Shown here piece after piece: positions 1 to 59,596 of a stretch of DNA of 59,596 bases. The notes beneath the pieces were generated by a model. That model was not told where the DNA came from. It saw nothing but the letters and a program-made list of their open reading frames with translations, and did not search any database. Every line of letters begins with the position of its first letter. The stretch's first letter is position 1. Where the stretch lies: IMG/VR virus record IMGVR_UViG_3300047163_000012, positions 1 through 59,596 of that record; one strand, 5' to 3'. The position numbers and the translations under genes are program-made. The stretch comes from a virus.

Positions 1-127
1 TTTTCTTTCTGCCGCCGCCGGAAGACAGAATCATCATCGCGCCGAATCAGAACTTGATCGTCGGACTTGAGACGCCGCCGTCGGCTGCCGCGCTTCTTTC
101 CGGATCAATTGTCGTCGAAGAACTTTT
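1..127. repeat. 127-bp terminal direct repeat, left copy
   Basis: Bases 1-127 are identical to 59470-59596. The overlap length equals a common maximum assembler k-mer, and fusing the two copies restores an open reading frame. I therefore read it as the overlap of a circularised contig and not as a biological terminal repeat. The true genome ends or headful start are not visible. Confidence 0.95.
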
Positions 128-131
128 CTAA
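1..131 (+). CDS. 3' end of structural protein split by the contig ends
   Basis: The reading frame with codons starting at base 3 runs into a TAA at 129-131 and continues the gene that starts at 59130. The joined product is 156 residues, and its C-terminus reads GLETPPSAAALLSGSIVVEE followed by LF. It is a small, beta-rich protein next to the tail fibre genes and the Ala/Ser repeat protein. The position suggests a fibre-associated or decoration protein, but I recognise no named domain. Confidence 0.9.
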   Translation, partial: FFLPPPEDRIIIAPNQNLIVGLETPPSAAALLSGSIVVEELF

Positions 132-140
132 AGGTTATCC

Positions 141-1670
141 ATGACAGCACCTTACGTCTTCCGAAGACCGTTCGACGCGAAGGTCTTCGGACGCCGTCAT
201 GGGTCGCGAGACTTCACGCGGCCAAACTATAAATACTTCATGGCGGCGACGCTTGCGTCGAAGGTATCAGTCAGCGCTGTCGGGAAACGCACCGCACCGG
301 CTGCCGGTTCGCTTTCAATTTCTCTAAACGGTATCGCGACGAACAGATCGACGGTTCGCCCTGCGGCGTCGCTTGGCGCAACGATTTCATATCTTGTCGC
401 TTCGAAGATAACGGCGCGACCTGCATCGTCGATCGGGATCACTGCTGGAACGTCGAACGTCAATGGTGCATTCGCTTTAATGTCTCTGACGATCGGAATG
501 CGTGCGGCTATCGCTGCGGTCGGAAATGGCATTTTCAAACCATCTTCGACGATCGGTGCGCGCGCCGGACAGCAAGATTCGGCGACACTAAATGCCGCAG
601 GACCGGCGAACCTTGGGATTATGGCTGGCATCGCAGTGAAGGGCGGCTTGTTTTATGCCATGTCGGCGATGCTTGGCGCGAAACTTTCTGCGACTGGAAA
701 CGGCGCAAGGTCGGCTTCTGCGGCTGCGACGCTTTCCGTGAAGGCTGGCGAGACAGGAACGGGCGCGCGATCTGCCACGGTCGCGGTGACATTCGGAATG
801 CGTGCCGGTATCTCGGCAGCTTCGATCGCGGCGGAAGTCGCAGCCGGTCTTCTGGCGACAGACGCCGTCGCTGGTATTTTTGCGCGACGAACTGAAAAGG
901 CCGGAAACGATCAGCATATCGACGCCGTCGCCGGGATGTCAGCCGTCGGCAACGCGATCGCGCGCGTCGCGGCAAGCATGGGAAGCCGATCTGGAATTAC
1001 CGCGACGAACAAAGCGACGCGCGTCGCATCTGCGCAGATCAGCGCCCGCGCCGGGGCAGTCGTAACTTCTGTCGTCACGCTTCGCCCGATTGGCACGATC
1101 GGAGTGATCCAAGGTTATTCGATCATCATTGGTCAGAAGTCTTTCGCAGCCGCGACAATTTCTGCGAAGGCAGGCATCGTCGCCACGGCCCGGAACGCGG
1201 CGCGTGCCGCGACGCTGATCGCAGCGATCGCAGGCGTGTCGTCGTCAACGCGAAAGACGATGCTTGCCGCAGCATCGTTCGGCGCAAAGGCATCTTCGGC
1301 GTCGGCGGTAAAGGCAACCCGGACCGCAGCTTCGACGCTCGGCGCGATCGTTCGAGAACAGCAACCCGTCGGAATGACGGCAACGATCGCCGCATTGATA
1401 GGACTTTCCGCGTCGGCAGATATCTCTCGCGCTGGCGTGCGATCGACGTTAGGCGCTTCGACGGGATTGTCAGCGGTGGCGCGGTCGCGCCTTCGGCCTA
1501 TCGTCAGTCTTTCGACATATGTCGGAATTCCATTCGCGACGGTTTCCGTCGTCTATCACACCGAAGCATTGCCCGGTTATACGCTGACGAATGCGATCGC
1601 GCGCGTCCGCGTTCTTGCCAACGATCTTTCGCGCTTCGGCGGCGTGCAATTCACACGACAGGACGAATGA
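141..1670 (+). CDS. Ala/Ser/Gly-rich repeat protein, putative fibre or appendage
   Basis: A 509-residue protein made almost entirely of degenerate units of about 20 residues. Each unit carries a G-x-(R/K)-A-G core followed by a short Ala/Gly linker and an Arg, for example GMRAG, SARAG and SAKAG. Residues 1-35 are more ordinary (RRPFDAKVFGRRHG), and the last 60 residues leave the pattern. Such alternating hydrophobic/small repeats fit a stacked beta-strand fibre. The ATG follows AAAGG by five bases and lies 9 bp after the preceding structural gene. It sits between fibre genes and lysis genes, so a virion role is likely. No enzymatic motif is seen, and the family is not recognised. Confidence 0.8.
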   Translation: MTAPYVFRRPFDAKVFGRRHGSRDFTRPNYKYFMAATLASKVSVSAVGKRTAPAAGSLSISLNGIATNRSTVRPAASLGATISYLVASKITARPASSIGITAGTSNVNGAFALMSLTIGMRAAIAAVGNGIFKPSSTIGARAGQQDSATLNAAGPANLGIMAGIAVKGGLFYAMSAMLGAKLSATGNGARSASAAATLSVKAGETGTGARSATVAVTFGMRAGISAASIAAEVAAGLLATDAVAGIFARRTEKAGNDQHIDAVAGMSAVGNAIARVAASMGSRSGITATNKATRVASAQISARAGAVVTSVVTLRPIGTIGVIQGYSIIIGQKSFAAATISAKAGIVATARNAARAATLIAAIAGVSSSTRKTMLAAASFGAKASSASAVKATRTAASTLGAIVREQQPVGMTATIAALIGLSASADISRAGVRSTLGASTGLSAVARSRLRPIVSLSTYVGIPFATVSVVYHTEALPGYTLTNAIARVRVLANDLSRFGGVQFTRQDE

Positions 1671-1671
1671 C

Positions 1672-1983
1672 ATGTATGTCGGAAATGATTTCTCTCCGGT
1701 CGATACTGGCGAAAAGATCGACCTCGCATTCGACTTCGTGAACGATCTTGTCAGCGGTGAGAATATCACCGCTGTCGCATGGTCGATCGCAACGCTTGAA
1801 GGGATCGACCTGACTCCTGAAAGCCACTTCGTTGACGTGCCAAGCGTCAGCGGCACTGTCGTCGCGCAACGTCTGACGAACTTCACAGTCGAAGCGCGGT
1901 ATCGAATCCAAGCGTTAGTCACCACAGATCGCGGCAACGAACTAAGCCTGTGGTCGCATTTCAACACTTACACGCCGGACTGA
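1672..1983 (+). CDS. Ig/Fn3-like small phage protein
   Basis: 103 residues beginning MYVGNDFSPVDTGEKIDLAF, with start ATG at 1672 just after the previous stop. It carries V-x-W-S-I, a P-x-S-H-F/L-V loop, and a closing YRIQALVTTDRGNELSLWSH strand pair. This pattern matches my recollection of small conserved proteins in rhizobial prophages encoded just upstream of lysis genes. The fold is probably an immunoglobulin or fibronectin-like beta sandwich. Its role is unknown; a virion-surface or fibre-attached protein is plausible. Confidence 0.7.
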   Translation: MYVGNDFSPVDTGEKIDLAFDFVNDLVSGENITAVAWSIATLEGIDLTPESHFVDVPSVSGTVVAQRLTNFTVEARYRIQALVTTDRGNELSLWSHFNTYTPD

Positions 1984-1987
1984 CATC

Positions 1988-2797
1988 ATGGGAACGACAG
2001 ACTTCGATTATGTGATGGGACTCGTTCTGAAATCCGAAGGCGGATATGTGAACAATCCGAAAGACCCCGGCGGACCGACGAACTTCGGAATCACATTGCG
2101 GGATTATTCTGAATTCAAAGGCCGCACCGTCACCGCGCTTGAAGTTCGCAACATGCCGCTATCGGATGCGCTGGCGATCTACCGCGTGAAATATAACAAG
2201 GGGATCAGCTTCGAAGCGTTGCGCGTCGGGTCTGATTATACCGTCATTGATTATGGCGTGAACTCCGGACTTGCGCGCCCGCCGCGCGTCGCCGCGACAT
2301 TGCTGCGCCGTCCGCTCGTTTCGAAAATGACGCCTGACATAGTGAAGGCGATCAATGACACCGATCCGAACAAGCTGATCGACGCGATGTGCGACGAACG
2401 CCTGCACTTCATGAAGGGAATCCAAGGCGGCGCGCTATGGGCGGAATTCGGCAAGGGCTGGAACACTCGCGTCGCCAGCGTGCGCGCGATTTCTCACAAG
2501 CTGGCGAATGGTCAGCAATCGTCAATCGTGCTGCCGCCGCAGGCGCAGGCTTCCGATTCTGCGAAGGCGATCCATGCGCCCGATCCGCATATCGTCGGCA
2601 AGATCAAGGCCGCGACCGGCGCTTCGGCAGCGACCGGCGGCGTAAGCAGCGCGCCGCATTCCCTTTTAATCGCCGGTTGCGTCGTCGCTGGCGTCGTGAT
2701 CATCGGCGGTGCGACGTATTATATTTATCAGCGACAAGTTAAAGCTGCGAACGACAAGGTCGAACTGCCGCCGGGTATGGTCCCGATCGCGGCCTAA
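1988..2797 (+). CDS. Endolysin, GH108 muramidase with C-terminal membrane anchor
   Basis: 269 residues. The N-terminus carries the GH108 (zliS-type) signature: SEGGY at about residues 16-20 with the catalytic Glu, then NNPKDPGGPTNFGIT. A peptidoglycan-binding-3-like segment follows (DYGVNSG, about 93-170). Residues 170-220 form an Ala/Ser linker, and about 223-246 make one hydrophobic helix (LLIAGCVVAGVVIIGGATYY) ending in a short basic tail. It cleaves the beta-1,4 glycan bond of peptidoglycan in family members. The C-terminal anchor is unusual, because phage endolysins are usually soluble or carry an N-terminal SAR segment. It lies 4 bp after the previous gene and immediately before the holin. 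Confidence 0.9.
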   Translation: MGTTDFDYVMGLVLKSEGGYVNNPKDPGGPTNFGITLRDYSEFKGRTVTALEVRNMPLSDALAIYRVKYNKGISFEALRVGSDYTVIDYGVNSGLARPPRVAATLLRRPLVSKMTPDIVKAINDTDPNKLIDAMCDERLHFMKGIQGGALWAEFGKGWNTRVASVRAISHKLANGQQSSIVLPPQAQASDSAKAIHAPDPHIVGKIKAATGASAATGGVSSAPHSLLIAGCVVAGVVIIGGATYYIYQRQVKAANDKVELPPGMVPIAA

Positions 2798-2811
2798 CGG
2801 GGAGCAAGGCA

Positions 2812-3423
2812 ATGGACTGGAAAGACATTGTCGGCCCGGTGCTTCAGGCATCTGCGCCGACACTCGGCGGACTTCTCGGCGGACTGATTCCGTTTCCGGG
2901 CGGCGCTATGATGGGGCAAGAACTCGGAACGATTCTCGCAAATCAGTTCGGCGTCCCGGCAACGCCGGAAGCCGTTAACAACGCGATCCAGAACACGCCG
3001 TCGGATTTGGCTGCGCAGAAGATCGCAGCGGCAGAAGCCGAAGCGACCGCGAAGTGGCCCGCGCTTGCGCAGATCGGCGTCGCCAATGCGCAGTCGAACG
3101 CGAGTCAGGCAGACTCTATCAACGCGACGATGAAAGCCGAACTTGCCGCCGGGCAGCGTTGGTATGCCTGGCGAAATCTTTATGGCTATTCCGTCGTGAT
3201 CGAAGTTTCGACGACATCGCTAGTCTTGGTTTACGGCATGGTCTTCGACGCCTATGTCATGAAAAATTTCATGAACAGCATGTCGTTCATTCTGTCGTGG
3301 TACGGGCTGCGCTTCGGCTTGCTCGGCTTTGTCGCCAACGCTGCGGCGAACGAAAAGGTCGCGGCAGTGACCGGCGAAGCACCGGGCATCGTCAAGAACA
3401 TCGCGAAGATTTTCGGCAAGTAA
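2812..3423 (+). CDS. Holin, GTA three-TM type
   Basis: 203 residues. The C-terminal half (ELAAGQRWYAWRN, then hydrophobic segments at about 127-147 and 155-177) matches the family of three-TM holins known from alphaproteobacterial gene-transfer agents (Holin of 3TMs, PF11351). The N-terminal half has a Gly/Pro/Met-rich hydrophobic stretch (GGLLGGLIPFPGGAMMG) and an Ala/Gln helix. It permeabilises the inner membrane so that the endolysin can work. Start ATG at 2812 follows a GGGGAG ribosome site. It sits directly after the endolysin gene. Confidence 0.85.
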   Translation: MDWKDIVGPVLQASAPTLGGLLGGLIPFPGGAMMGQELGTILANQFGVPATPEAVNNAIQNTPSDLAAQKIAAAEAEATAKWPALAQIGVANAQSNASQADSINATMKAELAAGQRWYAWRNLYGYSVVIEVSTTSLVLVYGMVFDAYVMKNFMNSMSFILSWYGLRFGLLGFVANAAANEKVAAVTGEAPGIVKNIAKIFGK

Positions 3424-3477
3424 CGACGACAAGGCGACGCCGGGCAGTCCGGCGTCGCTCTGCTATCGGGGCGGCAG

Positions 3478-3684
3478 ATGCAGGATTTTATCAATTGGGC
3501 GCAAGCGCTAGGTGCAGCCGGGACGCCGATCTTCGTCACTTTGTTCCTTTGGGAAAGAAATGATCGAAAGAAGGCAGAAGCGGAGAACCGAACACTCGCG
3601 CGAGACGTTGTCACTGCAATGGTAGGCGTCGATCGGACGCTGTCTAACGTGGCCGGACTGATCGGTATCCGGGGAGCAAAATGA
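3478..3684 (+). CDS. Small single-TM lysis-cassette protein
   Basis: 68 residues with one predicted membrane helix (ALGAAGTPIFVTLFLW, about 10-27) followed by a charged cytoplasmic or periplasmic helix rich in Arg, Lys and Glu. GGGG lies upstream of the ATG. Its position after holin and endolysin suggests an accessory holin or spanin-like role. No family is recognised. Confidence 0.7.
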   Translation: MQDFINWAQALGAAGTPIFVTLFLWERNDRKKAEAENRTLARDVVTAMVGVDRTLSNVAGLIGIRGAK

Positions 3685-3896
3685 AAATTATGCAGCGGCT
3701 TCATGACATCGTGTGTGGAACAAAGACACCGGAAATCGCGGACGCGATCACCGCCGTCCGAATTGTCAGCGATCGCACAAAGGAACTTAACGAAAAATTA
3801 GAACCTTATCTTGCCAGCGACGATCCGATGCGGGATTTCATGAATGATCTTCGGGCGCATCGACGGATGCAACGCAAGACAAGGGGAGCAAAATGA
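3681..3896 (+). CDS. Unknown small protein of the lysis cassette
   Basis: 71 residues, helical and highly charged, starting MKIMQRLHDIVCG. Its start overlaps the previous stop as ATGA, so it is probably translationally coupled. It has no signal peptide or membrane segment. The function is unknown. Confidence 0.65.
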   Translation: MKIMQRLHDIVCGTKTPEIADAITAVRIVSDRTKELNEKLEPYLASDDPMRDFMNDLRAHRRMQRKTRGAK

Positions 3897-4333
3897 CACT
3901 TAATCATTCGATTGTTCTTGAAGCGATCAATGCGCCGACTTCGATCGTCGGGTTCATGCTGATCGGTTTCATGTTTTGGTATGTCGTCGATACGCACAGC
4001 GACAAGGAAGGCCGCTCGATTTGGCGGTGTTGGCTCTGCGGTGATCTTGATCAGCGGTTACAGTTCGGCGTCGCGATGTTCTTTCTATTTTTAGGAACGG
4101 GGATCGTGCGCGGATGGGCTTGGGTGTTTCGCCACATCGTCAACAGCGGCAGCCAATTCCCGATCGACGGCGGTTCGAAATGGCAGATCATTGGCGGGTT
4201 CGTCACGCTTGCGGCGATGCTCTGTTTAGTCCGGATCGTTACGATCGCCCGGTTCGGCAAGTGGCCTTGGCGGATCGCGACGATCGTCGCGGCAGCGTCG
4301 GCGATCGGCACGTTCTACCTTCCGCCATTTTAA
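3893..4333 (+). CDS. Multi-spanning membrane protein, last gene of the lysis cassette
   Basis: 146 residues with about four hydrophobic segments (IVGFMLIGFMFWYVV; FGVAMFFLFLGTGIV; IIGGFVTLAAMLCLV; IATIVAAASAIGTF). The start overlaps the upstream gene as ATGA. A WRCWLCGDLDQR loop carries two Cys. It could be a second holin, an antiholin or a superinfection-exclusion protein; the sequence does not decide between these. It is the last gene before the strong terminator at 4394. Confidence 0.7.
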   Translation: MTLNHSIVLEAINAPTSIVGFMLIGFMFWYVVDTHSDKEGRSIWRCWLCGDLDQRLQFGVAMFFLFLGTGIVRGWAWVFRHIVNSGSQFPIDGGSKWQIIGGFVTLAAMLCLVRIVTIARFGKWPWRIATIVAAASAIGTFYLPPF

Positions 4334-4393
4334 GGATTAGCCGCCTTCCGGACGGCTGATAGGTGCGGGGAACCGCATTTTCCCGGTGTAACT

Positions 4394-4423
4394 GACCCGC
4401 GCTTCGGCGCGGGTCTTTTTTTT
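4394..4423 (+). terminator. Strong rho-independent terminator of the late/lysis transcript
   Basis: Perfect 9-bp stem (GACCCGCGC / GCGCGGGTC) with a TTCG tetraloop, followed by eight T. It lies 60 bp past the last plus-strand gene and faces the minus-strand operon that ends at 4609. Confidence 0.95.
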
Positions 4424-4608
4424 CGTGGTCTGCCGCCCGGCTGGCGTCACAGGGTTCGGTTTCAGGGACCGGACCTGCCAGCGGAAGGCTGCACGGACAG
4501 GCCGCTGGACGGCCTTCTAATGGCCGCGAAAAACCCCGCCGCCGTGGCATGGCGACAGGGTTCCGGGTTTGAGCAATGAGGCCGGGCGCTTGGCACCGCC
4601 CGGCTGCC
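4424..4608. other. Convergent intergenic region
   Basis: 185 bp between the convergent plus and minus operons. It holds GC-rich inverted repeats, including GCCGGGCG/CGCCCGGC around 4581-4604, but no long T tract reading leftward. The minus operon therefore has no clear intrinsic terminator here. No gene is seen. Confidence 0.5.
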
Positions 4609-5094
4609 TTAATCTGATTCCGGCTTCGGCTGCCGGTCAAGCTTTAACGCTTTCTCGGCTTCGGCCTTGGCGCGTTTCAGCAAGGTCCGGGGATCACCGC
4701 CGCCGACGCTGCCGATCTGGCGTCCGTCCACTTCGATCCAGATCATCCGGCCAAGCGGCGTCCCGTTGTCTTCGACAAGTCGCGCTTCCCTGCCGCCCGG
4801 CAAACTGCCGAAGATGCTGCCGCGCGACATCCGAACCCATGTCACCGGGCGACGATCTTCAAGCTTGATCGCAGGGTGTCCCGTCGGCGTGAAGACATCG
4901 CCAGTCACGCCGCACACTTCGAAGTCGGGATGCACAAGGTAAAGAATGCAGCCGTGCTTCGTGACGTGACGCGATCCGCAGTGTCGGCGAAGCCGATCGA
5001 CGATCGTGTCGTAAGGCGTCGTCTGTTTTCCCGTCGCCCAATAGTTCCCGGTGTAAGCCATGACGACATAATTCGATGTGTCGATGTCACTCAT
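4609..5094 (-). CDS. Unknown phage protein
   Basis: 161 residues starting MSDIDTSNYVVMAYTGNYWA. The start ATG overlaps the preceding stop as ATGA, which is why I prefer it to the ATG at 5109. It has an N-terminal alpha/beta-looking part, a Gly-rich GSVGGGDPRTLLKRAK segment and a Lys/Glu helix at the end. It is the last gene of the long minus-strand operon. No family is recognised. Confidence 0.7.
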   Translation of the reverse strand: MSDIDTSNYVVMAYTGNYWATGKQTTPYDTIVDRLRRHCGSRHVTKHGCILYLVHPDFEVCGVTGDVFTPTGHPAIKLEDRRPVTWVRMSRGSIFGSLPGGREARLVEDNGTPLGRMIWIEVDGRQIGSVGGGDPRTLLKRAKAEAEKALKLDRQPKPESD

Positions 5095-5309
5095 TGCGCG
5101 GACTCCCATGCTTCAAGGATCGGGAACGCGCGCGCCTTGCGTGCCTGTTCGTCCGCCGCTTGCGCGATCTTCATCTGCGCAGCCGTCAGCTTCGGACGGT
5201 GGAAGTGCGACGTGCGACGCGGCCTTGTGAACTTGTGATCACGCCAAGCGGCAGCGCGGATCGAAGGCGGTATCTTTAAGAAGTCGGGGATGTCTAGTTC
5301 GTGTGTCAT
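5091..5309 (-). CDS. Unknown small basic protein
   Basis: 72 residues with Arg/His/Lys-rich central part (RRTSHFHRPKLTAAQMK) and a C-terminal helix. It is translationally coupled to the downstream gene at 5094. The function is unknown. Confidence 0.65.
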   Translation of the reverse strand: MTHELDIPDFLKIPPSIRAAAWRDHKFTRPRRTSHFHRPKLTAAQMKIAQAADEQARKARAFPILEAWESAQ

Positions 5310-5532
5310 TGTTTCGTGTCCAGTCCTTGTCGCCGGTTAATTCCGATCGACAAAGACATTCTACCACGAAAAAATTCGGGGCTTATTTTCCGACGCTGTT
5401 TTGCGAGTCGTCGCGATTGATGTCGTTAAAGAAAATCGCCGCGAAAATAATTTGAAACATGCTTTTCATTGGACTTCTTGAATCGCGTTTTTGATTCGAT
5501 CAATGACTTAGCGCGAATCCATCGCGCCATTC
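5310..5532. other. AT-richer intergenic gap in the minus operon
   Basis: 223 bp without a convincing gene. A 34-codon minus-strand frame (5426-5530) exists but has a poorly placed ribosome site. Reading leftward, TAGAAT near 5358-5363 resembles a -10 element, without a matching -35. The stretch is visibly more AT-rich than the flanking genes and may hold an internal promoter. Confidence 0.35.
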
Positions 5533-5859
5533 CTAAGAGTCCGAAGTAACAAATCGTGAGAGTCCGCGTCTCTGCGATTTTGTTTTGAAATTGCTTTTCG
5601 TCGGCTTGCGTTCGATCTGCACGGCGCGGCGCGACCATATTTCCCATTCGGTAAACGTGCATTCAAGTTTGACGCCGAAGGTCCGCATCTTGCCGCGAAA
5701 ATAAACGACAGTCCCGTCGAACTTCCGATCGACGACGTGTCGCGTCTCGCCGTTATGTTCTGTCTTAACGCGCCAAGACGTTCCGGGTATCGGCTGCCGA
5801 TCCGCTACGCTTGCCCGGATTGAGTGCAGGCGCATATTCGACTCGTTCGACTCTGACAT
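5533..5859 (-). CDS. Unknown phage protein overlapping the RlpA-like gene
   Basis: 108 residues from the ATG at 5859, chosen because GGAG stands eight bases upstream; a later ATG at 5835 is also possible. Its first 95 bp overlap the RlpA-like gene in another frame. The middle (VVDRKFDGTVVYFRGKMRTF) looks like a small beta-barrel, and the C-terminus is basic. The function is unknown. Confidence 0.55.
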   Translation of the reverse strand: MSESNESNMRLHSIRASVADRQPIPGTSWRVKTEHNGETRHVVDRKFDGTVVYFRGKMRTFGVKLECTFTEWEIWSRRAVQIERKPTKSNFKTKSQRRGLSRFVTSDS

Positions 5860-6223
5860 ATCCGACTCCATTGATGCCAAGTGCTTTCGCGCCCGGCGGC
5901 GTCAGGTCGATCACTCGACCGTTGTGAAAAGGTCCGCGATCGTTCACGCGGCATTCGATCGACCTGCCGTTATGAGTGACGCGCAAGATAGTTCCGAAAT
6001 CTTCGACGCGGTGCGCGCATGTCGATCGACCGTGTTCGTCAACATGGTATGGCAGGAAGATTTCGCCGTTCGCGGTGCGGCTGCCTTCCCAATAGATTGA
6101 AGCTTCTCCGGATTGCGGTTCGCGCTTCATAATGTCTAACCATCGCTGCAAAAATGTCGGCTCTGCGCACGCCGAGATCGGCAGCAACGCGACGACAAAA
6201 GCGATCTGGATCATTTTTATCAT
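5765..6223 (-). CDS. RlpA-like lipoprotein, putative lytic transglycosylase
   Basis: 152 residues. A signal peptide (MIKMIQIAFVVALLPISAC) ends in a plausible lipobox (I-S-A-C). The mature part has the double-psi beta-barrel signature of RlpA: GEASIYWEG, TANGEIF, DFGTILRVTHNGRSIECRV, NDRGPFHNGRVIDLT, GAKALGINGVGYVRVERVEY. RlpA family members are outer-membrane lipoproteins that cleave peptidoglycan glycan strands. It is shorter than cellular RlpA and lacks a SPOR domain. The start lies a few bases after a terminator, with a weak ribosome site. A role in peptidoglycan remodelling during infection is inferred. Confidence 0.8.
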   Translation of the reverse strand: MIKMIQIAFVVALLPISACAEPTFLQRWLDIMKREPQSGEASIYWEGSRTANGEIFLPYHVDEHGRSTCAHRVEDFGTILRVTHNGRSIECRVNDRGPFHNGRVIDLTPPGAKALGINGVGYVRVERVEYAPALNPGKRSGSAADTRNVLAR

Positions 6224-6226
6224 CTG

Positions 6227-6253
6227 AAAAAAACCGCCCGGTTTCCCGGACGG
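6227..6253 (-). terminator. Rho-independent terminator after the outer-membrane protein gene
   Basis: Reading leftward, an 8-bp stem (CCGTCCGG/CCGGGCGG, one G-T pair) with a GAAA loop is followed by seven T. It separates the porin-like gene from the RlpA-like gene and should lower expression of the genes beyond it. Confidence 0.9.
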
Positions 6254-6274
6254 CTTCCTTTCGGTTTCAGAGAT

Positions 6275-7081
6275 TTACGAACCGAACTTGTAATCGACGC
6301 CGAACTTGATCGTGTGGAAGTCGTCGCGCTGGTTCGCCATGAAGTTGACAGGCGTTTTCGCGACGACAGCATTCATCGCGTCGGTATGGCTGCCGAAATC
6401 CAGATATTCATACTTCGTGAAAATCGTCAGATTGCGCGCGATGCCATATTCAGCGCCAACGCCGACGACGTAGCCGAACTTCGTGTCAGACATCCCGGCG
6501 ACGACCGACGTTCCGATCGGTGCAGGTGCGCCAAGAACGATCGACGTGCTGTCGGTGATCTTGCCATATGCGCCGCCGCCCGTAACGAACAGAAGCAAAC
6601 GATCGACCGGCGTGAAGCCGACCTTTCCGCGAATGGTGCCATACCATTCCAGATTCGAAGCGCCGTTCGTCGTCAGACTGAAAGGCGCGCCAAGCGGCGC
6701 GGCTGAAAGAACTCGCGAGTCGCTTCCCTGGAGTGCAGAGCCTTGGAAGTCGGCTTCGAGTCCATAGACCCATGATCCGAATTGATGATCATAACCGATC
6801 TGCGCACCGCCGATGAATCCCTTCGCGTTCGGATTCGGTGACGACACTGCGCCTGTCGCGACGACAAGCGCGCCAATCGCGTTAGCGCCGGACACGGCGT
6901 CACCACGATCGGAGAAGCCATAGCCGCCGTTCAAGCCGATATGAAAGCCGCTCCAATTGTAAACGGACTCAGCTGCTGACGGTGCCTTCTGATATGTCGG
7001 GAAGTCAGCGGCACGCGCCGCCGAACCCAACGTCAACGCGACACATGCCGCGCCAATAATTCCCCAAGATAAAAAACGCAT
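6275..7081 (-). CDS. Phage-encoded outer-membrane beta-barrel protein (Omp25/31-like)
   Basis: 268 residues from the ATG at 7081, selected because GGAGAAAG lies about seven bases upstream and a classic signal peptide follows (hydrophobic GIIGAACVALTLGSA, cleavage after ARA). The mature protein starts ADFPTYQKAP and shows the alphaproteobacterial opacity-porin pattern: YNWSGFHIGLNGGYGF, GGAQIGYDHQFGSWVYGLEADFQGS, TIRGKVGF, YVVGVGAEYGI, TIFTKYEYLDFG, HTIKFGVDYKFGS with a terminal aromatic-rich strand. The predicted location is the outer membrane, as an eight-stranded barrel. Such proteins are normally chromosomal. A role in superinfection exclusion, receptor replacement or host-surface change is inferred. 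Its own terminator suggests high expression. Confidence 0.85.
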   Translation of the reverse strand: MRFLSWGIIGAACVALTLGSAARAADFPTYQKAPSAAESVYNWSGFHIGLNGGYGFSDRGDAVSGANAIGALVVATGAVSSPNPNAKGFIGGAQIGYDHQFGSWVYGLEADFQGSALQGSDSRVLSAAPLGAPFSLTTNGASNLEWYGTIRGKVGFTPVDRLLLFVTGGGAYGKITDSTSIVLGAPAPIGTSVVAGMSDTKFGYVVGVGAEYGIARNLTIFTKYEYLDFGSHTDAMNAVVAKTPVNFMANQRDDFHTIKFGVDYKFGS

Positions 7082-7125
7082 TTTGTCTTTCTCCATTTTG
7101 AATCCGGGTGATCTGCCCGGTCTTA

Positions 7126-7431
7126 TCATCCGCCGCGCGCGACGGAATTATTAGCTGGCGAAATATCGCCCGGCTTTAACGGATGCAATCCAGCGACACG
7201 TTCACACCATAAGAACGCTGCCGCGCGATCGCTGAAACTTCCGCCGCGTTTCCATTCGCCGGATTGCGGATCGGCGTGTGGATAGCAGGCATAATCATAA
7301 TCAATGACGAACGCGATAACTTCGCCCGACTCGGTGACAAGGTCTTCGCATTCGGTGAATTCGCAGACGCCTTCAACGAAGACTCCTTTTTCGTCGTCGT
7401 TTAATTTGACTGGTTTCCACTCGGCAGCCAT
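7126..7431 (-). CDS. Unknown acidic protein
   Basis: 101 residues starting MAAEWKPVKLNDDEKGVFVE. It contains several acidic loops and CYPHADPQSGEWKRGG. It overlaps the upstream gene by 31 bp. Its stop overlaps an ATG upstream of the porin-like gene, so the two may be coupled. The function is unknown. Confidence 0.6.
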   Translation of the reverse strand: MAAEWKPVKLNDDEKGVFVEGVCEFTECEDLVTESGEVIAFVIDYDYACYPHADPQSGEWKRGGSFSDRAAAFLWCERVAGLHPLKPGDISPANNSVARGG

Positions 7432-7877
7432 TTGACCAAGAATCCCTTGAAATGTTCGACGCCCGGATGTTTGGTTTTCCAGAAATCAAGCATGTCGGCA
7501 ACATCTTTTAAGCCGTCAGCCCGAATAAATTCGTCGATTTTGGCCGCTTTCATGCGCAAACGGTCGATTTTCACGTCGATCGCATTGTTTTTTAGCCACA
7601 GTTCGATTGATTCGACGCTGCGGCATTGCGCGACGCCGATTAGAAAACACGAACTCGACCGCTGCCCGCAATAAAGCTGCAACGTCTCTGCCGTGCGTGC
7701 ATGGCGACGTTTTCCGACGGCGCGGATCGTTTGCGTCTTTGGTTGTGGCAATTCTATTGCAGGCGCTATCGTGGAAAATCCGCGCCAACTATGGATCGCT
7801 TTCGGTTCCGATGTCAGGATACCAAGACCGACTCGAATCGGATCAACGAACCGGCGCTTGAATGAGTAAGCGACCAT
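7401..7877 (-). CDS. ASCH/PUA-fold-like protein
   Basis: 158 residues from the ATG at 7877, which overlaps the upstream stop as TAATG. The sequence has MVAYSFKRRFVDPIRVG at the start, then KTQTIRAVGKRRHA, TLQLYCGQRSSSC and FLIGVAQCRSV. This spacing resembles small ASCH-type phage proteins, which probably bind nucleic acid or modified bases. Compared with the usual form, about 20 residues are inserted between VDPIRVG and KTQTIR. A C-terminal helical region is added. The assignment is from memory of the motif pattern. Confidence 0.5.
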   Translation of the reverse strand: MVAYSFKRRFVDPIRVGLGILTSEPKAIHSWRGFSTIAPAIELPQPKTQTIRAVGKRRHARTAETLQLYCGQRSSSCFLIGVAQCRSVESIELWLKNNAIDVKIDRLRMKAAKIDEFIRADGLKDVADMLDFWKTKHPGVEHFKGFLVKWLPSGNQSN

Positions 7878-8101
7878 TATGATTCCCAACTCGGCTTAAA
7901 TGGCGGGCAGCGATAAGCGCTCATGACGATCAGATCGTCGATCGACTTTGACTGATCGTCCGGCGCGATCGCGATCACCGCGATATAATTCGCTTCGCGC
8001 TCTTTCCAGAACAATCCGTGACGCGGATCGTCAACGGTCAGCGACGGCCATTCGTGTTCCATGCCGCGACGCCACGCGATGAACTTCATTGGCTGCGTCA
8101 T
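7877..8101 (-). CDS. Unknown small protein
   Basis: 74 residues from the ATG at 8101 (ATGA overlap with the upstream stop). It contains FIAWRRGMEHEWPSL and YIAVIAIAPDD strands. No family is recognised. Confidence 0.6.
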   Translation of the reverse strand: MTQPMKFIAWRRGMEHEWPSLTVDDPRHGLFWKEREANYIAVIAIAPDDQSKSIDDLIVMSAYRCPPFKPSWES

Positions 8102-8421
8102 GGCGTATGATTTCCCGGCCATCCGTTACAATGTGCCGTTTCGTGCCTTCGATATTGCCGAAGGTCGCGGACCGGACCATCCGTCGGAATTACAATTTCG
8201 CAGACCGTTCCGTTCTTTCGTGTCCAAGAACAGGCGTCGGCATTGATTAGACCGAATTCGCGGCAGCGCTTTCGCGTCAGATCGGCGGTCGATGTCATTT
8301 CGATAGTGACGCCATTGAACGGATGATCGAAGCGCGCGGGCGGCATTTGGACCGATATGCCTTCTTGTGCGCTTGCCGCCGCAGATAACAAAAGCATGGA
8401 CAAAAACATGCGAAACATCAT
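8098..8421 (-). CDS. Secreted HExxH metallopeptidase-like protein
   Basis: 107 residues from the first of two ATGs at 8421, overlapping the upstream stop. A signal peptide is clear (MMFRMFLSMLLLSAAASA, then QEG). The C-terminus has RRHETAHCNGWPGNH. H-E-x-x-H is the zinc-metallopeptidase motif, and the following C-N-G-W-P resembles a short family of proteobacterial secreted proteins with HELGHCNGWP. Four Cys residues may form disulphides in the periplasm. A periplasmic zinc hydrolase is inferred; the substrate is unknown. Confidence 0.6.
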   Translation of the reverse strand: MMFRMFLSMLLLSAAASAQEGISVQMPPARFDHPFNGVTIEMTSTADLTRKRCREFGLINADACSWTRKNGTVCEIVIPTDGPVRDLRQYRRHETAHCNGWPGNHTP

Positions 8422-8936
8422 GACAAGAATTCCTTTATCTCGTTCAACATGTCGCCGTGAACGCCAGTGCATCCGGTGATCGCGTCATACACACGCTGCA
8501 AAAGTCGCCGGCCGGAAAGATCACCTTCAAGGTCTTGCCAAATCACCGGGCGAACGATTAACGATTCGCGCTCGGCAGATGTCGGCGCTTTGCCCCAAAA
8601 GTATTCGCCGCCCGGCACTGTGTAGGCGTCGGTCTGCAGAAATCCGGTGTTGACGTTTTCGGTATGCGTCTCGGCTTTGAAGCAAAGCTGACCGTCGAAC
8701 ATGAAAAGACCTGTCGGGCAATTCTTGAGCGTGATCGGCGGTCCGCATTCCGGCGACGGCGGCGTTTGCTTTTGATCGGGCGGAAGCTGGAGACCCTTCG
8801 CTGTCAATTCACCGATCCGACGCTTATGCCATTCGGCGTCGCGATATTGCTGACCGCGCGCGGCCTCGGCTTCGCGGTCACGATGCCAGTTCATAAGAGC
8901 GTCAAGTTCGACCTGTTCGATTTTTATGTCTTTCAT
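8418..8936 (-). CDS. Unknown phage protein
   Basis: 172 residues. An N-terminal charged helical region (DALMNWHRDREAEAARGQQY) is followed by a beta-rich part with several Cys, MFDGQLCFKAE, and GEYFWGKAP. GGGGA lies upstream of the ATG. It is followed by an ATGA overlap into the HExxH gene. The function is unknown. Confidence 0.65.
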   Translation of the reverse strand: MKDIKIEQVELDALMNWHRDREAEAARGQQYRDAEWHKRRIGELTAKGLQLPPDQKQTPPSPECGPPITLKNCPTGLFMFDGQLCFKAETHTENVNTGFLQTDAYTVPGGEYFWGKAPTSAERESLIVRPVIWQDLEGDLSGRRLLQRVYDAITGCTGVHGDMLNEIKEFLS

Positions 8937-8937
8937 T

Positions 8938-9252
8938 TTATCCCCTGATCCCGGCAGCGACTTCGTTCGCTTCCGCTTTGCACTTTTCCCAAATTGCGGC
9001 GATCCGTCGATTGAACGACGCCGTCAGACGTTCGACCTGTTCGCTGATCATCGTCTTTCCAATGATCGACCGGCGCATTAAAAGCCTGTCGATCCGTTTC
9101 GATCGACTTCGGATTCGGCGGCGTTCCTCTTTGGTCTTTGCCGAAATCATTTTCCAACACTTGCCGCAAATAATTTCCTCGCCTGCGAACTTCGCCGCGC
9201 TTGCGGTGCGCTTGCAAAACAAAACCTGACAGGCGATTCGATCACCTTCCAT
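8938..9252 (-). CDS. Small zinc-ribbon-like protein
   Basis: 104 residues. It has paired cysteines, C-x5-C-K-R near the N-terminus and C-G-K-C about 20 residues later, consistent with a zinc ribbon. A very basic helix follows (EERRRIRSRSKRIDRLLMRR). It is probably nucleic-acid binding. The ATG at 9252 is preferred over an in-frame TTG one codon earlier. Confidence 0.55.
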   Translation of the reverse strand: MEGDRIACQVLFCKRTASAAKFAGEEIICGKCWKMISAKTKEERRRIRSRSKRIDRLLMRRSIIGKTMISEQVERLTASFNRRIAAIWEKCKAEANEVAAGIRG

Positions 9253-9640
9253 CAATCGAACTCACAGGTCGCAATCCGTCAGGCATCTTGACTGCGCTTT
9301 CGATGATCAGTTTGTCGGCTTTGATTCTTTGATGAACGCGATTGAAGCCGTCGCGCGGCGCGCCGTGTGTCTGCCGCATGATATTCAGCGGACCTTCGGC
9401 AATGACGGTATGTTCTCGCGACCAAAAATTGCGACGGACAAGCGTGAACGTCACAAGCATTGTTCGGCCTTGAAATTTTCCTGACCGATCTGTGATCTTG
9501 TAAATGTAACCACGCCGGACCGGCGAAGCGCGCAACATGGCGTCGTCAACGGCCTCGACTGCGGCGTCCAAGGCCGCGCGCGCGATCTTCTCGCGTTCGA
9601 TCAGTTCGTCGATCGGCAGATTGTCAGAATTGATCGTCAT
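9242..9640 (-). CDS. Unknown phage protein
   Basis: 132 residues from the ATG at 9640, overlapping the upstream gene by 17 bp. An N-terminal Glu/Ala-rich helix is followed by a beta segment (YIYKITDRSGKFQGRTMLVT). No family is recognised. Confidence 0.55.
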   Translation of the reverse strand: MTINSDNLPIDELIEREKIARAALDAAVEAVDDAMLRASPVRRGYIYKITDRSGKFQGRTMLVTFTLVRRNFWSREHTVIAEGPLNIMRQTHGAPRDGFNRVHQRIKADKLIIESAVKMPDGLRPVSSIDGR

Positions 9641-10184
9641 ATTGTTCGGGTTCGTCTTCATGATGTTCGGCAAGCCAATCGCCGAACTTTTCGATTTCAC
9701 TATCCGTCAAAATTACTTCGTCTTCGTCGCCGCCCTTGCGCCACGCCTTAACGATTTCGATTTCAGGCGCTTCGGGCGCTGCAAGCGATCTTTCAAGTTC
9801 TGTGATCCGTTCGTCTGCGGTTTCGATGATTCCATAATTCGCCAAGTCGGCGATGTAGCCGTGAACCGTTGACGCGCCTGCCGATAAGCCGACGGTTAGC
9901 GGCAGATCGCCAGCCATACCGCCCGCGACGACGACTGGATAACCCCTGCCAGCGCCCGGCACACGCAAGAACCGCCAAACGCCGACCGGATCGAACACGA
10001 TGATCGGAACACCGTTCGACATAAGCTTTTCGGCAAGCGCTGTCGCGGTGTAGGTTTTACCGGAGTCGCGGATGCCTAGGACGGCATTGCCGCGCGACGC
10101 CAATTCGAGAACGTCAATTTCGATTCCGCCGAACTTGAACGACTCTTTTTTTGCGCTCATGCGCCTGCCGGTTTCCGAAGTCAC
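9624..10184 (-). CDS. Truncated HerA/VirB4-like ATPase
   Basis: 186 residues, GTG start overlapping the previous stop as GTGA with GGA upstream. An in-frame ATG at 10160 is an alternative. It carries an intact Walker A (GIRDSGKT, about residues 37-44) and the HerA-type strand IIVFDPVGVWRFLRVP, plus YPVVVAGG and GDLPL. After about residue 100 the homology stops and an acidic tail follows; no Walker B or arginine finger is visible. Full-length relatives are much longer. It may bind ATP without acting as a translocase, or work with a host partner. Confidence 0.65.
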   Translation of the reverse strand: MTSETGRRMSAKKESFKFGGIEIDVLELASRGNAVLGIRDSGKTYTATALAEKLMSNGVPIIVFDPVGVWRFLRVPGAGRGYPVVVAGGMAGDLPLTVGLSAGASTVHGYIADLANYGIIETADERITELERSLAAPEAPEIEIVKAWRKGGDEDEVILTDSEIEKFGDWLAEHHEDEPEQYDDQF

Positions 10185-10639
10185 GCTGAATTCCCTTCGT
10201 CGTTTTTTCCGCCCGGCGTTGTCCGTATTGCGGGACCGGCGCGTCGATCGTCGGCGTCCGCGTTTCTGTCCATTCCGCGAACGCCCATGTCAGACATCCC
10301 GCCGGACAGCGAATGTTCGCCGCACATGTCGCGCGATCTGCCTTCGGATTCCAATGTTCCATAAACTTGCGATCGCAGGTCAGACATCGGATCCGTATCG
10401 TCAAAGCTGACATATTTTTTTATCTTCGCGATTGCCGCATTCAATGCGTCTTCGATGATCCAAAGGAAATCAATGATCTCACTCCAAACGTAAAGCCACC
10501 ACGGCCATTTTTCGATTCTTATACAGCACTCCGATTCCACGCCGACGACTCGAAATATCGTGTCGCTCAATCGAATATCGTCGCCGACGCGAAAGAATGT
10601 CGGGACGCAATATTTCAGCGTTTGAATCTTGCGCGCCAT
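10181..10639 (-). CDS. Unknown protein with a hydrophobic Trp-rich segment
   Basis: 152 residues from the ATG at 10639 (TTAGGA upstream). It begins MARKIQTLKYCVPTFFRVGD, a small beta domain, and then has a Trp-rich hydrophobic helix (WWLYVWSEIIDFLWIIEDAL) that may lie at the membrane. The C-terminal third is polar. The function is unknown. Confidence 0.6.
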   Translation of the reverse strand: MARKIQTLKYCVPTFFRVGDDIRLSDTIFRVVGVESECCIRIEKWPWWLYVWSEIIDFLWIIEDALNAAIAKIKKYVSFDDTDPMSDLRSQVYGTLESEGRSRDMCGEHSLSGGMSDMGVRGMDRNADADDRRAGPAIRTTPGGKNDEGNSA

Positions 10640-10779
10640 TTCATTTCCTAAAGAAACGGTCCGATCGCATCGTCTTCCGCGAAGTCGATCGAACCAAGTT
10701 CGCCGCCGTTGCCATTGCCATTCCCGGTGTTTTGGCGGCTGTCCGATCCCCGGACTGGACATCCGGAATCGGTTTCTCG
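10640..10779. other. Gap with an orphan SSB-like acidic tail frame
   Basis: No complete gene is supported. On the minus strand, the frame that follows the TAA of the 63-residue gene stays open and ends NGNGNGGELGSIDFAEDD then AIGPFL before TAG at 10648-10650. It contains no ATG, GTG or TTG. It looks like the flexible linker and acidic tip of a single-stranded DNA-binding protein. Confidence 0.4.
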
Positions 10780-10971
10780 TTAAAGCGGAAACTTCTGCCG
10801 ACCGAAGACGACGTGACCTGACGCGGTCCCGTGCTTCTGCGATTCGGTCAAGACCTGCTTTGCCGCCGCAATGACATCGCTGATCGTCTTTCCTTTCGTG
10901 ATCGGCATTTCAAGTTCGATCGCAATTTTCACCGTCTGCGGCGTTTCCGCCGTCTGATTCGAGTCCGTCAT
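10780..10971 (-). CDS. Unknown 63-residue protein
   Basis: Starts MTDSNQTAETPQTVKIAIEL and ends GHVVFGRQKFPL. It overlaps the upstream Zn-finger gene by 62 bp in another frame and has AGGCGA upstream of its ATG. The stop is TAA followed by C, and the frame stays open for 43 further codons (see the gap entry). The function is unknown. Confidence 0.55.
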   Translation of the reverse strand: MTDSNQTAETPQTVKIAIELEMPITKGKTISDVIAAAKQVLTESQKHGTASGHVVFGRQKFPL

Positions 10972-11482
10972 TTTTCGCCTTCCGTTCTTTCGCCCAAGCC
11001 CTGACTTCCGGATACGTCGCGCCCTTCAAGGCAACCCATGCGCGACGACATGTTTCGATGTCGAACATCGAAATGTGACAAATGGCATTGTCGATCGACA
11101 GCCGATCGGCAAGCCACGCATACAGGCGCGCCCGCGACGTGGTGAGAATGATAAGCGCTGCCTTATCGTTTTCCGGCGTGTAGCCGCCGGACGCGATCGC
11201 GCCACGCCAGATCGGATCGAAGCGTCGATCGTGAAGCATCCCGCGCGCGTCTCGCAATTCTCGGTTCGCTGGCATGCCAATCGGACGGTTTGTTCTGCCG
11301 TGACAGCCGACGTATGAATCCGGGCAGCTTGTGCATTTGTAAAAATGCTTTGCGTGAAGGTCTTCGCGTCTCGGATAGATTTCGCGCCCGTCAGTGAGAC
11401 GCGACGCGCCGCCGCAATGTGTGCAGCGTGGCTGGTCGATCGGTTTCTTTTTGCTCTTTTTCGCATTCACTGACGAAGCCAA
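10910..11482 (-). CDS. DUF3268-type zinc-finger protein
   Basis: 190 residues. It has CTHCGG near residue 20, YPRREDLHAKHFYKCTSC, then SYVGCHGRTNRPIGMPANRE and LRDARGMLHDRRFDPIW. This order matches the DUF3268 zinc-finger-containing domain found in many phages. The C-terminal half adds a helical region with AWLADRLSIDNAICHISMFD. It is probably DNA or RNA binding. It overlaps the 3' end of the exonuclease gene by 16 bp, placing it in the replication/recombination part of the minus operon. Confidence 0.75.
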   Translation of the reverse strand: MASSVNAKKSKKKPIDQPRCTHCGGASRLTDGREIYPRREDLHAKHFYKCTSCPDSYVGCHGRTNRPIGMPANRELRDARGMLHDRRFDPIWRGAIASGGYTPENDKAALIILTTSRARLYAWLADRLSIDNAICHISMFDIETCRRAWVALKGATYPEVRAWAKERKAKNDGLESDGGNAADGENCDRT

Positions 11483-12186
11483 AATCGGGCGGTGTGCATG
11501 ATGTGACGATCGCCGGTCATGTCAGATTTTGTCACAAGCCAGTTCAAATATCCCTTGTCGGCGACAGACCACGGCTGACCTTTGAACTTTCCGAAGTTGA
11601 ATTTCGGCAGAAGTAACGGCTTCGATGTCCAATCGACAATTTGCGCGACGGTCAGACCGCGCCGCAGAAGCGCGCGGATGTTGAACGCTGTCACATAGGT
11701 ATCGTCAGCGGCGCGATGCGCCTGAGATGCCAACTTCGCATCGAAGTCCGGTTCGTCGTCGATGCCTAGAATATATCGCAGCGTTTGGTTCTGATTATTT
11801 GGCGCGTCCGGCAAGTGCATGATCATCGCGCAATATGTGCAGAGCCACGGTTTGTCGCCGCCGGAATAAAATTGCTGATCGAACTCTGCTTTGTGCGCGG
11901 CGAAATGCGTCACTTCCGGGCGATACATCTGACGGAAGACACGATCAGGCGACGGCATGTCGGCGACATCGCGGTCGCGGATATGATGAACCGCCGAAGC
12001 TTCCGGCGGGATCGGCCTGCCCGGATTGCAAAGGTGTCCGACAGGGTGAGAGATTTGGATTTCGTCCGGAAGCGTGTCGATACCGGCAGGAAATAGCATG
12101 TCGGTGAATCCGATTTCGCAGACCGCGTGACGTTGCGTTGCCGACGGGATTCCCGTCGTCTCGGTGTCAATAACGCGAATGATCAT
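11467..12186 (-). CDS. DnaQ/ExoX-like DEDDh 3'-5' exonuclease
   Basis: 239 residues. The three exonuclease motifs are present: IDTETTG (ExoI, residues 6-12), AHKAEFDQQF (ExoII, about 98-107) and HRAADDTYVT (ExoIII, about 158-167). The C-terminal region (FGKFKGQPWSVADKGYLNWL) is the ExoX-type tail. It degrades DNA from 3' ends and may trim recombination or replication intermediates. It lies immediately downstream of the RecT gene (ATGA overlap at 12183), so it forms part of the recombination cassette. Confidence 0.88.
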   Translation of the reverse strand: MIIRVIDTETTGIPSATQRHAVCEIGFTDMLFPAGIDTLPDEIQISHPVGHLCNPGRPIPPEASAVHHIRDRDVADMPSPDRVFRQMYRPEVTHFAAHKAEFDQQFYSGGDKPWLCTYCAMIMHLPDAPNNQNQTLRYILGIDDEPDFDAKLASQAHRAADDTYVTAFNIRALLRRGLTVAQIVDWTSKPLLLPKFNFGKFKGQPWSVADKGYLNWLVTKSDMTGDRHIMHTARFWLRQ

Positions 12187-13370
12187 TTGCGACCTTCGAT
12201 CAGGTTCAAAAGATGTTGCCGGTCTGCGGATGTCACGTTGCAGAGTCCACGCAATTCCATTTCGCCATCAGACTGCCAGCGCTCGACAGCGGCGGCATAC
12301 GACGACTTCGCGATCCAGCCTTCGGCATAGGTGCGATATTCGGCATCCGTCTTCGGCGCTGTCTTTGTCGGTGCGATGATTTCCGATTCCGGTTGCGTGC
12401 CGCGAAGCTTGGCTTCGTCGGCGGCGCGGGCGATAGGTTTCAATTCGCTTTCAAGCCTTCCCTGCATCCGCGCGCGGTCAGGTTCGTTCCAATGCCCCCA
12501 TTCGGTCCGCAGCGCGTCCATACCCTTCGCAGCTTCGATCTTGAGTGCATCGAACATCGGATCGGGTTTGTCATGGCCGGTCAGCGTTTGTGCCGACGGC
12601 GTGTCGTTCACGTCGCCACGTTCCGGCAGCGGACTCGCATCATCGGCTTCGATCACGTCGCCTTGATTCAACTTCAAGACGCCGTTGTCAGGCGAAATCC
12701 AGGACGGACGGCGCTGTTCGTCGAACGACTCTTCCATCCGCGCCGCGACCTGCATGATATTCAATGGCATGGATCTGGCGAGTCGGCGCTTGCTCGACTT
12801 CTCCGACATCGCCGGGAAACCGATGTCGGCACTATTCCAAGGGCTGTCCGACATCCGCGCGCCCGGCGACTTCGCCTTGATCGCCATGATTTCGTCGATC
12901 GACAGGACGTTGACGATCGGCGGCGCGGTGCGCGACTCCGCGACGGACCATGCCGCGATGATTCGGCCCGTGTTGCCAAGCTTCGGTTTGTGGTGAACGA
13001 ACGCGCCGGTTCCTAGCATGTAATCGAAGGCGTCGCCCTCTTTCACTGTCGATCCGTTAATCGTGTAACCGGATCGCGCGGCTAAGGTGTTGTAGCCCTT
13101 GTATCCGATCACAAGCTGCGCTTTGCCTTTGAACGGAATCAGGAATGCTTGCCCGGTGACGCCGTCAACTTCAAGCGACAGACACGCCGCCGACATCGCT
13201 GCATTGATCACGCTCTGCCGCGTGCATTCCAAAAGCTTCGGCAGCCGTTCGCATGAAATGATCACGGTCCGAATCAGCTTTTCCGGCGGGATGTCGTCGC
13301 GCAACACTTGCTTGAAGTGCGGCGCGAGTGGCATCAATTGATTTTCGAGAACTGCTAGATCGTTCGCCAT
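12183..13370 (-). CDS. RecT-family single-strand annealing protein
   Basis: 395 residues from the ATG at 13370 (AAGGAACGAA upstream). The RecT core is clear: LAPHFKQVLRDDIPPEKLIR, CTRQSVINAAMSAACLSLEV, GQAFLIPFKGKAQLVIGYKG, GDAFDYMLGT and a later AARMEES. Residues after about 240 form an acidic, low-complexity tail. It anneals complementary single strands and pairs with the YqaJ nuclease encoded next to it. Confidence 0.93.
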   Translation of the reverse strand: MANDLAVLENQLMPLAPHFKQVLRDDIPPEKLIRTVIISCERLPKLLECTRQSVINAAMSAACLSLEVDGVTGQAFLIPFKGKAQLVIGYKGYNTLAARSGYTINGSTVKEGDAFDYMLGTGAFVHHKPKLGNTGRIIAAWSVAESRTAPPIVNVLSIDEIMAIKAKSPGARMSDSPWNSADIGFPAMSEKSSKRRLARSMPLNIMQVAARMEESFDEQRRPSWISPDNGVLKLNQGDVIEADDASPLPERGDVNDTPSAQTLTGHDKPDPMFDALKIEAAKGMDALRTEWGHWNEPDRARMQGRLESELKPIARAADEAKLRGTQPESEIIAPTKTAPKTDAEYRTYAEGWIAKSSYAAAVERWQSDGEMELRGLCNVTSADRQHLLNLIEGRK

Positions 13371-13378
13371 TTCGTTCC

Positions 13379-14311
13379 TTAAAATTGATGCAGGTTTTCG
13401 ACGCCGTCCGGGACGTATGACTTGAGCGTCCGCGTCTTCGACGGCTTCACTTCGTATCCGGCGCGATCGGCGGTCTTCGCCGACACGGTGATCCCGTTCG
13501 GCAAGATCAGCGTTTCGTTGTCCTTGATTATGGCGTTCAACTTCGCTTTGATTCCTTTTTCGGTTTTGTCGTGTCCAAGCCGTTCCTTTGCAGCCCATTC
13601 CATCAAGCGGACATCCTCGGCAAGCTTCATTGCGCCGGGGAACGCCTTCACGTCTGACATGTCGATGATCTTGCCTGCGACCGTGACGAATACTTTCTTG
13701 ATCAGATCGGACTCGACAGGATCGCCGAACGGCTCCGGTTCGCGATCATTTTTCAGGTCGTCGAACATCTTTGCGGCTTCGGTGTCGATCGCGTCCCATA
13801 ATTCGGGGATTGGCTTGCGTTCGAAATAAAACATTTCGCCGCCGCACCACAGTCCAAGGACTCCCCATTTGTAAGGCGTCTTCCCGTCACCGACTTTCAT
13901 CTGCGATTGAAGCTGGATTTCGTTATGGCGCGGTGGCGATTTTCCGCCATCCCATTTTTCCATAAAGACGCGGTAGTCAAACGCACATTTGACTTCAAGC
14001 GCGCCGGGACCGCGATCTGGACAGATGATAACGGCGTCGCGCGTCGCGCCGATCAGACCATTCCGAACGTAAGGCTGCGATCCGTCCGCCTGCCGCGTCG
14101 GATGGACTTCGAGTCGCAGGTCTTCCGCTGCGGCTTGAAGTATCAACGGCTCCATGCGCGTTCCCCAATCCATCCGGTTGTCTTCCGGGTTCGGGACTTC
14201 CTCTCCGAACTTGAGCCAACGAAAAAGCATCCATCGCGTCAGATACGGATTGACGTTAAACAGCGACGACATCTGCGACGCGCTGACGGACTGGCGAGTA
14301 ATATCAGGCAT
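13379..14311 (-). CDS. YqaJ-family viral recombinase exonuclease
   Basis: 310 residues. The N-terminus has QSVSASQMSSLFNVNPYLTR and WGTRMEPLIL. The nuclease core is GLIGATRDAVI followed about 12 residues later by GALEVKC, the D...E-x-K triad of the PD-(D/E)xK superfamily; EIQLQSQMKVG follows. It resects double-strand ends 5' to 3' to feed RecT. The gene lies 8 bp upstream of recT, and its ATG overlaps the previous stop as TAATG. Confidence 0.92.
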   Translation of the reverse strand: MPDITRQSVSASQMSSLFNVNPYLTRWMLFRWLKFGEEVPNPEDNRMDWGTRMEPLILQAAAEDLRLEVHPTRQADGSQPYVRNGLIGATRDAVIICPDRGPGALEVKCAFDYRVFMEKWDGGKSPPRHNEIQLQSQMKVGDGKTPYKWGVLGLWCGGEMFYFERKPIPELWDAIDTEAAKMFDDLKNDREPEPFGDPVESDLIKKVFVTVAGKIIDMSDVKAFPGAMKLAEDVRLMEWAAKERLGHDKTEKGIKAKLNAIIKDNETLILPNGITVSAKTADRAGYEVKPSKTRTLKSYVPDGVENLHQF

Positions 14312-14490
14312 TAGATTCCTTCCGGCGTTTTTAAATTGGAGAAATAGCTTTGGTTTTCGATTCGCAAGCGCAGTGCTTCGATGTCGTTTGCGCGCTTACA
14401 TTCCGCGACGTATTCAAACGCGGCCCGGCACAATAGAACGCCGACGACGGTGAACACGAAAAGAAAACCGTTTGCCGCGACTTCGATCAT
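14311..14490 (-). CDS. Small single-TM protein
   Basis: 59 residues from the ATG at 14490 (ATGA overlap). One membrane helix (GFLFVFTVVGVLLCRAAFEY) is followed by a charged cytoplasmic helix. It sits between unknown genes and the recombination module. The function is unknown. Confidence 0.6.
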   Translation of the reverse strand: MIEVAANGFLFVFTVVGVLLCRAAFEYVAECKRANDIEALRLRIENQSYFSNLKTPEGI

Positions 14491-14867
14491 GTCGTCGCCT
14501 TCAAGTGTCGCGACAGCGGGTCGATCATGATCGCTGTCGTTCCAGACGGCACGCCAATAATGCCGCCGCGCTTGATCCAAGCGTTATATTTTGCTTCCGA
14601 TCCGTAACTTAACGCCGGGCAATGCCACGTCAGAAACATCGCGGTTTCTTTCAAGCCCTGTGCGCTTTGATGATCGGCACGAATCAGCGCGCCGAACAGA
14701 TCATTCGATAAGAACGCCTTGAGGAAATCGCCAGTCGGACGCCCGACTCGAATGTATTCGTGCAAGCCTTCGCGAAGATGAAACGGGATCGGAGTCCATT
14801 CTGCGGAATCGAACTCGGAGTCGCCTGTCGGATCGCATTCGATCGGTTTCATATTCAGTCCATTCAT
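14487..14867 (-). CDS. Unknown phage protein
   Basis: 126 residues, with FHLREGLHEYIRVGRPTGDF and FLTWHCPALSYGSEAKYNAW. The first segment resembles small phage proteins of about 100 residues encoded in early operons. ATGA overlaps are present at both ends. The function is unknown. Confidence 0.6.
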   Translation of the reverse strand: MNGLNMKPIECDPTGDSEFDSAEWTPIPFHLREGLHEYIRVGRPTGDFLKAFLSNDLFGALIRADHQSAQGLKETAMFLTWHCPALSYGSEAKYNAWIKRGGIIGVPSGTTAIMIDPLSRHLKATT

Positions 14868-15100
14868 GAACCAAAATCCAAAGTTTCATCCGGTGTCCAA
14901 TTTCGACGCGCCAACGTAAATCGCGCGACTTCGTTCTTTGCTACACGGTCGAAAACACGAAGTTGAACTTCGCGATCGTCAGACACAGGACCAATTACCG
15001 AAAACGGAAATGAAATCTTTTGCTTTAAGACCATGTCAACGTGACCGGGACTTCTCACGACAGCGATGTTTGCCGTCCGTCGGATTAGAATCGTTTCCAT
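14864..15100 (-). CDS. Unknown 78-residue protein
   Basis: Begins METILIRRTANIAVV; mixed beta pattern with KQKISFPFSVIGPV and VQLRVFDRVAKNEVARF. The ribosome site is weak. A gap of about 100 bp separates it from the upstream gene. Confidence 0.55.
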   Translation of the reverse strand: METILIRRTANIAVVRSPGHVDMVLKQKISFPFSVIGPVSDDREVQLRVFDRVAKNEVARFTLARRNWTPDETLDFGS

Positions 15101-15202
15101 GCCGTCGATAAAAAGACCAATGGAAACGACAGTCGGAATCCGGTGTGCATCAATAAAAATTTGAAGCTGCGCGGTTCTATTTTTTTATCGTACATGTCCG
15201 TG

Positions 15203-15403
15203 TCAGTGCTTCATTCTATCGACAAGTTCGAACAAGGAGTCGATCAGCCCAAGTTTTTGCGGATGGCCTTCGATGATGTCTGCGATTCGTTTCAACGAAA
15301 TCGCCTGCGAAATGATTGCGCGATCAGTGATGTTATTCGCTGCACGCGCGGCGGGTTCAAGCGCCGCGCCGATCCGCTGATATTCATCACTTGTCAAACC
15401 CAT
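15203..15403 (-). CDS. Unknown 66-residue helical protein
   Basis: Starts MGLTSDEYQRIGAALEPAAR from the ATG at 15403, with GAGG upstream. A TTG overlapping the previous stop is the alternative start. It is all helical, with no membrane segment. The function is unknown. Confidence 0.6.
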   Translation of the reverse strand: MGLTSDEYQRIGAALEPAARAANNITDRAIISQAISLKRIADIIEGHPQKLGLIDSLFELVDRMKH

Positions 15404-15411
15404 GTTCGGCC

Positions 15412-16485
15412 TCAATATGAAATCGTGACATTCGGGATTTTCCCGTCGGCAATCGCGCGAACGATCAAGTCGCCGTAAGGAATTTTCGGACCGACGATCG
15501 CGTCGATCGCCTTCGCGGCTGCCGCGTTCTTGGCATCGCGGTTTGCCTTATCTTTCGCGCGGGCTGCGGCAGCGTCGTCGTCGGCTTTTTTCTGCGCCGC
15601 GACGCGCGCTTTTTCGTCAGCGACGGCCTTTGCAGCGGCATCCCTTGCGCGCTGTTCGGCTGCCAGCCTTTCCCGCTCTGCCGTGGCGGCACGCTCTGCG
15701 GCTGCCGTAGCTTCACGGGCAGCGGCTTCCTCGCGTTCCCTTGCCTTTGCAATCTCGGCAGCGGCGACGCGGGCGGCTTCCTCGGCTTCACGCGCGGCCT
15801 TGTCTTCGGCTTCTTTCCGGGCGGCGTCAGCGGCTTCGCGCGCGATCCGGTCTTCGTTTTCCTTTTTGATGCGTTCGGCTTCTGCGGCGCGGAAGGCTTC
15901 CAGTTCGGCACGTTCGGCTTCGCGTTGCGTCTGCGCCGTCAGCTTCGAATTCAGCGATCGCATCGTGTCAGCGAATGCCAGTTCGGCGCGCGCTTGGAAT
16001 TCCTGCCAGTCGCGGCCTTCGGCGCGCCACTGTTCGACGATAGCGATCCGGGCTGCAATGATCGACGCCGACGGTTCTGACGACTCGAATCCGACAGCCG
16101 CAGCAATCTCGGCAAGCTTGGCTTCGTGCGCAGCGACGCGAGTCGCTTCTTTCGCTTCGAAATCGTCAAGCGGCTTGCGCGCCGCCTTCTGCAAATCTTC
16201 AAGACGATCCCAAAGCCGGGCGCGTTCCGCGTCGATCTTTTTCACGCGCTGCTTTGTCTCGGCGACAAGTTCTTTCCCTAACGCTTCGATGCCGGTCTTC
16301 GTCTTCGCGATCTTGAAGGCGAACGATCTGATCGCTTCGCGCCCGGCAGGCGTCGAAACGTCCGGCTTGAACGCATCGACTTCGGCTTGGACGCGGCGGA
16401 TCACCGCATCGACGCCGCCGTCGTCAACGAAGATCGCGACCGGCGTCAGGGATTCAATAGCGACAAGGGCGTTCTGATCAGACAT
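15412..16485 (-). CDS. Long Ala/Glu/Lys coiled-coil protein (TolA-like low complexity)
   Basis: 357 residues. Residues 1-185 are a less biased helical domain (DGGVDAVIRRVQAEVDAFKP; SFAFKIAKTKTGIEALGKEL). Residues 190-320 are a continuous charged heptad region rich in Ala, Glu, Arg and Lys. The last 35 residues form a small conserved-looking end (IPYGDLIVRAIADGKIPNV). Database hits to TolA in such proteins reflect composition only. Similar genes stand next to recT/exonuclease modules in other phages, so a role in recombination or replication is inferred. Confidence 0.7.
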   Translation of the reverse strand: MSDQNALVAIESLTPVAIFVDDGGVDAVIRRVQAEVDAFKPDVSTPAGREAIRSFAFKIAKTKTGIEALGKELVAETKQRVKKIDAERARLWDRLEDLQKAARKPLDDFEAKEATRVAAHEAKLAEIAAAVGFESSEPSASIIAARIAIVEQWRAEGRDWQEFQARAELAFADTMRSLNSKLTAQTQREAERAELEAFRAAEAERIKKENEDRIAREAADAARKEAEDKAAREAEEAARVAAAEIAKAREREEAAAREATAAAERAATAERERLAAEQRARDAAAKAVADEKARVAAQKKADDDAAAARAKDKANRDAKNAAAAKAIDAIVGPKIPYGDLIVRAIADGKIPNVTISY

Positions 16486-16486
16486 T

Positions 16487-16987
16487 TCAGGTTCTTTCGA
16501 ATCGCTTGTAAAGTTCGCGCTGCGCTTGCGGATCGTCGCGATAGTTTTTCGATCCGTTACGGATACGAATGAAGCCGGACGGCTTCTGCGGGATGCGTGT
16601 CGGCGCGATGTATTGGACTATCCCCGCACCGAATGCGCAGATCAGGATCACGGCGAACAACCGCGCGAGTGAAGCGCGGCGTTCGGTTTCCGTGATCCGA
16701 TCGGCTTCGATTGATTCGGCAGACGCCGGGATGCAGGTGCGGCACTGTTCGTCGATATAATTCACTTCGTTCGGCGAAACGGTCAGATAAAAATTGCGCT
16801 TCAAGACGACGACATCGCGATCGTCGGTGTTCGGCGGTTCGATACGTTCTTTCGCGACGACTGTCGCGCCGAACATATTCAATCGCGGCTGTTCTTTCGC
16901 GATCGCTGCCACGCAAGCGAAAATCAGAAAAACGCCCGCAGCGGTAACGACGGGAAAAAATCTGTGCATCGCTGACATGGTGTCCAT
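16487..16987 (-). CDS. Unknown two-TM protein with a periplasmic loop
   Basis: 166 residues. An N-terminal hydrophobic helix (FFPVVTAAGVFLIFACVAAI) and a second helix (LFAVILICAFGAGIVQYIAP) enclose a polar loop with C-R-T-C. Topology suggests an inner-membrane protein with a periplasmic loop. In-frame ATGs at 16978 and 16969 are alternative starts. The function is unknown. Confidence 0.6.
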   Translation of the reverse strand: MDTMSAMHRFFPVVTAAGVFLIFACVAAIAKEQPRLNMFGATVVAKERIEPPNTDDRDVVVLKRNFYLTVSPNEVNYIDEQCRTCIPASAESIEADRITETERRASLARLFAVILICAFGAGIVQYIAPTRIPQKPSGFIRIRNGSKNYRDDPQAQRELYKRFERT

Positions 16988-16990
16988 CGG

Positions 16991-17356
16991 CTATCCGATC
17001 GCGCTGTCAAGCTTTTCCAAGGCCGCGTCGATCGCGTGCGACGCGACGACAGCTTCGGTCGAAAGGCGAACGAACGTTTCGACGCGCGCGCGGGCCGCGC
17101 TGTTTTCGGCGGTCAGACGGCTGCGGATCGCGTCAAGCTTCGTCTGCAATTCGTCAAGGCGGCGCGTGACGCTGCCATGAACGTCCGTCAAAGCGATTCC
17201 GACTTGCTGCACAAGCCGATCGACGACGATGTCCGCAGACGATGCGCCGCCGCGCGTGATCGCCGCGACGGCAGCGTCGCCACTTGGCAGCGCCGTTTTC
17301 TTTCCATCGGCGGCAAGAACGTCAGCCATTTCGGCAGCCATATCTAGATTCGTCAT
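16991..17356 (-). CDS. Unknown helical protein
   Basis: 121 residues, Ala-rich, with a long predicted coiled coil (SVTRRLDELQTKLDAIRSRL). It lies 3 bp upstream of the two-TM gene. The function is unknown. Confidence 0.6.
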   Translation of the reverse strand: MTNLDMAAEMADVLAADGKKTALPSGDAAVAAITRGGASSADIVVDRLVQQVGIALTDVHGSVTRRLDELQTKLDAIRSRLTAENSAARARVETFVRLSTEAVVASHAIDAALEKLDSAIG

Positions 17357-17373
17357 TTGTGGTTTCCTACAGG

Positions 17374-17790
17374 TTATGTGGCGCGATTGATTTCGGACCG
17401 GATGCGTTCAAGAACGCGCTTCTGCACACGTTCGCGGATGATCCCGGCTTCTGCGTGATTTTCTTTCGCGCGCTGATTTCCGATCCAAGTGATCGACTGA
17501 CGACGCGCGGCTTCGGTCGCGACTGATTCGGCTTCGCGCTCGGCTGGCGTATATCCGGCAGCGACTTCGCGTTGAAAGCGCGGCCATACGAAAACTTCAT
17601 GCTGTTCGCCGGATGCGCGCGCCGCATGGTCGCGAATCACTTCGCGGGCGAAGCGCGCCTTCGCATACGGTCCGCAGAGCATCCGATTCGATTCGAAATA
17701 GGCGGCGCGGCGTTCAAAATCTTCGCGCCGAACGGTGCGAAGCTTGCTGCGATTGATCGTGCCGTTTTCGTTGCAGTAAGTGAGGGACAT
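17374..17790 (-). CDS. Unknown Arg-rich early protein
   Basis: 138 residues starting MSLTYCNENGTINRSKLRTV. It is helical and strongly charged, with RREDFERRAAYFESNRMLCG and AAGYTPAEREAESVATEAAR. It is the second gene downstream of the divergent control region. The function is unknown. Confidence 0.6.
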   Translation of the reverse strand: MSLTYCNENGTINRSKLRTVRREDFERRAAYFESNRMLCGPYAKARFAREVIRDHAARASGEQHEVFVWPRFQREVAAGYTPAEREAESVATEAARRQSITWIGNQRAKENHAEAGIIRERVQKRVLERIRSEINRAT

Positions 17791-17861
17791 GGGTCAGACT
17801 CCCGTCTTGGGTGTCTGCAATTGATCCGGTTTCTTTCGGAGTGTCAACGAATAATTTCGGG

Positions 17862-18059
17862 TTATTCCGGCTTCTGACCGGACACCGCCGCTTTAATGGC
17901 GTCGATTCTTTCGATCAGTTCGGCTCCTGTAAGATGCGCGATCGCGTTCCAATTGATGCCTAGAGCGCGCGGATTTAACCCTAATGCGCGTGGATTTTGC
18001 TTTAACGCCCGTAAATTTGTGCCATCGGCGCGGCTTCGTTTTCGGCTTTTTCGTTTCAT
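17862..18059 (-). CDS. Small basic protein with four 7-residue repeats
   Basis: 65 residues. After a very basic start (MKRKSRKRSRADGT) it reads four tandem 7-residue units: NLRALKQ, NPRALGL, NPRALGI, NWNAIAH. The repeat is visible in the DNA as three to four degenerate 21-bp units. It ends in a helix, LTGAELIERIDAIKAAVSG. It is the first gene of the long minus operon, next to the control region, so a DNA-binding or regulatory job is possible. Confidence 0.55.
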   Translation of the reverse strand: MKRKSRKRSRADGTNLRALKQNPRALGLNPRALGINWNAIAHLTGAELIERIDAIKAAVSGQKPE

Positions 18060-18286
18060 TTCAGATTCGCGCGTAGCTACAGTAAGAAGCTATCAGTGAA
18101 GGCGCTTTTAGAGCGCCTTCCAGTTCTGAAACCTTTGCAAAGCAAGTTTTCACCCTGATCCCTCTTTACCGGAAGTTTAACGGCGGCGGGTTTGCCCCAC
18201 GTCCCGGCGCGGATCAAGCCTGAATTTTTTCGGTGTGGAAAAGATCGCGCTTGCAAAACCGAAAATTTTCCGCATACCTTCGCGAA
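18060..18286. promoter_or_regulatory. Divergent early control region
   Basis: 227 bp between the first minus-strand gene (18059) and the first plus-strand gene (18287). It holds a perfect 9-bp inverted repeat at 18098-18120 (GAAGGCGCT / AGCGCCTTC, 5-base spacer), a 10-bp palindrome CTTTGCAAAG at 18133-18142, and GTAGCTAC near 18073. Rightward, TTGCAA (18251-18256) stands 17 bp from ATACCT (18274-18279), a weak promoter candidate only a few bases from the ATG, which would make the first message nearly leaderless. I see no confident leftward promoter. Confidence 0.5.
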
Positions 18287-18613
18287 ATGAAAAATCAAAA
18301 AAAGACCGGCTTCCGATCCCCGTTCCCCGCTGACGACGTGCTTCGCGGTCAAATGCTGACGCTTGCGAAGGCGTACTTGGACGCCAGCGAACAGCCCGTG
18401 TCGCTGAAAACCCTTGGCGAACGCATCATGCGCGACAGCCGGTTTTTTATTCGTCTCGACGAAGGCGACGGCAGCTTTACCGCGCCGAAATATGATCAGG
18501 TTTTGATTTGGTTTGCGCAGGAACGCGCCGAAGGCCGATCGACGATGAAATGGCCTGCCGGAATTCCTTGCCCGTCGAAGGCATATTTCAAACAGCCCGA
18601 AGCTGCGGAGTGA
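18287..18613 (+). CDS. Putative HTH regulator, first gene of the rightward early operon
   Basis: 108 residues from the ATG at 18287. The central part (PVSLKTLGERIMRDSRFFIR, then FTAPKYDQVLIWFAQE) matches the layout of short phage helix-turn-helix proteins in which a recognition-type helix is followed by a conserved W-F. Its place beside a divergent control region with inverted repeats supports a Cro-like role. The family is not firmly recognised. Confidence 0.5.
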   Translation: MKNQKKTGFRSPFPADDVLRGQMLTLAKAYLDASEQPVSLKTLGERIMRDSRFFIRLDEGDGSFTAPKYDQVLIWFAQERAEGRSTMKWPAGIPCPSKAYFKQPEAAE

Positions 18614-18619
18614 AGCGAC

Positions 18620-18958
18620 ATGAACGATCAGGCAAACGGCGCGACCGCTGAAATCCCGATCCCGGAAAAGGACAACGTCCTAGCCGCGCTTGACGCGCTT
18701 CGATCGGCCTATGTCGCTGGCGAAATCGAAGCGATCGCGTTCTGCGCTGCCAAGCCCGGTGGCGAGACAGGACCGGCGGGATGGACCGGCAAAGATGGTC
18801 AATGGGGCGCGACGCTTGGATATTCAATCCATCTTCTCGGCTTCCGTTATGACGCGATGATCTGCGCGGCTGGCGTCCCGAATGCTCCGATGATGTCCGA
18901 AGTCACTGACGATCAGCCGGAAGACGATCAGACGAATCGCGACCACGGATTAGGTTAA
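18620..18958 (+). CDS. Unknown protein
   Basis: 112 residues. N-terminal helix NVLAALDALRSAYVAGEIEA, then a beta region rich in Gly and Trp (GGETGPAGWTGKDGQWGATL), then an acidic tail. It lies 6 bp after the regulator gene. The function is unknown. Confidence 0.6.
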   Translation: MNDQANGATAEIPIPEKDNVLAALDALRSAYVAGEIEAIAFCAAKPGGETGPAGWTGKDGQWGATLGYSIHLLGFRYDAMICAAGVPNAPMMSEVTDDQPEDDQTNRDHGLG

Positions 18959-19063
18959 GCCGCGAACCCCGCCGCCGGATCGCGGCTTTCGCTTTTCTTG
19001 ATTCCGGTTTTGCGGCGGACACGCGCCCGCCGACGTGTCAGCGCGCAAACATCGGGGACTCTC

Positions 19064-19570
19064 ATGGCTAAAAAAGCCGCTGCAAAAAAACCATCCGCCA
19101 AGAAAAAATCAGACAAGCCGAAGCCTTCGACGAAGGTGATCGCGCGCACCGCCGACGGGAATCAGATCGACGCAAAAAAGCTGAAAGATTTCGTCGGCAA
19201 GATTGATCAGCTTGACGAAGCGCAATTGTCCGAACGCGGCAAGTTCATGGAACGCTGCCGCCGGATCAAAGAACAAAAAGATGTCGTCTTCGATGAGGCA
19301 AAAAACGCGGGTATCCCTTCGAAAGAATTAAAGCGCGTGATCAAGGCGCGCGCCCTTGAGAGGCAAGCCGACGCGCTGTTCAACGAACTTGAACCGGACG
19401 AACAAGAAAACTTCGAAGCGATGCGAGTCGCGCTCGGCGATTGGGATAACGAAACCCCGCTTGGCAGGTTCGCCAATGCAAACGCGCCGGGGAAATCGCA
19501 AGCTGACAAAGACGATCAGATCACGCTTCTGTCGCAGGTCGGTCGCGGTCCGCAAAAACCGAAGCATTAG
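19064..19570 (+). CDS. GapR-like (DUF2312-like) protein with Lys-rich N-terminus
   Basis: 168 residues from the ATG at 19064 (GGGGAC upstream). Residues 1-25 are a histone-H1-like Lys/Ala tail (AAAKKPSAKKKSDKPKP). Residues 38-110 read KLKDFVGKIDQLDEAQLSER, KEQKDVVFDEAKNAGIPSKE and LKRVIKARALERQ, the order expected of GapR: a coiled coil, a D-E-A-K-(N/G)-x-G turn, then a second helix. GapR is an alphaproteobacterial protein that binds overtwisted, AT-rich DNA ahead of replication and transcription. A phage copy could organise replicating DNA. The added basic tail is unusual. Confidence 0.5.
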   Translation: MAKKAAAKKPSAKKKSDKPKPSTKVIARTADGNQIDAKKLKDFVGKIDQLDEAQLSERGKFMERCRRIKEQKDVVFDEAKNAGIPSKELKRVIKARALERQADALFNELEPDEQENFEAMRVALGDWDNETPLGRFANANAPGKSQADKDDQITLLSQVGRGPQKPKH

Positions 19571-19578
19571 GCCGCGCG

Positions 19579-20130
19579 GTGGCTGTGCTCTGCGGGGAAG
19601 CGATCGGCCTTGATCTAGGCACGTTCACCGGGATTTGCCGTGGCAAACCCGGCGAATTGCCGACGCTGTCGTCGATCGACTTCGGAAAAAAAGACGACGA
19701 ACCGCATGACATCTTCGGTCGCGCAATTATTTTTTTTGCGCAGATGTTTCAGCAAAAGCCGGTGCGGCTCTTTGTCGAACAGCCGATCCCCGAATTCGCG
19801 TTAAAATCGCAAACGCAAGCGCGATCGACCGAACTTAAATATGGACTTCTTGCAATTTCGACGGGCATTGCGCGCGCGTCCGGCGTGTGCGTCGAACGCT
19901 GTCCGATCAGCACGGTTCGGAAGCATTTTCTTGGACAAGGCAATCTGAAATCGTCGATTGCGAAAGAACGTGCGTTTCAGGTTTGCACGACTCTAGGCTG
20001 GAATCCGAATAACTTCGACGAAGCCGACGCGGGCGCGGTGTGGCATTGGGGCTGCCACAAGTACGATCCTGATTCGGTGCAGATCGTCGATCCGCTTTTC
20101 TTGAACCGGGAAGCGATCAAACGAAAATGA
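19579..20130 (+). CDS. RuvC-like Holliday-junction resolvase / RNase H-fold nuclease
   Basis: 183 residues with GTG start; a second GTG two codons later is possible. The RNase H-fold acidic residues are visible: GLDLGTFTGI (first Asp), RLFVEQPI (Glu after a beta strand) and FDEADAGAVWHWG (C-terminal acidic pair). A region ARSTELKYGLLAISTGIARA forms the conserved central helix. Phage RuvC-like proteins cleave branched DNA before packaging or during recombination. It lies between the GapR-like and methyltransferase genes, with a 4-bp overlap downstream. Confidence 0.8.
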   Translation: MAVLCGEAIGLDLGTFTGICRGKPGELPTLSSIDFGKKDDEPHDIFGRAIIFFAQMFQQKPVRLFVEQPIPEFALKSQTQARSTELKYGLLAISTGIARASGVCVERCPISTVRKHFLGQGNLKSSIAKERAFQVCTTLGWNPNNFDEADAGAVWHWGCHKYDPDSVQIVDPLFLNREAIKRK

Positions 20131-20771
20131 AACCGATCGTCCCGAACACTCGGCAGCGCATGGACGGCGTGAAGATGCTTGCGCGTATGGCTGCGGCGTC
20201 GGCTGATCTTGTCTTTTTCGATCCGCAATATCGCGGCGGTCTTGATCGACTCGGTTATGGCAACGAAGGCGAGAGGCAAAAAGGTCGCGCATCATTAAAA
20301 CAGATGGACGATCGGACGATCACCGCGTTCGTCTCGGCGATCGAATTCGTCTTGAAGCCGTCGGCACATCTTATGCTTTGGTGCGACAAGTTCACGATCG
20401 TAGAACGTCGGTGGTGGACGTGGATTTTCCCCGACGATTCGCTTGAACCTGTCGATCTAATCACATGGGACAAATGCCGGATCGGTATGGGTTACAGGTC
20501 GCGCACGCAAACGGAATTCTTGCTTATCTTGCAGAAGCCGCCGAAGCGCGCGAAAGGCATTTGGACGAAGCATGACATCCCGGACAGTTGGCCGGAACAC
20601 TCCGATCGCAGCGGACATCCGCACGCGAAACCGATCCAGCTTCAAACCGAACTAATCAAGGCTTGCACGAAGCGCGGCGATCTTGTCGTCGATCCGGCAG
20701 CCGGTTCTTATTCCGTAATGGAAGCCGCGCACCGCTGCGGGCGTCAGTTCATCGGGTGCGACATTGGTTGA
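20127..20771 (+). CDS. Beta-class DNA methyltransferase (N6-A/N4-C type)
   Basis: 214 residues, ATGA overlap with the preceding gene. The catalytic motif IV is VFFDPQY at about residues 30-36 (DPQY in place of DPPY). SAM-binding motifs come at the C-terminus: HPHAKPIQLQTELIKAC, then DLVVDPAAGSYSVMEAA and FIGCDIG. That catalytic-before-SAM order marks the beta class. The stop overlaps the next gene. It may protect phage DNA from host restriction; the target site cannot be read from the sequence. Confidence 0.9.
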   Translation: MKPIVPNTRQRMDGVKMLARMAAASADLVFFDPQYRGGLDRLGYGNEGERQKGRASLKQMDDRTITAFVSAIEFVLKPSAHLMLWCDKFTIVERRWWTWIFPDDSLEPVDLITWDKCRIGMGYRSRTQTEFLLILQKPPKRAKGIWTKHDIPDSWPEHSDRSGHPHAKPIQLQTELIKACTKRGDLVVDPAAGSYSVMEAAHRCGRQFIGCDIG

Positions 20772-21009
20772 CTTCGTCTTCACGCCTGGCGCGCTGAAAC
20801 GCATCCGCGAACTTGTGAATATCAATTTGCGCGAAGTCGCGATCGCGGCGGACCTTGGCTGCGACGTTCCGACACTGCGCAAGATCGCGGCGAAGCATGG
20901 CTTGCCGCTCAAGAAACCGAACGACGACGACGATCGCGGGTCGGCGCATCGCGATCGAAAATATAACCGTTCACCTTGGGTCGATTTCAAGGGCGGCGGA
21001 AATGAATAA
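20764..21009 (+). CDS. Small HTH DNA-binding protein
   Basis: 81 residues, TTG start within the methyltransferase stop region. The HTH reads LREVAIAADLGCDVPTLRKI, followed by a basic and acidic tail. It overlaps the helicase gene by 8 bp. It could be a DNA-recognition partner of the helicase or a regulator. Confidence 0.6.
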   Translation: MVDFVFTPGALKRIRELVNINLREVAIAADLGCDVPTLRKIAAKHGLPLKKPNDDDDRGSAHRDRKYNRSPWVDFKGGGNE

Positions 21010-22861
21010 TCAGGAATCCATTCTGCGCAGCGTCTTCGGCGATCCCGATCCGCTCACTTCGACGGAAACGATCCTGCGATTCGGAACGGTGTCGCTCAAT
21101 CTCGGCACGGGAAAGCTGTTCGACTATGCCGACGATCGCGAAATGACGTTGGCGGAAGTCGTCGCGCGGCAGAAGTCAATCGGACCGAACGAAGCCGCGA
21201 CCTTCATTGAAGGCTTCGAATTCCCGGGTGACAAACCGATCGAACAGCCGCGCGCCGTGCCGCCGTGGCTGGAAACCGAAAGCTATCTGATTTCGATTCT
21301 TTCGGCGTCACCTGATCTTGTCGATCATGTCGTCGAAGACGTTGTCCCGTCGGATTTTGCGCACGATCTGCACGCGCGCCTTTATCTTTTTTATCAGGAC
21401 GCACTTGTAAACGGATCGGACATAACCGCAGCCGGGATCGCGGAGACTCTCGGCCTTGGCTGGAAAGATGATCTGTTCGGCGGATTCACTGTCGGCGCTT
21501 ATCTCGCGCACCTGATCGCGAACAGTCCGCGCCTTTCGCGCGACGATCTGATCACGGAAGCGATCGCGGCGGCGAAAGAAATCAAACGCCAAGCCGACGA
21601 AGACAACGGGATCGAACCGGAAAAAGAACCCGAACCGTATATTCCGAAGTTCGGCGCGGTGCATTGGAAAGACATGCACTCGGCGAAAGGCACACGATAC
21701 GATTACTGGATCGAAGGCGTGATTCCGGAACGCGAGTCAGTGCTGATCTATGGCGAGAGTCAGTCCGGCAAATCGTTCCTGTCAATGCACATGGCAATGT
21801 GCATCGCGCGCGGCGTGCCGTTTTTCGATCGACAGGTCACGCAAGGTCTTATGATTTATTGCGCCGTCGAAGCTGGCGAAGGTTTCTTTCAACTGCGAAT
21901 GCCGGGATATGAAAAATATCACCAAATCCCGAAGGGCGAACAGATTCCGTTCGTGTGCTTTCCAAAAAAGTTCGATCTGTATAATTCCGACACTGATGTC
22001 ATGGACCTGATTCGAGACATCGAACACGTCAAGAAAATGTATTCCGTTCCGTTCGCCGCGACCGTGATCGACACATACAACAAAGCGACGCCTGGACTCG
22101 ACGAAATCAGCGGCAAGGATGTCAGCAAAGTCGTTCACCGGATCGACATGATCCGATCTGCGACGCAAGGCGGCGTGTGGCTTGTGCATCACAAGAACGC
22201 GGCGGGCAGCGGACCGCGCGGGCACACTTCGCTTTATGCCGGGTTCGAAACTGCGCTTGAAGTCTCTCGCGATAAAGAAACGAAAGACTTCAACAAACGA
22301 GAAATCCGCAGCGTCAAGAACGCAAAACAGCGCGAAGGCGAAGACGGATCGAAATGGGATTTCGTGTTGCAGGGAATTCAGCTTGGCATTGTGAATCAGT
22401 ACGGTCGCCCGGTGTTTTCCGCCGTTGTAGAGGAACCGCAGGAATCCGAAGTGCCGACGCGCAAATTCAAGCCGGGCGCGGGCGGCTATGTGATCAAGTC
22501 TATGCGAACCCGGCTGATCTTCCGCTGTCTGTTAGAGGCGATTCGGCTGCACGGCGAAAAGCCAGCGCCAGGCGTCAAGGTGCCCGCCGGTGTCGGTCTT
22601 GTCGTTCACCGGGACCGCTGGCGTGACGTTCTCATGTCCAAGGCCGAAACTGGTCAGGACGATCCGAAAAAACGCGCGGAGAGCGTCCGCAAGGCGATCC
22701 AGCGGGCATCCGAAGCCTTCGCGGAATGGGGCATCGCTGGCGTCGATTACCCTTGGATTTGGCGGACCGCGAAGTCTGTCGAAGGCTTTCACGACACCGT
22801 TTTCAGCTTCGATCTGTTCGACAAGGTCGAAGACAAGCCGCCGCCTGACGACATCCGTTAA
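21002..22861 (+). CDS. Replicative helicase: DnaB-N domain plus RecA-type (AAA_25/RepA) ATPase
   Basis: 619 residues from the ATG at 21002 (GGCGGCGGAA upstream). Residues about 85-175 resemble the DnaB N-terminal domain (ETESYLISILSASPDLVDHV; LHARLYLFYQDALVNGSDIT). A RecA-fold core follows with Walker A GESQSGKSF at about 250-258, a Walker B-type strand (AATVIDTYN) and a VWLVHHKNAAG sensor-like motif, as in RepA/RSF1010 and AAA_25 proteins. It unwinds the replication fork. The last 120 residues are a separate domain. It is the only clear replication protein, so host polymerase and primase are needed. Confidence 0.88.
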   Translation: MNNQESILRSVFGDPDPLTSTETILRFGTVSLNLGTGKLFDYADDREMTLAEVVARQKSIGPNEAATFIEGFEFPGDKPIEQPRAVPPWLETESYLISILSASPDLVDHVVEDVVPSDFAHDLHARLYLFYQDALVNGSDITAAGIAETLGLGWKDDLFGGFTVGAYLAHLIANSPRLSRDDLITEAIAAAKEIKRQADEDNGIEPEKEPEPYIPKFGAVHWKDMHSAKGTRYDYWIEGVIPERESVLIYGESQSGKSFLSMHMAMCIARGVPFFDRQVTQGLMIYCAVEAGEGFFQLRMPGYEKYHQIPKGEQIPFVCFPKKFDLYNSDTDVMDLIRDIEHVKKMYSVPFAATVIDTYNKATPGLDEISGKDVSKVVHRIDMIRSATQGGVWLVHHKNAAGSGPRGHTSLYAGFETALEVSRDKETKDFNKREIRSVKNAKQREGEDGSKWDFVLQGIQLGIVNQYGRPVFSAVVEEPQESEVPTRKFKPGAGGYVIKSMRTRLIFRCLLEAIRLHGEKPAPGVKVPAGVGLVVHRDRWRDVLMSKAETGQDDPKKRAESVRKAIQRASEAFAEWGIAGVDYPWIWRTAKSVEGFHDTVFSFDLFDKVEDKPPPDDIR

Positions 22862-22871
22862 TTGTGGCATC

Positions 22872-22975
22872 TGTCCCGGCTTTAATGCCGGTTTCCGGGC
22901 ATTTTGTCCCGGCTGTCCCGGCAATTGTGGCGAACCTGTCCCGGTTTGGCGGAAATGTCCCGGCTTCTGTCCCGG
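22872..22975 (+). repeat. TGTCCCGG cluster I (six direct copies)
   Basis: Six exact copies in 104 bp, spaced 33, 9, 23, 19 and 12 bases start to start. The two copies at 22905/22914 form a TGTCCCGGCTGTCCCGG doublet that recurs at 28833 and, inverted and with one change, at 29256-29272. It may be an iteron set, or a binding site for the helicase or the HTH protein encoded just upstream. Confidence 0.75.
22885..22905 (+). terminator. Weak terminator candidate after the helicase gene
   Basis: ATGCCGG / CCGGGCAT with one bulged base and a TTT loop, followed by four T. It lies 24 bp past the helicase stop. Confidence 0.4.
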
Positions 22976-23081
22976 CCTATATCGTCAGGAACCGCAGGGA
23001 AGGCCGCAGGCGCGCGCCCGGCTCAAGGTCAGAATGGTCCCGGCAGATCAGGCGATGCCACGGCTGACCGCCGGGCGGCGA

Positions 23082-23567
23082 TCAGCGATCGTCTAGGACG
23101 CGATCGCGGATCGCCCGGCAGGCGTCGGCGACGGCTTTGTTTCCCGGCGCAAGGTTTCCGAAATTGCGGCGGTCGATCCATTGCAAGACGGTCATTTTCG
23201 ATTCCGTCCCTTCGATCGTATGCCACAAGCGATCGGAAGCTGCGCCGAAGACGCGGCCTTCGATCCAGCCGACGAAGCGCGGGTAACGAAGACGAACGAT
23301 GAAAAGCGATCCGGCTGACGCTGGCGATTCGCCGATCACGAATTCCGGGACGGTATATTCGCCATTAGCGTCCGGCAGCCCTTGCACCATGTATTGAAGC
23401 GCGGTGATCGCCGGTCCTGACAGTTCTCCGTCTTTCATCCGGCGCACTGTCGAAGCGCCGGTCTTCGGCGACAGGTGCAACGCTTCGGCGACAGCCTTGT
23501 CGGTGACTCTCTCGTTTCCGATTCGGCTCAAGTCGCTTTGCATTCTGTTTATGTCGATCGTGTCCAT
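23082..23567 (-). CDS. XRE-like HTH protein, last gene of its operon
   Basis: 161 residues from the ATG at 23567 (TGATG overlap; GCGAGGA upstream). The N-terminus has an HTH-like run (VTDKAVAEALHLSPKTGAST, then VRRMKDGELSGPAITALQYM) and the C-terminal 80 residues form a mixed domain with RLRYPRFVGWIEGRVFG. Similar phage proteins pair an HTH with a small unknown domain. It may regulate or be part of replication control. Confidence 0.6.
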   Translation of the reverse strand: MDTIDINRMQSDLSRIGNERVTDKAVAEALHLSPKTGASTVRRMKDGELSGPAITALQYMVQGLPDANGEYTVPEFVIGESPASAGSLFIVRLRYPRFVGWIEGRVFGAASDRLWHTIEGTESKMTVLQWIDRRNFGNLAPGNKAVADACRAIRDRVLDDR

Positions 23568-23722
23568 CACTTTTTTCCTCGCAAGAATTTTTCGACATCC
23601 GGCCAACGCTTCGCCGCGTCTTCAAGCGCCTTGCGCTCCGATGTTTCGATTTCGATTTCGCTGTCCCATTTGTCAACGTCGATCAGCCCGTTCAATTCGT
23701 CACTGATCAGTTCGGAAATCAC
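23567..23722 (-). CDS. Small acidic protein
   Basis: 51 residues with GTG start in a GTGA overlap with the upstream gene. It is acidic and helical (MISELISDELNGLIDVDKWD). The function is unknown. Confidence 0.55.
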   Translation of the reverse strand: MISELISDELNGLIDVDKWDSEIEIETSERKALEDAAKRWPDVEKFLRGKK

Positions 23723-24072
23723 GGGCGATATTCCTGTTCTTGCCAAATGTCGCGACGATAAGAATGCGCCGCGCTGCGGATGATCCCGCCGGGCGAATCC
23801 CATGACGAATGAGTCACAAGGTTCCGCGTGCGATCTTCGATCCTCGCCCAATCGACAAGACCTGCCTGCCGGGCGTCGTTAATGATCGAACCAAGGCGTT
23901 TATATTCTGACTGTTTGTTCGCGATCAGATCGCGCGAAACGAATTGATAGTAAAGCTGGCGAAGCGTCAGCGTCAGATTGTCTGCCTTATACTCGGCAAG
24001 AATGTCGTTCGCCGTTTGAATGATCGCCAGCGATCCGGCATAAAATTTGATGTCAATGAATTTTTCTTTCAC
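23719..24072 (-). CDS. N-terminal domain of a Topo VI-A/TOPRIM-like phage protein, truncated
   Basis: 117 residues. LTLRQLYYQFVSRDLIANKQ, SEYKRLGSIINDARQAGLVD and WARIEDRTRNL match the winged-helix N-terminal part of a phage/plasmid family that continues into a TOPRIM-like domain (about 250-300 residues in total). Here the protein stops at about the point where that domain should begin (DIWQEQEYRP). The following small gene is not its missing half. The domain may bind DNA alone. Confidence 0.55.
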   Translation of the reverse strand: MKEKFIDIKFYAGSLAIIQTANDILAEYKADNLTLTLRQLYYQFVSRDLIANKQSEYKRLGSIINDARQAGLVDWARIEDRTRNLVTHSSWDSPGGIIRSAAHSYRRDIWQEQEYRP

Positions 24073-24075
24073 GGT

Positions 24076-24675
24076 CTATCCCTTTATGACGTAACGATCG
24101 ACGACGGTGCGACCGAATTCGGTGATCGACATTGTGTCAGGTGATAACAATTCCTCTTTGATCAGCCGCGCCAAGGTGTCGTCGCGGTATTGCTTCGGCG
24201 ACAGTGAAGCGCCGGTCCGGTGCAGTTCTGTCATTATTTCGCGTTGCTTATCTGTCAGATCGCGCCAAGCGTAGGACATGATCGTTTTGACAGCGATTTC
24301 GTTCGGCAAGATCGTGAAGCCGCGAATGATTGCGAAGCCTGCGATCACAAGTTCATAAGGTGCGACGTTTACGTCATTGCCGATGAACCTTTCGATCGTC
24401 AGTTCGCCCGCGATCACGGCCCGGCGCAGAAGCGACTTTCCGGCGTCCGTCAGGTGTTCGAACGAACGGTGTCGCGCCATCATTCCGGGCTGTCCTATGT
24501 CTTCGATTCTACGGACCACAAAGTTTCCGATCTGGATCGCATCGCCGCTGTTAATCACTCGCCGAACGTCAATGCTGCGAAATTTCCGCGCCCGGTAAAA
24601 CCATGAACCGTCCCGGAAGATCAGCGGTGCGCGCTCTAAAGCGCGCACGATCACCTTCGGGAAGTAATTGATCAC
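24076..24675 (-). CDS. Unknown protein, two domains
   Basis: 199 residues. The C-terminal half (LTDKQREIMTELHRTGASLS, ...LIKEELLSPDTMSITEFGRT) looks like a winged helix. The N-terminal half is beta-rich. It overlaps the next upstream gene by 4 bp. The function is unknown. Confidence 0.55.
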   Translation of the reverse strand: MINYFPKVIVRALERAPLIFRDGSWFYRARKFRSIDVRRVINSGDAIQIGNFVVRRIEDIGQPGMMARHRSFEHLTDAGKSLLRRAVIAGELTIERFIGNDVNVAPYELVIAGFAIIRGFTILPNEIAVKTIMSYAWRDLTDKQREIMTELHRTGASLSPKQYRDDTLARLIKEELLSPDTMSITEFGRTVVDRYVIKG

Positions 24676-25130
24676 TTAACTTCGTATCCATTCGCCCGCA
24701 GCACGTTCGCCATGTCGTCGCAGGTCTTTTTGTATTCTGTGGTGGTGTAGATGATTGATACGACGACGGTGTCGCCGCCTTCTTTCGCTTGCACCATCGG
24801 ACTCGTGAAAAGCGCAAAGATTTCCGAAAGAAGTTCGGTTGCGTTCTTGTAAGCACCGGCAGCTATCGACAGCCGTGCCGACGGCTGCAATGCGACCGGG
24901 CGCGGTGGTAGTCGCATCGGCAGCGTCGAAGGGACCATCGCTGACCATGCGGCGTCCAAGCGCGCGATGTCATGGCGAATAAGTTCTTCGGCGACGCTGC
25001 CGCGTTCGGTTCGATCCAGCGCGGCGCGTAAGCGAACCATCGTTTTTCCGATCGCGTGCGCGGCGTCCATCGTCGCGGACTGCGCTGCGCCGCTCGGCGT
25101 CAAATGCTTGTCTTCGTCGAAGTGTGGCAC
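24672..25130 (-). CDS. Unknown protein
   Basis: 152 residues. Helical N-terminal two thirds (SATMDAAHAIGKTMVRLRAA), then a beta segment GGDTVVVSIIYTTTEYKKTC and a helix. The terminal part suggests a small alpha/beta fold. The function is unknown. A gap of about 90 bp with an 11-codon frame separates it from the upstream small genes. Confidence 0.55.
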   Translation of the reverse strand: MPHFDEDKHLTPSGAAQSATMDAAHAIGKTMVRLRAALDRTERGSVAEELIRHDIARLDAAWSAMVPSTLPMRLPPRPVALQPSARLSIAAGAYKNATELLSEIFALFTSPMVQAKEGGDTVVVSIIYTTTEYKKTCDDMANVLRANGYEVK

Positions 25131-25223
25131 GTCATTTCCTTCCGGGTTTGTGTTCGGGGTTGGCCTCAGTCTTGGAGAACTTGAAATTTAATTATGCCGT
25201 CCGCCCTTCTGATTGCTGTTCGG

Positions 25224-25367
25224 TCATTGGCGCACGCAATCTGTCAGATATGACGCGATGTCGCCTGCGGTGCAGGTCTGACGATGATCCGAAAAGAAGC
25301 CGGACCATATCGCGACCATGGCGACGAACGCGACGATCGCGATGAATTCTGCAAGATCGCGGATCAT
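25224..25367 (-). CDS. Tiny single-TM protein
   Basis: 47 residues from the ATG at 25367 (ATGA overlap). One membrane helix (IAIVAFVAMVAIWSGFF), then a short tail with two Cys. It is one of three consecutive tiny overlapping genes. Confidence 0.6.
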   Translation of the reverse strand: MIRDLAEFIAIVAFVAMVAIWSGFFSDHRQTCTAGDIASYLTDCVRQ

Positions 25368-25477
25368 CGGCGCGACTTCCGCTTCGGCTTTGCTGCGGCG
25401 CGCTTCGCCCGGCGCATGAACGTCGGCGTCCAGATCGGCGTCAGCGCCTTCGCCCATTTCGGTTTGCGTTTATTCAT
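25364..25477 (-). CDS. Tiny very basic protein
   Basis: 37 residues, MNKRKPKWAKALTPIWTPTF then a run of Arg/Lys/Ala. It overlaps both neighbours. It is probably a nucleic-acid-binding or membrane-active peptide; the evidence is composition and gene packing only. Confidence 0.5.
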   Translation of the reverse strand: MNKRKPKWAKALTPIWTPTFMRRAKRAAAKPKRKSRR

Positions 25478-25574
25478 CGTTCGACTCCAGTTCGGGTTTG
25501 TGATCACGCATCGCTTCTTCGGCGTTGTTCTCTGCCGCTTCGATTTCGTTTATCGCGTCGCCCTGTTTTGACAT
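25470..25574 (-). CDS. Tiny acidic protein
   Basis: 34 residues, MSKQGDAINEIEAAENNAEE then an acidic tail. It overlaps the basic 37-residue gene by 8 bp, and the opposite charges suggest the two products could interact. Confidence 0.5.
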   Translation of the reverse strand: MSKQGDAINEIEAAENNAEEAMRDHKPELESNDE

Positions 25575-25588
25575 TTGCGCGTTTCCTT

Positions 25589-25855
25589 TCAAAAGAAATC
25601 AGCGGCAAGCGCCGCATACTCGTCGCGGTGAATCTGGCAGTCGAATTCGTTCGATGCGATGTCGGCGTCGACGCGAAACAAGACGCGCGCTTCAAGTGCA
25701 GCTTGGCGAAATGATCCGGCGCGATCTGTCTCGCCTTCGGCGATCGCCTTTGCGCGTGCGGTCGCATAGACCGGCATGTTCGAACCGACGCCAGCGTTAC
25801 GGCGCGAAAGTGCGCGCTGTTTTCCGGAAGCCATTTGCGCGATGAAATCAGTCAT
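25589..25855 (-). CDS. Unknown protein, first gene after a strong promoter
   Basis: 88 residues from the ATG at 25855, which has a very strong ribosome site (GGGGGAATTCA). It is Ala/Arg-rich and helical with GVGSNMPVYATARAKAIAEG. It heads the minus operon that runs to 23082. The function is unknown. Confidence 0.65.
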   Translation of the reverse strand: MTDFIAQMASGKQRALSRRNAGVGSNMPVYATARAKAIAEGETDRAGSFRQAALEARVLFRVDADIASNEFDCQIHRDEYAALAADFF

Positions 25856-25896
25856 TGAATTCCCCCGTTGCCGGTGCGGGCGAACCCGCGTTTGAT

Positions 25897-25930
25897 GCCC
25901 GGTTATAGGATGTCTAAAACCGGGCGTCAA
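25897..25930 (-). promoter_or_regulatory. Sigma70-type promoter with overlapping operator-like inverted repeat
   Basis: On the minus strand TTGACG (25925-25930) and TATAAC (25902-25907) are separated by exactly 17 bp. An 8-bp inverted repeat GCCCGGTT (25897-25904) / AACCGGGC (25918-25925) spans the spacer and the -10 element, as expected of a repressor site. Transcription should begin near 25895 and enter the gene at 25855. This is the best promoter in the window. Confidence 0.8.
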
Positions 25931-25944
25931 CGAAAATTTTCGGG

Positions 25945-26163
25945 TCAATCGGGGATTTTGTGCTTCGGCCAATTGATCATGGCGCGGGCGCATTGGCGGG
26001 CATTAACGACCTTTTCATGGGACGTTCCGGCCCCTTCCGCAAGATCGGCCCATGTTTTAACGAGAAACGCCGCAAAGGCGTCCTGTCCGCGAATGATGAA
26101 ATATGGCTCGGCTTCGTCCATCTTTTCCAACATCGCTTTATTGCCGAATCGATCAGGTGGCAT
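25945..26163 (-). CDS. Unknown small protein at the border of the foreign insert
   Basis: 72 residues, MPPDRFGNKAMLEKMDEAEP, then a helical AFLVKTWADLAEGAGTSHEK and a C-terminal basic end. GGAAGGG lies upstream of the ATG. Its start overlaps, by 11 bp, the C-terminus of a broken minus-strand frame ending at 26153. It is phage-like in base composition. Confidence 0.6.
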   Translation of the reverse strand: MPPDRFGNKAMLEKMDEAEPYFIIRGQDAFAAFLVKTWADLAEGAGTSHEKVVNARQCARAMINWPKHKIPD

Positions 26164-26239
26164 CGCTTTTCCCTTCCGGATTTGCGGCGCTTGATTGCGC
26201 CGACTTCTTTTCGCGCTCTGCGGCGAAACAGAAAAACAT
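26153..26239 (-). pseudogene. 3' fragment of a phage gene cut by the insert
   Basis: The frame ending at 26153 reads FFCFAAEREKKSAQSSAANP then EGKSDAT and overlaps the next start, as neighbouring genes do here. Upstream of about 26250 it runs antisense through the transposase remnant, so the original 5' part seems to have been lost. A 28-residue product from an internal ATG at 26239 is possible. Confidence 0.4.
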
Positions 26240-26254
26240 CCATCCCGCGCACGG

Positions 26255-26410
26255 CACCACGCCAGCCCGAAGCACCTTGGCCGCTATGTCGATGAATTTG
26301 CGTTCCGTCTCAATGACGGCAACGTGGCTCACCACACCCTTGCACGGCTTGACAGCTTTATCTCGCGCGTGGCTGGCAAACGCCTCACCTACAAGGCTCT
26401 GATCGCATGA
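26255..26410 (+). pseudogene. 3' remnant of an IS1595/ISXO2-type transposase
   Basis: About 51 codons reading HHASPKHLGRYVDEFAFRLN, ...TLARLDSFISRV and AGKRLTYKALIA then TGA. This is the typical C-terminal end of DDE_Tnp_IS1595 (ISXO2-like) transposases. The catalytic region and N-terminal zinc ribbon are absent; upstream is phage DNA in another frame. It cannot be active. The stop overlaps the next small gene as ATGA, the original IS arrangement. Confidence 0.8.
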
Positions 26411-26532
26411 AAACACTGAAGGTTTTAGACGCCGTTGCCGATAAGGTTTTGCGCTATCGCCCGAAGCCAAAGTCGCAGCCCGCAAAGAAGCGCCAGCAAA
26501 AACGCCGCAAGATTGCGAGGGCAAATGGCTAA
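26407..26532 (+). CDS. Small basic IS-associated protein
   Basis: 41 residues, MKTLKVLDAVADKVLRYRPK followed by a Lys/Arg-rich end (QPAKKRQQKRRKIARANG). It overlaps the transposase stop (ATGA) and its own stop overlaps the next start. I recall short basic genes of this kind directly after ISXO2-like transposases; the role is unknown. Confidence 0.6.
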   Translation: MKTLKVLDAVADKVLRYRPKPKSQPAKKRQQKRRKIARANG

Positions 26533-26944
26533 AGGGAGTCATCTATATAATTCCCAAAAGAAAGCACTCATTCGGGAGCTCGCGCTCACGCCAGCGGTCC
26601 ACCGCGACCTTTTGAATCAGTTCCCAGATGGCATCAAATCTGACGCAACGGCGGTCCATTACCTTGTTTTTGAGGGCGGTTTCAACGAGAGCGCCGCTGG
26701 CGAAGTTGTGACCGAATTTAAGGCAACGGCTGACTATGCAGGACTCTATGGGCCTGATATGATTCTAGACAAATCAGACCCAGCCGCTGATGAAGATGAT
26801 AGTGACGCTCAGGATGAACGTCACGAAGATCGGGGCGGCGGTCGCACCAAAGGGTTGAAGCTGATGGACGGCGAACGCATATTGACGGGATTTATCGCGG
26901 AACCTTCCATCGACCTTTTCCGGTGCGCTTCCAAAACACGATGA
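26525..26944 (+). CDS. IS-associated hypothetical protein, probably 3'-truncated or fused
   Basis: 139 residues from the ATG at 26525. MAKGSHLYNSQKKALIRELA, FEGGFNESAAGEVVTEFKAT and an acidic linker precede GLKLMDGERILTGFI. The expected C-terminal domain ends abruptly near 26890, where the sequence becomes the antisense of the methyltransferase 3' end. The last 17 codons are therefore probably junction sequence. The function is unknown. Confidence 0.55.
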   Translation: MAKGSHLYNSQKKALIRELALTPAVHRDLLNQFPDGIKSDATAVHYLVFEGGFNESAAGEVVTEFKATADYAGLYGPDMILDKSDPAADEDDSDAQDERHEDRGGGRTKGLKLMDGERILTGFIAEPSIDLFRCASKTR

Positions 26945-27635
26945 AATAAGAATGGTTTTTGCGAGCATGAACTTGCTTAACGACTCGGCTCATACCCGGT
27001 TTGTTTCTGCTCATCAGCACAAACATATCTTCAACGCAAAATCCTAGTGTCTGATAGTGATTTATAATTTCAACATGCGTCAGGCGCTGGCGATTGGCAC
27101 AAACCTCATCTTGGCACTTTACGATAAACGTGCCGCCGTCACGCAAAACGCGCCAAGCCTCGGAAGCTGTCTCAAAATATAATTCGAGAACAGCTTCGTG
27201 ATATTTCTTGCCGGTATTCGAGCCTGCGCCATTGTTTCGATAATACTGTTCGTAGTTTTGATGACCAACATGAGCGGAGCCGCCGGGGGTGTGCATGTAC
27301 GGCGGGTCAAATACAACGCTGTCTATGGTGCCATCCTTATACGGCAGCGCGCGACAATCGGTACCGGTCGAAATGTCCGTCTTTTTTAGCTTGTATAAAT
27401 GCTTGTCGATGTTTTTCCAGAACACGCCCTTGCCGTAAGTGATGTCGGCAACGACGCCACCTTTCGGAATATACAAAGCCGCGACTGAAGGGAATATATC
27501 GTTGTTCGTGCCTTGCATGGCAGAGAATACAAGATCATTTGATGGCTTGCCGTTACGAACCCGTCGCTTCGCTTTCGGAGCGAATTTAGGAATTGCGCCC
27601 GTTGTTCGATCCAACATCACGAGGCTATCGCTCAT
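26892..27635 (-). CDS. DNA methyltransferase, imported
   Basis: 247 residues; AGAGAGGGATAG upstream of the ATG. SAM motif I is VADITYGKGVFWKNI (about residues 63-77), then D-C-R-A-L-P-Y, and motif IV is VVFDPPYMHTPGG (about 108-120), giving the SAM-before-catalytic order of gamma-type or related enzymes. GTFIVKCQDEV and a C-terminal YFIVFWKR follow. It modifies adenine N6 or cytosine N4; the target is unknown. It differs strongly from the first methyltransferase in motif order and composition. Its 3' end overlaps the IS-associated gene tail to tail. Confidence 0.85.
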   Translation of the reverse strand: MSDSLVMLDRTTGAIPKFAPKAKRRVRNGKPSNDLVFSAMQGTNNDIFPSVAALYIPKGGVVADITYGKGVFWKNIDKHLYKLKKTDISTGTDCRALPYKDGTIDSVVFDPPYMHTPGGSAHVGHQNYEQYYRNNGAGSNTGKKYHEAVLELYFETASEAWRVLRDGGTFIVKCQDEVCANRQRLTHVEIINHYQTLGFCVEDMFVLMSRNKPGMSRVVKQVHARKNHSYFIVFWKRTGKGRWKVPR

Positions 27636-27653
27636 ACGCTATCCCTCTCTGGC

Positions 27654-27785
27654 TTAGACTTCACGCGCGATGCGTTCGCGAAGTTCTTGCGTGTCTTCGA
27701 CGCCAGCGGGCAACGGAATCTTGATCCGATCGACGCCGGGCGAGAACTGCGGAAAATGATTTTCGTCGCCGCAGTGATCGTCCAT
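27654..27785 (-). CDS. Small protein, 43 residues
   Basis: MDDHCGDENHFPQFSPGVDR then IKIPLPAGVEDTQELRERIA. The start overlaps the upstream stop, with GAAGG upstream. It is phage-like in composition and lies just outside the foreign insert. The function is unknown. Confidence 0.55.
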   Translation of the reverse strand: MDDHCGDENHFPQFSPGVDRIKIPLPAGVEDTQELRERIAREV

Positions 27786-27997
27786 CACCTTCGCCAATCA
27801 AACATCGAAAGTTCGCGTTCGCGCGCGTCCCATGTCACCGGGTTCGCGCCGTTGCGGTAAAGCGATCGGATTTTCATCGTGTAAAAAACGGATGTCATTT
27901 CGATCGCGAACGATTGGCCGAACTTGCCGCGTTCGTTTGGCAGGTGCGCAGCGATCGCGAAGACCGCTGCGCAAGCCATGACGTGACGCCGGATCAC
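27785..27997 (-). CDS. Small protein with hydrophobic N-terminus
   Basis: 70 residues from a GTG in a GTGA overlap with the lipoprotein stop; an ATG at 27979 is the alternative. HVMACAAVFAIAAHLP may be a weak signal or anchor segment. The rest, MKIRSLYRNGANPVTWDARE, is polar. The function is unknown. Confidence 0.5.
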   Translation of the reverse strand: MIRRHVMACAAVFAIAAHLPNERGKFGQSFAIEMTSVFYTMKIRSLYRNGANPVTWDARERELSMFDWRR

Positions 27998-28638
27998 TCT
28001 TTGTCGTCCGAAGCGTGCGGCAGCGGATCGGACCGCTTCGACGGCCATACGCTGTCGGCAGCCGGATCGGTTTCGCGACGCTTCATGATCGACTTGCGGA
28101 AGCGATCGGCGATGCCCGCCTTTTCGTCCGGCGCTGGCGTCGGTGCAGGTGCGGCGGCTTCCGGCGCGGGTTCGGGCGCTGGCACGATCGGCGGGACGGC
28201 AGGTCCGGAGCGATTGTATTCCGGCGCTGGCGTCACTGGCTGCGACACCAACGGCTGCGGCGTGGCGTCGTCCTGCGGCGCGGAATCCCTGCCCCAATGG
28301 CTACGCCAACGCGACGGCGAAAGCGGTGCGGCGGAAGGCGCGACACTTGCGGGCGGCGTCACTTTTTGCGTGCCGATTTGCGGTGGTTTTCGGTGCGGTT
28401 TCGACGCGACCGGCCTGATCGGGCGACGCACCGGGCGAACCGTGGCCGGGACAGCCACCGGGACAGGATCGGCGGCAGGTCGAAGCTTGTCGGCCAGCCC
28501 GAACGGATCGGGATTGAAACCGGCGAACGGGCTGTCTAGACCGGGCGTGCCGCACGCGGTCAGAAGCGTCAGAATACTGACGGCGGCTGACGCTGACACG
28601 ACGCGCCGGGCGGTCGGAGTAATGACGAAAAAGGACAT
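27994..28638 (-). CDS. Proline-rich lipoprotein
   Basis: 214 residues from the ATG at 28638 (GAAGG upstream). The signal peptide (RRVVSASAAVSILTLLTAC) ends in a clear lipobox L-T-A-C at residue 29. Residues 45-170 are rich in Pro, Ala and Val (PVPVAVPATVRPVRRPIRPV; PAPEPAPEAAAPAPTPAPD), an extended periplasm-spanning type of sequence; the C-terminus is charged. Possible roles are outer-membrane disruption (o-spanin-like, though far longer than usual) or superinfection exclusion. It is transcribed away from the putative origin. Confidence 0.7.
   Translation of the reverse strand: MSFFVITPTARRVVSASAAVSILTLLTACGTPGLDSPFAGFNPDPFGLADKLRPAADPVPVAVPATVRPVRRPIRPVASKPHRKPPQIGTQKVTPPASVAPSAAPLSPSRWRSHWGRDSAPQDDATPQPLVSQPVTPAPEYNRSGPAVPPIVPAPEPAPEAAAPAPTPAPDEKAGIADRFRKSIMKRRETDPAADSVWPSKRSDPLPHASDDKE
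28446..28465 (-). repeat. CCGGGACA pair inside the lipoprotein gene
   Basis: Two inverted copies (28446-28453, 28458-28465) of the TGTCCCGG motif, 12 bases apart. They lie in the Pro/Val/Ala codons and may be coincidental to the coding. Confidence 0.45.
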
Positions 28639-28685
28639 GGAAAGCCTTCTAGGCTGGCGATTGGCGCGCTTGGGCGCGCCTACGC

Positions 28686-28718
28686 GGGAAAGGGTATGGC
28701 ACGCCCGGTCCCTTTCCC
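28686..28718. promoter_or_regulatory. 9-bp inverted repeat over a leftward promoter-like sequence
   Basis: GGGAAAGGG (28686-28694) / CCCTTTCCC (28710-28718), perfect, 15-base spacer. Reading leftward, TTGGGA, 17 bp, ATACCC gives a weak promoter candidate for the lipoprotein gene, overlapped by the repeat. It resembles the rightward early candidate at 18251-18279 (TTGCAA, 17 bp, ATACCT). Confidence 0.4.
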
Positions 28719-28832
28719 AAGACGCCGGACGTGCCACCGTTTGTCGATCCCGCGACCCTGTACCGGGACCGGCGCGGAACCTGCCGCAGATCGCCCGGCC
28801 ATGTCAATCCCGGCCCGAATTATTTCGGACGA

Positions 28833-28883
28833 TGTCCCGGCTGTCCCGCCGAAAATGTCCGGATGTCCCGGCAAATGTCCCGC
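28833..28883 (+). repeat. TGTCCCGG cluster II (four direct copies)
   Basis: Copies start at 28833, 28842, 28864 and 28876 (two end in GC instead of GG), with a TGTCCGGA variant at 28856. The 9-base doublet and the 22- and 12-base steps resemble the spacing in cluster I. Confidence 0.7.
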
Positions 28884-28916
28884 TTTCGGTGTCAAGACAT
28901 ATCGTCGCGATCCGGG

Positions 28917-28925
28917 TTATCCACA
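28917..28925 (+). other. DnaA box
   Basis: TTATCCACA, identical to the consensus high-affinity DnaA site. It is followed five bases later by CCGGGACG (28930-28937), an inverted variant of the cluster motif, and then by the AT-richer stretch. Confidence 0.7.
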
Positions 28926-29219
28926 GGCACCGGGACGATCTTTGTTCGCCTTTGAAATCAATGCCTTAATTCCTCACGCGGATTTGATAACGAGAACGTG
29001 ACTAGGACGCCGGACTTTTTTCGTCCAATTCTACACACGCGCGCGGCCCCCGGCGGTGCAAGTTGAGATACCGGCGCGGCCCGTCAGGGCGACGCGACGG
29101 GCGGATCGGACAGCGAGTGCTGAACATGAAGATCAGTTCTGGATTTCGCGGCAATCTGGCTCGTAGCCTTCACTGGCAAGCGAACTTTTTCAAAATGGCG
29201 CGGTGCGCCTGAATTCAGT

Positions 29220-29247
29220 CCCGGCCTTCGAAAGAGGCCGGGTTTTT
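29220..29247 (+). terminator. Rho-independent terminator with no gene upstream
   Basis: Stem CCCGGCC / GGCCGGG (29220-29226, 29236-29242) with a 9-base loop, followed by five T. Nothing is encoded on the plus strand for more than 1.5 kb upstream. It must therefore end a non-coding transcript or act on a leader RNA reading into the gene at 29291. Confidence 0.85.
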
Positions 29248-29255
29248 CGTGGCGA

Positions 29256-29286
29256 CCGGGACGGCCGGGACAAAAAGGGCGGGACA
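29256..29286 (-). repeat. CCGGGACA cluster III (three inverted copies)
   Basis: CCGGGACG (29256), CCGGGACA (29265) and GCGGGACA (29279), spaced 9 and 14 bases. The orientation is opposite to cluster II, so the two clusters face each other across the DnaA box. The last copy ends 4 bases before the ATG at 29291. Confidence 0.65.
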
Positions 29287-29290
29287 GAAA

Positions 29291-29677
29291 ATGCGAATGA
29301 CGGCGAACATTTCGGACGGCCATATCACGATCGACGGGCTGACGTTGCACGTCGCAGCCGCAGACTTTCCGAAGCTGCAAAACATTAACGGAAAGCCTGC
29401 CGACGGCGTGCAAGCGATCGTATGGGACGGCGACGGCCTTTTCGGTCATATCCAAGGCGGCGGCGGTGAACCGTTCCGCGACCCTGCGGTCGTCCTGCCG
29501 TTCGTCAATTCGTGGCTGGTCACGCTCGACGCGAAGATCAGCGAACTGTCGAAAATCAGCGGCGGCATGGGTGCGAAAAAGGCTGCGGAAGCTGCGGCCT
29601 TCGTCAAGCTTCAGGCCGATCTGAAAGCGAACGAAGCCGCGCTTTCGAAAGCTGCGAAAGCGGATGCGCCAGGGTGA
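29291..29677 (+). CDS. Unknown protein, first gene of the rightward middle/late operon
   Basis: 128 residues from the ATG at 29291. N-terminal beta part MTANISDGHITIDGLTLHVA, WDGDGLFGHIQGGGG, then an Ala/Lys coiled helix at the C-terminus. The motif repeats overlap its leader. The function is unknown. Confidence 0.6.
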   Translation: MRMTANISDGHITIDGLTLHVAAADFPKLQNINGKPADGVQAIVWDGDGLFGHIQGGGGEPFRDPAVVLPFVNSWLVTLDAKISELSKISGGMGAKKAAEAAAFVKLQADLKANEAALSKAAKADAPG

Positions 29678-30000
29678 GGCTGACGGATCGCCTGCCGCTC
29701 GCAGTTCGTCCGATTTGCAAGAACTGCCGTTTCAGAACGATCGCCGAATCGGTCGATCGCCGTGCAATGTATTCGCAATGCCACGTCGGTCCGCCGATCA
29801 TGCTTGCGGAAAACGACACGCAATTGCGGACATGGTTTCCGATCGTCACCGATTTCATGTTCTGCAATAAGTTCCGGTTCGGCGGCTGGCAGCGATCGGT
29901 TATCATCGGCGCGAAGTGCGCTATCGGTTTCGCAATCGTCTCATATTTCGCAAATCATATCGCATGGGCTGACATCGCGGCTGCAATCTGGATTCCGTGA
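29674..30000 (+). CDS. Small Cys-containing membrane protein
   Basis: 108 residues, GTG start in a GTGA overlap. It has CKNCRFR, MYSQCHVG and a distal Cys, suggesting a small zinc site, then a C-terminal membrane helix (SVIIGAKCAIGFAIVSYFA). The function is unknown. Confidence 0.55.
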   Translation: MRLTDRLPLAVRPICKNCRFRTIAESVDRRAMYSQCHVGPPIMLAENDTQLRTWFPIVTDFMFCNKFRFGGWQRSVIIGAKCAIGFAIVSYFANHIAWADIAAAIWIP

Positions 30001-30001
30001 C

Positions 30002-30178
30002 ATGTTCGATCGACAGCACACGCGCCCGGTGCATCCGGTGACAATGGCAAACCGCCATGCGGCGAAAGCCGCGTTCCGCGCAAGCCAAGCCGAACAGAAG
30101 ATCGCAGCGGCGCAAGCCAAGCGCGACCGCAAGGCCGCGAAGCGTGCAGCGCAATTGCGGGAAGACGAACATGTCTGA
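30002..30178 (+). CDS. Small Ala/Arg/Lys helical protein
   Basis: 58 residues, MFDRQHTRPVHPVTMANRHA, then a basic helix. It overlaps the next gene by 8 bp. The function is unknown. Confidence 0.5.
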   Translation: MFDRQHTRPVHPVTMANRHAAKAAFRASQAEQKIAAAQAKRDRKAAKRAAQLREDEHV

Positions 30179-30635
30179 CAGCGGCGCATATTCCGTCGCA
30201 GTCGTCGGCGGGTTCGCCGCGTCGATCATCGGCGGATATGGTGCGGGCAGCTTCGTCGTCTTTGGGATCGGATGCGCGATCACCACGATGGCCGCGATCG
30301 CGATGTCTCGCCCGGCCGGCAACGCATGGGAAGCCGGGATGCGCGCGCATGAATATGGCCGTCGTCATTTCGGGCTGACCGGCGCGCCGATGCAGGTCCG
30401 CGATCCTGTCGTTACCCGCACCGCCGGGACGATGAATGGACATCCGCTGTCGAAAGACACCGCGCCCGGCGACATGTCGGTCGAAGACTTCAATCGCGCG
30501 ACGCGGATCGGCGGCCAACCATTGATGAACAAAGCGCGATCGGCTGATCGACCGCTGCGGCACGCCAGGAAATCGTACTACGGAGTGAGTGAACCGCGTT
30601 CAAATCCAGTGCTGAAATTCCCTGATCGGAAATGA
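30171..30635 (+). CDS. Membrane protein with two N-terminal helices
   Basis: 154 residues from the ATG at 30171. Two adjacent hydrophobic segments (YSVAVVGGFAASIIGGYG; GSFVVFGIGCAITTMAAIAM) are followed by a polar 100-residue domain with GMRAHEYGRRHFG. Topology is a hairpin anchor with a soluble tail. The function is unknown. Confidence 0.6.
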   Translation: MSDSGAYSVAVVGGFAASIIGGYGAGSFVVFGIGCAITTMAAIAMSRPAGNAWEAGMRAHEYGRRHFGLTGAPMQVRDPVVTRTAGTMNGHPLSKDTAPGDMSVEDFNRATRIGGQPLMNKARSADRPLRHARKSYYGVSEPRSNPVLKFPDRK

Positions 30636-30997
30636 CACGGAAACCCGGCCCATTAACGGGCGCGATCGAACTTCTGTCCCCGATACAGGCGCGCCGCAAG
30701 CGCGCCTTTCGCGTTATGGGTTTGAAATTCGAACCGGAAGTCCCGAAACCGCTGCCACCGACGTTCCCGATCGACGATGTCGGCAGCGCGCACTATCAGA
30801 TGCAGCGCGCGCGCGCCGCGTTGCTTTACGGCTGGATTGACGCCGGCACGTTCGCCGAAGTCGAAGCGATCGCGCGGCCCTTCATCCTTGGCACTTCGAT
30901 TCAGAAGACCGTCGATGATATGAAGCTGCGGCACGATCCGCATCTCGTCGCGCCGCACGAATTCGAACTGAAACCACGGAAGCCGAAGCCGTCATGA
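30632..30997 (+). CDS. Unknown protein
   Basis: 121 residues, ATGA overlaps at both ends. Pro/Lys-rich N-terminus, then a helical part (YQMQRARAALLYGWIDAGTF; VEAIARPFILGTS). The function is unknown. Confidence 0.55.
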   Translation: MTRKPGPLTGAIELLSPIQARRKRAFRVMGLKFEPEVPKPLPPTFPIDDVGSAHYQMQRARAALLYGWIDAGTFAEVEAIARPFILGTSIQKTVDDMKLRHDPHLVAPHEFELKPRKPKPS

Positions 30998-31752
30998 TCA
31001 CCGCCGAACACGTCACCGCTGCGATCCGGCGCGCATGTCAAGCGACAGGCGAGAAGCCGGAAGATGTGCGCGGCAGGGTTAGCACGTTGCGCGCCCGGCA
31101 TTACGCGCTTCATGCGCTGTTACATTGCTTCAAGATCACGGGCGGAGACGCGGCGACGCTCTGCGGCGCGCCGTCAGAACCGAAGCACTTTTACGGAAAC
31201 AGTTATCAGCAAGTCTTCCGCCCGCGCGAGGACGGCACGGGACGCAGAATGGCGCAGTGGTTTAACGAAGCGATCTTCGGCGATGTCGTCGCGGCGGTGC
31301 AGGCTGTCGTCGTCGGTGACGACGCGGTCCCGGTTGCGCAGGAAAAAGATCAGCGCGGCGGACGCCGATCGCATGGACGCCCGCGCAAGCCGCGCGCACC
31401 GATCGTCGAACAGCCGAAGCAACCGGCGGTGCATGTGCGCAACATGGCATCGCTGCGCCCGGCCACGCGGGAAGCAATCACCGAAGTCGCCAAGGCCGCG
31501 TCGAAGGCGCTGTCGATCGACCTGACGAAGATTGAGCGACAGAAGCCGAAGCCGCCACGCATTGATTTTATCGACACGGTCCCGCGACACCTGATAGGGA
31601 AGATCGAAGCGAAGCCTTCGACGTATCAGCGCGACGCCTACAATCCGAAGGGGCATATCACGCCGAAGCGTTACAAGTCGAAGGCGGACATGTATGCCGA
31701 ACTTCAAGCGGCGGTGTTGAACACGCCCGGAGCGAAACGATGCCGCGACTGA
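30994..31752 (+). CDS. Putative DNA-binding protein with AT-hook
   Basis: 252 residues. Residues 1-55 are a helical domain with ITAEHVTAAIRRACQATGEK and a helix pair (LRARHYALHALLHCFKI) resembling a DNA-binding fold. At about 120-135 stands an AT-hook-like GGRRSHGRPRKPRAP. The rest is basic. It may be a late transcription regulator or an antiterminator, since it lies between the origin and the structural genes; this is inference. Confidence 0.55.
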   Translation: MITAEHVTAAIRRACQATGEKPEDVRGRVSTLRARHYALHALLHCFKITGGDAATLCGAPSEPKHFYGNSYQQVFRPREDGTGRRMAQWFNEAIFGDVVAAVQAVVVGDDAVPVAQEKDQRGGRRSHGRPRKPRAPIVEQPKQPAVHVRNMASLRPATREAITEVAKAASKALSIDLTKIERQKPKPPRIDFIDTVPRHLIGKIEAKPSTYQRDAYNPKGHITPKRYKSKADMYAELQAAVLNTPGAKRCRD

Positions 31753-32090
31753 TCGACCTTGAACCGGAATGGCTGCGATACGAAAAGCGCGCCGACGGGC
31801 GCGTTTATTTCGTGCCGTCGGACATGGCGAACGCGCACGGAATCAAATTCCTTTGCCCGAAATGCTTTGCGGAAAAGCCGGACGGTGTCGGCATTCATTC
31901 GGTGATTTGCTGGTCGCGATCGCGCGGCACGCCGGACGACGCCGAACCGGGACCTGGACGATGGACGTTCGGCGGTGAACGCTTCGACAATCTTTCATTG
32001 CATGGTGATCCGCCGGGCAATCCGCGAAGCGTGCAATTGAACGGCGGCTGCGGCTGGCATGGCTACGTCACCGAAGGGGAAGCTGCATGA
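31740..32090 (+). CDS. DUF6527-family protein
   Basis: 116 residues with HGIKFLCPKCFAE, HSVICWSRSRGTPDDAEPGP and GGCGWHGYVT. The two-Cys plus Cys-Trp layout and the G-P-G-R-W run match DUF6527, a small zinc-binding-like protein common in alphaproteobacterial prophages. Its function is not known. It overlaps both neighbours. Confidence 0.75.
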   Translation: MPRLIDLEPEWLRYEKRADGRVYFVPSDMANAHGIKFLCPKCFAEKPDGVGIHSVICWSRSRGTPDDAEPGPGRWTFGGERFDNLSLHGDPPGNPRSVQLNGGCGWHGYVTEGEAA

Positions 32091-32299
32091 AGATCAACGT
32101 GTGCGGGCGCGTGCATCTTGGCAGACCGATCCCTGTCGCGAATGGTTACGGCCAAGAATTCGAAATCTGTTCGCATTGCGGATCGCCGATGTCGCTTGAA
32201 CAGATCTTCACCGCGCGCAAGATCGACGTTCAAGTCAAGCACATCGTCGTCGCGGCACATATCGCCAACGTCGAAGACATCAAACGAAGGGCGAGATAA
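32087..32299 (+). CDS. Small zinc-ribbon-like protein
   Basis: 70 residues; VCGRVHLG at the start and EICSHCGSPMS in the middle give a minimal Cys set. It is coupled to both neighbours by overlaps. The function is unknown. Confidence 0.55.
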   Translation: MKINVCGRVHLGRPIPVANGYGQEFEICSHCGSPMSLEQIFTARKIDVQVKHIVVAAHIANVEDIKRRAR

Positions 32300-34734
32300 T
32301 GGGTTATCAGATCAGCCGCGCCGTCCGCCTGTCTCGCCTTCGCAGCACATACTTGACGCGCACGTTCAGCGGCGCGCCGTCGTCGAATACGCTTCAAACA
32401 TTTTCGTTTTGGTTCAAGCGCGGACAATTAAGCGCGCAACAAATGCTTGTCGCAGGATATGACGGCAGTTCGACAGCGCCGTCTTTCATGTCGTTCGAGT
32501 CTGACGACACGTTCGCGATTGACCTTGGCGGGACCGCCGCGAACTTGATGAAATCGACCGCGTTGTTCCGCGACATTTCGAAGCCGTTGCATATTCACGT
32601 TTGGCTTGACACGTCGCAGCCGACAGCAGGCAACCGCTTCGGCGTGACGATCGACGGTGTCGCTGTCGCGTTGTCCGGGACGATGGTGCAGAACGCCGGG
32701 CAGTTCTTGCGCGGGAATTCGAACAATAAAATCGGCGTGCAATACACCGCCGCGACGACATTCGCCGACGGCGTTATTTCCGACTTCTATGCAATCGACG
32801 GCGCGCAAGTTCTCGCATCGTCGTTCGGTCAGTTCGACGGAACGACAGGCGTCTGGATTCCTGTCACGCCGTCCGGCCTCACTTACGGCACGAACGGCTT
32901 TCATCTGGATTTCAGCGACAACAGCAACAACACGGCGGCGACGCTTGGCGCAGATCGCAGCGGCAACGGAAATAATTATACGCCGACAAACCTTGCGATC
33001 ACTGGCGTTACCGGAAACGACAGCGTCACAGATACGCCGACGAACTATGGCACCGACACTGGCCTCGGCGGCGAAGTGCGCGGCGGCTTCCCGGTATTCA
33101 ATTGGCTGGACAAGCCGTCGTCTGTCGCGCTCGGAGACGCAAACCTAAGCGCGAATTGGGCGTCCGTCACTGCGAACCAGCAAGCGCGCGGCAGCATCGC
33201 GCTTCCGACATCCGGAAAGTGGTATTGGGAAGTCTATCTTGAGACGAACACCAACGCGAACGGCTATATGGGACTCGCGAACGACGCCAAGACCGCGTCA
33301 GCCGCAGCCGTCGCGCCGGGTTTTGATGTCAATTCTTGGTCGCTGCGGCCCGCCGACGGCGCGGTGTCAGGCGGACGGCCGGCAAAATATACGAATGGCG
33401 CATCGGGCGGAAACTTCGGCGCGGCAAGCACGCTGTTCGGTCAGGCGACGACGTATGGCTTCATGTGGGACGCGGGGACGAATTCGCTTTACGTCCGCGA
33501 CGCGACGGGATGGATGAACGCATCGAATTCAAGCGATGCGTCGCCGACGACGGCGATATATGGATCGCTTGGGGCTGGCACATATTTCCCGGCGGTCGGT
33601 TTCAATTCCGGCGGATCGCAGTCGTCTAAATTTTGGTTCAATTTCGGACAGAAGCCGTTCGCCTATACGGCTCCGACCGGCGCGCTGTGTCTCGCCACGA
33701 TGAATCTCGCGACGCCTGCGATCGTGAAACCGAAGTCATACTTCGATGTCAATCTTCGCACCGGCACGGGCGCGCCGATCGGAATTTCAGGATTCGGATT
33801 TCAGCCGGACTTCGTCTGGATCAAAGGCCGCAGTGGCGCGACGGGACATGCGCTCTATGACAGCCAACGCGGTCCGCACTTCAGTATCGACACGTCGTCA
33901 AGCGCGGTGCAGGCGACAGATACCGGCGGACTTGATTCGTTCAATCCGTCAGGATTTACGTTGAACGACGGCACGCTGGCGAAGGTCAACACGGTCGCCG
34001 CGACATACGTCGATTGGATGTGGAAGCGCGGCGCACTGCCGGGTTTTGACATCGTGCAATATACCGGAACGACGTCGGCGCAGAATGTCGGTCACGCCGT
34101 CGGCGTGACGCCGGAAATGATCATCATCAAACGGCTAACGACACTCGCGGAAGATTTCCCGGTTTATCACAAGAACCAAAACGCATCGCCACAGGCCGGT
34201 TCGCTGTTCTTGAGTACGAATGCGGGTTACGCGGCGGACAGCACAATCTTTAACAATACCGCGCCGACATCGTCGCTATTTTCAGTCGGGACATCCGCGA
34301 CATCGAACGTCCTGTCTGCAAGCTTCGTCGCGTATCTTTTCGCCAGCGTCGCAGGATTTTCGAAGGTCGGTTCTTACACCGGCAACGGATCGGCAGATGG
34401 TCCGTTCGTCTTCTGCGGTTTCCGCCCGCGCTTCGTCATGACGAAGCGGATCGACACGACGGGAGATTGGCTCATATCCGACTCGGCGCGCGATCCTTTC
34501 AACGTCAGTTCGGCGACATTGATACCGAACCAATCACTTGGCGAAACATCTGCGGCGACGATGGATTTCCTTTCGACGGGGTTCAAACCACGATCATCGA
34601 CGTTAGGGAACATATCGACCGGCTCCTATGTTTATATCGCCTTTGCCGACATCCCGTTCAAATACAGCGCCGCGCCATACTATGCGCCGGTCGTTCTGCC
34701 GTTCATGCGCCGCCGCCCGTACCTTCGGCGGTGA
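32299..34734 (+). CDS. Large fibre / receptor-binding protein with LamG-like, SPRY and DUF7483-like regions
   Basis: 811 residues. Residues 20-200 look like a LamG/concanavalin sandwich (QTFSFWFKRGQLS; FGVTIDGVAVALSG; VISDFYAIDG). About 300-470 carry a SPRY-type domain (GKWYWEVYLETNTNANGYMG; ...YFPAVGFNSGG). The C-terminal half repeats a phage module with FQPDFVWIKGRSG, TPEMIIIKRL and FRPRFVMTKRID, each followed by a D-x-x-R or sheet segment. Such proteins bind host surface carbohydrates. It is encoded upstream of the terminase, far from the tail genes. Confidence 0.8.
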   Translation: MGYQISRAVRLSRLRSTYLTRTFSGAPSSNTLQTFSFWFKRGQLSAQQMLVAGYDGSSTAPSFMSFESDDTFAIDLGGTAANLMKSTALFRDISKPLHIHVWLDTSQPTAGNRFGVTIDGVAVALSGTMVQNAGQFLRGNSNNKIGVQYTAATTFADGVISDFYAIDGAQVLASSFGQFDGTTGVWIPVTPSGLTYGTNGFHLDFSDNSNNTAATLGADRSGNGNNYTPTNLAITGVTGNDSVTDTPTNYGTDTGLGGEVRGGFPVFNWLDKPSSVALGDANLSANWASVTANQQARGSIALPTSGKWYWEVYLETNTNANGYMGLANDAKTASAAAVAPGFDVNSWSLRPADGAVSGGRPAKYTNGASGGNFGAASTLFGQATTYGFMWDAGTNSLYVRDATGWMNASNSSDASPTTAIYGSLGAGTYFPAVGFNSGGSQSSKFWFNFGQKPFAYTAPTGALCLATMNLATPAIVKPKSYFDVNLRTGTGAPIGISGFGFQPDFVWIKGRSGATGHALYDSQRGPHFSIDTSSSAVQATDTGGLDSFNPSGFTLNDGTLAKVNTVAATYVDWMWKRGALPGFDIVQYTGTTSAQNVGHAVGVTPEMIIIKRLTTLAEDFPVYHKNQNASPQAGSLFLSTNAGYAADSTIFNNTAPTSSLFSVGTSATSNVLSASFVAYLFASVAGFSKVGSYTGNGSADGPFVFCGFRPRFVMTKRIDTTGDWLISDSARDPFNVSSATLIPNQSLGETSAATMDFLSTGFKPRSSTLGNISTGSYVYIAFADIPFKYSAAPYYAPVVLPFMRRRPYLRR

Positions 34735-34846
34735 CGAAGTCAAGACAGCCAGGCAGAAAATAGCCGGGAAGTGTCCGAAAATATCCGTTGACAGAATTCA
34801 AGGGATCGGAAACCGTCCCGCCCCTCGAAAAGAGGGACGGCAAAGC
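34735..34846 (+). promoter_or_regulatory. Leader with hairpin covering the ribosome site
   Basis: A perfect TTGACA (34788-34793) is present but without a matching -10 box. A hairpin at 34813-34840 (CCGTCCC / GGGACGG, 14-base loop, with a possible inner CCCTC/GAGGG) includes the GAGGG that should serve as ribosome site for the ATG at 34847. Translation may thus be structure-controlled. Confidence 0.5.
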
Positions 34847-35332
34847 ATGTCAAATGACAGCCCATTCGCGACGATCTGGCACCGATTTATCGACGATCCG
34901 GACTATAGCGTTTCAAAGACGCATCCGAACTTCGATCGGCTGGCACTGGAACATCTTGATCGCGGTCTGCATTTGCTCCATGCGAAGCTTGATCGCATTC
35001 ACGCGGACAATGTCCGCATCATCACAAGGATCGAAAATATGGACGCACACGTCAAAGCGCTTTCCGACGAAGTCAACGCGATCGTCGCCACGATCAACAC
35101 CACGACAGCGGCGATCAATGATGCCGTGACGAAGTTGCAGGCTGGACTCGACGCCGAAGACGACGCCGCTGTCGATGCTGCCGTGGCGGCACTTGCTGCG
35201 GCTAATACCGGCCTTGCCGCCGCCAACGCTTCGCTGTCGGCTGCCAATAAGCCGGTTGCCGCTGCGACCGGCGGTCAGGCTACCGCCGCCGCGCCTGCAC
35301 CGGCCCCAGCTGCGCCTGCACAGGGTCAGTAA
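34847..35332 (+). CDS. Coiled-coil protein with Ala/Pro tail
   Basis: 161 residues. MSNDSPFATIWHRFIDDPDY, then helices (LDRGLHLLHAKLDRIHADNV; MDAHVKALSDEVNAIVATIN), an Ala-rich stretch and an APAPAPAAPAQGQ end. It is probably a structural or assembly protein; the family is not recognised. Confidence 0.6.
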   Translation: MSNDSPFATIWHRFIDDPDYSVSKTHPNFDRLALEHLDRGLHLLHAKLDRIHADNVRIITRIENMDAHVKALSDEVNAIVATINTTTAAINDAVTKLQAGLDAEDDAAVDAAVAALAAANTGLAAANASLSAANKPVAAATGGQATAAAPAPAPAAPAQGQ

Positions 35333-35363
35333 AAGCCCCATTGCCCGGCGGGGACATCGCCGG

Positions 35364-35486
35364 GTGGAAGACATCCCGGACGGCTGGATTGTTTCGATGC
35401 ACGGTCACTATGCGTCGTTCAAGACACAGACGAAGCCGGACTTCGCGCCAGGCGATCGGATTGCGGTTTCTATACGAAAACTGTGA
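35364..35486 (+). CDS. Small protein, 40 residues
   Basis: GTG start; reads EDIPDGWIVSMHGHYASFKT then QTKPDFAPGDRIAVSIRKL. It looks like a compact beta protein. A hairpin (CCCGGCG/CGCCGGG) precedes the start. The function is unknown. Confidence 0.5.
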   Translation: MEDIPDGWIVSMHGHYASFKTQTKPDFAPGDRIAVSIRKL

Positions 35487-35564
35487 ATTGCGTCGGTCGG
35501 TTACGGACCTGCCGGGCAGCCCTTGGGACTGTCACGCACCTTTATTGAAAGGCGCGCAATCGAA

Positions 35565-35590
35565 GGCCACCGTTTACGCGGTGGCCTTTT
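35565..35590 (+). terminator. Terminator immediately before the terminase genes
   Basis: Stem GGCCACCG / CGGTGGCC with a 6-base loop and four T, preceded by a small hairpin (CCTTT/AAAGG, 35539-35552). Only 18 bp separate it from the terminase small subunit ATG, so no full promoter fits between them. This suggests attenuation or antitermination. Confidence 0.75.
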
Positions 35591-35608
35591 GCGTTGTATG
35601 GCTAGGCC

Positions 35609-36178
35609 ATGACGGACGTTCCAGATCAGAAACCGGCCAACGGCGACAAAGCGCCGCCGATCGGCACGGCGCGTCTTCTCATGACATTCTTGAAGCATCT
35701 TGAGGCAGGAACGTCGCCGACAGGCGCAGCCAAGGCCACGGCAGGTCTGACGCTGCGCACCGCGTACCGTTGGCGCGCACAGAACGCCGAATTCTCGCAG
35801 CGCTGGTCCGACGCACTCGAAAAGGGCGCGGATAAACTTGAAGACAAGGCGCTAGAATTCGCGACCGAAGGCATCGTCGAATACAAAATGACGACAAAGA
35901 AGACCGCGAAAGACGGCACCGTCACGGAAACGATCGTCGAACGGAAGCGTGTGTCGGAAAGACTTCTCGAATTCCAATTGAAGGCGCGGCGTCCCGGCAA
36001 GTATCGCGAGAAGACGGACGCCGTCGATCCAAACGCGGGCGGCAATCAGGTCAGTTCGGAAAATGCTAGACACAAGCTTGATCAGCGACTCGACGAAATC
36101 GCGGGCCGAACGGCTGGCGGCACTGTCGAAGGCGGAACGGTCGTCCCTTTTGAGCGACCTAACGCTACAGGAAATTGA
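35609..36178 (+). CDS. Terminase small subunit
   Basis: 189 residues. N-terminal HTH (LLMTFLKHLEAGTSPTGAAK, then TLRTAYRWRAQNAEFSQRW), a helical oligomerisation region and a C-terminal acidic/polar tail. It recognises the packaging site on phage DNA and activates the large subunit. It overlaps the large subunit gene by 116 bp. The end type (cos or pac) cannot be told from the sequence. Confidence 0.85.
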   Translation: MTDVPDQKPANGDKAPPIGTARLLMTFLKHLEAGTSPTGAAKATAGLTLRTAYRWRAQNAEFSQRWSDALEKGADKLEDKALEFATEGIVEYKMTTKKTAKDGTVTETIVERKRVSERLLEFQLKARRPGKYREKTDAVDPNAGGNQVSSENARHKLDQRLDEIAGRTAGGTVEGGTVVPFERPNATGN

Positions 36179-37457
36179 CGCTCTAAATTTTGACTGGCAG
36201 TTTTGGGGAAGACCCGAACAGTTCGCGCCTGCCGTCGCGCAAAACGGCTTGCCTTGGAATACATGGCTGATCTTGGCCGGGCGCGGTTTCGGAAAGACGC
36301 GGACCGGCGCTGAATTCATTCGCGACATGTTATGCGGTTCGACGCCGCTTGCGCGCGGCAGATGGAAACACGTCGCGCTGATAGCGGAAACCGCAGCCGA
36401 TGCGCGCGACGTTATGGTCGGACAAGGCAAAGCCGTCGGCGAGTCGTCCGGTCTTTTGCAGGTGCATCGCTCGGCATGGCTTCCGAAATACACCGTCTCG
36501 AAACGTCGGCTTGAATGGCCGAACGGCGCGATCGCGTCGGTGTTCAACGCGACCGAACCTGATCAGCTTCGCGGTCCGCAGTTCGACGGCGCGTGGTGTG
36601 ACGAACTCGCGAAGTGGCGATACGCGCGCGAGACATGGGACAACCTTCAATTCGGTATGCGAACCGGCACGCATCCGCAGGTCGTCGTCACGACGACGCC
36701 GCGCCCGATCTTGCTTTTGAAAGAACTGATCGCCGACAAGACGACAGCGATCACGCGCGGATCGACGAAGCGAAATCTTGCAAACCTTGCGCCCGCGTTC
36801 ATCAAAGCGGTTTATAAAAAATACGAAGGCACACGACTCGGCAGGCAAGAACTCGACGCCGAAGTTCTTGAGGATGTCGAAGGTTCGTTGTGGAAACGTG
36901 CGCAGATCGAAAAGACGCGCGCGAAGCTTAATGAAATCCCCGATCTGATCCGGATCGTGGTGTCGATCGACCCGGCAGTGTCAACGAACGACGGTTCGAA
37001 CGAAACCGGGATCATCGTCGCCGGGCTGTCCGAAAACGGCCATGCGTGGATTTTGGACGATAACAGCGATGTCTATTCCCCGACGGAATGGGCGACCGAA
37101 GCCGTCGCGCTTTACCATAACCGCCGGGCTGACCGGATCATCGGGGAGCGCAATAACGGCGGCGACATGATCGAAAGCACCCTGCGGGCAATGGACGAAA
37201 ACGTCTCTTACCGTTCGGTTTGGGCGTCCAAGGGAAAATTTATTCGCGCCGAACCCGTGTCTGCCTTATACGAGCAAGGCAGGGTTCACCATGTCGGCGC
37301 TTTTACGAAGCTGGAAGACCAAATGTGCGCCTTCACGGCAGACTTCGACCGGGATCAAATGGGTTATTCACCGGACCGGCTTGACGCTTTGGTTTGGGCG
37401 CTGACAGAACTGTTAGTCGCGCCTGAAACGGCGACGCTGGCTTTCACTTCGGCTTGA
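36063..37457 (+). CDS. Terminase large subunit
   Basis: 464 residues. Walker A is LAGRGFGKTRTGAEF (about residues 71-85), the Walker B Asp/Glu lie in FDGAWCDELAKW (about 174-185), and a motif III-like VVVTTTPRP follows. The RNase H-like nuclease has VVSIDPAVS (about 300-308), IIGERNNGGD and DRLDALVWALTEL. It is of the Terminase_6/GTA-like type. It pumps DNA into the prohead and cuts concatemers. The ATG lies inside the small-subunit gene. Confidence 0.95.
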   Translation: MLDTSLISDSTKSRAERLAALSKAERSSLLSDLTLQEIDALNFDWQFWGRPEQFAPAVAQNGLPWNTWLILAGRGFGKTRTGAEFIRDMLCGSTPLARGRWKHVALIAETAADARDVMVGQGKAVGESSGLLQVHRSAWLPKYTVSKRRLEWPNGAIASVFNATEPDQLRGPQFDGAWCDELAKWRYARETWDNLQFGMRTGTHPQVVVTTTPRPILLLKELIADKTTAITRGSTKRNLANLAPAFIKAVYKKYEGTRLGRQELDAEVLEDVEGSLWKRAQIEKTRAKLNEIPDLIRIVVSIDPAVSTNDGSNETGIIVAGLSENGHAWILDDNSDVYSPTEWATEAVALYHNRRADRIIGERNNGGDMIESTLRAMDENVSYRSVWASKGKFIRAEPVSALYEQGRVHHVGAFTKLEDQMCAFTADFDRDQMGYSPDRLDALVWALTELLVAPETATLAFTSA

Positions 37458-37467
37458 CGGGGCACGC

Positions 37468-38832
37468 ATGGGAATCTTAGACGGACTGTCTCGCGCCCTT
37501 GGCCGGATCGGCAGGCCGCGCAACGCGCCGCGCCGTGACTCTACCGCGTATCCGAATCTCACACAGATCGGTCGCGTCAATCAAATTAACGGCCTCGTTT
37601 ACAAAGCATCGCCGACGAACATCCGATATTTTTCGCGCACGCCTTACGCGCGCCGCGCGATCAATGCGATCAAGAACCCGATCAAGATGCTTGAATGGGA
37701 AATCGTGCCGATCAACGGCGTCGAAACCAATTCAGAACTAGAACGACAGATCGAAGTCGCCGCGACATGCTTCGCCATGCCGAACGAAAGCGACGACTTC
37801 GAAAGTATGATCGAACAGGTGATCGAAGATTATTTGTGCGGCGCTGGCGTGATTGAAACGCAAATCGGCGGCGATCCGATCCGCCCTTTGTGGATGTGGC
37901 CGGTCGATGGACTGTCGATCCAGATATTTCCACTTTGGAAACCCGGCAACGGCGAACGCTACGCGCAAACCGGCGGCTATGGTTCGCAGTTCGGCGGCGG
38001 GATCACCGCGACGTTCCGCGACGATGAACTTCTATATTGGCGTCCAAATCCGAACACCGCGACGCCTTTCGGCTTCTCGCCGATGGAAATTGCATTTCAA
38101 ACAATCGCGCGCCTGCTCGGCACTGGCGACTTCGCAGGAAATGTCGCGTCAAATGCGCGCCCCTCGATCGCGATCGACCTTGGCAACATCGGCGACAAAG
38201 ACATCGCGGTTTGGTCTTCGTGGTGGAAAAACGACATTGAAGGTCAAGGCAACACGCCGTTTTTCGGAACGCCCGGCACAGGCGGCGACACGAAGACGCG
38301 CGGTCCGAACGTGCTGCGGCTTTATCCGGAAGGCGACGATGGTCTTTATTTGAAATATCAGGAATTCGTGCAACGCGAACTTGCAGCCGCGTTCGACCTG
38401 TCGCCGCAGAACTTCGGTCTTGAAGCTGACGTGAACCGCAACACGTCGGAAGTCGCGGAAGATCGCGATTGGGATCAAGCGATCAAGCCGACGGCTAACG
38501 GCGTTGCGAAGGCACTGACGCGCCACTGCATACAACGCAAGCTTGGATTTTCGCAACTTCAATTCAAGTTCGTCGGTCTGGATCGCGAAGACGAAGCGGC
38601 TACCGCCGACATTTTCGAAACTTACTATCAGAACAACGCGATCACGCCGGACGAACAGCGTGCAAAGCTAGGATTGCCACCGCTGGATAATCAGTTCGGC
38701 GGCATGGTGAAAGCGGATGTTGACATCGCCGTCGCAGCCGCAAAAGGCGTCGGCGAAAATGATGATCCGAAATTGAAATCCAACGGCGGCGGTAAGAAGC
38801 CAACGCCAAAACAGAAGGACAAACGAAAATGA
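37468..38832 (+). CDS. Portal protein
   Basis: 454 residues, HK97-type portal. RYFSRTPYARRAINAIKNPI, WEIVPINGVETNSE, DYLCGAGVIETQIGGDPIRP, FGFSPMEIAFQTIARLL and AAAFDLSPQNFGLEADVNRN are in family order. The dodecameric ring at the head vertex passes DNA and docks the terminase. The C-terminal 50 residues are Lys/Gly-rich and disordered. Confidence 0.93.
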   Translation: MGILDGLSRALGRIGRPRNAPRRDSTAYPNLTQIGRVNQINGLVYKASPTNIRYFSRTPYARRAINAIKNPIKMLEWEIVPINGVETNSELERQIEVAATCFAMPNESDDFESMIEQVIEDYLCGAGVIETQIGGDPIRPLWMWPVDGLSIQIFPLWKPGNGERYAQTGGYGSQFGGGITATFRDDELLYWRPNPNTATPFGFSPMEIAFQTIARLLGTGDFAGNVASNARPSIAIDLGNIGDKDIAVWSSWWKNDIEGQGNTPFFGTPGTGGDTKTRGPNVLRLYPEGDDGLYLKYQEFVQRELAAAFDLSPQNFGLEADVNRNTSEVAEDRDWDQAIKPTANGVAKALTRHCIQRKLGFSQLQFKFVGLDREDEAATADIFETYYQNNAITPDEQRAKLGLPPLDNQFGGMVKADVDIAVAAAKGVGENDDPKLKSNGGGKKPTPKQKDKRK

Positions 38833-39869
38833 GCATCGACGTTCACACAGTTTCTTTCGCGAAGGGCGGCGGCGGACCGTCGCGTTCTGACCGCCTGATC
38901 GCGGCTCTTATGTGCGGCGTCGCCTTCGTCGCTTCGACGGACGGCGTCACCGCAGGATCGGTGACGGCTGGCAGCGGTTACACCGCACTTCCGACGTTCC
39001 CCGCTGACGTTAACGGCGCGACTGTCGTCGCGAAGTCGCTGAAATCTGTCGGCACTCCGACGGTCGCGGCTGCCGGACTTGGTGTTGCGGTGAACGACAC
39101 GTTCGATCTTGTCGGCGGCACACTATTCGCGGGCGGATCGAAGGCGCGCGTCACCGCGACGCATATCAAGGCGATTTCCGCAACCGTCGTCACAGGCGGG
39201 ACCGGCGGCACGCCCGGCGCGGTCACGATCACCGGCACCACAGGCACCGGCACGAAGTTCCAAGCGACCGGCGTGATCAGTGCGGGCGGCGTTCTGCAAG
39301 GTCCGCTGACCGTGACGGTGGCCGGTGACTACACCGCGAACCCGACGATCGCTGGCGATGCTGTGACCGGCGGCGGCCTGTCCGGCGCGACCGTTGCGCT
39401 TGTCATGGGCGCGCTGACGTTCTCACTGACCACGGCTGGCAGCTACGTCGTCCCGCCTGCAAGTCCGGCTGCTCTGACCGATGTCGTCGGCACTTCGACC
39501 GGCGTCACCGCGACGGTTCTTTTCGGCCTCAACACGATCGAAGTGACAAACAGCGGCAAGGGATACAGCGGCGCTGGCGCGCCGACATTCAATGCCGTCA
39601 GCGCGGACGGCAACGGATCGGGCGCTTCGGTGCTTGGCACCGTCGGCGGTAACGGGAATCCGATGATCACCTTCGTCCCGTGCGATATGCCTATCCCGGA
39701 TGCGCCTGCACTGCCGACGTATGTCGCAATGGCGATGCTGAATTCGTCGGCTGCCGGTGCGTATGTCGCGGTGAAAGAGAAAACGAATCTCGGTTTCTCT
39801 GTCGTTGTGACACCGCTGTCCGGCGGCACGTTGGCGGCGGGCGCGTTCGACGCTATCGTTCTCGGCTGA
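38829..39869 (+). CDS. Beta-repeat head-decoration or fibre-like protein
   Basis: 346 residues, Gly/Thr/Ala-rich, with repeated G-x-G-Y-T-x-x-P and GGTxx-type turns (TAGSGYTALPTFPADVNGAT; TVAGDYTANPTIAGDAVTGG; SGKGYSGAGAPTFNAVSADG). Such repeats form stacked beta strands in capsid or tail appendages. The position between portal and scaffold suggests a head-associated protein. ATGA overlap with the portal gene. Confidence 0.65.
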   Translation: MSIDVHTVSFAKGGGGPSRSDRLIAALMCGVAFVASTDGVTAGSVTAGSGYTALPTFPADVNGATVVAKSLKSVGTPTVAAAGLGVAVNDTFDLVGGTLFAGGSKARVTATHIKAISATVVTGGTGGTPGAVTITGTTGTGTKFQATGVISAGGVLQGPLTVTVAGDYTANPTIAGDAVTGGGLSGATVALVMGALTFSLTTAGSYVVPPASPAALTDVVGTSTGVTATVLFGLNTIEVTNSGKGYSGAGAPTFNAVSADGNGSGASVLGTVGGNGNPMITFVPCDMPIPDAPALPTYVAMAMLNSSAAGAYVAVKEKTNLGFSVVVTPLSGGTLAAGAFDAIVLG

Positions 39870-39879
39870 CGATAACGAA

Positions 39880-39911
39880 CGGGCGCTGTCATTCCGGCAG
39901 CGCCCGCCTTT
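39880..39911 (+). terminator. Hairpin after the beta-repeat gene (weak terminator)
   Basis: CGGGCGCTG / CAGCGCCCG, 9-base loop, then CCTTT. The T run is short, so it may only lower read-through or stabilise the upstream message end. Confidence 0.5.
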
Positions 39912-39936
39912 CATAAGTCCAATCTGGAGTCCGCAA

Positions 39937-40668
39937 ATGTCGGATACTCACAACGCCGCAAATGCGGCTTCACTCGACACCACGAAACCGATCGAAGACA
40001 CTGCCGCGAAGACTGCCGACGAAGCCGCCGCGGCGGAAGCCGCAGCGATCAAGGATGAAACGGCGAAGATCGACGGTGCTGCGAAAGCGGCAGAACTGTC
40101 GGCGCAGGCCGAAGTGCCGGTCGAAGGCGCAAAGAACGAAGTCGAAGCCGACAAGACTGCCGATGCGGCTGCGACTGAAAATCTTCCCGACTATGTCAAG
40201 GCGCAGCGAACCGCAAATGTCAGCGGCGCGGCTTTGCTTCTCGATCCGAAAGTCAACACCGACGCGCCGATCGCCGTTCCGGATCAGCGCGCGACGTTGC
40301 AGAACTTGGAACAGTCGTTCGGACCGTCCGCCGCCGAACTCGCCGACGCCGCACATTCGGCACTGTCGCCGAAGCCTGCCGTCGAAGAAGTACCGTTGTC
40401 GGCGCAGCCGATCAATGAAGGCGTTCCGCATCCGACTTTGCCGCACGTCTTCGCCAGCGTTGGCCGCGTTTACAATGAAGGCGTGGCGATCCTGCAATCG
40501 CTGGAATCGCATATTTCGACGCTGGAAAGCGAAGGCGAATCCGAAATGCACGCCGTCGCGACGCGGATGCAAACGATCGTCGCCGACTTCAAGAACGGCG
40601 TCGAAAACATCGAAGCCGGGATGTCGGACAAGCTGAAAGCCGCAATCGCCGCGATGTCTCACTTTTAA
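39937..40668 (+). CDS. Ala/Glu-rich protein, possible scaffold component
   Basis: 243 residues. The first 85 are low-complexity Ala/Glu/Lys (TADEAAAAEAAAIKDETAKI), then a more ordered section (ATLQNLEQSFGPSAAELADA) and a C-terminal coiled helix (YNEGVAILQSLESHISTLES). Its place between head genes and its composition suit an internal scaffold, but no family is recognised. Confidence 0.5.
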   Translation: MSDTHNAANAASLDTTKPIEDTAAKTADEAAAAEAAAIKDETAKIDGAAKAAELSAQAEVPVEGAKNEVEADKTADAAATENLPDYVKAQRTANVSGAALLLDPKVNTDAPIAVPDQRATLQNLEQSFGPSAAELADAAHSALSPKPAVEEVPLSAQPINEGVPHPTLPHVFASVGRVYNEGVAILQSLESHISTLESEGESEMHAVATRMQTIVADFKNGVENIEAGMSDKLKAAIAAMSHF

Positions 40669-40676
40669 GATTGATT

Positions 40677-40707
40677 GCGCCCGGTGTATGAGGAAAGCAC
40701 CGGGCGC
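40677..40707 (+). other. Perfect 10-bp hairpin between head genes
   Basis: GCGCCCGGTG / CACCGGGCGC with an 11-base loop and no T tract. It may be an mRNA-stability or processing element that tunes head-gene dosage. Confidence 0.55.
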
Positions 40708-40736
40708 GTCCGTATCTCACAGGACAGGGGTTCAAG

Positions 40737-42140
40737 ATGGCACTATCCAAGGCGCAGCGGAACGCGCTTCCGGCGACGGACTTCGCGGTTCCTGAAAAGC
40801 GCCTGATCCTAATCCATGATGAAATGTCAACGCGGCTTGCTTGGAACAACGTATCGCAGACCGCCGGATTGAATGCTGGCGAACGGAAACAAGCGCGACT
40901 TAACATCATGGCGCGCGCCGAACAGTTCGGAATCAACACGAAGCATTGGCATCCGATCGGCGAAGCGCATAGCGCGCGCCTGCCAAAACCAATTTCAATT
41001 TCCGCGATGTCGGTGTCGATCGACATTCCGGATTCGGATCATCCGAACAAAATGCCGTTTTCTGGCATTTTAACGCGGCTTGATCAGCCGTCTTCTGTCG
41101 CACCGAAAGGTTCGAACGGACGGCGCATTCAAGTCTCTACCGATGCCGCAGAACGCGCATTGCCTTCACTGCTAGGCATGGCGGTCGATTACAAGCCGGA
41201 CTTCACGGGGCACGATCCCCAAGCGAAGATCGGCATAATCACCGCAGCCAACACCGACGGCGATGCGATTCATGTTAGCGGTTTCATCTACGCAAGGGAC
41301 TTTCCCGAAGCGGCAGCCGACATCAAGGAACATCAAGACGTTCTTGGCTTCTCGTTTGAAGCTGCGGACATCTATGTCACCGATCCCGACGCCGACATCT
41401 TGGAAGTGCAAGCGATCACGTTCACGGGCGCAGCGATCATGCAAAAAGCACTCGCGGCCTATCAGTCAACATCGTTAGCGGCGGAAGCCGACGACGACGA
41501 ACAGGAGTCCGAAATGGACAAAGATACAAAAGACGCAATCGACAAGATGGGCAAAGACATCGCGGGCGTCGTCAGCGCCGTCGGTGATCTTGCGAAGCTT
41601 GTCACGGTGCAGGCTGCCGGACACCTGGACAAGGTGAAGCCGTTCGCCGATGCACTCGAAACCGAAGCGCGCAAACTCGAAAGCGCAGGGATCGGCCTGC
41701 ATCCGACACACGGTCACGTCGCCGTTCTGCGCCGCATGGCTGCGCAGATGTGTTCGGAAGCATCGAACGGCGTGATGCCTTCGACGTTCTCCGGCGGCGG
41801 TTACTATGCGGCTGGCGATCTGTCGGCGCAGGGTGACAGCGCAAAGGCGATCGCAGATGCAGTCGCAGCCGCGCAAAAGCCGCTTCTTGATCAGATCGCG
41901 GCGCTTGGCACGAAGATCGCCGACATCAAGGCGTCGGCAGCATCGTCCGCCACCGCTCCGGAACGCCGATCGCTTCCGCCGGAAATCACGACGCTTCTTG
42001 CGAAGGCTGGCATCGCGCCGAAAGACGGCGAGAAGGTCGAAGTCAGCGTGATCGACAAGGCGTTGAAAGACGCGAACATCACTGGCGAACGTGCGATCGC
42101 GCTGAAAAGCACGCTCCACGCCTGCGGTGTTCTCGCCTAA
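40737..42140 (+). CDS. Fused prohead protease and scaffold
   Basis: 467 residues. Residues 1-75 resemble a DUF6582-type head domain (DEMSTRLAWNNVSQTAGLNA). Residues 90-255 look like a prohead protease (MPFSGILTRLDQPSSVAPKG; VDYKPDFTGHD; ADIKEHQDVLGFSFEAADIY; ITFTGAAIMQKALAAY). Residues 260-467 form a helical scaffold with an Ala/Lys coiled coil. It guides capsid assembly and is then cleaved. The protease catalytic residues are not certain from the sequence. Confidence 0.75.
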   Translation: MALSKAQRNALPATDFAVPEKRLILIHDEMSTRLAWNNVSQTAGLNAGERKQARLNIMARAEQFGINTKHWHPIGEAHSARLPKPISISAMSVSIDIPDSDHPNKMPFSGILTRLDQPSSVAPKGSNGRRIQVSTDAAERALPSLLGMAVDYKPDFTGHDPQAKIGIITAANTDGDAIHVSGFIYARDFPEAAADIKEHQDVLGFSFEAADIYVTDPDADILEVQAITFTGAAIMQKALAAYQSTSLAAEADDDEQESEMDKDTKDAIDKMGKDIAGVVSAVGDLAKLVTVQAAGHLDKVKPFADALETEARKLESAGIGLHPTHGHVAVLRRMAAQMCSEASNGVMPSTFSGGGYYAAGDLSAQGDSAKAIADAVAAAQKPLLDQIAALGTKIADIKASAASSATAPERRSLPPEITTLLAKAGIAPKDGEKVEVSVIDKALKDANITGERAIALKSTLHACGVLA

Positions 42141-42229
42141 CGCTCACAAGCGTTCGGCTTCAATTTCGATTTCAGAACTTCACTTCATGACTGCCGGTCA
42201 CTGACGCGGCAGATAAGGGGAACACCACG

Positions 42230-43246
42230 ATGAAAGGCATGTTTGCCGATCTTGCGAAGGTCGCGAAACGTATGAACGGGGATATGTTGGCAGCTGCCGA
42301 CTTCCTCGGCAACGGCGCGATCGAGACGAACCGTTACGAAACGGAAATCGTCGATCTTGTCACGCGAACTTCGATCGCACTGACGCGCTTCGACGCGCGT
42401 CCCGCGACCGGACATCCGCACCGCTACTTCGAAGAAACCGCGATCGGCTCGGCGCAGTTTACCGATCCGCGCAATATCACGCCAACGCCCACCGGACCGA
42501 CTCGCGTCGAACGCCCGGTGATGATCAAGGCGCTTACAAATCAGACGAACATGTCTCTGTTCGACGTTGACGTGACTCGTCAGCAGGGTCAGTTCGCCTA
42601 TCTGGAAGCCAAGGATATTCAGGACGCAATCAATGCCGTCGTCGTGGCGGAAGCGGCTGCGGTCTGGAACGGAAGCGATACGTCGCTTTCGACTCCGACG
42701 ACGAATCAATACATGGGCTTGCTGCGGCAGATCACGCAGACAAGTTCTGTCGGCGTCGGCGCTTCGATCATCGACGCGCTGAAAGCCCAGGTTGCCGCGA
42801 TGGCAGGCCGGACCGATTACGACATCCGTCCGACTGCGATCTACATCAACCCGATTCTCGGCGATTACATCGACCGCGAAGCCAAGGCGCAGAAGATCGA
42901 ACTCGGCGAAATGGATGTCGGTGCGGGCGTGAAGGTGTCGACCATCAACACGCAAGTCGGCAAACTTCCGCTGATCGGCGAAAAGTGGGTTCCTGCCACG
43001 ACTGACACGTCGTTCGGGTTCACCGCACCGCCTGCCGGTTACAAGAATTACTTCGCCGTGATCGTCAGCGAAGGCATGATCGAAATGCCTTACATTCACG
43101 GCGGCGACGGCAATCCGAAGCCACGCATTTTCCAGCTTGGTCTTCTGTCCGGATTGCAGGGTCAGTATGTCGTGATCCACTTCAATGCGATCGTTGCGAA
43201 GGGCGCTTCTTACGCTCACGCGATTGTCGTCGTGATCCGTCCCTGA
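42230..43246 (+). CDS. Major capsid protein
   Basis: 338 residues. RTSIALTRFDARPATGHPHR, VTRQQGQFAYLEAKDIQDAI, TAIYINPILGDYIDREAK and PLIGEKWVPATTDTSFG fit an HK97-fold capsid of the contractile-tail phages. It follows the protease-scaffold gene, and its own strong hairpin terminator comes after it. The GGGGAACACC ribosome site is strong, as expected for the most abundant protein. Confidence 0.9.
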   Translation: MKGMFADLAKVAKRMNGDMLAAADFLGNGAIETNRYETEIVDLVTRTSIALTRFDARPATGHPHRYFEETAIGSAQFTDPRNITPTPTGPTRVERPVMIKALTNQTNMSLFDVDVTRQQGQFAYLEAKDIQDAINAVVVAEAAAVWNGSDTSLSTPTTNQYMGLLRQITQTSSVGVGASIIDALKAQVAAMAGRTDYDIRPTAIYINPILGDYIDREAKAQKIELGEMDVGAGVKVSTINTQVGKLPLIGEKWVPATTDTSFGFTAPPAGYKNYFAVIVSEGMIEMPYIHGGDGNPKPRIFQLGLLSGLQGQYVVIHFNAIVAKGASYAHAIVVVIRP

Positions 43247-43284
43247 TCTGATCTGATCGGCCGGTAAGTCGATCGAAAATAGTA

Positions 43285-43313
43285 CCCGCCCGGCGCGATC
43301 CGGGCGGGTTCTT
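43285..43313 (+). terminator. Hairpin terminator after the capsid gene
   Basis: CCCGCCCGG / CCGGGCGGG perfect 9-bp stem with a 6-base loop, followed by TTCTTAT. It is likely a partial terminator that keeps capsid transcripts in excess over downstream neck and tail messages. Confidence 0.7.
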
Positions 43314-43350
43314 ATAAAAACGAAAAATCTAAAACCCGGAGTCGACAACA

Positions 43351-43653
43351 ATGAACATCTATTTGACTGGCGAACGCGAGAGACAGAATCCGAACCATGT
43401 GATGCAGGTCGCGCCTGCGGCTGACAAGCGCGTCGCACCGAACGGCATCCCGTCGGATTGGCTTGACGACGACAAGAAGCCGCGCACCTTCCCGATCGTC
43501 TTCCGATACGGCAAGGCTGTCGTCGAAGACAATCTTGGCGCGTATCTTGTGAAAACAGGGCAGGCGTCGGCGTCTTCTCTTTTGAAGCCGCAAGGTCGAA
43601 GCATTCTTGGCGCGTTTGCTGATCGCGTCAGGCCAGCGACCACGCAATACTAA
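43351..43653 (+). CDS. Unknown head-region protein
   Basis: 100 residues; MNIYLTGERERQNPNHVMQV, SDWLDDDKKPRTFPIVFRYG and a C-terminal LVKTGQASASSLL helix. It is encoded between capsid and decoration-like genes. The role is unknown. Confidence 0.6.
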   Translation: MNIYLTGERERQNPNHVMQVAPAADKRVAPNGIPSDWLDDDKKPRTFPIVFRYGKAVVEDNLGAYLVKTGQASASSLLKPQGRSILGAFADRVRPATTQY

Positions 43654-43678
43654 CGCAACATCGAAAGAGGGATCGCAC

Positions 43679-44074
43679 ATGACAAAAGTGACTTCGCCCG
43701 GCCAAGCTTACGACATCGTCGCAATGGGCGGGAAGCTTGAAGCTGTCCCTCTTTCGCTGTCAGACATTCCGGTGATCACACACGCCGCCGGAAACTATAC
43801 GTCGCCGGTTATTGTCGCTGACGGCCTTTATAACATTGTCGTCGGTGTGAAATCGAACCGCGCGGGCGCAATCAATGTGCAGCGCTATATCGACGAAGCC
43901 GGACAGGTTCCGATCGGCGCAGCAGATACCGCGCCGTTGACCGCAGACACGCTTGCCGTCTTGTCGATTTCCGATGGCAAGGCAATCGGTTCTTATACCG
44001 TGCAGATCACGAACACCGACGGATCTCTTGACGCGACGATCGCGCAATTTGCGATGCGAAACACTTCGAACTAA
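43679..44074 (+). CDS. Small beta protein, possible capsid decoration
   Basis: 131 residues from the ATG at 43679. Beta-rich with YTSPVIVADGLYNIVVGVKS and AIGSYTVQITNTDGSLDATI, an Ig-like pattern. Encoded directly after the capsid genes, it may coat the head. Confidence 0.55.
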   Translation: MTKVTSPGQAYDIVAMGGKLEAVPLSLSDIPVITHAAGNYTSPVIVADGLYNIVVGVKSNRAGAINVQRYIDEAGQVPIGAADTAPLTADTLAVLSISDGKAIGSYTVQITNTDGSLDATIAQFAMRNTSN

Positions 44075-44086
44075 GGCGGAAAGAAC

Positions 44087-44995
44087 ATGCCGTCGATCTA
44101 TCTGCGCCCGGAAGATTATGCGCCGTATGGCGTGCCCGGATCGACAGAAGCGCAGGTTGTCGCGGCTTCGGCAATCGTTGACGGTTATCTGCGCCGCCCG
44201 GAAGGCATGATATGGGTTCCTGACTTTCAGGGGATGCCTTGCTACATGAAGGCGATGAAGCCGCGCTACAGCTTCACGATCACCGCACCGATCCCGGCTG
44301 GCGCGCAAGTTCATGTCGCGGTGCCGGGCTTCCCCGCGAACCCTGATCTGATCGGCGAAGTCGCTATCATTGATCGCGCGACGCCTACAAAGACCGAAGG
44401 CACCGTGATCCAGAACATCGCCGCAGGTGTCATGACGCTTGCGAATGTCGCCTTGGCACACGACGCCGGGACCGTGATCGACCTCGGCATGTGCATTTTT
44501 GAGGAACGGACGCTGACGAACAATCGGTCGATCGCGCGCGTGTCCCGCAGCCCGATCGAACGACTTCTGTCCGGCCTTGGCCGGTACGGATTCGGGCGGC
44601 GGCTTGATCAGAAGCGCGGCATGTATGGCGACGCAAATCTTCTGACGGCGATCGCTCAATTCGGCGGACCGCCGATGTGGACGCCGTTCGATGTCAATCA
44701 AGCGTCAGTCTCGCAGCCGACGAATGAAATCTGGATACCTGCCGGGATTATGCTGGCGTATTTCAGCGACGTTCGACTTCGCTACGTTGCCGGTTACACG
44801 GTCGAATCCATGCCTGATATTTTGCGATCCGCGACGGCGCTTGTGGTCACGTCGCAGATCGCAGCGCCCGAACTTATAGGCAATTTGAAAATGGCGAAGG
44901 CTGGCGACACCGCGATCCAGCGTTTCAGCGACTCGATTCTTGATACCGACATCAAGGGTTTGCTTGATGAATTCCGCGCAAGGCTTGTCGTCTGA
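44087..44995 (+). CDS. Head-tail connector (neck) protein
   Basis: 302 residues. A helical start (MPSIYLRPEDYAPYGVPGST; VVAASAIVDGYLRRPEG), an inserted beta domain (PRYSFTITAPIPAGAQVHVA) and a helical end (LRSATALVVTSQIAAPELIG) suit a gp6-type adaptor with an inserted domain. It joins portal to tail. The stop overlaps the next start. Confidence 0.65.
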   Translation: MPSIYLRPEDYAPYGVPGSTEAQVVAASAIVDGYLRRPEGMIWVPDFQGMPCYMKAMKPRYSFTITAPIPAGAQVHVAVPGFPANPDLIGEVAIIDRATPTKTEGTVIQNIAAGVMTLANVALAHDAGTVIDLGMCIFEERTLTNNRSIARVSRSPIERLLSGLGRYGFGRRLDQKRGMYGDANLLTAIAQFGGPPMWTPFDVNQASVSQPTNEIWIPAGIMLAYFSDVRLRYVAGYTVESMPDILRSATALVVTSQIAAPELIGNLKMAKAGDTAIQRFSDSILDTDIKGLLDEFRARLVV

Positions 44996-45339
44996 TGTCA
45001 TTCCTTTACCCGCGCACGATTACCGTTCGCCGGGCGACAACCGAAAAAGACTTCGGCGCGCAGGGTTATTCCGGACTCGATCCGACGCAAGAAACGGAAG
45101 TCGTCAAGAACGTACCGGCTTCGATCCAGCAAACAACGGCGACGGGCGCGTCAGACGCGAAACTTCCGTCAGATGCTTTCACGCGAACGGGATGGCGAGT
45201 CTTTGTTCGACTAAGCGACCGAACGCTGATCAAAGAACGTGACATCATCGTCGATGATACGAAAAAGCGTTATCTAGTGACTTCCGGTTATTGGAATTCT
45301 CTCGGATATAATTGCTACGTTGAACTTTTGGAAACCTGA
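44995..45339 (+). CDS. Head-closure protein
   Basis: 114 residues, beta-rich (TITVRRATTEKDFGAQGYSG; TGWRVFVRLSDRTLIKERDI; IIVDDTKKRYLVTSGYWNSL). Size, order and the DDxxKRY pattern fit a head completion or stopper protein. ATGA overlap with the connector gene. Confidence 0.65.
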   Translation: MSFLYPRTITVRRATTEKDFGAQGYSGLDPTQETEVVKNVPASIQQTTATGASDAKLPSDAFTRTGWRVFVRLSDRTLIKERDIIVDDTKKRYLVTSGYWNSLGYNCYVELLET

Positions 45340-45342
45340 TCA

Positions 45343-46233
45343 ATGGCCGATCTGACGGATGTCGAAAATGCGCTAGTGATCGTCGCGCAAGTCGCGTTGT
45401 ATCCGAACGGCAATCCGCAGCCGGGTCAGATCAAAGCGCCGTCTGTGACCGGCGACAGCGTTCGCATCTTTCCGGGATGGCCGAAATCGAAAGCGCTTGA
45501 AGACGATTTGAAGGCCGGTAACGTCAACATTTCAGTGTTTGCGCCGCCCGGCAGCGAACATAACACGTCGCGCTTTCCGAAAGACTGGCAGGAGTCAATC
45601 GCTCCGGTGACGACTGTCACTGCGACGGCGCAAGGAAATCAGGTCACGATCGGCGGTGTCATTGGCGGCATGCAATATGTGACCGTCCTGATCGGATCGC
45701 GGAAGGTTTACAGTTACGAAATCACTTCGAATGACGACATGGACAGCGTCGCGTCGAACATCGCCGCGCTTATCAATGCGGATTTTCCGGCTTCTGCCGC
45801 CGGACCTGTGATCACGATCGACACAAGCGCAAGCGTGATCGCCCGCGTCGGAACGACTGGAACGTCGTGGCGAGAACTGCGCCGACAAGAACGTCTTTTC
45901 AAGGTTTCGATTTGGGCACCGACGGTCGATGCGCGCGTGCGCGTTTCGAAGATCGTCGATGTTGCCTTCGCAAAGGTCGAATTCCTGACAATGCCGGATA
46001 ATAGCGCGGCCCGGCTGATCTATGCCGGAACGGCGGAAACCGACGAAGCACAGCGGATTCAGCTATATCGGCGGGATTTATCATTCACCGTCGAATATGC
46101 CACGTCTGAAACGAAGGCCGACTTCGAAATCACGTCGTTTAGTCAAAACGTCCAAGGCGGTGTCAATCCGTCTGACGCTCCGATACAGGTTATCCATACG
46201 GACCTCCTGCCAACTACCGCAACCAACGAATAA
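45343..46233 (+). CDS. Tail terminator / neck protein with inserted beta domain
   Basis: 296 residues. The N-terminus (DVENALVIVAQVALYPNG; SVRIFPGWPKSKALEDDLKA) and C-terminus (RRDLSFTVEYATSETKADFE) resemble tail-completion proteins; residues 85-165 hold an extra beta domain (TATAQGNQVTIGGVIGGMQY). It probably caps the tail tube at the head side. Confidence 0.6.
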   Translation: MADLTDVENALVIVAQVALYPNGNPQPGQIKAPSVTGDSVRIFPGWPKSKALEDDLKAGNVNISVFAPPGSEHNTSRFPKDWQESIAPVTTVTATAQGNQVTIGGVIGGMQYVTVLIGSRKVYSYEITSNDDMDSVASNIAALINADFPASAAGPVITIDTSASVIARVGTTGTSWRELRRQERLFKVSIWAPTVDARVRVSKIVDVAFAKVEFLTMPDNSAARLIYAGTAETDEAQRIQLYRRDLSFTVEYATSETKADFEITSFSQNVQGGVNPSDAPIQVIHTDLLPTTATNE

Positions 46234-46244
46234 GGATCGACATC

Positions 46245-48116
46245 ATGCCGATATATCAAGGTGGCTCACTCAATCCGACGGCACTGATCGTCGCCGGTCT
46301 TTATGTCAACATCGTCCCGCCGCAGATTTCACTTCTCAATGGCGTTCCGACGAACATTCTCGGCGTCGTCGGCTCTGCGCAGTGGGGACCGAAAAATTCG
46401 CCGATCCAGATCGGCGGCACGTCGGCGATGGCAGCCTTCGCGGCGCAGTTCGGTCAGATTCAACCGCGCAAGCATGACATGGGAACGGCGGTCGCGATCG
46501 CCGTGCAACAGGGCGCGCAATCCATCAAATGCGTGCGCGTCACTGACGGCACCGACGTCGCAGCATCGGCGAACGTCACCGCGACTGACGCGATCAGAAG
46601 CATCACGGTCGGCGGAACAATCACCGCTAATGATGTCGTGACGTTGCAGATCACGCCGAACGGCGGCGTGCAGCAAAATCTCGCCTATACGGTTCTCGGA
46701 CCTGACACGTTGCAGACGATCGCGCTTGCGCTTGCCGCGCTTGTGAATTCGAATGCGGTCTTGGCTGCGGCTGGTATCATCGCCGACGTTCCTGTCGCTG
46801 GCGTTTTCAATCTGCATTATCAGACCGCGCCGTCCGCAGTCTCGCGCATCGTCAGCGGTGCGGCGACTGAAACCGTCACGATCGGTTCTGCCGCGACGCT
46901 GTCGTCGATCCAAATCAGCTATGCGTCGAAGTGGACAGGATCCCTTGGAAATCAGATTTCGATTCTCCATAGCGCCGGTTCGCAGGCTGGAACGACGAAG
47001 GTCAGTGTCACGATCCCAGGCAGCCTTCCGGAAATCTTCGACAATATCGTCGGCGCTGGTTCTGTTCTTTGGCAGAACATCGTCAACGCGATCACGCTTG
47101 GACAATCCGGCGTTCGCACACCTTCGCAGATCATCACAGCGACGATCGGCGTCGGCGCTTCGACGCCAACGCTGCCGCTGACCGTAACGCCTTCCGGTGG
47201 TACGGATGGCGCGACCGGAGTCACGGGCGCGACCGAAGTCGGCGTCGATACGCTGCCGCGAACTGGCATGTATGCGCTTCGCAGCCAAGGCGTGTCTGTG
47301 GCGATGCTTGCGGACTGCGACGAACCTGCGACATGGCCTGCACAAGTATCGTTCGGGCTGTTCGAAGGGATTTACATGATCTGCACCGGCCCTGCGGGCG
47401 AAACGATCGCCAGCGCTGCCGCAGCCAAGACCAGCGCAGGCATCGACGCCTTTTCGCCGAAGATCATGCTCGGCGATTGGATTTATTGGCAGGACAACGT
47501 CAACGGTCAGCAACGTCTCGTTTCGCCGCAGGCGTTCATTGCCGGTTTGATGTCGAACATGTCACCGCAGCAATCGTCGCTGAATAAGCAGATTTACGGA
47601 ATCGTCGGAACGCAAAAGTCGATCACCGGAATTTCTTATGCGACATCCGACATCGCGACTCTTGTGCAGGCCGGAATCGACGTGATCGGAACGCCAGCGC
47701 CGGGCGGTAATTACTTCGCTGCGCTGACCGGACACAATTCGTCTTCGAACCCGGTTATTCAGGGCGACAATTACACGCGCATGACTAACTACATCGCCGC
47801 GACGTTGAACGCTGGCATGGGCGTCTTCGTCGGTAAAACGCAATCTCCGACGGTGCAGAAAAGCGCGAAGGCCACGCTTGACGCATTTTTCGCCGGACTC
47901 TGGCGTAACGGACTGATCGGCACGTCGAACCCGAACACCGTTCCGTTCAATGTCATTCTTGACGACTCCAACAATCCGCAGTCGCAGGTCGCGTTAGGTT
48001 TGATGGTCGCAAGCGTGCAGGTGATTTACCTGTCGATCATCGAAAAATTCCTGATCAACGTCGAAGGCGGTCAGACCGTTACGATCAATCGGCTTTCGAC
48101 CGCACCTTCGATCTAA
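46245..48116 (+). CDS. Contractile tail sheath protein
   Basis: 623 residues. N-terminal GVPTNILGVVGSAQWGPKNS and the C-terminal VIYLSIIEKFLINVEGGQTV are sheath hallmarks (handshake arms). The middle carries two inserted beta domains (AVAIAVQQGAQSIKCVRVTD precedes them). It contracts to drive the tube through the envelope. It is the key evidence for a myovirus-type tail. Confidence 0.92.
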   Translation: MPIYQGGSLNPTALIVAGLYVNIVPPQISLLNGVPTNILGVVGSAQWGPKNSPIQIGGTSAMAAFAAQFGQIQPRKHDMGTAVAIAVQQGAQSIKCVRVTDGTDVAASANVTATDAIRSITVGGTITANDVVTLQITPNGGVQQNLAYTVLGPDTLQTIALALAALVNSNAVLAAAGIIADVPVAGVFNLHYQTAPSAVSRIVSGAATETVTIGSAATLSSIQISYASKWTGSLGNQISILHSAGSQAGTTKVSVTIPGSLPEIFDNIVGAGSVLWQNIVNAITLGQSGVRTPSQIITATIGVGASTPTLPLTVTPSGGTDGATGVTGATEVGVDTLPRTGMYALRSQGVSVAMLADCDEPATWPAQVSFGLFEGIYMICTGPAGETIASAAAAKTSAGIDAFSPKIMLGDWIYWQDNVNGQQRLVSPQAFIAGLMSNMSPQQSSLNKQIYGIVGTQKSITGISYATSDIATLVQAGIDVIGTPAPGGNYFAALTGHNSSSNPVIQGDNYTRMTNYIAATLNAGMGVFVGKTQSPTVQKSAKATLDAFFAGLWRNGLIGTSNPNTVPFNVILDDSNNPQSQVALGLMVASVQVIYLSIIEKFLINVEGGQTVTINRLSTAPSI

Positions 48117-48180
48117 ACGAGACGACATCCGCAACCGAACCGATCGCGACGCGACGGCGAAACTTTAAGGAGTGACTTCA

Positions 48181-48615
48181 ATGCCAATGAACGGTTTTTC
48201 CGTCGGTCGCGACGTGTCGATCGACATCTTCGGAAACCTTGGCAACATCGAACGGTTCAATCTGATCACGATGTTCGAAGCCAAGCAGAACACCACGCGA
48301 ATCACGATCAAGGGAATGGACGGCGTGAACCGCTATCTTGAACTTCCAGAAGGGTGGGAAGGTTCGTTCGCGATCACGCGCGGAAATCGCGCCGTTGACG
48401 ATTACTTCGCGCAAATCGAAAATACCTATTATGACGGCGGGGACATCACCGCTGCGGCTATCACCGAAACGATTTCAGAACCGGGCGGTGGAATCTCGCA
48501 ATGGCGATATGAAGGCGTCATGATGAAGCTCGACGATGCGGGATCGTTTCAAGGCGATGCCGAAGTCAAGCAGAAGATCAGCTTTTGTGCCTCAAGGAAA
48601 AGAAAGGTCGTTTAA
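48181..48615 (+). CDS. Tail tube protein
   Basis: 144 residues from the ATG at 48181 (AAGGAG eight bases upstream). VSIDIFGNLGNIERFNLITM, RYLELPEGWEGSFAITRGNR and the VKQKISFCASRKRKV end fit a myovirus tube. It lies directly after the sheath gene. Confidence 0.85.
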   Translation: MPMNGFSVGRDVSIDIFGNLGNIERFNLITMFEAKQNTTRITIKGMDGVNRYLELPEGWEGSFAITRGNRAVDDYFAQIENTYYDGGDITAAAITETISEPGGGISQWRYEGVMMKLDDAGSFQGDAEVKQKISFCASRKRKVV

Positions 48616-48620
48616 TACCT

Positions 48621-49172
48621 ATGTCAAACCGGGAAAAAACGCAGGGCGAAGCGCCCGCATCTTCGCGACGACGTGAACCACCGCGCGTCGCAATCCATGA
48701 CAAAGACGGCGGCGCTGACAATGGCGCAGCCGAACAAGACGTACCGCGCGCGTCGGCAGCACCGCCGCCGCGCACGCCTGCAAGATCGAACGGAAGCGTT
48801 CCAGAACTTCGGATGCCTTCGCGCGATCTGACAGCGCCGAAGACAGTCGTGATCTATGACGCGCAAAATCGAAAGCTGACAGTTCGTCAGCTTAACGCGA
48901 TGGACCGGCTGAACATGTATGAAGCCGCCGGACCGAAGCTGTCGGCGAATCAAGGATGGATGGGCGTCGTCGCGGTTGCGATGTCATGTGTCGAAATCGA
49001 CGGCGAACCTATTCAGAAGCCGTTGTCGGCGATGGAAATGAAGGCCGTCGTCGCGCGTGTCGATCAGGACGGGCTTGACGCGATACAACACGTTTACAAT
49101 GAAATTTGGGGCGTCGGCGTCGAAGACGATGAGACTGCGGACGAAGCAACGGCCCGCAAAGGAAAAAACTAA
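48621..49172 (+). CDS. Tail assembly chaperone, short form (gpG-like)
   Basis: 183 residues from the ATG at 48621. The first 60 are low-complexity, then VVIYDAQNRKLTVRQLNAMD and LSAMEMKAVVARVDQDGLDA form the chaperone core. The gene ends G-K-N just after a slippery A_AAA_AAC sequence (49163-49169), immediately before its TAA. It shields the tape measure during tail assembly. Confidence 0.85.
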   Translation: MSNREKTQGEAPASSRRREPPRVAIHDKDGGADNGAAEQDVPRASAAPPPRTPARSNGSVPELRMPSRDLTAPKTVVIYDAQNRKLTVRQLNAMDRLNMYEAAGPKLSANQGWMGVVAVAMSCVEIDGEPIQKPLSAMEMKAVVARVDQDGLDAIQHVYNEIWGVGVEDDETADEATARKGKN

Positions 49173-49342
49173 CAGAGGACACCGTTTTTCGCGAAGCAAT
49201 GTATCTTGTGAAAAGCGGTGTCCCTTTCGATGTTGCTTTCGCCGCTCCGGATCACTGGCGACTCGCGATGTGCGTCGCGCTCGGCGAATTCGAAGGCGAG
49301 AAATGGTCTTGGCGCGAACTGCGGTGGCTTAAAAAAGAATGA
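49169..49342 (+). CDS. -1 frameshift extension of the tail chaperone (gpT part)
   Basis: After a -1 slip on A_AAA_AAC the frame reads LTEDTVFREAMYLVKSGVPF, DVAFAAPDHWRLAMCVALGE and FEGEKWSWRELRWLKKE, 57 residues, then TGA at 49340-49342. The fusion would be about 240 residues. The W-S-W-R-E-L-R-W end is typical of gpT-like extensions. An internal ATG (49199) exists but is not the likely route. The next gene overlaps as ATGA. Confidence 0.85.
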   Translation, partial: LTEDTVFREAMYLVKSGVPFDVAFAAPDHWRLAMCVALGEFEGEKWSWRELRWLKKE

Positions 49343-49842
49343 CGACACGATCATTCGACAACATCCCGCAGTTCGTCGCTTTCCTAGCAGGCGTCAGCGC
49401 GTCGATGCCTGTCGCGCGACGCAAGGCGCTGGAAATCGGATGTCAGATCATAGAAACGGAAGCCAAGCGCGTTCTTGGAACGTATGACTATCATTGGCCG
49501 GAATTGGCCGATTCTACGAAAGCCGATCGCGTTCATCAGGGCTATCCAGCGAACGAACCCGGCTTGCGATCCGGCGAAATGCGCGACTCCATCGAACATG
49601 TCGTTCGCGACATCGGGTTTTTAGAAACGGAAGGTCAGGTCGGTTCGAACGAAGACAAGGCAGTCTTTTTCGAACTCGGAACGTCACGCCAGCCCGCGCG
49701 ATCGTTCCTTGTCGGCGCTGCGATGAAAAAGTCTGACGCCGTCGAAGCGGCGATCGGGCGCACGATCGGGATCACGTTCGATTCCGGCGGCATGTCTTCG
49801 TCAGGAGTGCCGTTCAATCCTATCGGTTTCACCGTCCGATGA
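49339..49842 (+). CDS. Virion morphogenesis / gp10-like protein
   Basis: 167 residues. Helical N-terminus (VARRKALEIGCQIIETEAKR), a W-P-E-L-A-D-S-T motif, GLRSGEMRDSIEHVVRD and VFFELGTSRQPARSFLVGAA, all as in HK97 gp10 / minor head-to-tail proteins. It is encoded after the chaperone and not in the neck cluster, a known variation. Confidence 0.75.
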   Translation: MTTRSFDNIPQFVAFLAGVSASMPVARRKALEIGCQIIETEAKRVLGTYDYHWPELADSTKADRVHQGYPANEPGLRSGEMRDSIEHVVRDIGFLETEGQVGSNEDKAVFFELGTSRQPARSFLVGAAMKKSDAVEAAIGRTIGITFDSGGMSSSGVPFNPIGFTVR

Positions 49843-50074
49843 TCGTGAACAGGATGATCTCGACGACATATCCGAACACAAAAACCGTATATGCGACCGT
49901 CACCGCTGCGGTGGTAACTAAGATTTTTGCCGGAACGCCGATCTTGAGATACCAATTCAGGGCGCGACGCCAAGGCCGCGCCTGTTCGATGGCTGACCGG
50001 CGCTGACGTTCTTGATGTGAGAAGCGATCGTCTTCGAAATGCGCCGCGTCGCGGCGAATGAAAAGGTTAATCAA
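49829..50074 (-). CDS. Minus-strand membrane protein inside the tail operon
   Basis: 81 residues read against all neighbours. TTG start with AAGGGA upstream; no ATG is available. A charged N-terminus (FIRRDAAHFEDDRF) precedes LKIGVPAKILVTTAAVTVAY and TVFVFGYVVEIILFTIIG, one or two membrane helices. The codon choice matches phage genes, and no plus-strand frame covers the 231-bp gap. It touches the neighbouring genes at both ends. Confidence 0.6.
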   Translation of the reverse strand: MINLFIRRDAAHFEDDRFSHQERQRRSAIEQARPWRRALNWYLKIGVPAKILVTTAAVTVAYTVFVFGYVVEIILFTIIGR

Positions 50075-51771
50075 TGGCGTCCCTTTATCGGGTTGGAATT
50101 ACGCTCTTATTGACCGACGGCGTTTCGCCCGGCCTTAGCCGTATATCGCACCAACTTTTAGGCGTCCATGCGTCCGCCTCACAGATCAATAGCCAATTCG
50201 GCAAATGGGCGCTTGCAATCGGCGGCGCGGGCGCGGTTATGGCCGGAACGACGCTTTTGCGCGGGATGTCCAAGGTCGCGGCGCATGGCAAGGAACTTCT
50301 TGATCAGCAAGACAAGCTGATCCGTGCCGGGCGATCGCAGGCCGAAGTCGCCAATCTGACCGCCGAAGCCTATGCCAAGATCACTAAGGCCGTCCCGACG
50401 GCCAAGGCGTCGGACGTGTTGCGCGTCGCGAACGAACTGACTCTTGTGAAGGGAAATTTCGCCGACGCGGCTGCGGCTGCCGCAGGCGCATTGAAGCTTG
50501 AAGCGTTGCTTGGAAACGCGACCGGGCGGAAGTCAGAAGGCGAGGGATACAACGTATGGCGCGCGCTTGAACTGAAAAACGTCACGATGGATCACGCGCT
50601 GACCGACAAGCTTATGGGTGGCATGGTGCAGTCGATGATCGCATCGGGCGGACGTGTCACTGGCCTTGATTGGCTCACCACGGCGCGCCAGGGCGGCGTC
50701 GCATGGACGCAATTGTCGAACGACTTCATGACGCAAGTGCTGCCGTCGGTTATGCAAGAACTCGGCGGACAGCGAACCGGCACGTCGTTAATGACGGCTT
50801 ATCAGACATTGGCCGGTTCTGCGACGCTGCGAAAACAGCAATTGGACATGTTGCGCAAGATCGGGATCATCGACGAGTCGAAGATCACGACGGACAAGGG
50901 CGGTCGCGTCAATATCGGACCGGGCGCGATTCGCGGTGCGCGCGAAGGCATGGCCGATCCTTATAAGTGGACTCAAGAAGTCTTGAAGCCTGCATTGATC
51001 GCAGCCGGGTTCACCACGCTTGCGCAGCAACGCGAAGTGATGGCGAAGATTTTCCCGAACCGAAATGCGAACAGGATGTTCGACATCTTCCTAGACCCGA
51101 ACTCCGTCGCGCGATTGGAAAAAGACCGGCAGATTTACGCGGGCGCGAAGCCTTTGAATCAAGCTTATCAAAGTTACATCACGGAAAATCCGAAGGGCGT
51201 CGAAGAAGCATTCCATGCGCAATATAAAAGCATGATGGAAGCTGTCGGGGCACCGATGATGAAAACGGCAATGCCAATCATGCAAGCCATGACATCAATG
51301 TTTTCGGCGCTCGGAGAATTCGCAAATACGAATCCAGAGACGATAAAAATCATCGGCATAGGATTCGGTCTTCTCGGCGCAGCCCTTGTCGGCGCGGGCG
51401 CTGTCGCAATAATCGGCGCGATCGGCACGGGCGGATGGCTGATCGCTGGTATCGCTGCGCTCGGCATCGCCGTCGCAGGGATCAAGCATTACTTCGACAG
51501 CGGACCGGACGCCGGAAAAGTATCGACCATGCCGACGGAAGGAATCGGCAGCATTTATAACGATCCGTTTAGCGGCGCAGGAGCTGTCCCGCCGCCAAAA
51601 AGCGGCGCGGGCGGTTCGTGGTCAGGCGACATCAATATGGACGGAAAGAAAGTCGGCGAAATCGTCACGAAACATCAAGTCGCTTCTGCCAGTGGTCCCG
51701 TTGGCGGTTCGTCGTTCTTTGACGGGACCGCCGCATTGATTCCTACTGATTACAATTTGGCGCGAGGCTGA
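50074..51771 (+). CDS. Tail tape measure protein
   Basis: 565 residues, short for this family. N-terminal DGVSPGLSRISHQLLGVHAS, long helices (KELLDQQDKLIRAGRSQAEV), and a hydrophobic segment near 425-470 (ALVGAGAVAIIGAIGTGGWL). It sets tail length and enters the host membrane during DNA delivery; at about 1.5 Angstrom per residue the tail tube would be near 85 nm. It follows the chaperone module directly. Confidence 0.9.
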   Translation: MASLYRVGITLLLTDGVSPGLSRISHQLLGVHASASQINSQFGKWALAIGGAGAVMAGTTLLRGMSKVAAHGKELLDQQDKLIRAGRSQAEVANLTAEAYAKITKAVPTAKASDVLRVANELTLVKGNFADAAAAAAGALKLEALLGNATGRKSEGEGYNVWRALELKNVTMDHALTDKLMGGMVQSMIASGGRVTGLDWLTTARQGGVAWTQLSNDFMTQVLPSVMQELGGQRTGTSLMTAYQTLAGSATLRKQQLDMLRKIGIIDESKITTDKGGRVNIGPGAIRGAREGMADPYKWTQEVLKPALIAAGFTTLAQQREVMAKIFPNRNANRMFDIFLDPNSVARLEKDRQIYAGAKPLNQAYQSYITENPKGVEEAFHAQYKSMMEAVGAPMMKTAMPIMQAMTSMFSALGEFANTNPETIKIIGIGFGLLGAALVGAGAVAIIGAIGTGGWLIAGIAALGIAVAGIKHYFDSGPDAGKVSTMPTEGIGSIYNDPFSGAGAVPPPKSGAGGSWSGDINMDGKKVGEIVTKHQVASASGPVGGSSFFDGTAALIPTDYNLARG

Positions 51772-51773
51772 CA

Positions 51774-52223
51774 ATGCCGCTGATTTTGGGTTCGATCATT
51801 TTCACAGACTACACGATCCCGGAAACGATAAACTTCGGCGGACGCCAAGCCATGACGGTTCACAAGCTGATCGGCGGTGCGCGCGTGATCGACGCAATGG
51901 GACCGGACGACGAAGACATCACATGGACAGGACGTTTCCAAGGTTCGCGCGCATCAATTCTGGCAAATCAACTTGACGTTCTTCGCGCGTCAGGCGCGGA
52001 AGTCCCGCTGTTTTTTGCTGGCCGTTTTTATATGGTTGTCGTCGCGGAAGCGCGGTTGAACTTTCAGCGCGCCTATCAAATCCCCTATAGCGTGACATGC
52101 ACGCCGGTATCTTCGCCGAACGCGGGCGGATTTCAGCAAATCATTCAAACAATCGACGCGCTTGTCAGCCGCGACATGGCAAGCGTCGCCAATTTGGCGT
52201 CGCAGTTCTCGGCAGGTCTTTGA
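51774..52223 (+). CDS. Baseplate protein
   Basis: 149 residues starting MPLILGSIIFTDYTIPETIN, GGRQAMTVHKLIGGARVIDA and WTGRFQGSRA, with PLFFAGRFYMVVVAEARLNF. The pattern matches small baseplate proteins encoded between tape measure and LysM-type proteins in contractile-tail phages. It overlaps the next gene as TGATG. Confidence 0.7.
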   Translation: MPLILGSIIFTDYTIPETINFGGRQAMTVHKLIGGARVIDAMGPDDEDITWTGRFQGSRASILANQLDVLRASGAEVPLFFAGRFYMVVVAEARLNFQRAYQIPYSVTCTPVSSPNAGGFQQIIQTIDALVSRDMASVANLASQFSAGL

Positions 52224-52570
52224 TGGCAGTCGATCAGGAAGCAATCGCGAACGACATGACGACGCAAATCGCGCTCGTTAACGCGGCGATCGCGGCAGCC
52301 GGTGTATTGAACACGGCGTCGCTGTCGCAGTTGCAGCCTGTCGTCGAAGTGATCGAAAACGCCGTCAATGTTTTCAACGCCGATGCTGCGCTAATTGATG
52401 CTGACATTGATCAGAACAACTTCGGCGGTGTCGATCCGACGCAACCTGCGCAGATCAATATCGGATTATTGCTTACGCAAGCTTCGGACGTTTCGCAGCT
52501 TGCAGTTCTTTTGGAATCTGAAAACTATCTCGCGCGCGCTTCTATCAACATTCAACAGGCGACGGGCTGA
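52223..52570 (+). CDS. Small baseplate-associated protein
   Basis: 115 residues from the ATG at 52223. All helical (ANDMTTQIALVNAAIAAAGV; QLAVLLESENYLARASINIQ). Its place between two baseplate genes suggests an assembly or structural role. No family is recognised. Confidence 0.6.
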   Translation: MAVDQEAIANDMTTQIALVNAAIAAAGVLNTASLSQLQPVVEVIENAVNVFNADAALIDADIDQNNFGGVDPTQPAQINIGLLLTQASDVSQLAVLLESENYLARASINIQQATG

Positions 52571-52573
52571 CAA

Positions 52574-52780
52574 ATGGCGCAACGTGTCACGGCGAAGACG
52601 ATCACAGTCGCGGGCGGAAATCTTTTCCAGATTGCCGCGACAGAACTTGGCGACGCAACACAATGGAATCGCATCGCCGCCTTGAATGGTCTTGTCGATC
52701 CGATGATCGTCGGCGTCGTTACGCTGCAATTGCCGCCGGTCAATCCGCTTGCAGGCAACGGCGGGATTCTCAATGCCTAG
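52574..52780 (+). CDS. LysM-like tail protein X (gpX)
   Basis: 68 residues; TITVAGGNLFQIAATELGDA, TQWNRIAALNGLVDPMIVG, TLQLPP: a single LysM-type fold. gpX family proteins sit in the baseplate of P2-like tails and link hub and tube. It overlaps the hub gene by 8 bp. Confidence 0.8.
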   Translation: MAQRVTAKTITVAGGNLFQIAATELGDATQWNRIAALNGLVDPMIVGVVTLQLPPVNPLAGNGGILNA

Positions 52781-53828
52781 CGGCTCAAGTCGTCAGCCGC
52801 GCGCCTATCTCAAAATCGACGGCGTCGATTGCATTCCGATCGAAGTGAATGTGTCCATGACGGCGGAAAGAAACGCCGACAATTTCGGCGCGACGCTGCC
52901 GCTCGTTGCGCCTTTCGATGAACAGTATTTTTCTGACACGTCGCCAATTCCGATCGAAGTCATAATGACGAACGATCAGACCGTCGGCGAATGGGTGCAG
53001 ATGTTCACTGGATTTTGCGACGTTCCGCGCATCAATTTTTCGACGCGCCGCGTGATCCTGACTGGTCGCGATAAGACATCGTTACTTATTGAAACGAAAA
53101 CGTCGGAGAAGTGGCTAAATAAAACGACGACTGACATCGTCAACGAAATCGCGTCTCGCGTCGGATTGACCGCAGATATTTCTCTGACATCGCCGGACAA
53201 AGTCGGGCTGACCTATAAGGACGATTACAACCGGATCAGCAATCAAGATGTTCTTTTCAATGTCCTAACCGTTCTTGCGGAACGCGAAGGCTGCGCCGTT
53301 TTCGTCAGGGGCGATCGCCTGATCTTCAAGCCTGCGGATCAAATGAACGGCGGCGTGATCACGGTCGCATATCAGGCACCGACGAAGGCTTCTTACGCGA
53401 ACGGGACGTTCATGAATCTTGAAGTCTCGCGAAATCTTTCCGTGGCTAAAAATGTCGGCGTGTCCGTCAAGACATGGTCGCAGAAACAAAAGAAGTCGCT
53501 GTCAACGTCGTGGCGATCGCAGGGCGCGTCTTCGACAAAACTTGACTATACCTATTCGGTCCCGAACAACACGAAAGAGCAGATCGACAAGATCGCAAAA
53601 AACAAGCTTGCCGAAATCACCGGGCAGGAAAGGCTTATTGATCTTGAAATGCCCGGCGATGTTAACATCACTCCGGAAAACAGGCTGAATCTAACCGGGA
53701 CGAATACGGCCTATGATCAAAGCTATACGATTTCGCGGGCAAATCATCATATGTCGCAAAGCGGTTATAGGCTCACGATCGCAGGTCGCGGACCGGACAA
53801 GAAAAACACGATAGCGCAGGATTCGTAA
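52773..53828 (+). CDS. Baseplate hub protein (gpD/gp27-like)
   Basis: 351 residues from the ATG at 52773. PRAYLKIDGVDCIPIEVNVS, DNFGATLPLV, VQMFTGFCDVPRINFSTRRV, NEIASRVGLTAD and ISRANHHMSQSGYRLTIAGR fit late-control gpD hubs. It forms the ring on which the spike sits. Confidence 0.85.
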   Translation: MPSGSSRQPRAYLKIDGVDCIPIEVNVSMTAERNADNFGATLPLVAPFDEQYFSDTSPIPIEVIMTNDQTVGEWVQMFTGFCDVPRINFSTRRVILTGRDKTSLLIETKTSEKWLNKTTTDIVNEIASRVGLTADISLTSPDKVGLTYKDDYNRISNQDVLFNVLTVLAEREGCAVFVRGDRLIFKPADQMNGGVITVAYQAPTKASYANGTFMNLEVSRNLSVAKNVGVSVKTWSQKQKKSLSTSWRSQGASSTKLDYTYSVPNNTKEQIDKIAKNKLAEITGQERLIDLEMPGDVNITPENRLNLTGTNTAYDQSYTISRANHHMSQSGYRLTIAGRGPDKKNTIAQDS

Positions 53829-54451
53829 TGGCCGACATGGAATCGCTTTTGAACATCGTCCGCCGCGAAGTCGAACGCGGGATCGCGCGTTTCCAGCCGT
53901 GGTCGATCGGGACTATCAGTTCTTATGATCCTGCGACACGGACAGCGAAGGTGCAGCTACAGCCGGAAGACACACAAACCGGATGGTTGCCGATCGCGTC
54001 ACAGGCCGTCGGCAACGGTTTCGGTTTGAACATCGGACCGCACACCGGGACTTCGTGCCTGATCCATTTCCAAGGCGGCGACCGCGAAGCCGGGATCATC
54101 ATGGGATTTTTTTTCACCGATGATGAAAAGCCGGTATCGGTGGACGAAGGCGAAATCGTCATAAAAACGGAATGGGGTTCTGCCGTTTCAATGTTGAAAG
54201 ACGGTTCCGTTCTTTTGATGGACAAAAGCGGCGCGACGTTCGGCTTAGACGGCCTCGGCAATCTGACGGTGAATGCAAAATCAGGCGCGTCATTCGGTAT
54301 GGACGCGGCTGGAAATCTGATCTTGAACCCGGCAGGCGCGGGAAATGTGATCTTAGGTGGATCATCCGGCGGTGTCGCGGTGGCGAAAGACGGCGACACC
54401 GTAACCGGCGGCATCGTTCATGCGACATCGTTGAAAGTGAAGGTGCTGTAA
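53828..54451 (+). CDS. Baseplate spike (gpV-like, OB fold plus beta-helix)
   Basis: 207 residues. The OB-fold part has ARFQPWSIGTISSYDPATRT, GWLPIASQAVGNGFG and DREAGIIMGFFFTDDEKPV; the rest is a repeated beta-helix (KDGSVLLMDKSGATFGLDGL; GNLTVNAKSGASFGMDAAGN). It pierces the outer membrane. Overlaps the next gene by one base. Confidence 0.87.
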   Translation: MADMESLLNIVRREVERGIARFQPWSIGTISSYDPATRTAKVQLQPEDTQTGWLPIASQAVGNGFGLNIGPHTGTSCLIHFQGGDREAGIIMGFFFTDDEKPVSVDEGEIVIKTEWGSAVSMLKDGSVLLMDKSGATFGLDGLGNLTVNAKSGASFGMDAAGNLILNPAGAGNVILGGSSGGVAVAKDGDTVTGGIVHATSLKVKVL

Positions 54452-54822
54452 TGGCCGATCTTGCGCACTGGTTCGATGATGATTTGCAGGTTAGCGCGAC
54501 GGGCGATCTTCTCACGATCGACGGGACAGTCCTTGGTCAACAGCGCGTCGTTCGTCGTCTTCTCACGAATCCGGGAAGCTACATTTGGCATCCGGAATAT
54601 GGCGCTGGTCTTCCGTCCTATGTCGGGCAGACATTGGATAAAGACGCGATCGGCGCATTGATACTTTCGCAGCTACTTCTTGAATCTGCCGTTTCGCAAT
54701 CACCGCCGCCACAGGTGACGGTGACGCCGATCACTGGCGGCGTATTCGTCCAAATCCTGTATGTCGATTCGGACACAGGAAAACAGGTCAATCTTTCATT
54801 CGACGTTTTCCCGGAGTCGTAA
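54451..54822 (+). CDS. Baseplate wedge, gpW/gp25-like
   Basis: 123 residues. DLLTIDGTVLGQQRVVRRLL, PEYGAGLPSYVGQTLDKDAI and a C-terminal IDV-type strand fit the gp25 lysozyme-like fold of contractile systems, which nucleates sheath assembly. Starts in a TAATG overlap. Confidence 0.85.
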   Translation: MADLAHWFDDDLQVSATGDLLTIDGTVLGQQRVVRRLLTNPGSYIWHPEYGAGLPSYVGQTLDKDAIGALILSQLLLESAVSQSPPPQVTVTPITGGVFVQILYVDSDTGKQVNLSFDVFPES

Positions 54823-55947
54823 ATGGCAAACCTTGCAACGAAAAATTTCTCGACGTTGGTTTCGGACTTCGCTGCGGCGGTGCAGTCCGCCGCGACAACG
54901 CTGACGGACTTCAAGATCGGTTCCGTTCTTTTGGCGATCGGCGAAGCGAACTCTGCGGTCGCGCTATGGCTTCAAGGCATGATCTTGAAGCTTCTGACTT
55001 CGACGCGGCTTTCAACTTCGACAGGCAGCGATGTCGATTCGTTCGTTGCAGATTTCATGATGACTCGGCAGCCCGCATTGCAGTCGTCAGGAATTACGAA
55101 CTTTTCTCGCGTCACGCCGTCGATCGCAACGCAAGTTCCGATCGGTGCAATCGTCCAAAGCGGCGACGGATCGCAAAGCTTCGCGGTGATCCGCGATGCG
55201 ACGAATCCGAATTATTCGTCCGCCACGGACTCCTATCCAGTCGCGATCGGAACGATATCGGTCGGCGTCACGACGCAAGCCGTCAATGGCGGCGCGGCTG
55301 GCAACGTGATCGCTGGCGCTATTTCGGTATTGCAGACAGGGATCACGGGGATCGACTCGGTCAGCAATCCGTCAGCTTTTACGAACGGCGCAGATCAGGA
55401 AACGGACGCCGCCGTTAAAACGCGGTTCTGGAACAAGATCGCAGCGCTGTCCGCAGGGACAGAAGCCGCTATTCGCGAAGCCGTCAGCGGCGTCGGACAG
55501 GGATTACAGGTCACGATCGGCGAAAATCAAGACTACGCCGGGAACGTCAATAATGGACTTGTGACGATCATCGTCGATGATGGCACCGGGTCGATCACGC
55601 CCGATCTTGTCACGCTTGGCGCGCAAGCCGCAGATAAGGTCCGGGCGGCTGGCGTCAGGTATGGCGTTTTCGCTGCGGTGAAATTGGTCGCGAACGTAAT
55701 CATGACGATCACGACAGCGGCGGGTTTCTCTCATCCCGTCGTCGTCGGCCAGGTCGCGACGAAGATCGCGGCCTATATTCAGGCGCTTGGGCTTGGGAAT
55801 CCGCTTCCGTTCACGATCCTTGAATCAATCGCATATAGCGTTCCGGGCGTGACGAACGTCTCAAACGTCTCGCTAAACGGCGCGACGCTTGATCTTAATC
55901 CGACATATAAGCAAACAATAAAGCCGGGCACGGTGGCGGTGAGCTAA
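54823..55947 (+). CDS. Baseplate J-like protein
   Basis: 374 residues. TRLSTSTGSDVDSFVADFMM, VPIGAIVQSGDGSQSFAVIR, QAVNGGAAGNVIAGAIS, TDAAVKTRFWNKIAALSAGT and GVRYGVFAAVKLVANVIMTI are in the order of gpJ. It bridges wedge and fibres. Confidence 0.92.
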   Translation: MANLATKNFSTLVSDFAAAVQSAATTLTDFKIGSVLLAIGEANSAVALWLQGMILKLLTSTRLSTSTGSDVDSFVADFMMTRQPALQSSGITNFSRVTPSIATQVPIGAIVQSGDGSQSFAVIRDATNPNYSSATDSYPVAIGTISVGVTTQAVNGGAAGNVIAGAISVLQTGITGIDSVSNPSAFTNGADQETDAAVKTRFWNKIAALSAGTEAAIREAVSGVGQGLQVTIGENQDYAGNVNNGLVTIIVDDGTGSITPDLVTLGAQAADKVRAAGVRYGVFAAVKLVANVIMTITTAAGFSHPVVVGQVATKIAAYIQALGLGNPLPFTILESIAYSVPGVTNVSNVSLNGATLDLNPTYKQTIKPGTVAVS

Positions 55948-55951
55948 TCCG

Positions 55952-56614
55952 ATGGCGACTGGCGACACTAACGACATGGTGAACCGCCTGCGGGCGGTTT
56001 TTCCAAATTGGTTTTCAGACCCTTCGGTTTCCAAATTTGCGAACGCGGTGTTCGCAGGATTGGCGACAGGGCTGTCGTTCGCCTATAGCGCGATTCAATA
56101 TGCCAAATTGCAGACACGGATTCAGACCGCGACGGGCGGGTGGCTTGATCTAATCGCATGGGATTTTTTCAACGTCGGATTTTTACGTCGCCGGGCGGAA
56201 AGCGACGACTCGTTTCGATCGCGTGTCCTTAAAGAAGTTCTGCGGCCTCGGCTGACTAAAGCGGCGATCCTGCAAATGTTGCTAGACCTCACTGGTCGGC
56301 AAGGCATCGTGATCGAACTGAACGACGCTTCGGCGATCGGGTCTTGGGACGGACCGGCGTTCGGTTTCGATACATACGGCGGATATGGCAGCACTGAAAA
56401 CAATGGCCTGATCATCGTTGCGCAGCGCCCGATCAATTCCGGCCTTCCGATCTTGTCAGGATATGACAGCGATGCTGGCGGTTGGGACACGAACATGTTC
56501 GGACTATTGGATCAAAGTGATCTAGTCGGTCCGCTTTCTGACGCTGACATCACTGCGCAAATTCTGCGAACTATCGCAGCGGGCATCAATCCGACAATCA
56601 TCATCACCGGCTAA
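55952..56614 (+). CDS. Baseplate/tail protein I-like (DUF2612-like)
   Basis: 220 residues. SFAYSAIQYAKLQTRIQTAT, GWLDLIAWDFFN, RRRAESDDSFRSRVLKEVLR and GTDDDI-like end (LSDADITAQILRTIAAGINP) fit the gpI/DUF2612 group of J-adjacent proteins that anchor tail fibres. Confidence 0.8.
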   Translation: MATGDTNDMVNRLRAVFPNWFSDPSVSKFANAVFAGLATGLSFAYSAIQYAKLQTRIQTATGGWLDLIAWDFFNVGFLRRRAESDDSFRSRVLKEVLRPRLTKAAILQMLLDLTGRQGIVIELNDASAIGSWDGPAFGFDTYGGYGSTENNGLIIVAQRPINSGLPILSGYDSDAGGWDTNMFGLLDQSDLVGPLSDADITAQILRTIAAGINPTIIITG

Positions 56615-56629
56615 TCGGGGAACACGAAA

Positions 56630-58243
56630 ATGGATCGTCAGACAGTTTATTCAGCGGCAATTCCGCGAAGCTTCGACATTTTGCAGCAAGAACAAAATTC
56701 GATGATCGCTCTTGCGAAGCTTGCTGAATTCATTTTCGGGACATCCGGATATGTTGACGGCTTCGCGGCGACGCCGACGACGCCTGCATCGCTAAATGTC
56801 AACGTGGCGGCTGGACAAGTGATGCAGCTTGCGTCGCTCGAAGCGACGAACTGGTCTTCGATCGGCGCTGACACGACGCACCAAATCTTGAAGCAAGGCA
56901 TCGCACTTGATTCGCAGGCGATTGCTATCACGCCGCCTGCGACGCCCGGATTCTCGCAAGTCTTCCTGATCGAAGTGCAGTATGCAGATCAGGACGGAAA
57001 CGCGACGGTTCTGCCATACTTCAACAGCGGCACGCCGTTCCCGCAGCCGCCCTTGAATGGTCCCGGTGGGGCTGGTACGTCGCAGCCGACGGTTCGCAAA
57101 GGCATCGCAGCGGTGCAGGTCAAGGCCGGGATCGCGGCCGCGACCGGAACGCAAGTCGCGCCGTCCGCTGATTCGGGATGGATCGGTCTTTGGCAAATCA
57201 CGGTCGCGAACGGTCAGACGACGATCACGTCCGGAAACATTGTTCAGGTTTCAAGCCCTGTCGTTCCGTCGATCACTCCGAAGCTTCCAGCAATTCCAGC
57301 ATATATCCAAGCCGGTTCGCCGATGTATGCCCGCGACACTGGCAGCGCAAATGCGATCATCGCGAACTTCGTGCCTGCGATCACATCATTACTGGAAGGC
57401 ACGGAACTTCGAATCAAAATTCTCGCGAACAATACGGGCGCGACGACAGCATTGATCAATGGCGTTTCATATCCTGTGACACACGGCGACGCGACGGCAC
57501 TTGTTCAAGGCGACTTGCTGGCAGGTCAGATCGGCGTGTTCCTGTTCGACGGCGCAAACTTGCAGATCGTTCGATCGACAGTCGATCCGACGACGGTCCT
57601 GCAAGTCGGCGATCCGATCTGGCGTCCGATCGCTGGCACGCTTCCGAAATTCGTCCGCGCGAACGGTCTGACGATCGGCGACGGAAGTTCGACCGCAACG
57701 GAACGCGCAAACGCTGACACGCTGCCGCTGTATACGTTCCTTTGGAATAACTTCACGAACACGCAATGCCCTGTGTCAGGCGGACGCGGTATTTCGGCGG
57801 CGGTGGACTTTTCAGTTCACAAGACGATTCAACTTCTCGACATGCGCTTCCGTGGTCCGATCGGACTCGACGACATGGGAAACAGCGCCGCAGGTCGATC
57901 GACGGGCGCGACGTTCATCACCGGCAACGCTACGACTGCCGGTGCTGTCGGCGGCGAAGCGTCGCATATTCTCACAAGTTCGGAATCGGCGGTTCATACG
58001 CACGCGAACACTCTTAACGAGTCGCCGCATTCGCACCTTGAGACTAGAAACAACGGTTCGCCAGGACCGATCACAGACATCGCCGGTTCGGTCAGTTTGA
58101 GTGCTTCCGGAACGGTTGCGTCTGCTTACTCAACACAAACTGCACTTACTGGAATCACAATTACGAACGTCAGTTCAGGCAGCGGCGGCGCGCATAATAA
58201 TATGTCGCCGTTCATGACCGGCACTTGGTATCTTAAACTTTAA
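56630..58243 (+). CDS. Tail fibre protein
   Basis: 537 residues. The N-terminus (RQTVYSAAIPRSFDILQQEQ) attaches to the baseplate and is followed by NSMIALAKLAEFIFGTSGYV and a small domain. The middle is beta-rich, and the C-terminus carries a tail-collar-like end (DMRFRGPIGLDDMGNSAAGR; SEAVHTHANTLNESPHSHLE is His-rich, as in collar/needle proteins). It binds the host. It ends MSPFMTGTWYLKL. Confidence 0.85.
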   Translation: MDRQTVYSAAIPRSFDILQQEQNSMIALAKLAEFIFGTSGYVDGFAATPTTPASLNVNVAAGQVMQLASLEATNWSSIGADTTHQILKQGIALDSQAIAITPPATPGFSQVFLIEVQYADQDGNATVLPYFNSGTPFPQPPLNGPGGAGTSQPTVRKGIAAVQVKAGIAAATGTQVAPSADSGWIGLWQITVANGQTTITSGNIVQVSSPVVPSITPKLPAIPAYIQAGSPMYARDTGSANAIIANFVPAITSLLEGTELRIKILANNTGATTALINGVSYPVTHGDATALVQGDLLAGQIGVFLFDGANLQIVRSTVDPTTVLQVGDPIWRPIAGTLPKFVRANGLTIGDGSSTATERANADTLPLYTFLWNNFTNTQCPVSGGRGISAAVDFSVHKTIQLLDMRFRGPIGLDDMGNSAAGRSTGATFITGNATTAGAVGGEASHILTSSESAVHTHANTLNESPHSHLETRNNGSPGPITDIAGSVSLSASGTVASAYSTQTALTGITITNVSSGSGGAHNNMSPFMTGTWYLKL

Positions 58244-58277
58244 CCGTCGCAGCCGCGACAAAATGGAGAAGACGACA

Positions 58278-59060
58278 ATGCGAGACTTTAACGGACATTC
58301 AGAAGTCGGATTTCGCGGCGCAAGCGACGCCGCTGTCCGCAACGCGATCGCCGCAGGCGTCGCGATGGAAACACGATATGACGTGACCGCGCACGATCGT
58401 TTCGGAAAGTTCTTGTTCAAGGCGCAGGCGAAAAACCGCGTCGTCACCGCAGGTCTGAACAAGCTTCTCGACGCGACGTTCAAGACCGGCCTTGCTTCGC
58501 CGCTTTGGTATGTCGGCCTTTGCGGCGCGTCGATCACCGACGGCGCGATCACCGCGTCGGCTGCGATCCTGACATCGGCTTCGGCGCCATTCACTTCCGG
58601 CGACGTTGGCCGCGCGATCATCGTGCGCGGTGCTGGCGCGTCCGGTGCTGATCTTGTCACGACGATCCTGTCGTTCACGAACTCCGGTTCGGTGACGTTA
58701 GCCGCGAACGCTTCGACAACCGTCACGGGTGCTTCTGTGATTTGGGAAGCACGCGCCGCTGACACGATGTCGTCTCATACGCCGTGGGTCGAAAGCGCTG
58801 CCTATTCGCAGGCGAATCGCCCTGCATTCACGCCAGGCACGATCAGCGGCGGCAGTGTCGATAACTCGGCATCGCAGGCGCAGTTTTCGATCAATGCGAA
58901 CAACACTGTGATCGGCGGTCTGTTCCTGTCCGATAACAACACGATCAGCGGAACGACTGGAACGCTTTACGGCATGGCACCTTTCAGCGTGTCGTTCCGT
59001 CAGTTGAACAACGGCGACACTCTTTCCGTCACCGCAACGCTGACCGCAGCTTCGACCTAA
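58278..59060 (+). CDS. Fibre-associated structural protein
   Basis: 260 residues from the ATG at 58278, chosen for GGAGAAG upstream over an ATG at 58263. The N-terminus FRGASDAAVRNAIAAGVAME and FGKFLFKAQAKNRVVTAGLN precede a beta-rich part (SVTLAANASTTVTGASVIWE). I recall similar proteins beside fibres in alphaproteobacterial prophages. A virion role is likely. Confidence 0.7.
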   Translation: MRDFNGHSEVGFRGASDAAVRNAIAAGVAMETRYDVTAHDRFGKFLFKAQAKNRVVTAGLNKLLDATFKTGLASPLWYVGLCGASITDGAITASAAILTSASAPFTSGDVGRAIIVRGAGASGADLVTTILSFTNSGSVTLAANASTTVTGASVIWEARAADTMSSHTPWVESAAYSQANRPAFTPGTISGGSVDNSASQAQFSINANNTVIGGLFLSDNNTISGTTGTLYGMAPFSVSFRQLNNGDTLSVTATLTAAST

Positions 59061-59074
59061 AATCGGAACTAAGG

Positions 59075-59100
59075 GCGCGGCGATTCCCGCCGCGCTCTTT
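59075..59100 (+). terminator. Terminator between fibre-region genes
   Basis: GCGCGGCG / CGCCGCGC with an ATTCC loop, followed by TCTTT. The T run is imperfect, so termination is probably partial. Confidence 0.7.
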
Positions 59101-59129
59101 CCATTGGCCGCGCATTCGGAGATTCTAAA

Positions 59130-59596
59130 ATGGGCCGCATTTATTCCGTTCCGATGAAAGCTGTCAGCGCGACGCTGGCACAGGATTTGTGGAACATCAT
59201 CGCGGGTGCCAACATGGCGCTTGCAATCCACAGCATCACACTCGGACAGAAAAACCTTACCGCTGTCGAAATGTGGAGTCTGACGCTTCGCCGCTTTCCC
59301 GTGACGGTGACGAACGGCACGGGCGGCACAGCGCCGACGCCAGCGAAGCATAACTTCAACGATGCAGCCGCGACATTCACGGCAAGAATGAACGATATGA
59401 CGACGCGCGCATCGACAACCGGCACGGCTGTCGATCTTCCATGCGACGCCATGAACGTCCTAAATGGCTTTTTCTTTCTGCCGCCGCCGGAAGACAGAAT
59501 CATCATCGCGCCGAATCAGAACTTGATCGTCGGACTTGAGACGCCGCCGTCGGCTGCCGCGCTTCTTTCCGGATCAATTGTCGTCGAAGAACTTTT
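59130..59596 (+). CDS. 5' part of structural protein split by the contig ends
   Basis: ATG at 59130 opens MGRIYSVPMKAVSATLAQDL and runs to the last base without a stop; the frame resumes at base 128 and ends at 131, giving 156 residues. It has FPVTVTNGTGGTAPTPAKHN and NFNDAAATFTARMNDMTTRA. The family looks like small fibre-tip or decoration proteins encoded next to fibres. The function is not known. Confidence 0.85.
   Translation, partial: MGRIYSVPMKAVSATLAQDLWNIIAGANMALAIHSITLGQKNLTAVEMWSLTLRRFPVTVTNGTGGTAPTPAKHNFNDAAATFTARMNDMTTRASTTGTAVDLPCDAMNVLNGFFFLPPPEDRIIIAPNQNLIVGLETPPSAAALLSGSIVVEEL
59470..59596. repeat. 127-bp terminal direct repeat, right copy
   Basis: Identical to 1-127; see the left copy. 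It shows that the contig closes on itself. Confidence 0.95.

Follow-up and report, generated by a model that had tools for sequence, protein, structure and literature searches.

A probable two-site, iteron-marked replication origin associated with a RepA-type helicase gene in a tailed-phage genome

We analysed the whole of virus record IMGVR_UViG_3300047163_000012, a stretch of 59,596 bases that looks complete and is referred to here as the window. Bases 1-128 of the window are repeated at 59469-59596 (an exact match was checked over the first 100 bases; the repeat length would be 128 bases), and this recurrence of the record start at the record end suggests a complete genome, circularly assembled or terminally repeated. 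The window carries a tailed-phage gene set that includes a terminase, RecT and RecE-like recombination proteins, a DnaQ-like exonuclease, a RuvC-like resolvase and a helicase (Table 1). Directly behind the helicase gene, starting 11 bases past its stop codon, lies the largest repeat cluster of the window, which a previous sequence-only reading of this DNA had overlooked. We call this cluster site A. Two N6/N4-type DNA methyltransferase genes flank it, one on each side (20127-20771 and 26892-27635), and upstream of the helicase gene a protein encoded at 18998-19570 matches the DNA-binding domain of GapR at a borderline level (E 8e-5).

The second repeat-bearing region, site B, is the one in which the sequence-only reading had placed a plasmid-like theta origin. 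As that reading described, it is a gene-free stretch of about 650 bp, and it runs between the ATG of a lipoprotein-like gene at 28638 (− strand) and the ATG of the next gene at 29291 (+ strand); the only open reading frame inside it has 28 codons (29126-29212). This frame, MKISSGFRGNLARSLHWQANFFKMARCA, is followed directly by a terminator-like hairpin, so that the pair (29126-29242) may specify a small peptide, a leader or a short RNA, though the hairpin itself is weak because one such structure is also expected by chance (1 found versus 0.9 in shuffles). The four direct motifs of the earlier description are TGTCCCG copies that start at 28833, 28842, 28864 and 28876, with a TGTCCGG at 28856 between them, and the three inverted copies are found at 29256-29263 (CCGGGACG), 29265-29272 and 29279-29286. 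The consensus DnaA box, TTATCCACA, and the inverted variant that begins five bases beyond it are also present, and the box is the only exact one in the window (0.08 expected). The AT-richer stretch is real and modest, with an AT content of 0.47-0.57 over about 28920-29040 (40-bp steps) and of 0.50-0.57 over 28960-29040, versus about 0.43 genome-wide. Two further inverted iterons, within the lipoprotein coding sequence, had been missed. Searches with the site B region found no DNA relatives among 50,697 phage records and no convincing Rfam match to a known RNA element, and the protein encoded at 29291-29677, used as bait, found no relatives.

Table 1. Positions of the repeat sites, the helicase gene and neighbouring features in the window.
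Feature	Position	Strand	Basis
RepA-type hexameric helicase, 619 aa; AAA_25, weak DnaB N-terminal match; proposed initiator	21002..22861	+	domain search, model
Predicted C-terminal winged-helix domain of the helicase, residues 496-592; proposed iteron-binding domain	22487..22777	+	predicted structure
Site A: six direct TGTCCCGG iterons, from helicase stop (22861) to convergent HTH gene (ends 23082)	22872..22975	+	motif search
HTH protein gene flanking site A	23082..23567	-	domain search
Lipoprotein-like gene (lipobox LTAC), left flank of site B; no Pfam match	27994..28638	-	ORF and Pfam search
Two inverted TGTCCCGG in the lipoprotein CDS, step 12	28446..28465	-	motif search
Site B: gene-free, between leftward and rightward genes; candidate origin proper	28639..29290	.	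ORF map; like position in three relatives
Site B left array, direct: TGTCCCGG, TGTCCCGC, TGTCCGGA, TGTCCCGG, TGTCCCGC; steps 9, 14, 8, 12	28833..28883	+	motif search
Perfect DnaA box TTATCCACA; window only, unconserved	28917..28925	+	motif search
Single inverted iteron variant CCGGGACG (listed as CGTCCCGG)	28931..28938	-	sequence
AT-richer stretch separating the two arrays; candidate unwinding region	28940..29040	.	40-bp AT steps
Intrinsic-terminator-like hairpin within site B	29220..29242	+	1 found vs 0.9 expected in shuffles
Site B right array: three inverted copies, one variant and two exact TGTCCCG	29256..29286	-	motif search

The repeats are not a product of chance or base composition, both of which are ruled out by shuffle counts. 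TGTCCCG/CGGGACA occurs 22 times in the window, whereas dinucleotide shuffles have 8.3 on average and 18 at most, and its clustering reaches six copies in 110 bp versus at most three in 300 dinucleotide shuffles. For the longer TGTCCCGS the counts are 16 observed and 4.3 expected, a number reached in none of 100 shuffles. The motif is therefore not equally frequent elsewhere, the outcome that would have spoken against the earlier proposal, and the window has what marks an iteron-type origin, short repeats beyond chance near a replication gene. A hairpin-type origin was considered and rejected, as site A folds no better than shuffles (z −0.58) and site B only slightly better (z −1.73). The other genome-wide check, GC skew, gave a different result: the cumulative minimum lies at 16428 (16.4 kb) and not at 28.9 kb. 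By the test that the earlier reading had set, this counts against an origin at 28.9 kb, but the skew spans just −178 to +196 bases and is weak.

The helicase motor belongs to AAA_25 (Pfam, E 5e-22), and its modelled core is structurally closest to RSF1010 RepA (Z 23.4, rmsd 2.5 over 235 residues), so that it can be placed by its predicted RecA fold in the RepA-type, RSF1010-like class. A Pfam search recognised no primase domain in the protein. Modelled alone, residues 496-592 gave a confident small domain (pLDDT 91.4) with a long helix and two strands at its end. Winged helices (those of E2F-DP and ORC, CRP and MukE) make up most of the structures that this model matches, each match being weak alone (Foldseek E 0.05 or worse; Z about 8), and we regard the domain as a predicted winged helix at the level of fold. 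A profile of the domain found nothing meaningful among PDB sequences. P4 alpha is absent among the fold matches listed, though the two proteins may be related. The long helix (555-576) carries R563, K564, Q567 and R568. In an alignment of 50 helicases, positions 563 and 567 ranked second and third among the tested columns for association with TGTCCCG arrays, and all 38 TGTCCCG helicases have K or R at 563. This association is a hint only, because the test leaves relatedness among the helicases in place and because later members break the rule. A one-to-one code from helix to iteron was rejected on account of three such members: G005 (N563 with TGTCCC), L348 (KKAVQR with TGTCTC) and L352 (KKAISR with TGTCAC).

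We searched for the gene that accompanies such arrays in other genomes. Scanning viral contigs for TGTCCCGGCTGTCCCG yielded 90 loci, of which about twenty hold true clusters and many are no more than single chance pairs. In bacterial and archaeal genome contigs, the arrangement CGGGACA/TGTCCCG/TGTCCCG was found at 77 loci from many phyla, most with dense arrays. Blind clustering of every protein encoded within 2.5 kb of the arrays in viral and bacterial DNA, with none preselected, revealed one large family, comprising 58 genes at 55 loci, which is homologous to the window helicase and is the only widely shared gene. The array lies on the 3' side of the helicase gene in 53 of these 58 cases, overlaps it in the other five and is never found on the 5' side. 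On closer look more loci also have the helicase, and several others end at a contig edge. A minority of array loci have a different neighbour. A CGGGACA array of Halorhodospira (L240, 1155-1348) lies at the 3' end of an unrelated DUF927 helicase gene with a Cch HTH_56 domain, the same repeat with a different motor, and CGGGACA arrays of Clostridia (L213, 5263-5510; L189, 1042-1289) adjoin the gene of an HTH_36 protein, with the RepA-type helicase absent from the stretch examined. At the helicase 3' end of seven loci (L087, L072, L035, L049, L032, L254 and L255) we also observed a recurring palindrome in which a short hairpin core such as CCCCTATAGGGG separates two iterons from two inverted ones; in that form the palindrome is absent from the window.

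The association also appears in the reverse direction. Relatives fetched by alignments of the helicase sequence alone are mostly without TGTCCCG, and many have a dense array of another 7-mer in a like position, among them TGTCCGG, TGTCACG, TGTAGAC, TTTGTCC, TGTCTCC, TGTGATC and TGGTATA. Of 64 usable representatives, 54 have the densest repeated 7-mer of their locus at the 3' end of the helicase gene (tied in 3, elsewhere in 7), a figure that is inflated because most members of the pool were found through the motif. Examples of arrays at the helicase 3' end are those of Rhizobium phage 16-3 (helicase p101; TGTCACG, 15 copies), Rhizobium phage RHph_X2_25 (16 copies), Roseobacter phage CRP-831 (GTATAAA, 10 copies), a Xanthobacter plasmid (CGGGACA, 7 copies) and a Methylobacterium phage-plasmid (CGCAACA, 8 copies); the paired sites of phages 16-3 and RHph_X2_25 were found nowhere else in either record. 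No array was found near the helicase in Microcystis phage Mae-JY30, Caulobacter phage GB2A or phage ctyzp037. Relatives chosen by their terminase give the complementary picture. Fifteen of 16 long records are without the helicase, and TGTCCCG pairs are absent from all 15; the sole helicase carrier, G005, has an array of TGTCCC in which the last base varies. We propose that the array behind the helicase gene is ancestral and usually the only array of this type of replicon.

A search with an alignment of the window's helicase subfamily yielded viruses with long flanks, in which distances could be counted from the helicase stop codon. In the window itself, A lies at +14 to +110 and B at +5975 to +6425, and both sites recur in three further viruses of the subfamily, with B at +6.0 to +7.4 kb. 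G005 (140.6 kb; its terminase and the window's share 57% identity) has A at +4 to +133 and B at about +7.1 to +7.4 kb, and G023 (69.4 kb) has A at +8 to +136 and B at about +6.4 to +6.7 kb, both with TGTCCC. In G022 (71.7 kb), A is at +18 to +162 and B at about +6.0 to +6.3 kb, and every site reads TGTCAC. That two sites so far apart have switched iterons together would be hard to explain unless a single protein reads both. Four other records, those with the closest helicases (G001 and G019-G021; 40% identical), have no array directly behind the gene and have TGTCCC arrays elsewhere, including opposed pairs about 0.5-0.8 kb apart. Arrays at other places were also seen: G022 (L345) has a third TGTCAC array at −8.3 kb, upstream of the helicase stop, and L352 has ten direct TGTCCG in 240 bases at −9.5 to −9.3 kb, possibly a separate array.

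We consider it likely, on the comparison of sequences, that sites A and B form a bipartite, iteron-marked origin bound by the phage's own RepA-type helicase. The region that the sequence-only reading took for the whole origin is very probably half of a two-part phage replication origin, and it is the other site, the array behind the helicase gene, that most relatives keep. What stands of the plasmid-like theta origin is its iteron type, which the comparison strongly supports; its single site, its DnaA component and its expected skew are unsupported. From the arrays and the models we infer the following course of initiation. Both sites would serve as binding sites of the RecA-fold, SF4-like helicase, whose C-terminal winged helix would read 6-8-bp iterons of the form TGTCCC(G). 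Helicase rings would assemble over the AT-richer stretch of B between the opposed arrays, loading without a separate initiator, and the strands would open at B before the host polymerase enters. B, where arrays lie on both sides of the AT-richer stretch, is the more likely place of unwinding. A would be a helper or control site in cis that acts together with B through bridging, enhancement or control, comparable with crr, which accompanies ori in P4. Several findings count against a helicase-bound bipartite origin: the four records without an array behind the gene, the array-less relatives, the loose helix code, the weak winged-helix matches and the skew.

Other functions of the arrays have to be weighed. 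Site B could be an operator at which the HTH regulator encoded beside site A binds TGTCCCG and controls divergent promoters at 28.6-29.3 kb. The site does lie between divergent genes, and a promoter-like sequence on the − strand (28847-28819) overlaps its iterons. Further, G005 resembles the window in having a leftward block with an HTH protein between A and B, and the two HTH proteins are related (25% identity over 88 residues, pairwise E 2e-5). However, site A is between convergent genes and the arrays of most relatives are at gene 3' ends, where operators are not expected; each array has 5-19 sites; and the only widely shared gene is that of the helicase and not of the HTH protein. We therefore judge an operator unlikely as the main function, and autoregulation may take place at the arrays alongside replication. 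Still less likely is a DnaA-dependent plasmid-like theta origin at 28.9 kb, where host DnaA would open B with the help of an iteron-binding protein. The perfect DnaA box that adjoins the iterons and the AT-richer stretch had suggested such an origin, but of 66 helicase-linked arrays a single one has a DnaA box nearby, and the sites B of the relatives read showed none, so that dependence on DnaA is unsupported.

Two further readings seem to us very improbable, and equally so. Partition (parS-like) or packaging (pac) sites would fit with the role of other iteron arrays as centromeres and with the position of site B, which is on the same side of the genome as the terminase. Against them, the arrays track the helicase instead of the terminase, and they also appear on a plasmid and beside helicase genes of bacterial genome contigs. 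The repeats might otherwise be read by a primase, as priming or single-strand signals, and not by the helicase as double-strand sites. This would agree with the Prim-Pol or Toprim primases fused to the helicase in several relatives and with the hairpins between inverted copies in many arrays, but not with an array position that is unchanged whether Prim-Pol, Toprim or neither is recognised on the helicase, or with the folding of the direct repeats of A.

Beyond the window, we lean, by a small margin of confidence, towards a replicon type widespread in phages, plasmids and prophage-like elements of several bacterial phyla, whose ring helicase (RecA fold, RepA/SF4) would carry its own winged-helix origin reader and initiate, with no separate initiator or loader, at fast co-evolving 6-8-bp iterons; the window subfamily would be its bipartite form, with sites about 6-7 kb apart whose iterons change together. 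To our knowledge, the usual account of RecA-fold ring helicases is that they depend on another protein for finding the origin and loading onto it, RSF1010 RepA on RepC and DnaB on DnaA and DnaC. A literature search, with most subscription journals outside its reach, found neither a description of these iterons nor one of a RepA-type helicase that carries its own origin reader. A repeat-marked origin read by the helicase itself thus does not seem to have been described for RepA-type helicases, though silence of the literature is weak evidence of novelty. A fused origin-reading domain together with naturally varied pairs of iteron and helix would make self-loading by RecA-fold ring helicases directly testable. 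Such a domain would also permit origin prediction in many phages, including Rhizobium phage 16-3, and provide a natural series in which to follow the joint change of an initiator and of its sites at two distant places of one genome.

The closest known system by motor is plasmid RSF1010 (RepA/RepC/oriV), whose helicase has the same fold as that of the window; there a separate RepC reads the iterons, whereas in the window the reading domain is apparently fused to the helicase. Phage P4, by contrast, resembles the window in layout, as it needs two cis sites, one beside the alpha gene, with crr accompanying ori. Its alpha protein is an SF3 helicase with a Toprim primase, unlike the window helicase with no recognised primase domain, and the letters of its iterons differ from those of the window. 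P4 alpha nevertheless combines in one protein a helicase and a C-terminal winged helix that binds short repeats (PMC4234260). The replication proteins of pRN1 and phage BIP-1 likewise have a C-terminal winged helix and an origin directly 3' of the replication gene (PMC4234260), but their SF3 motor with a Prim-Pol domain and a large stem-loop in place of iterons are unlike the window. The self-loading initiator helicases SaPI Rep and SCCmec Cch2 use a C-terminal domain to read short iterons directly downstream of their own gene (PMC7581432). The window is similar in its array directly 3' of the helicase gene (site A begins at 22872, the gene ends at 22861) and in its proposed C-terminal reader, and it differs in its second site 6-7 kb away and in its motor, which is AAA_25/RepA (RecA fold) versus D5/Primase_Cterm in Cch2, DUF927 in Cch and, for the SaPI Rep and P4 alpha type as a whole, SF3/D5 or DUF927. 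Given this motor of another family, the window system appears to work like SaPI Rep, P4 alpha and the pRN1 and BIP-1 proteins without being a member of their group.
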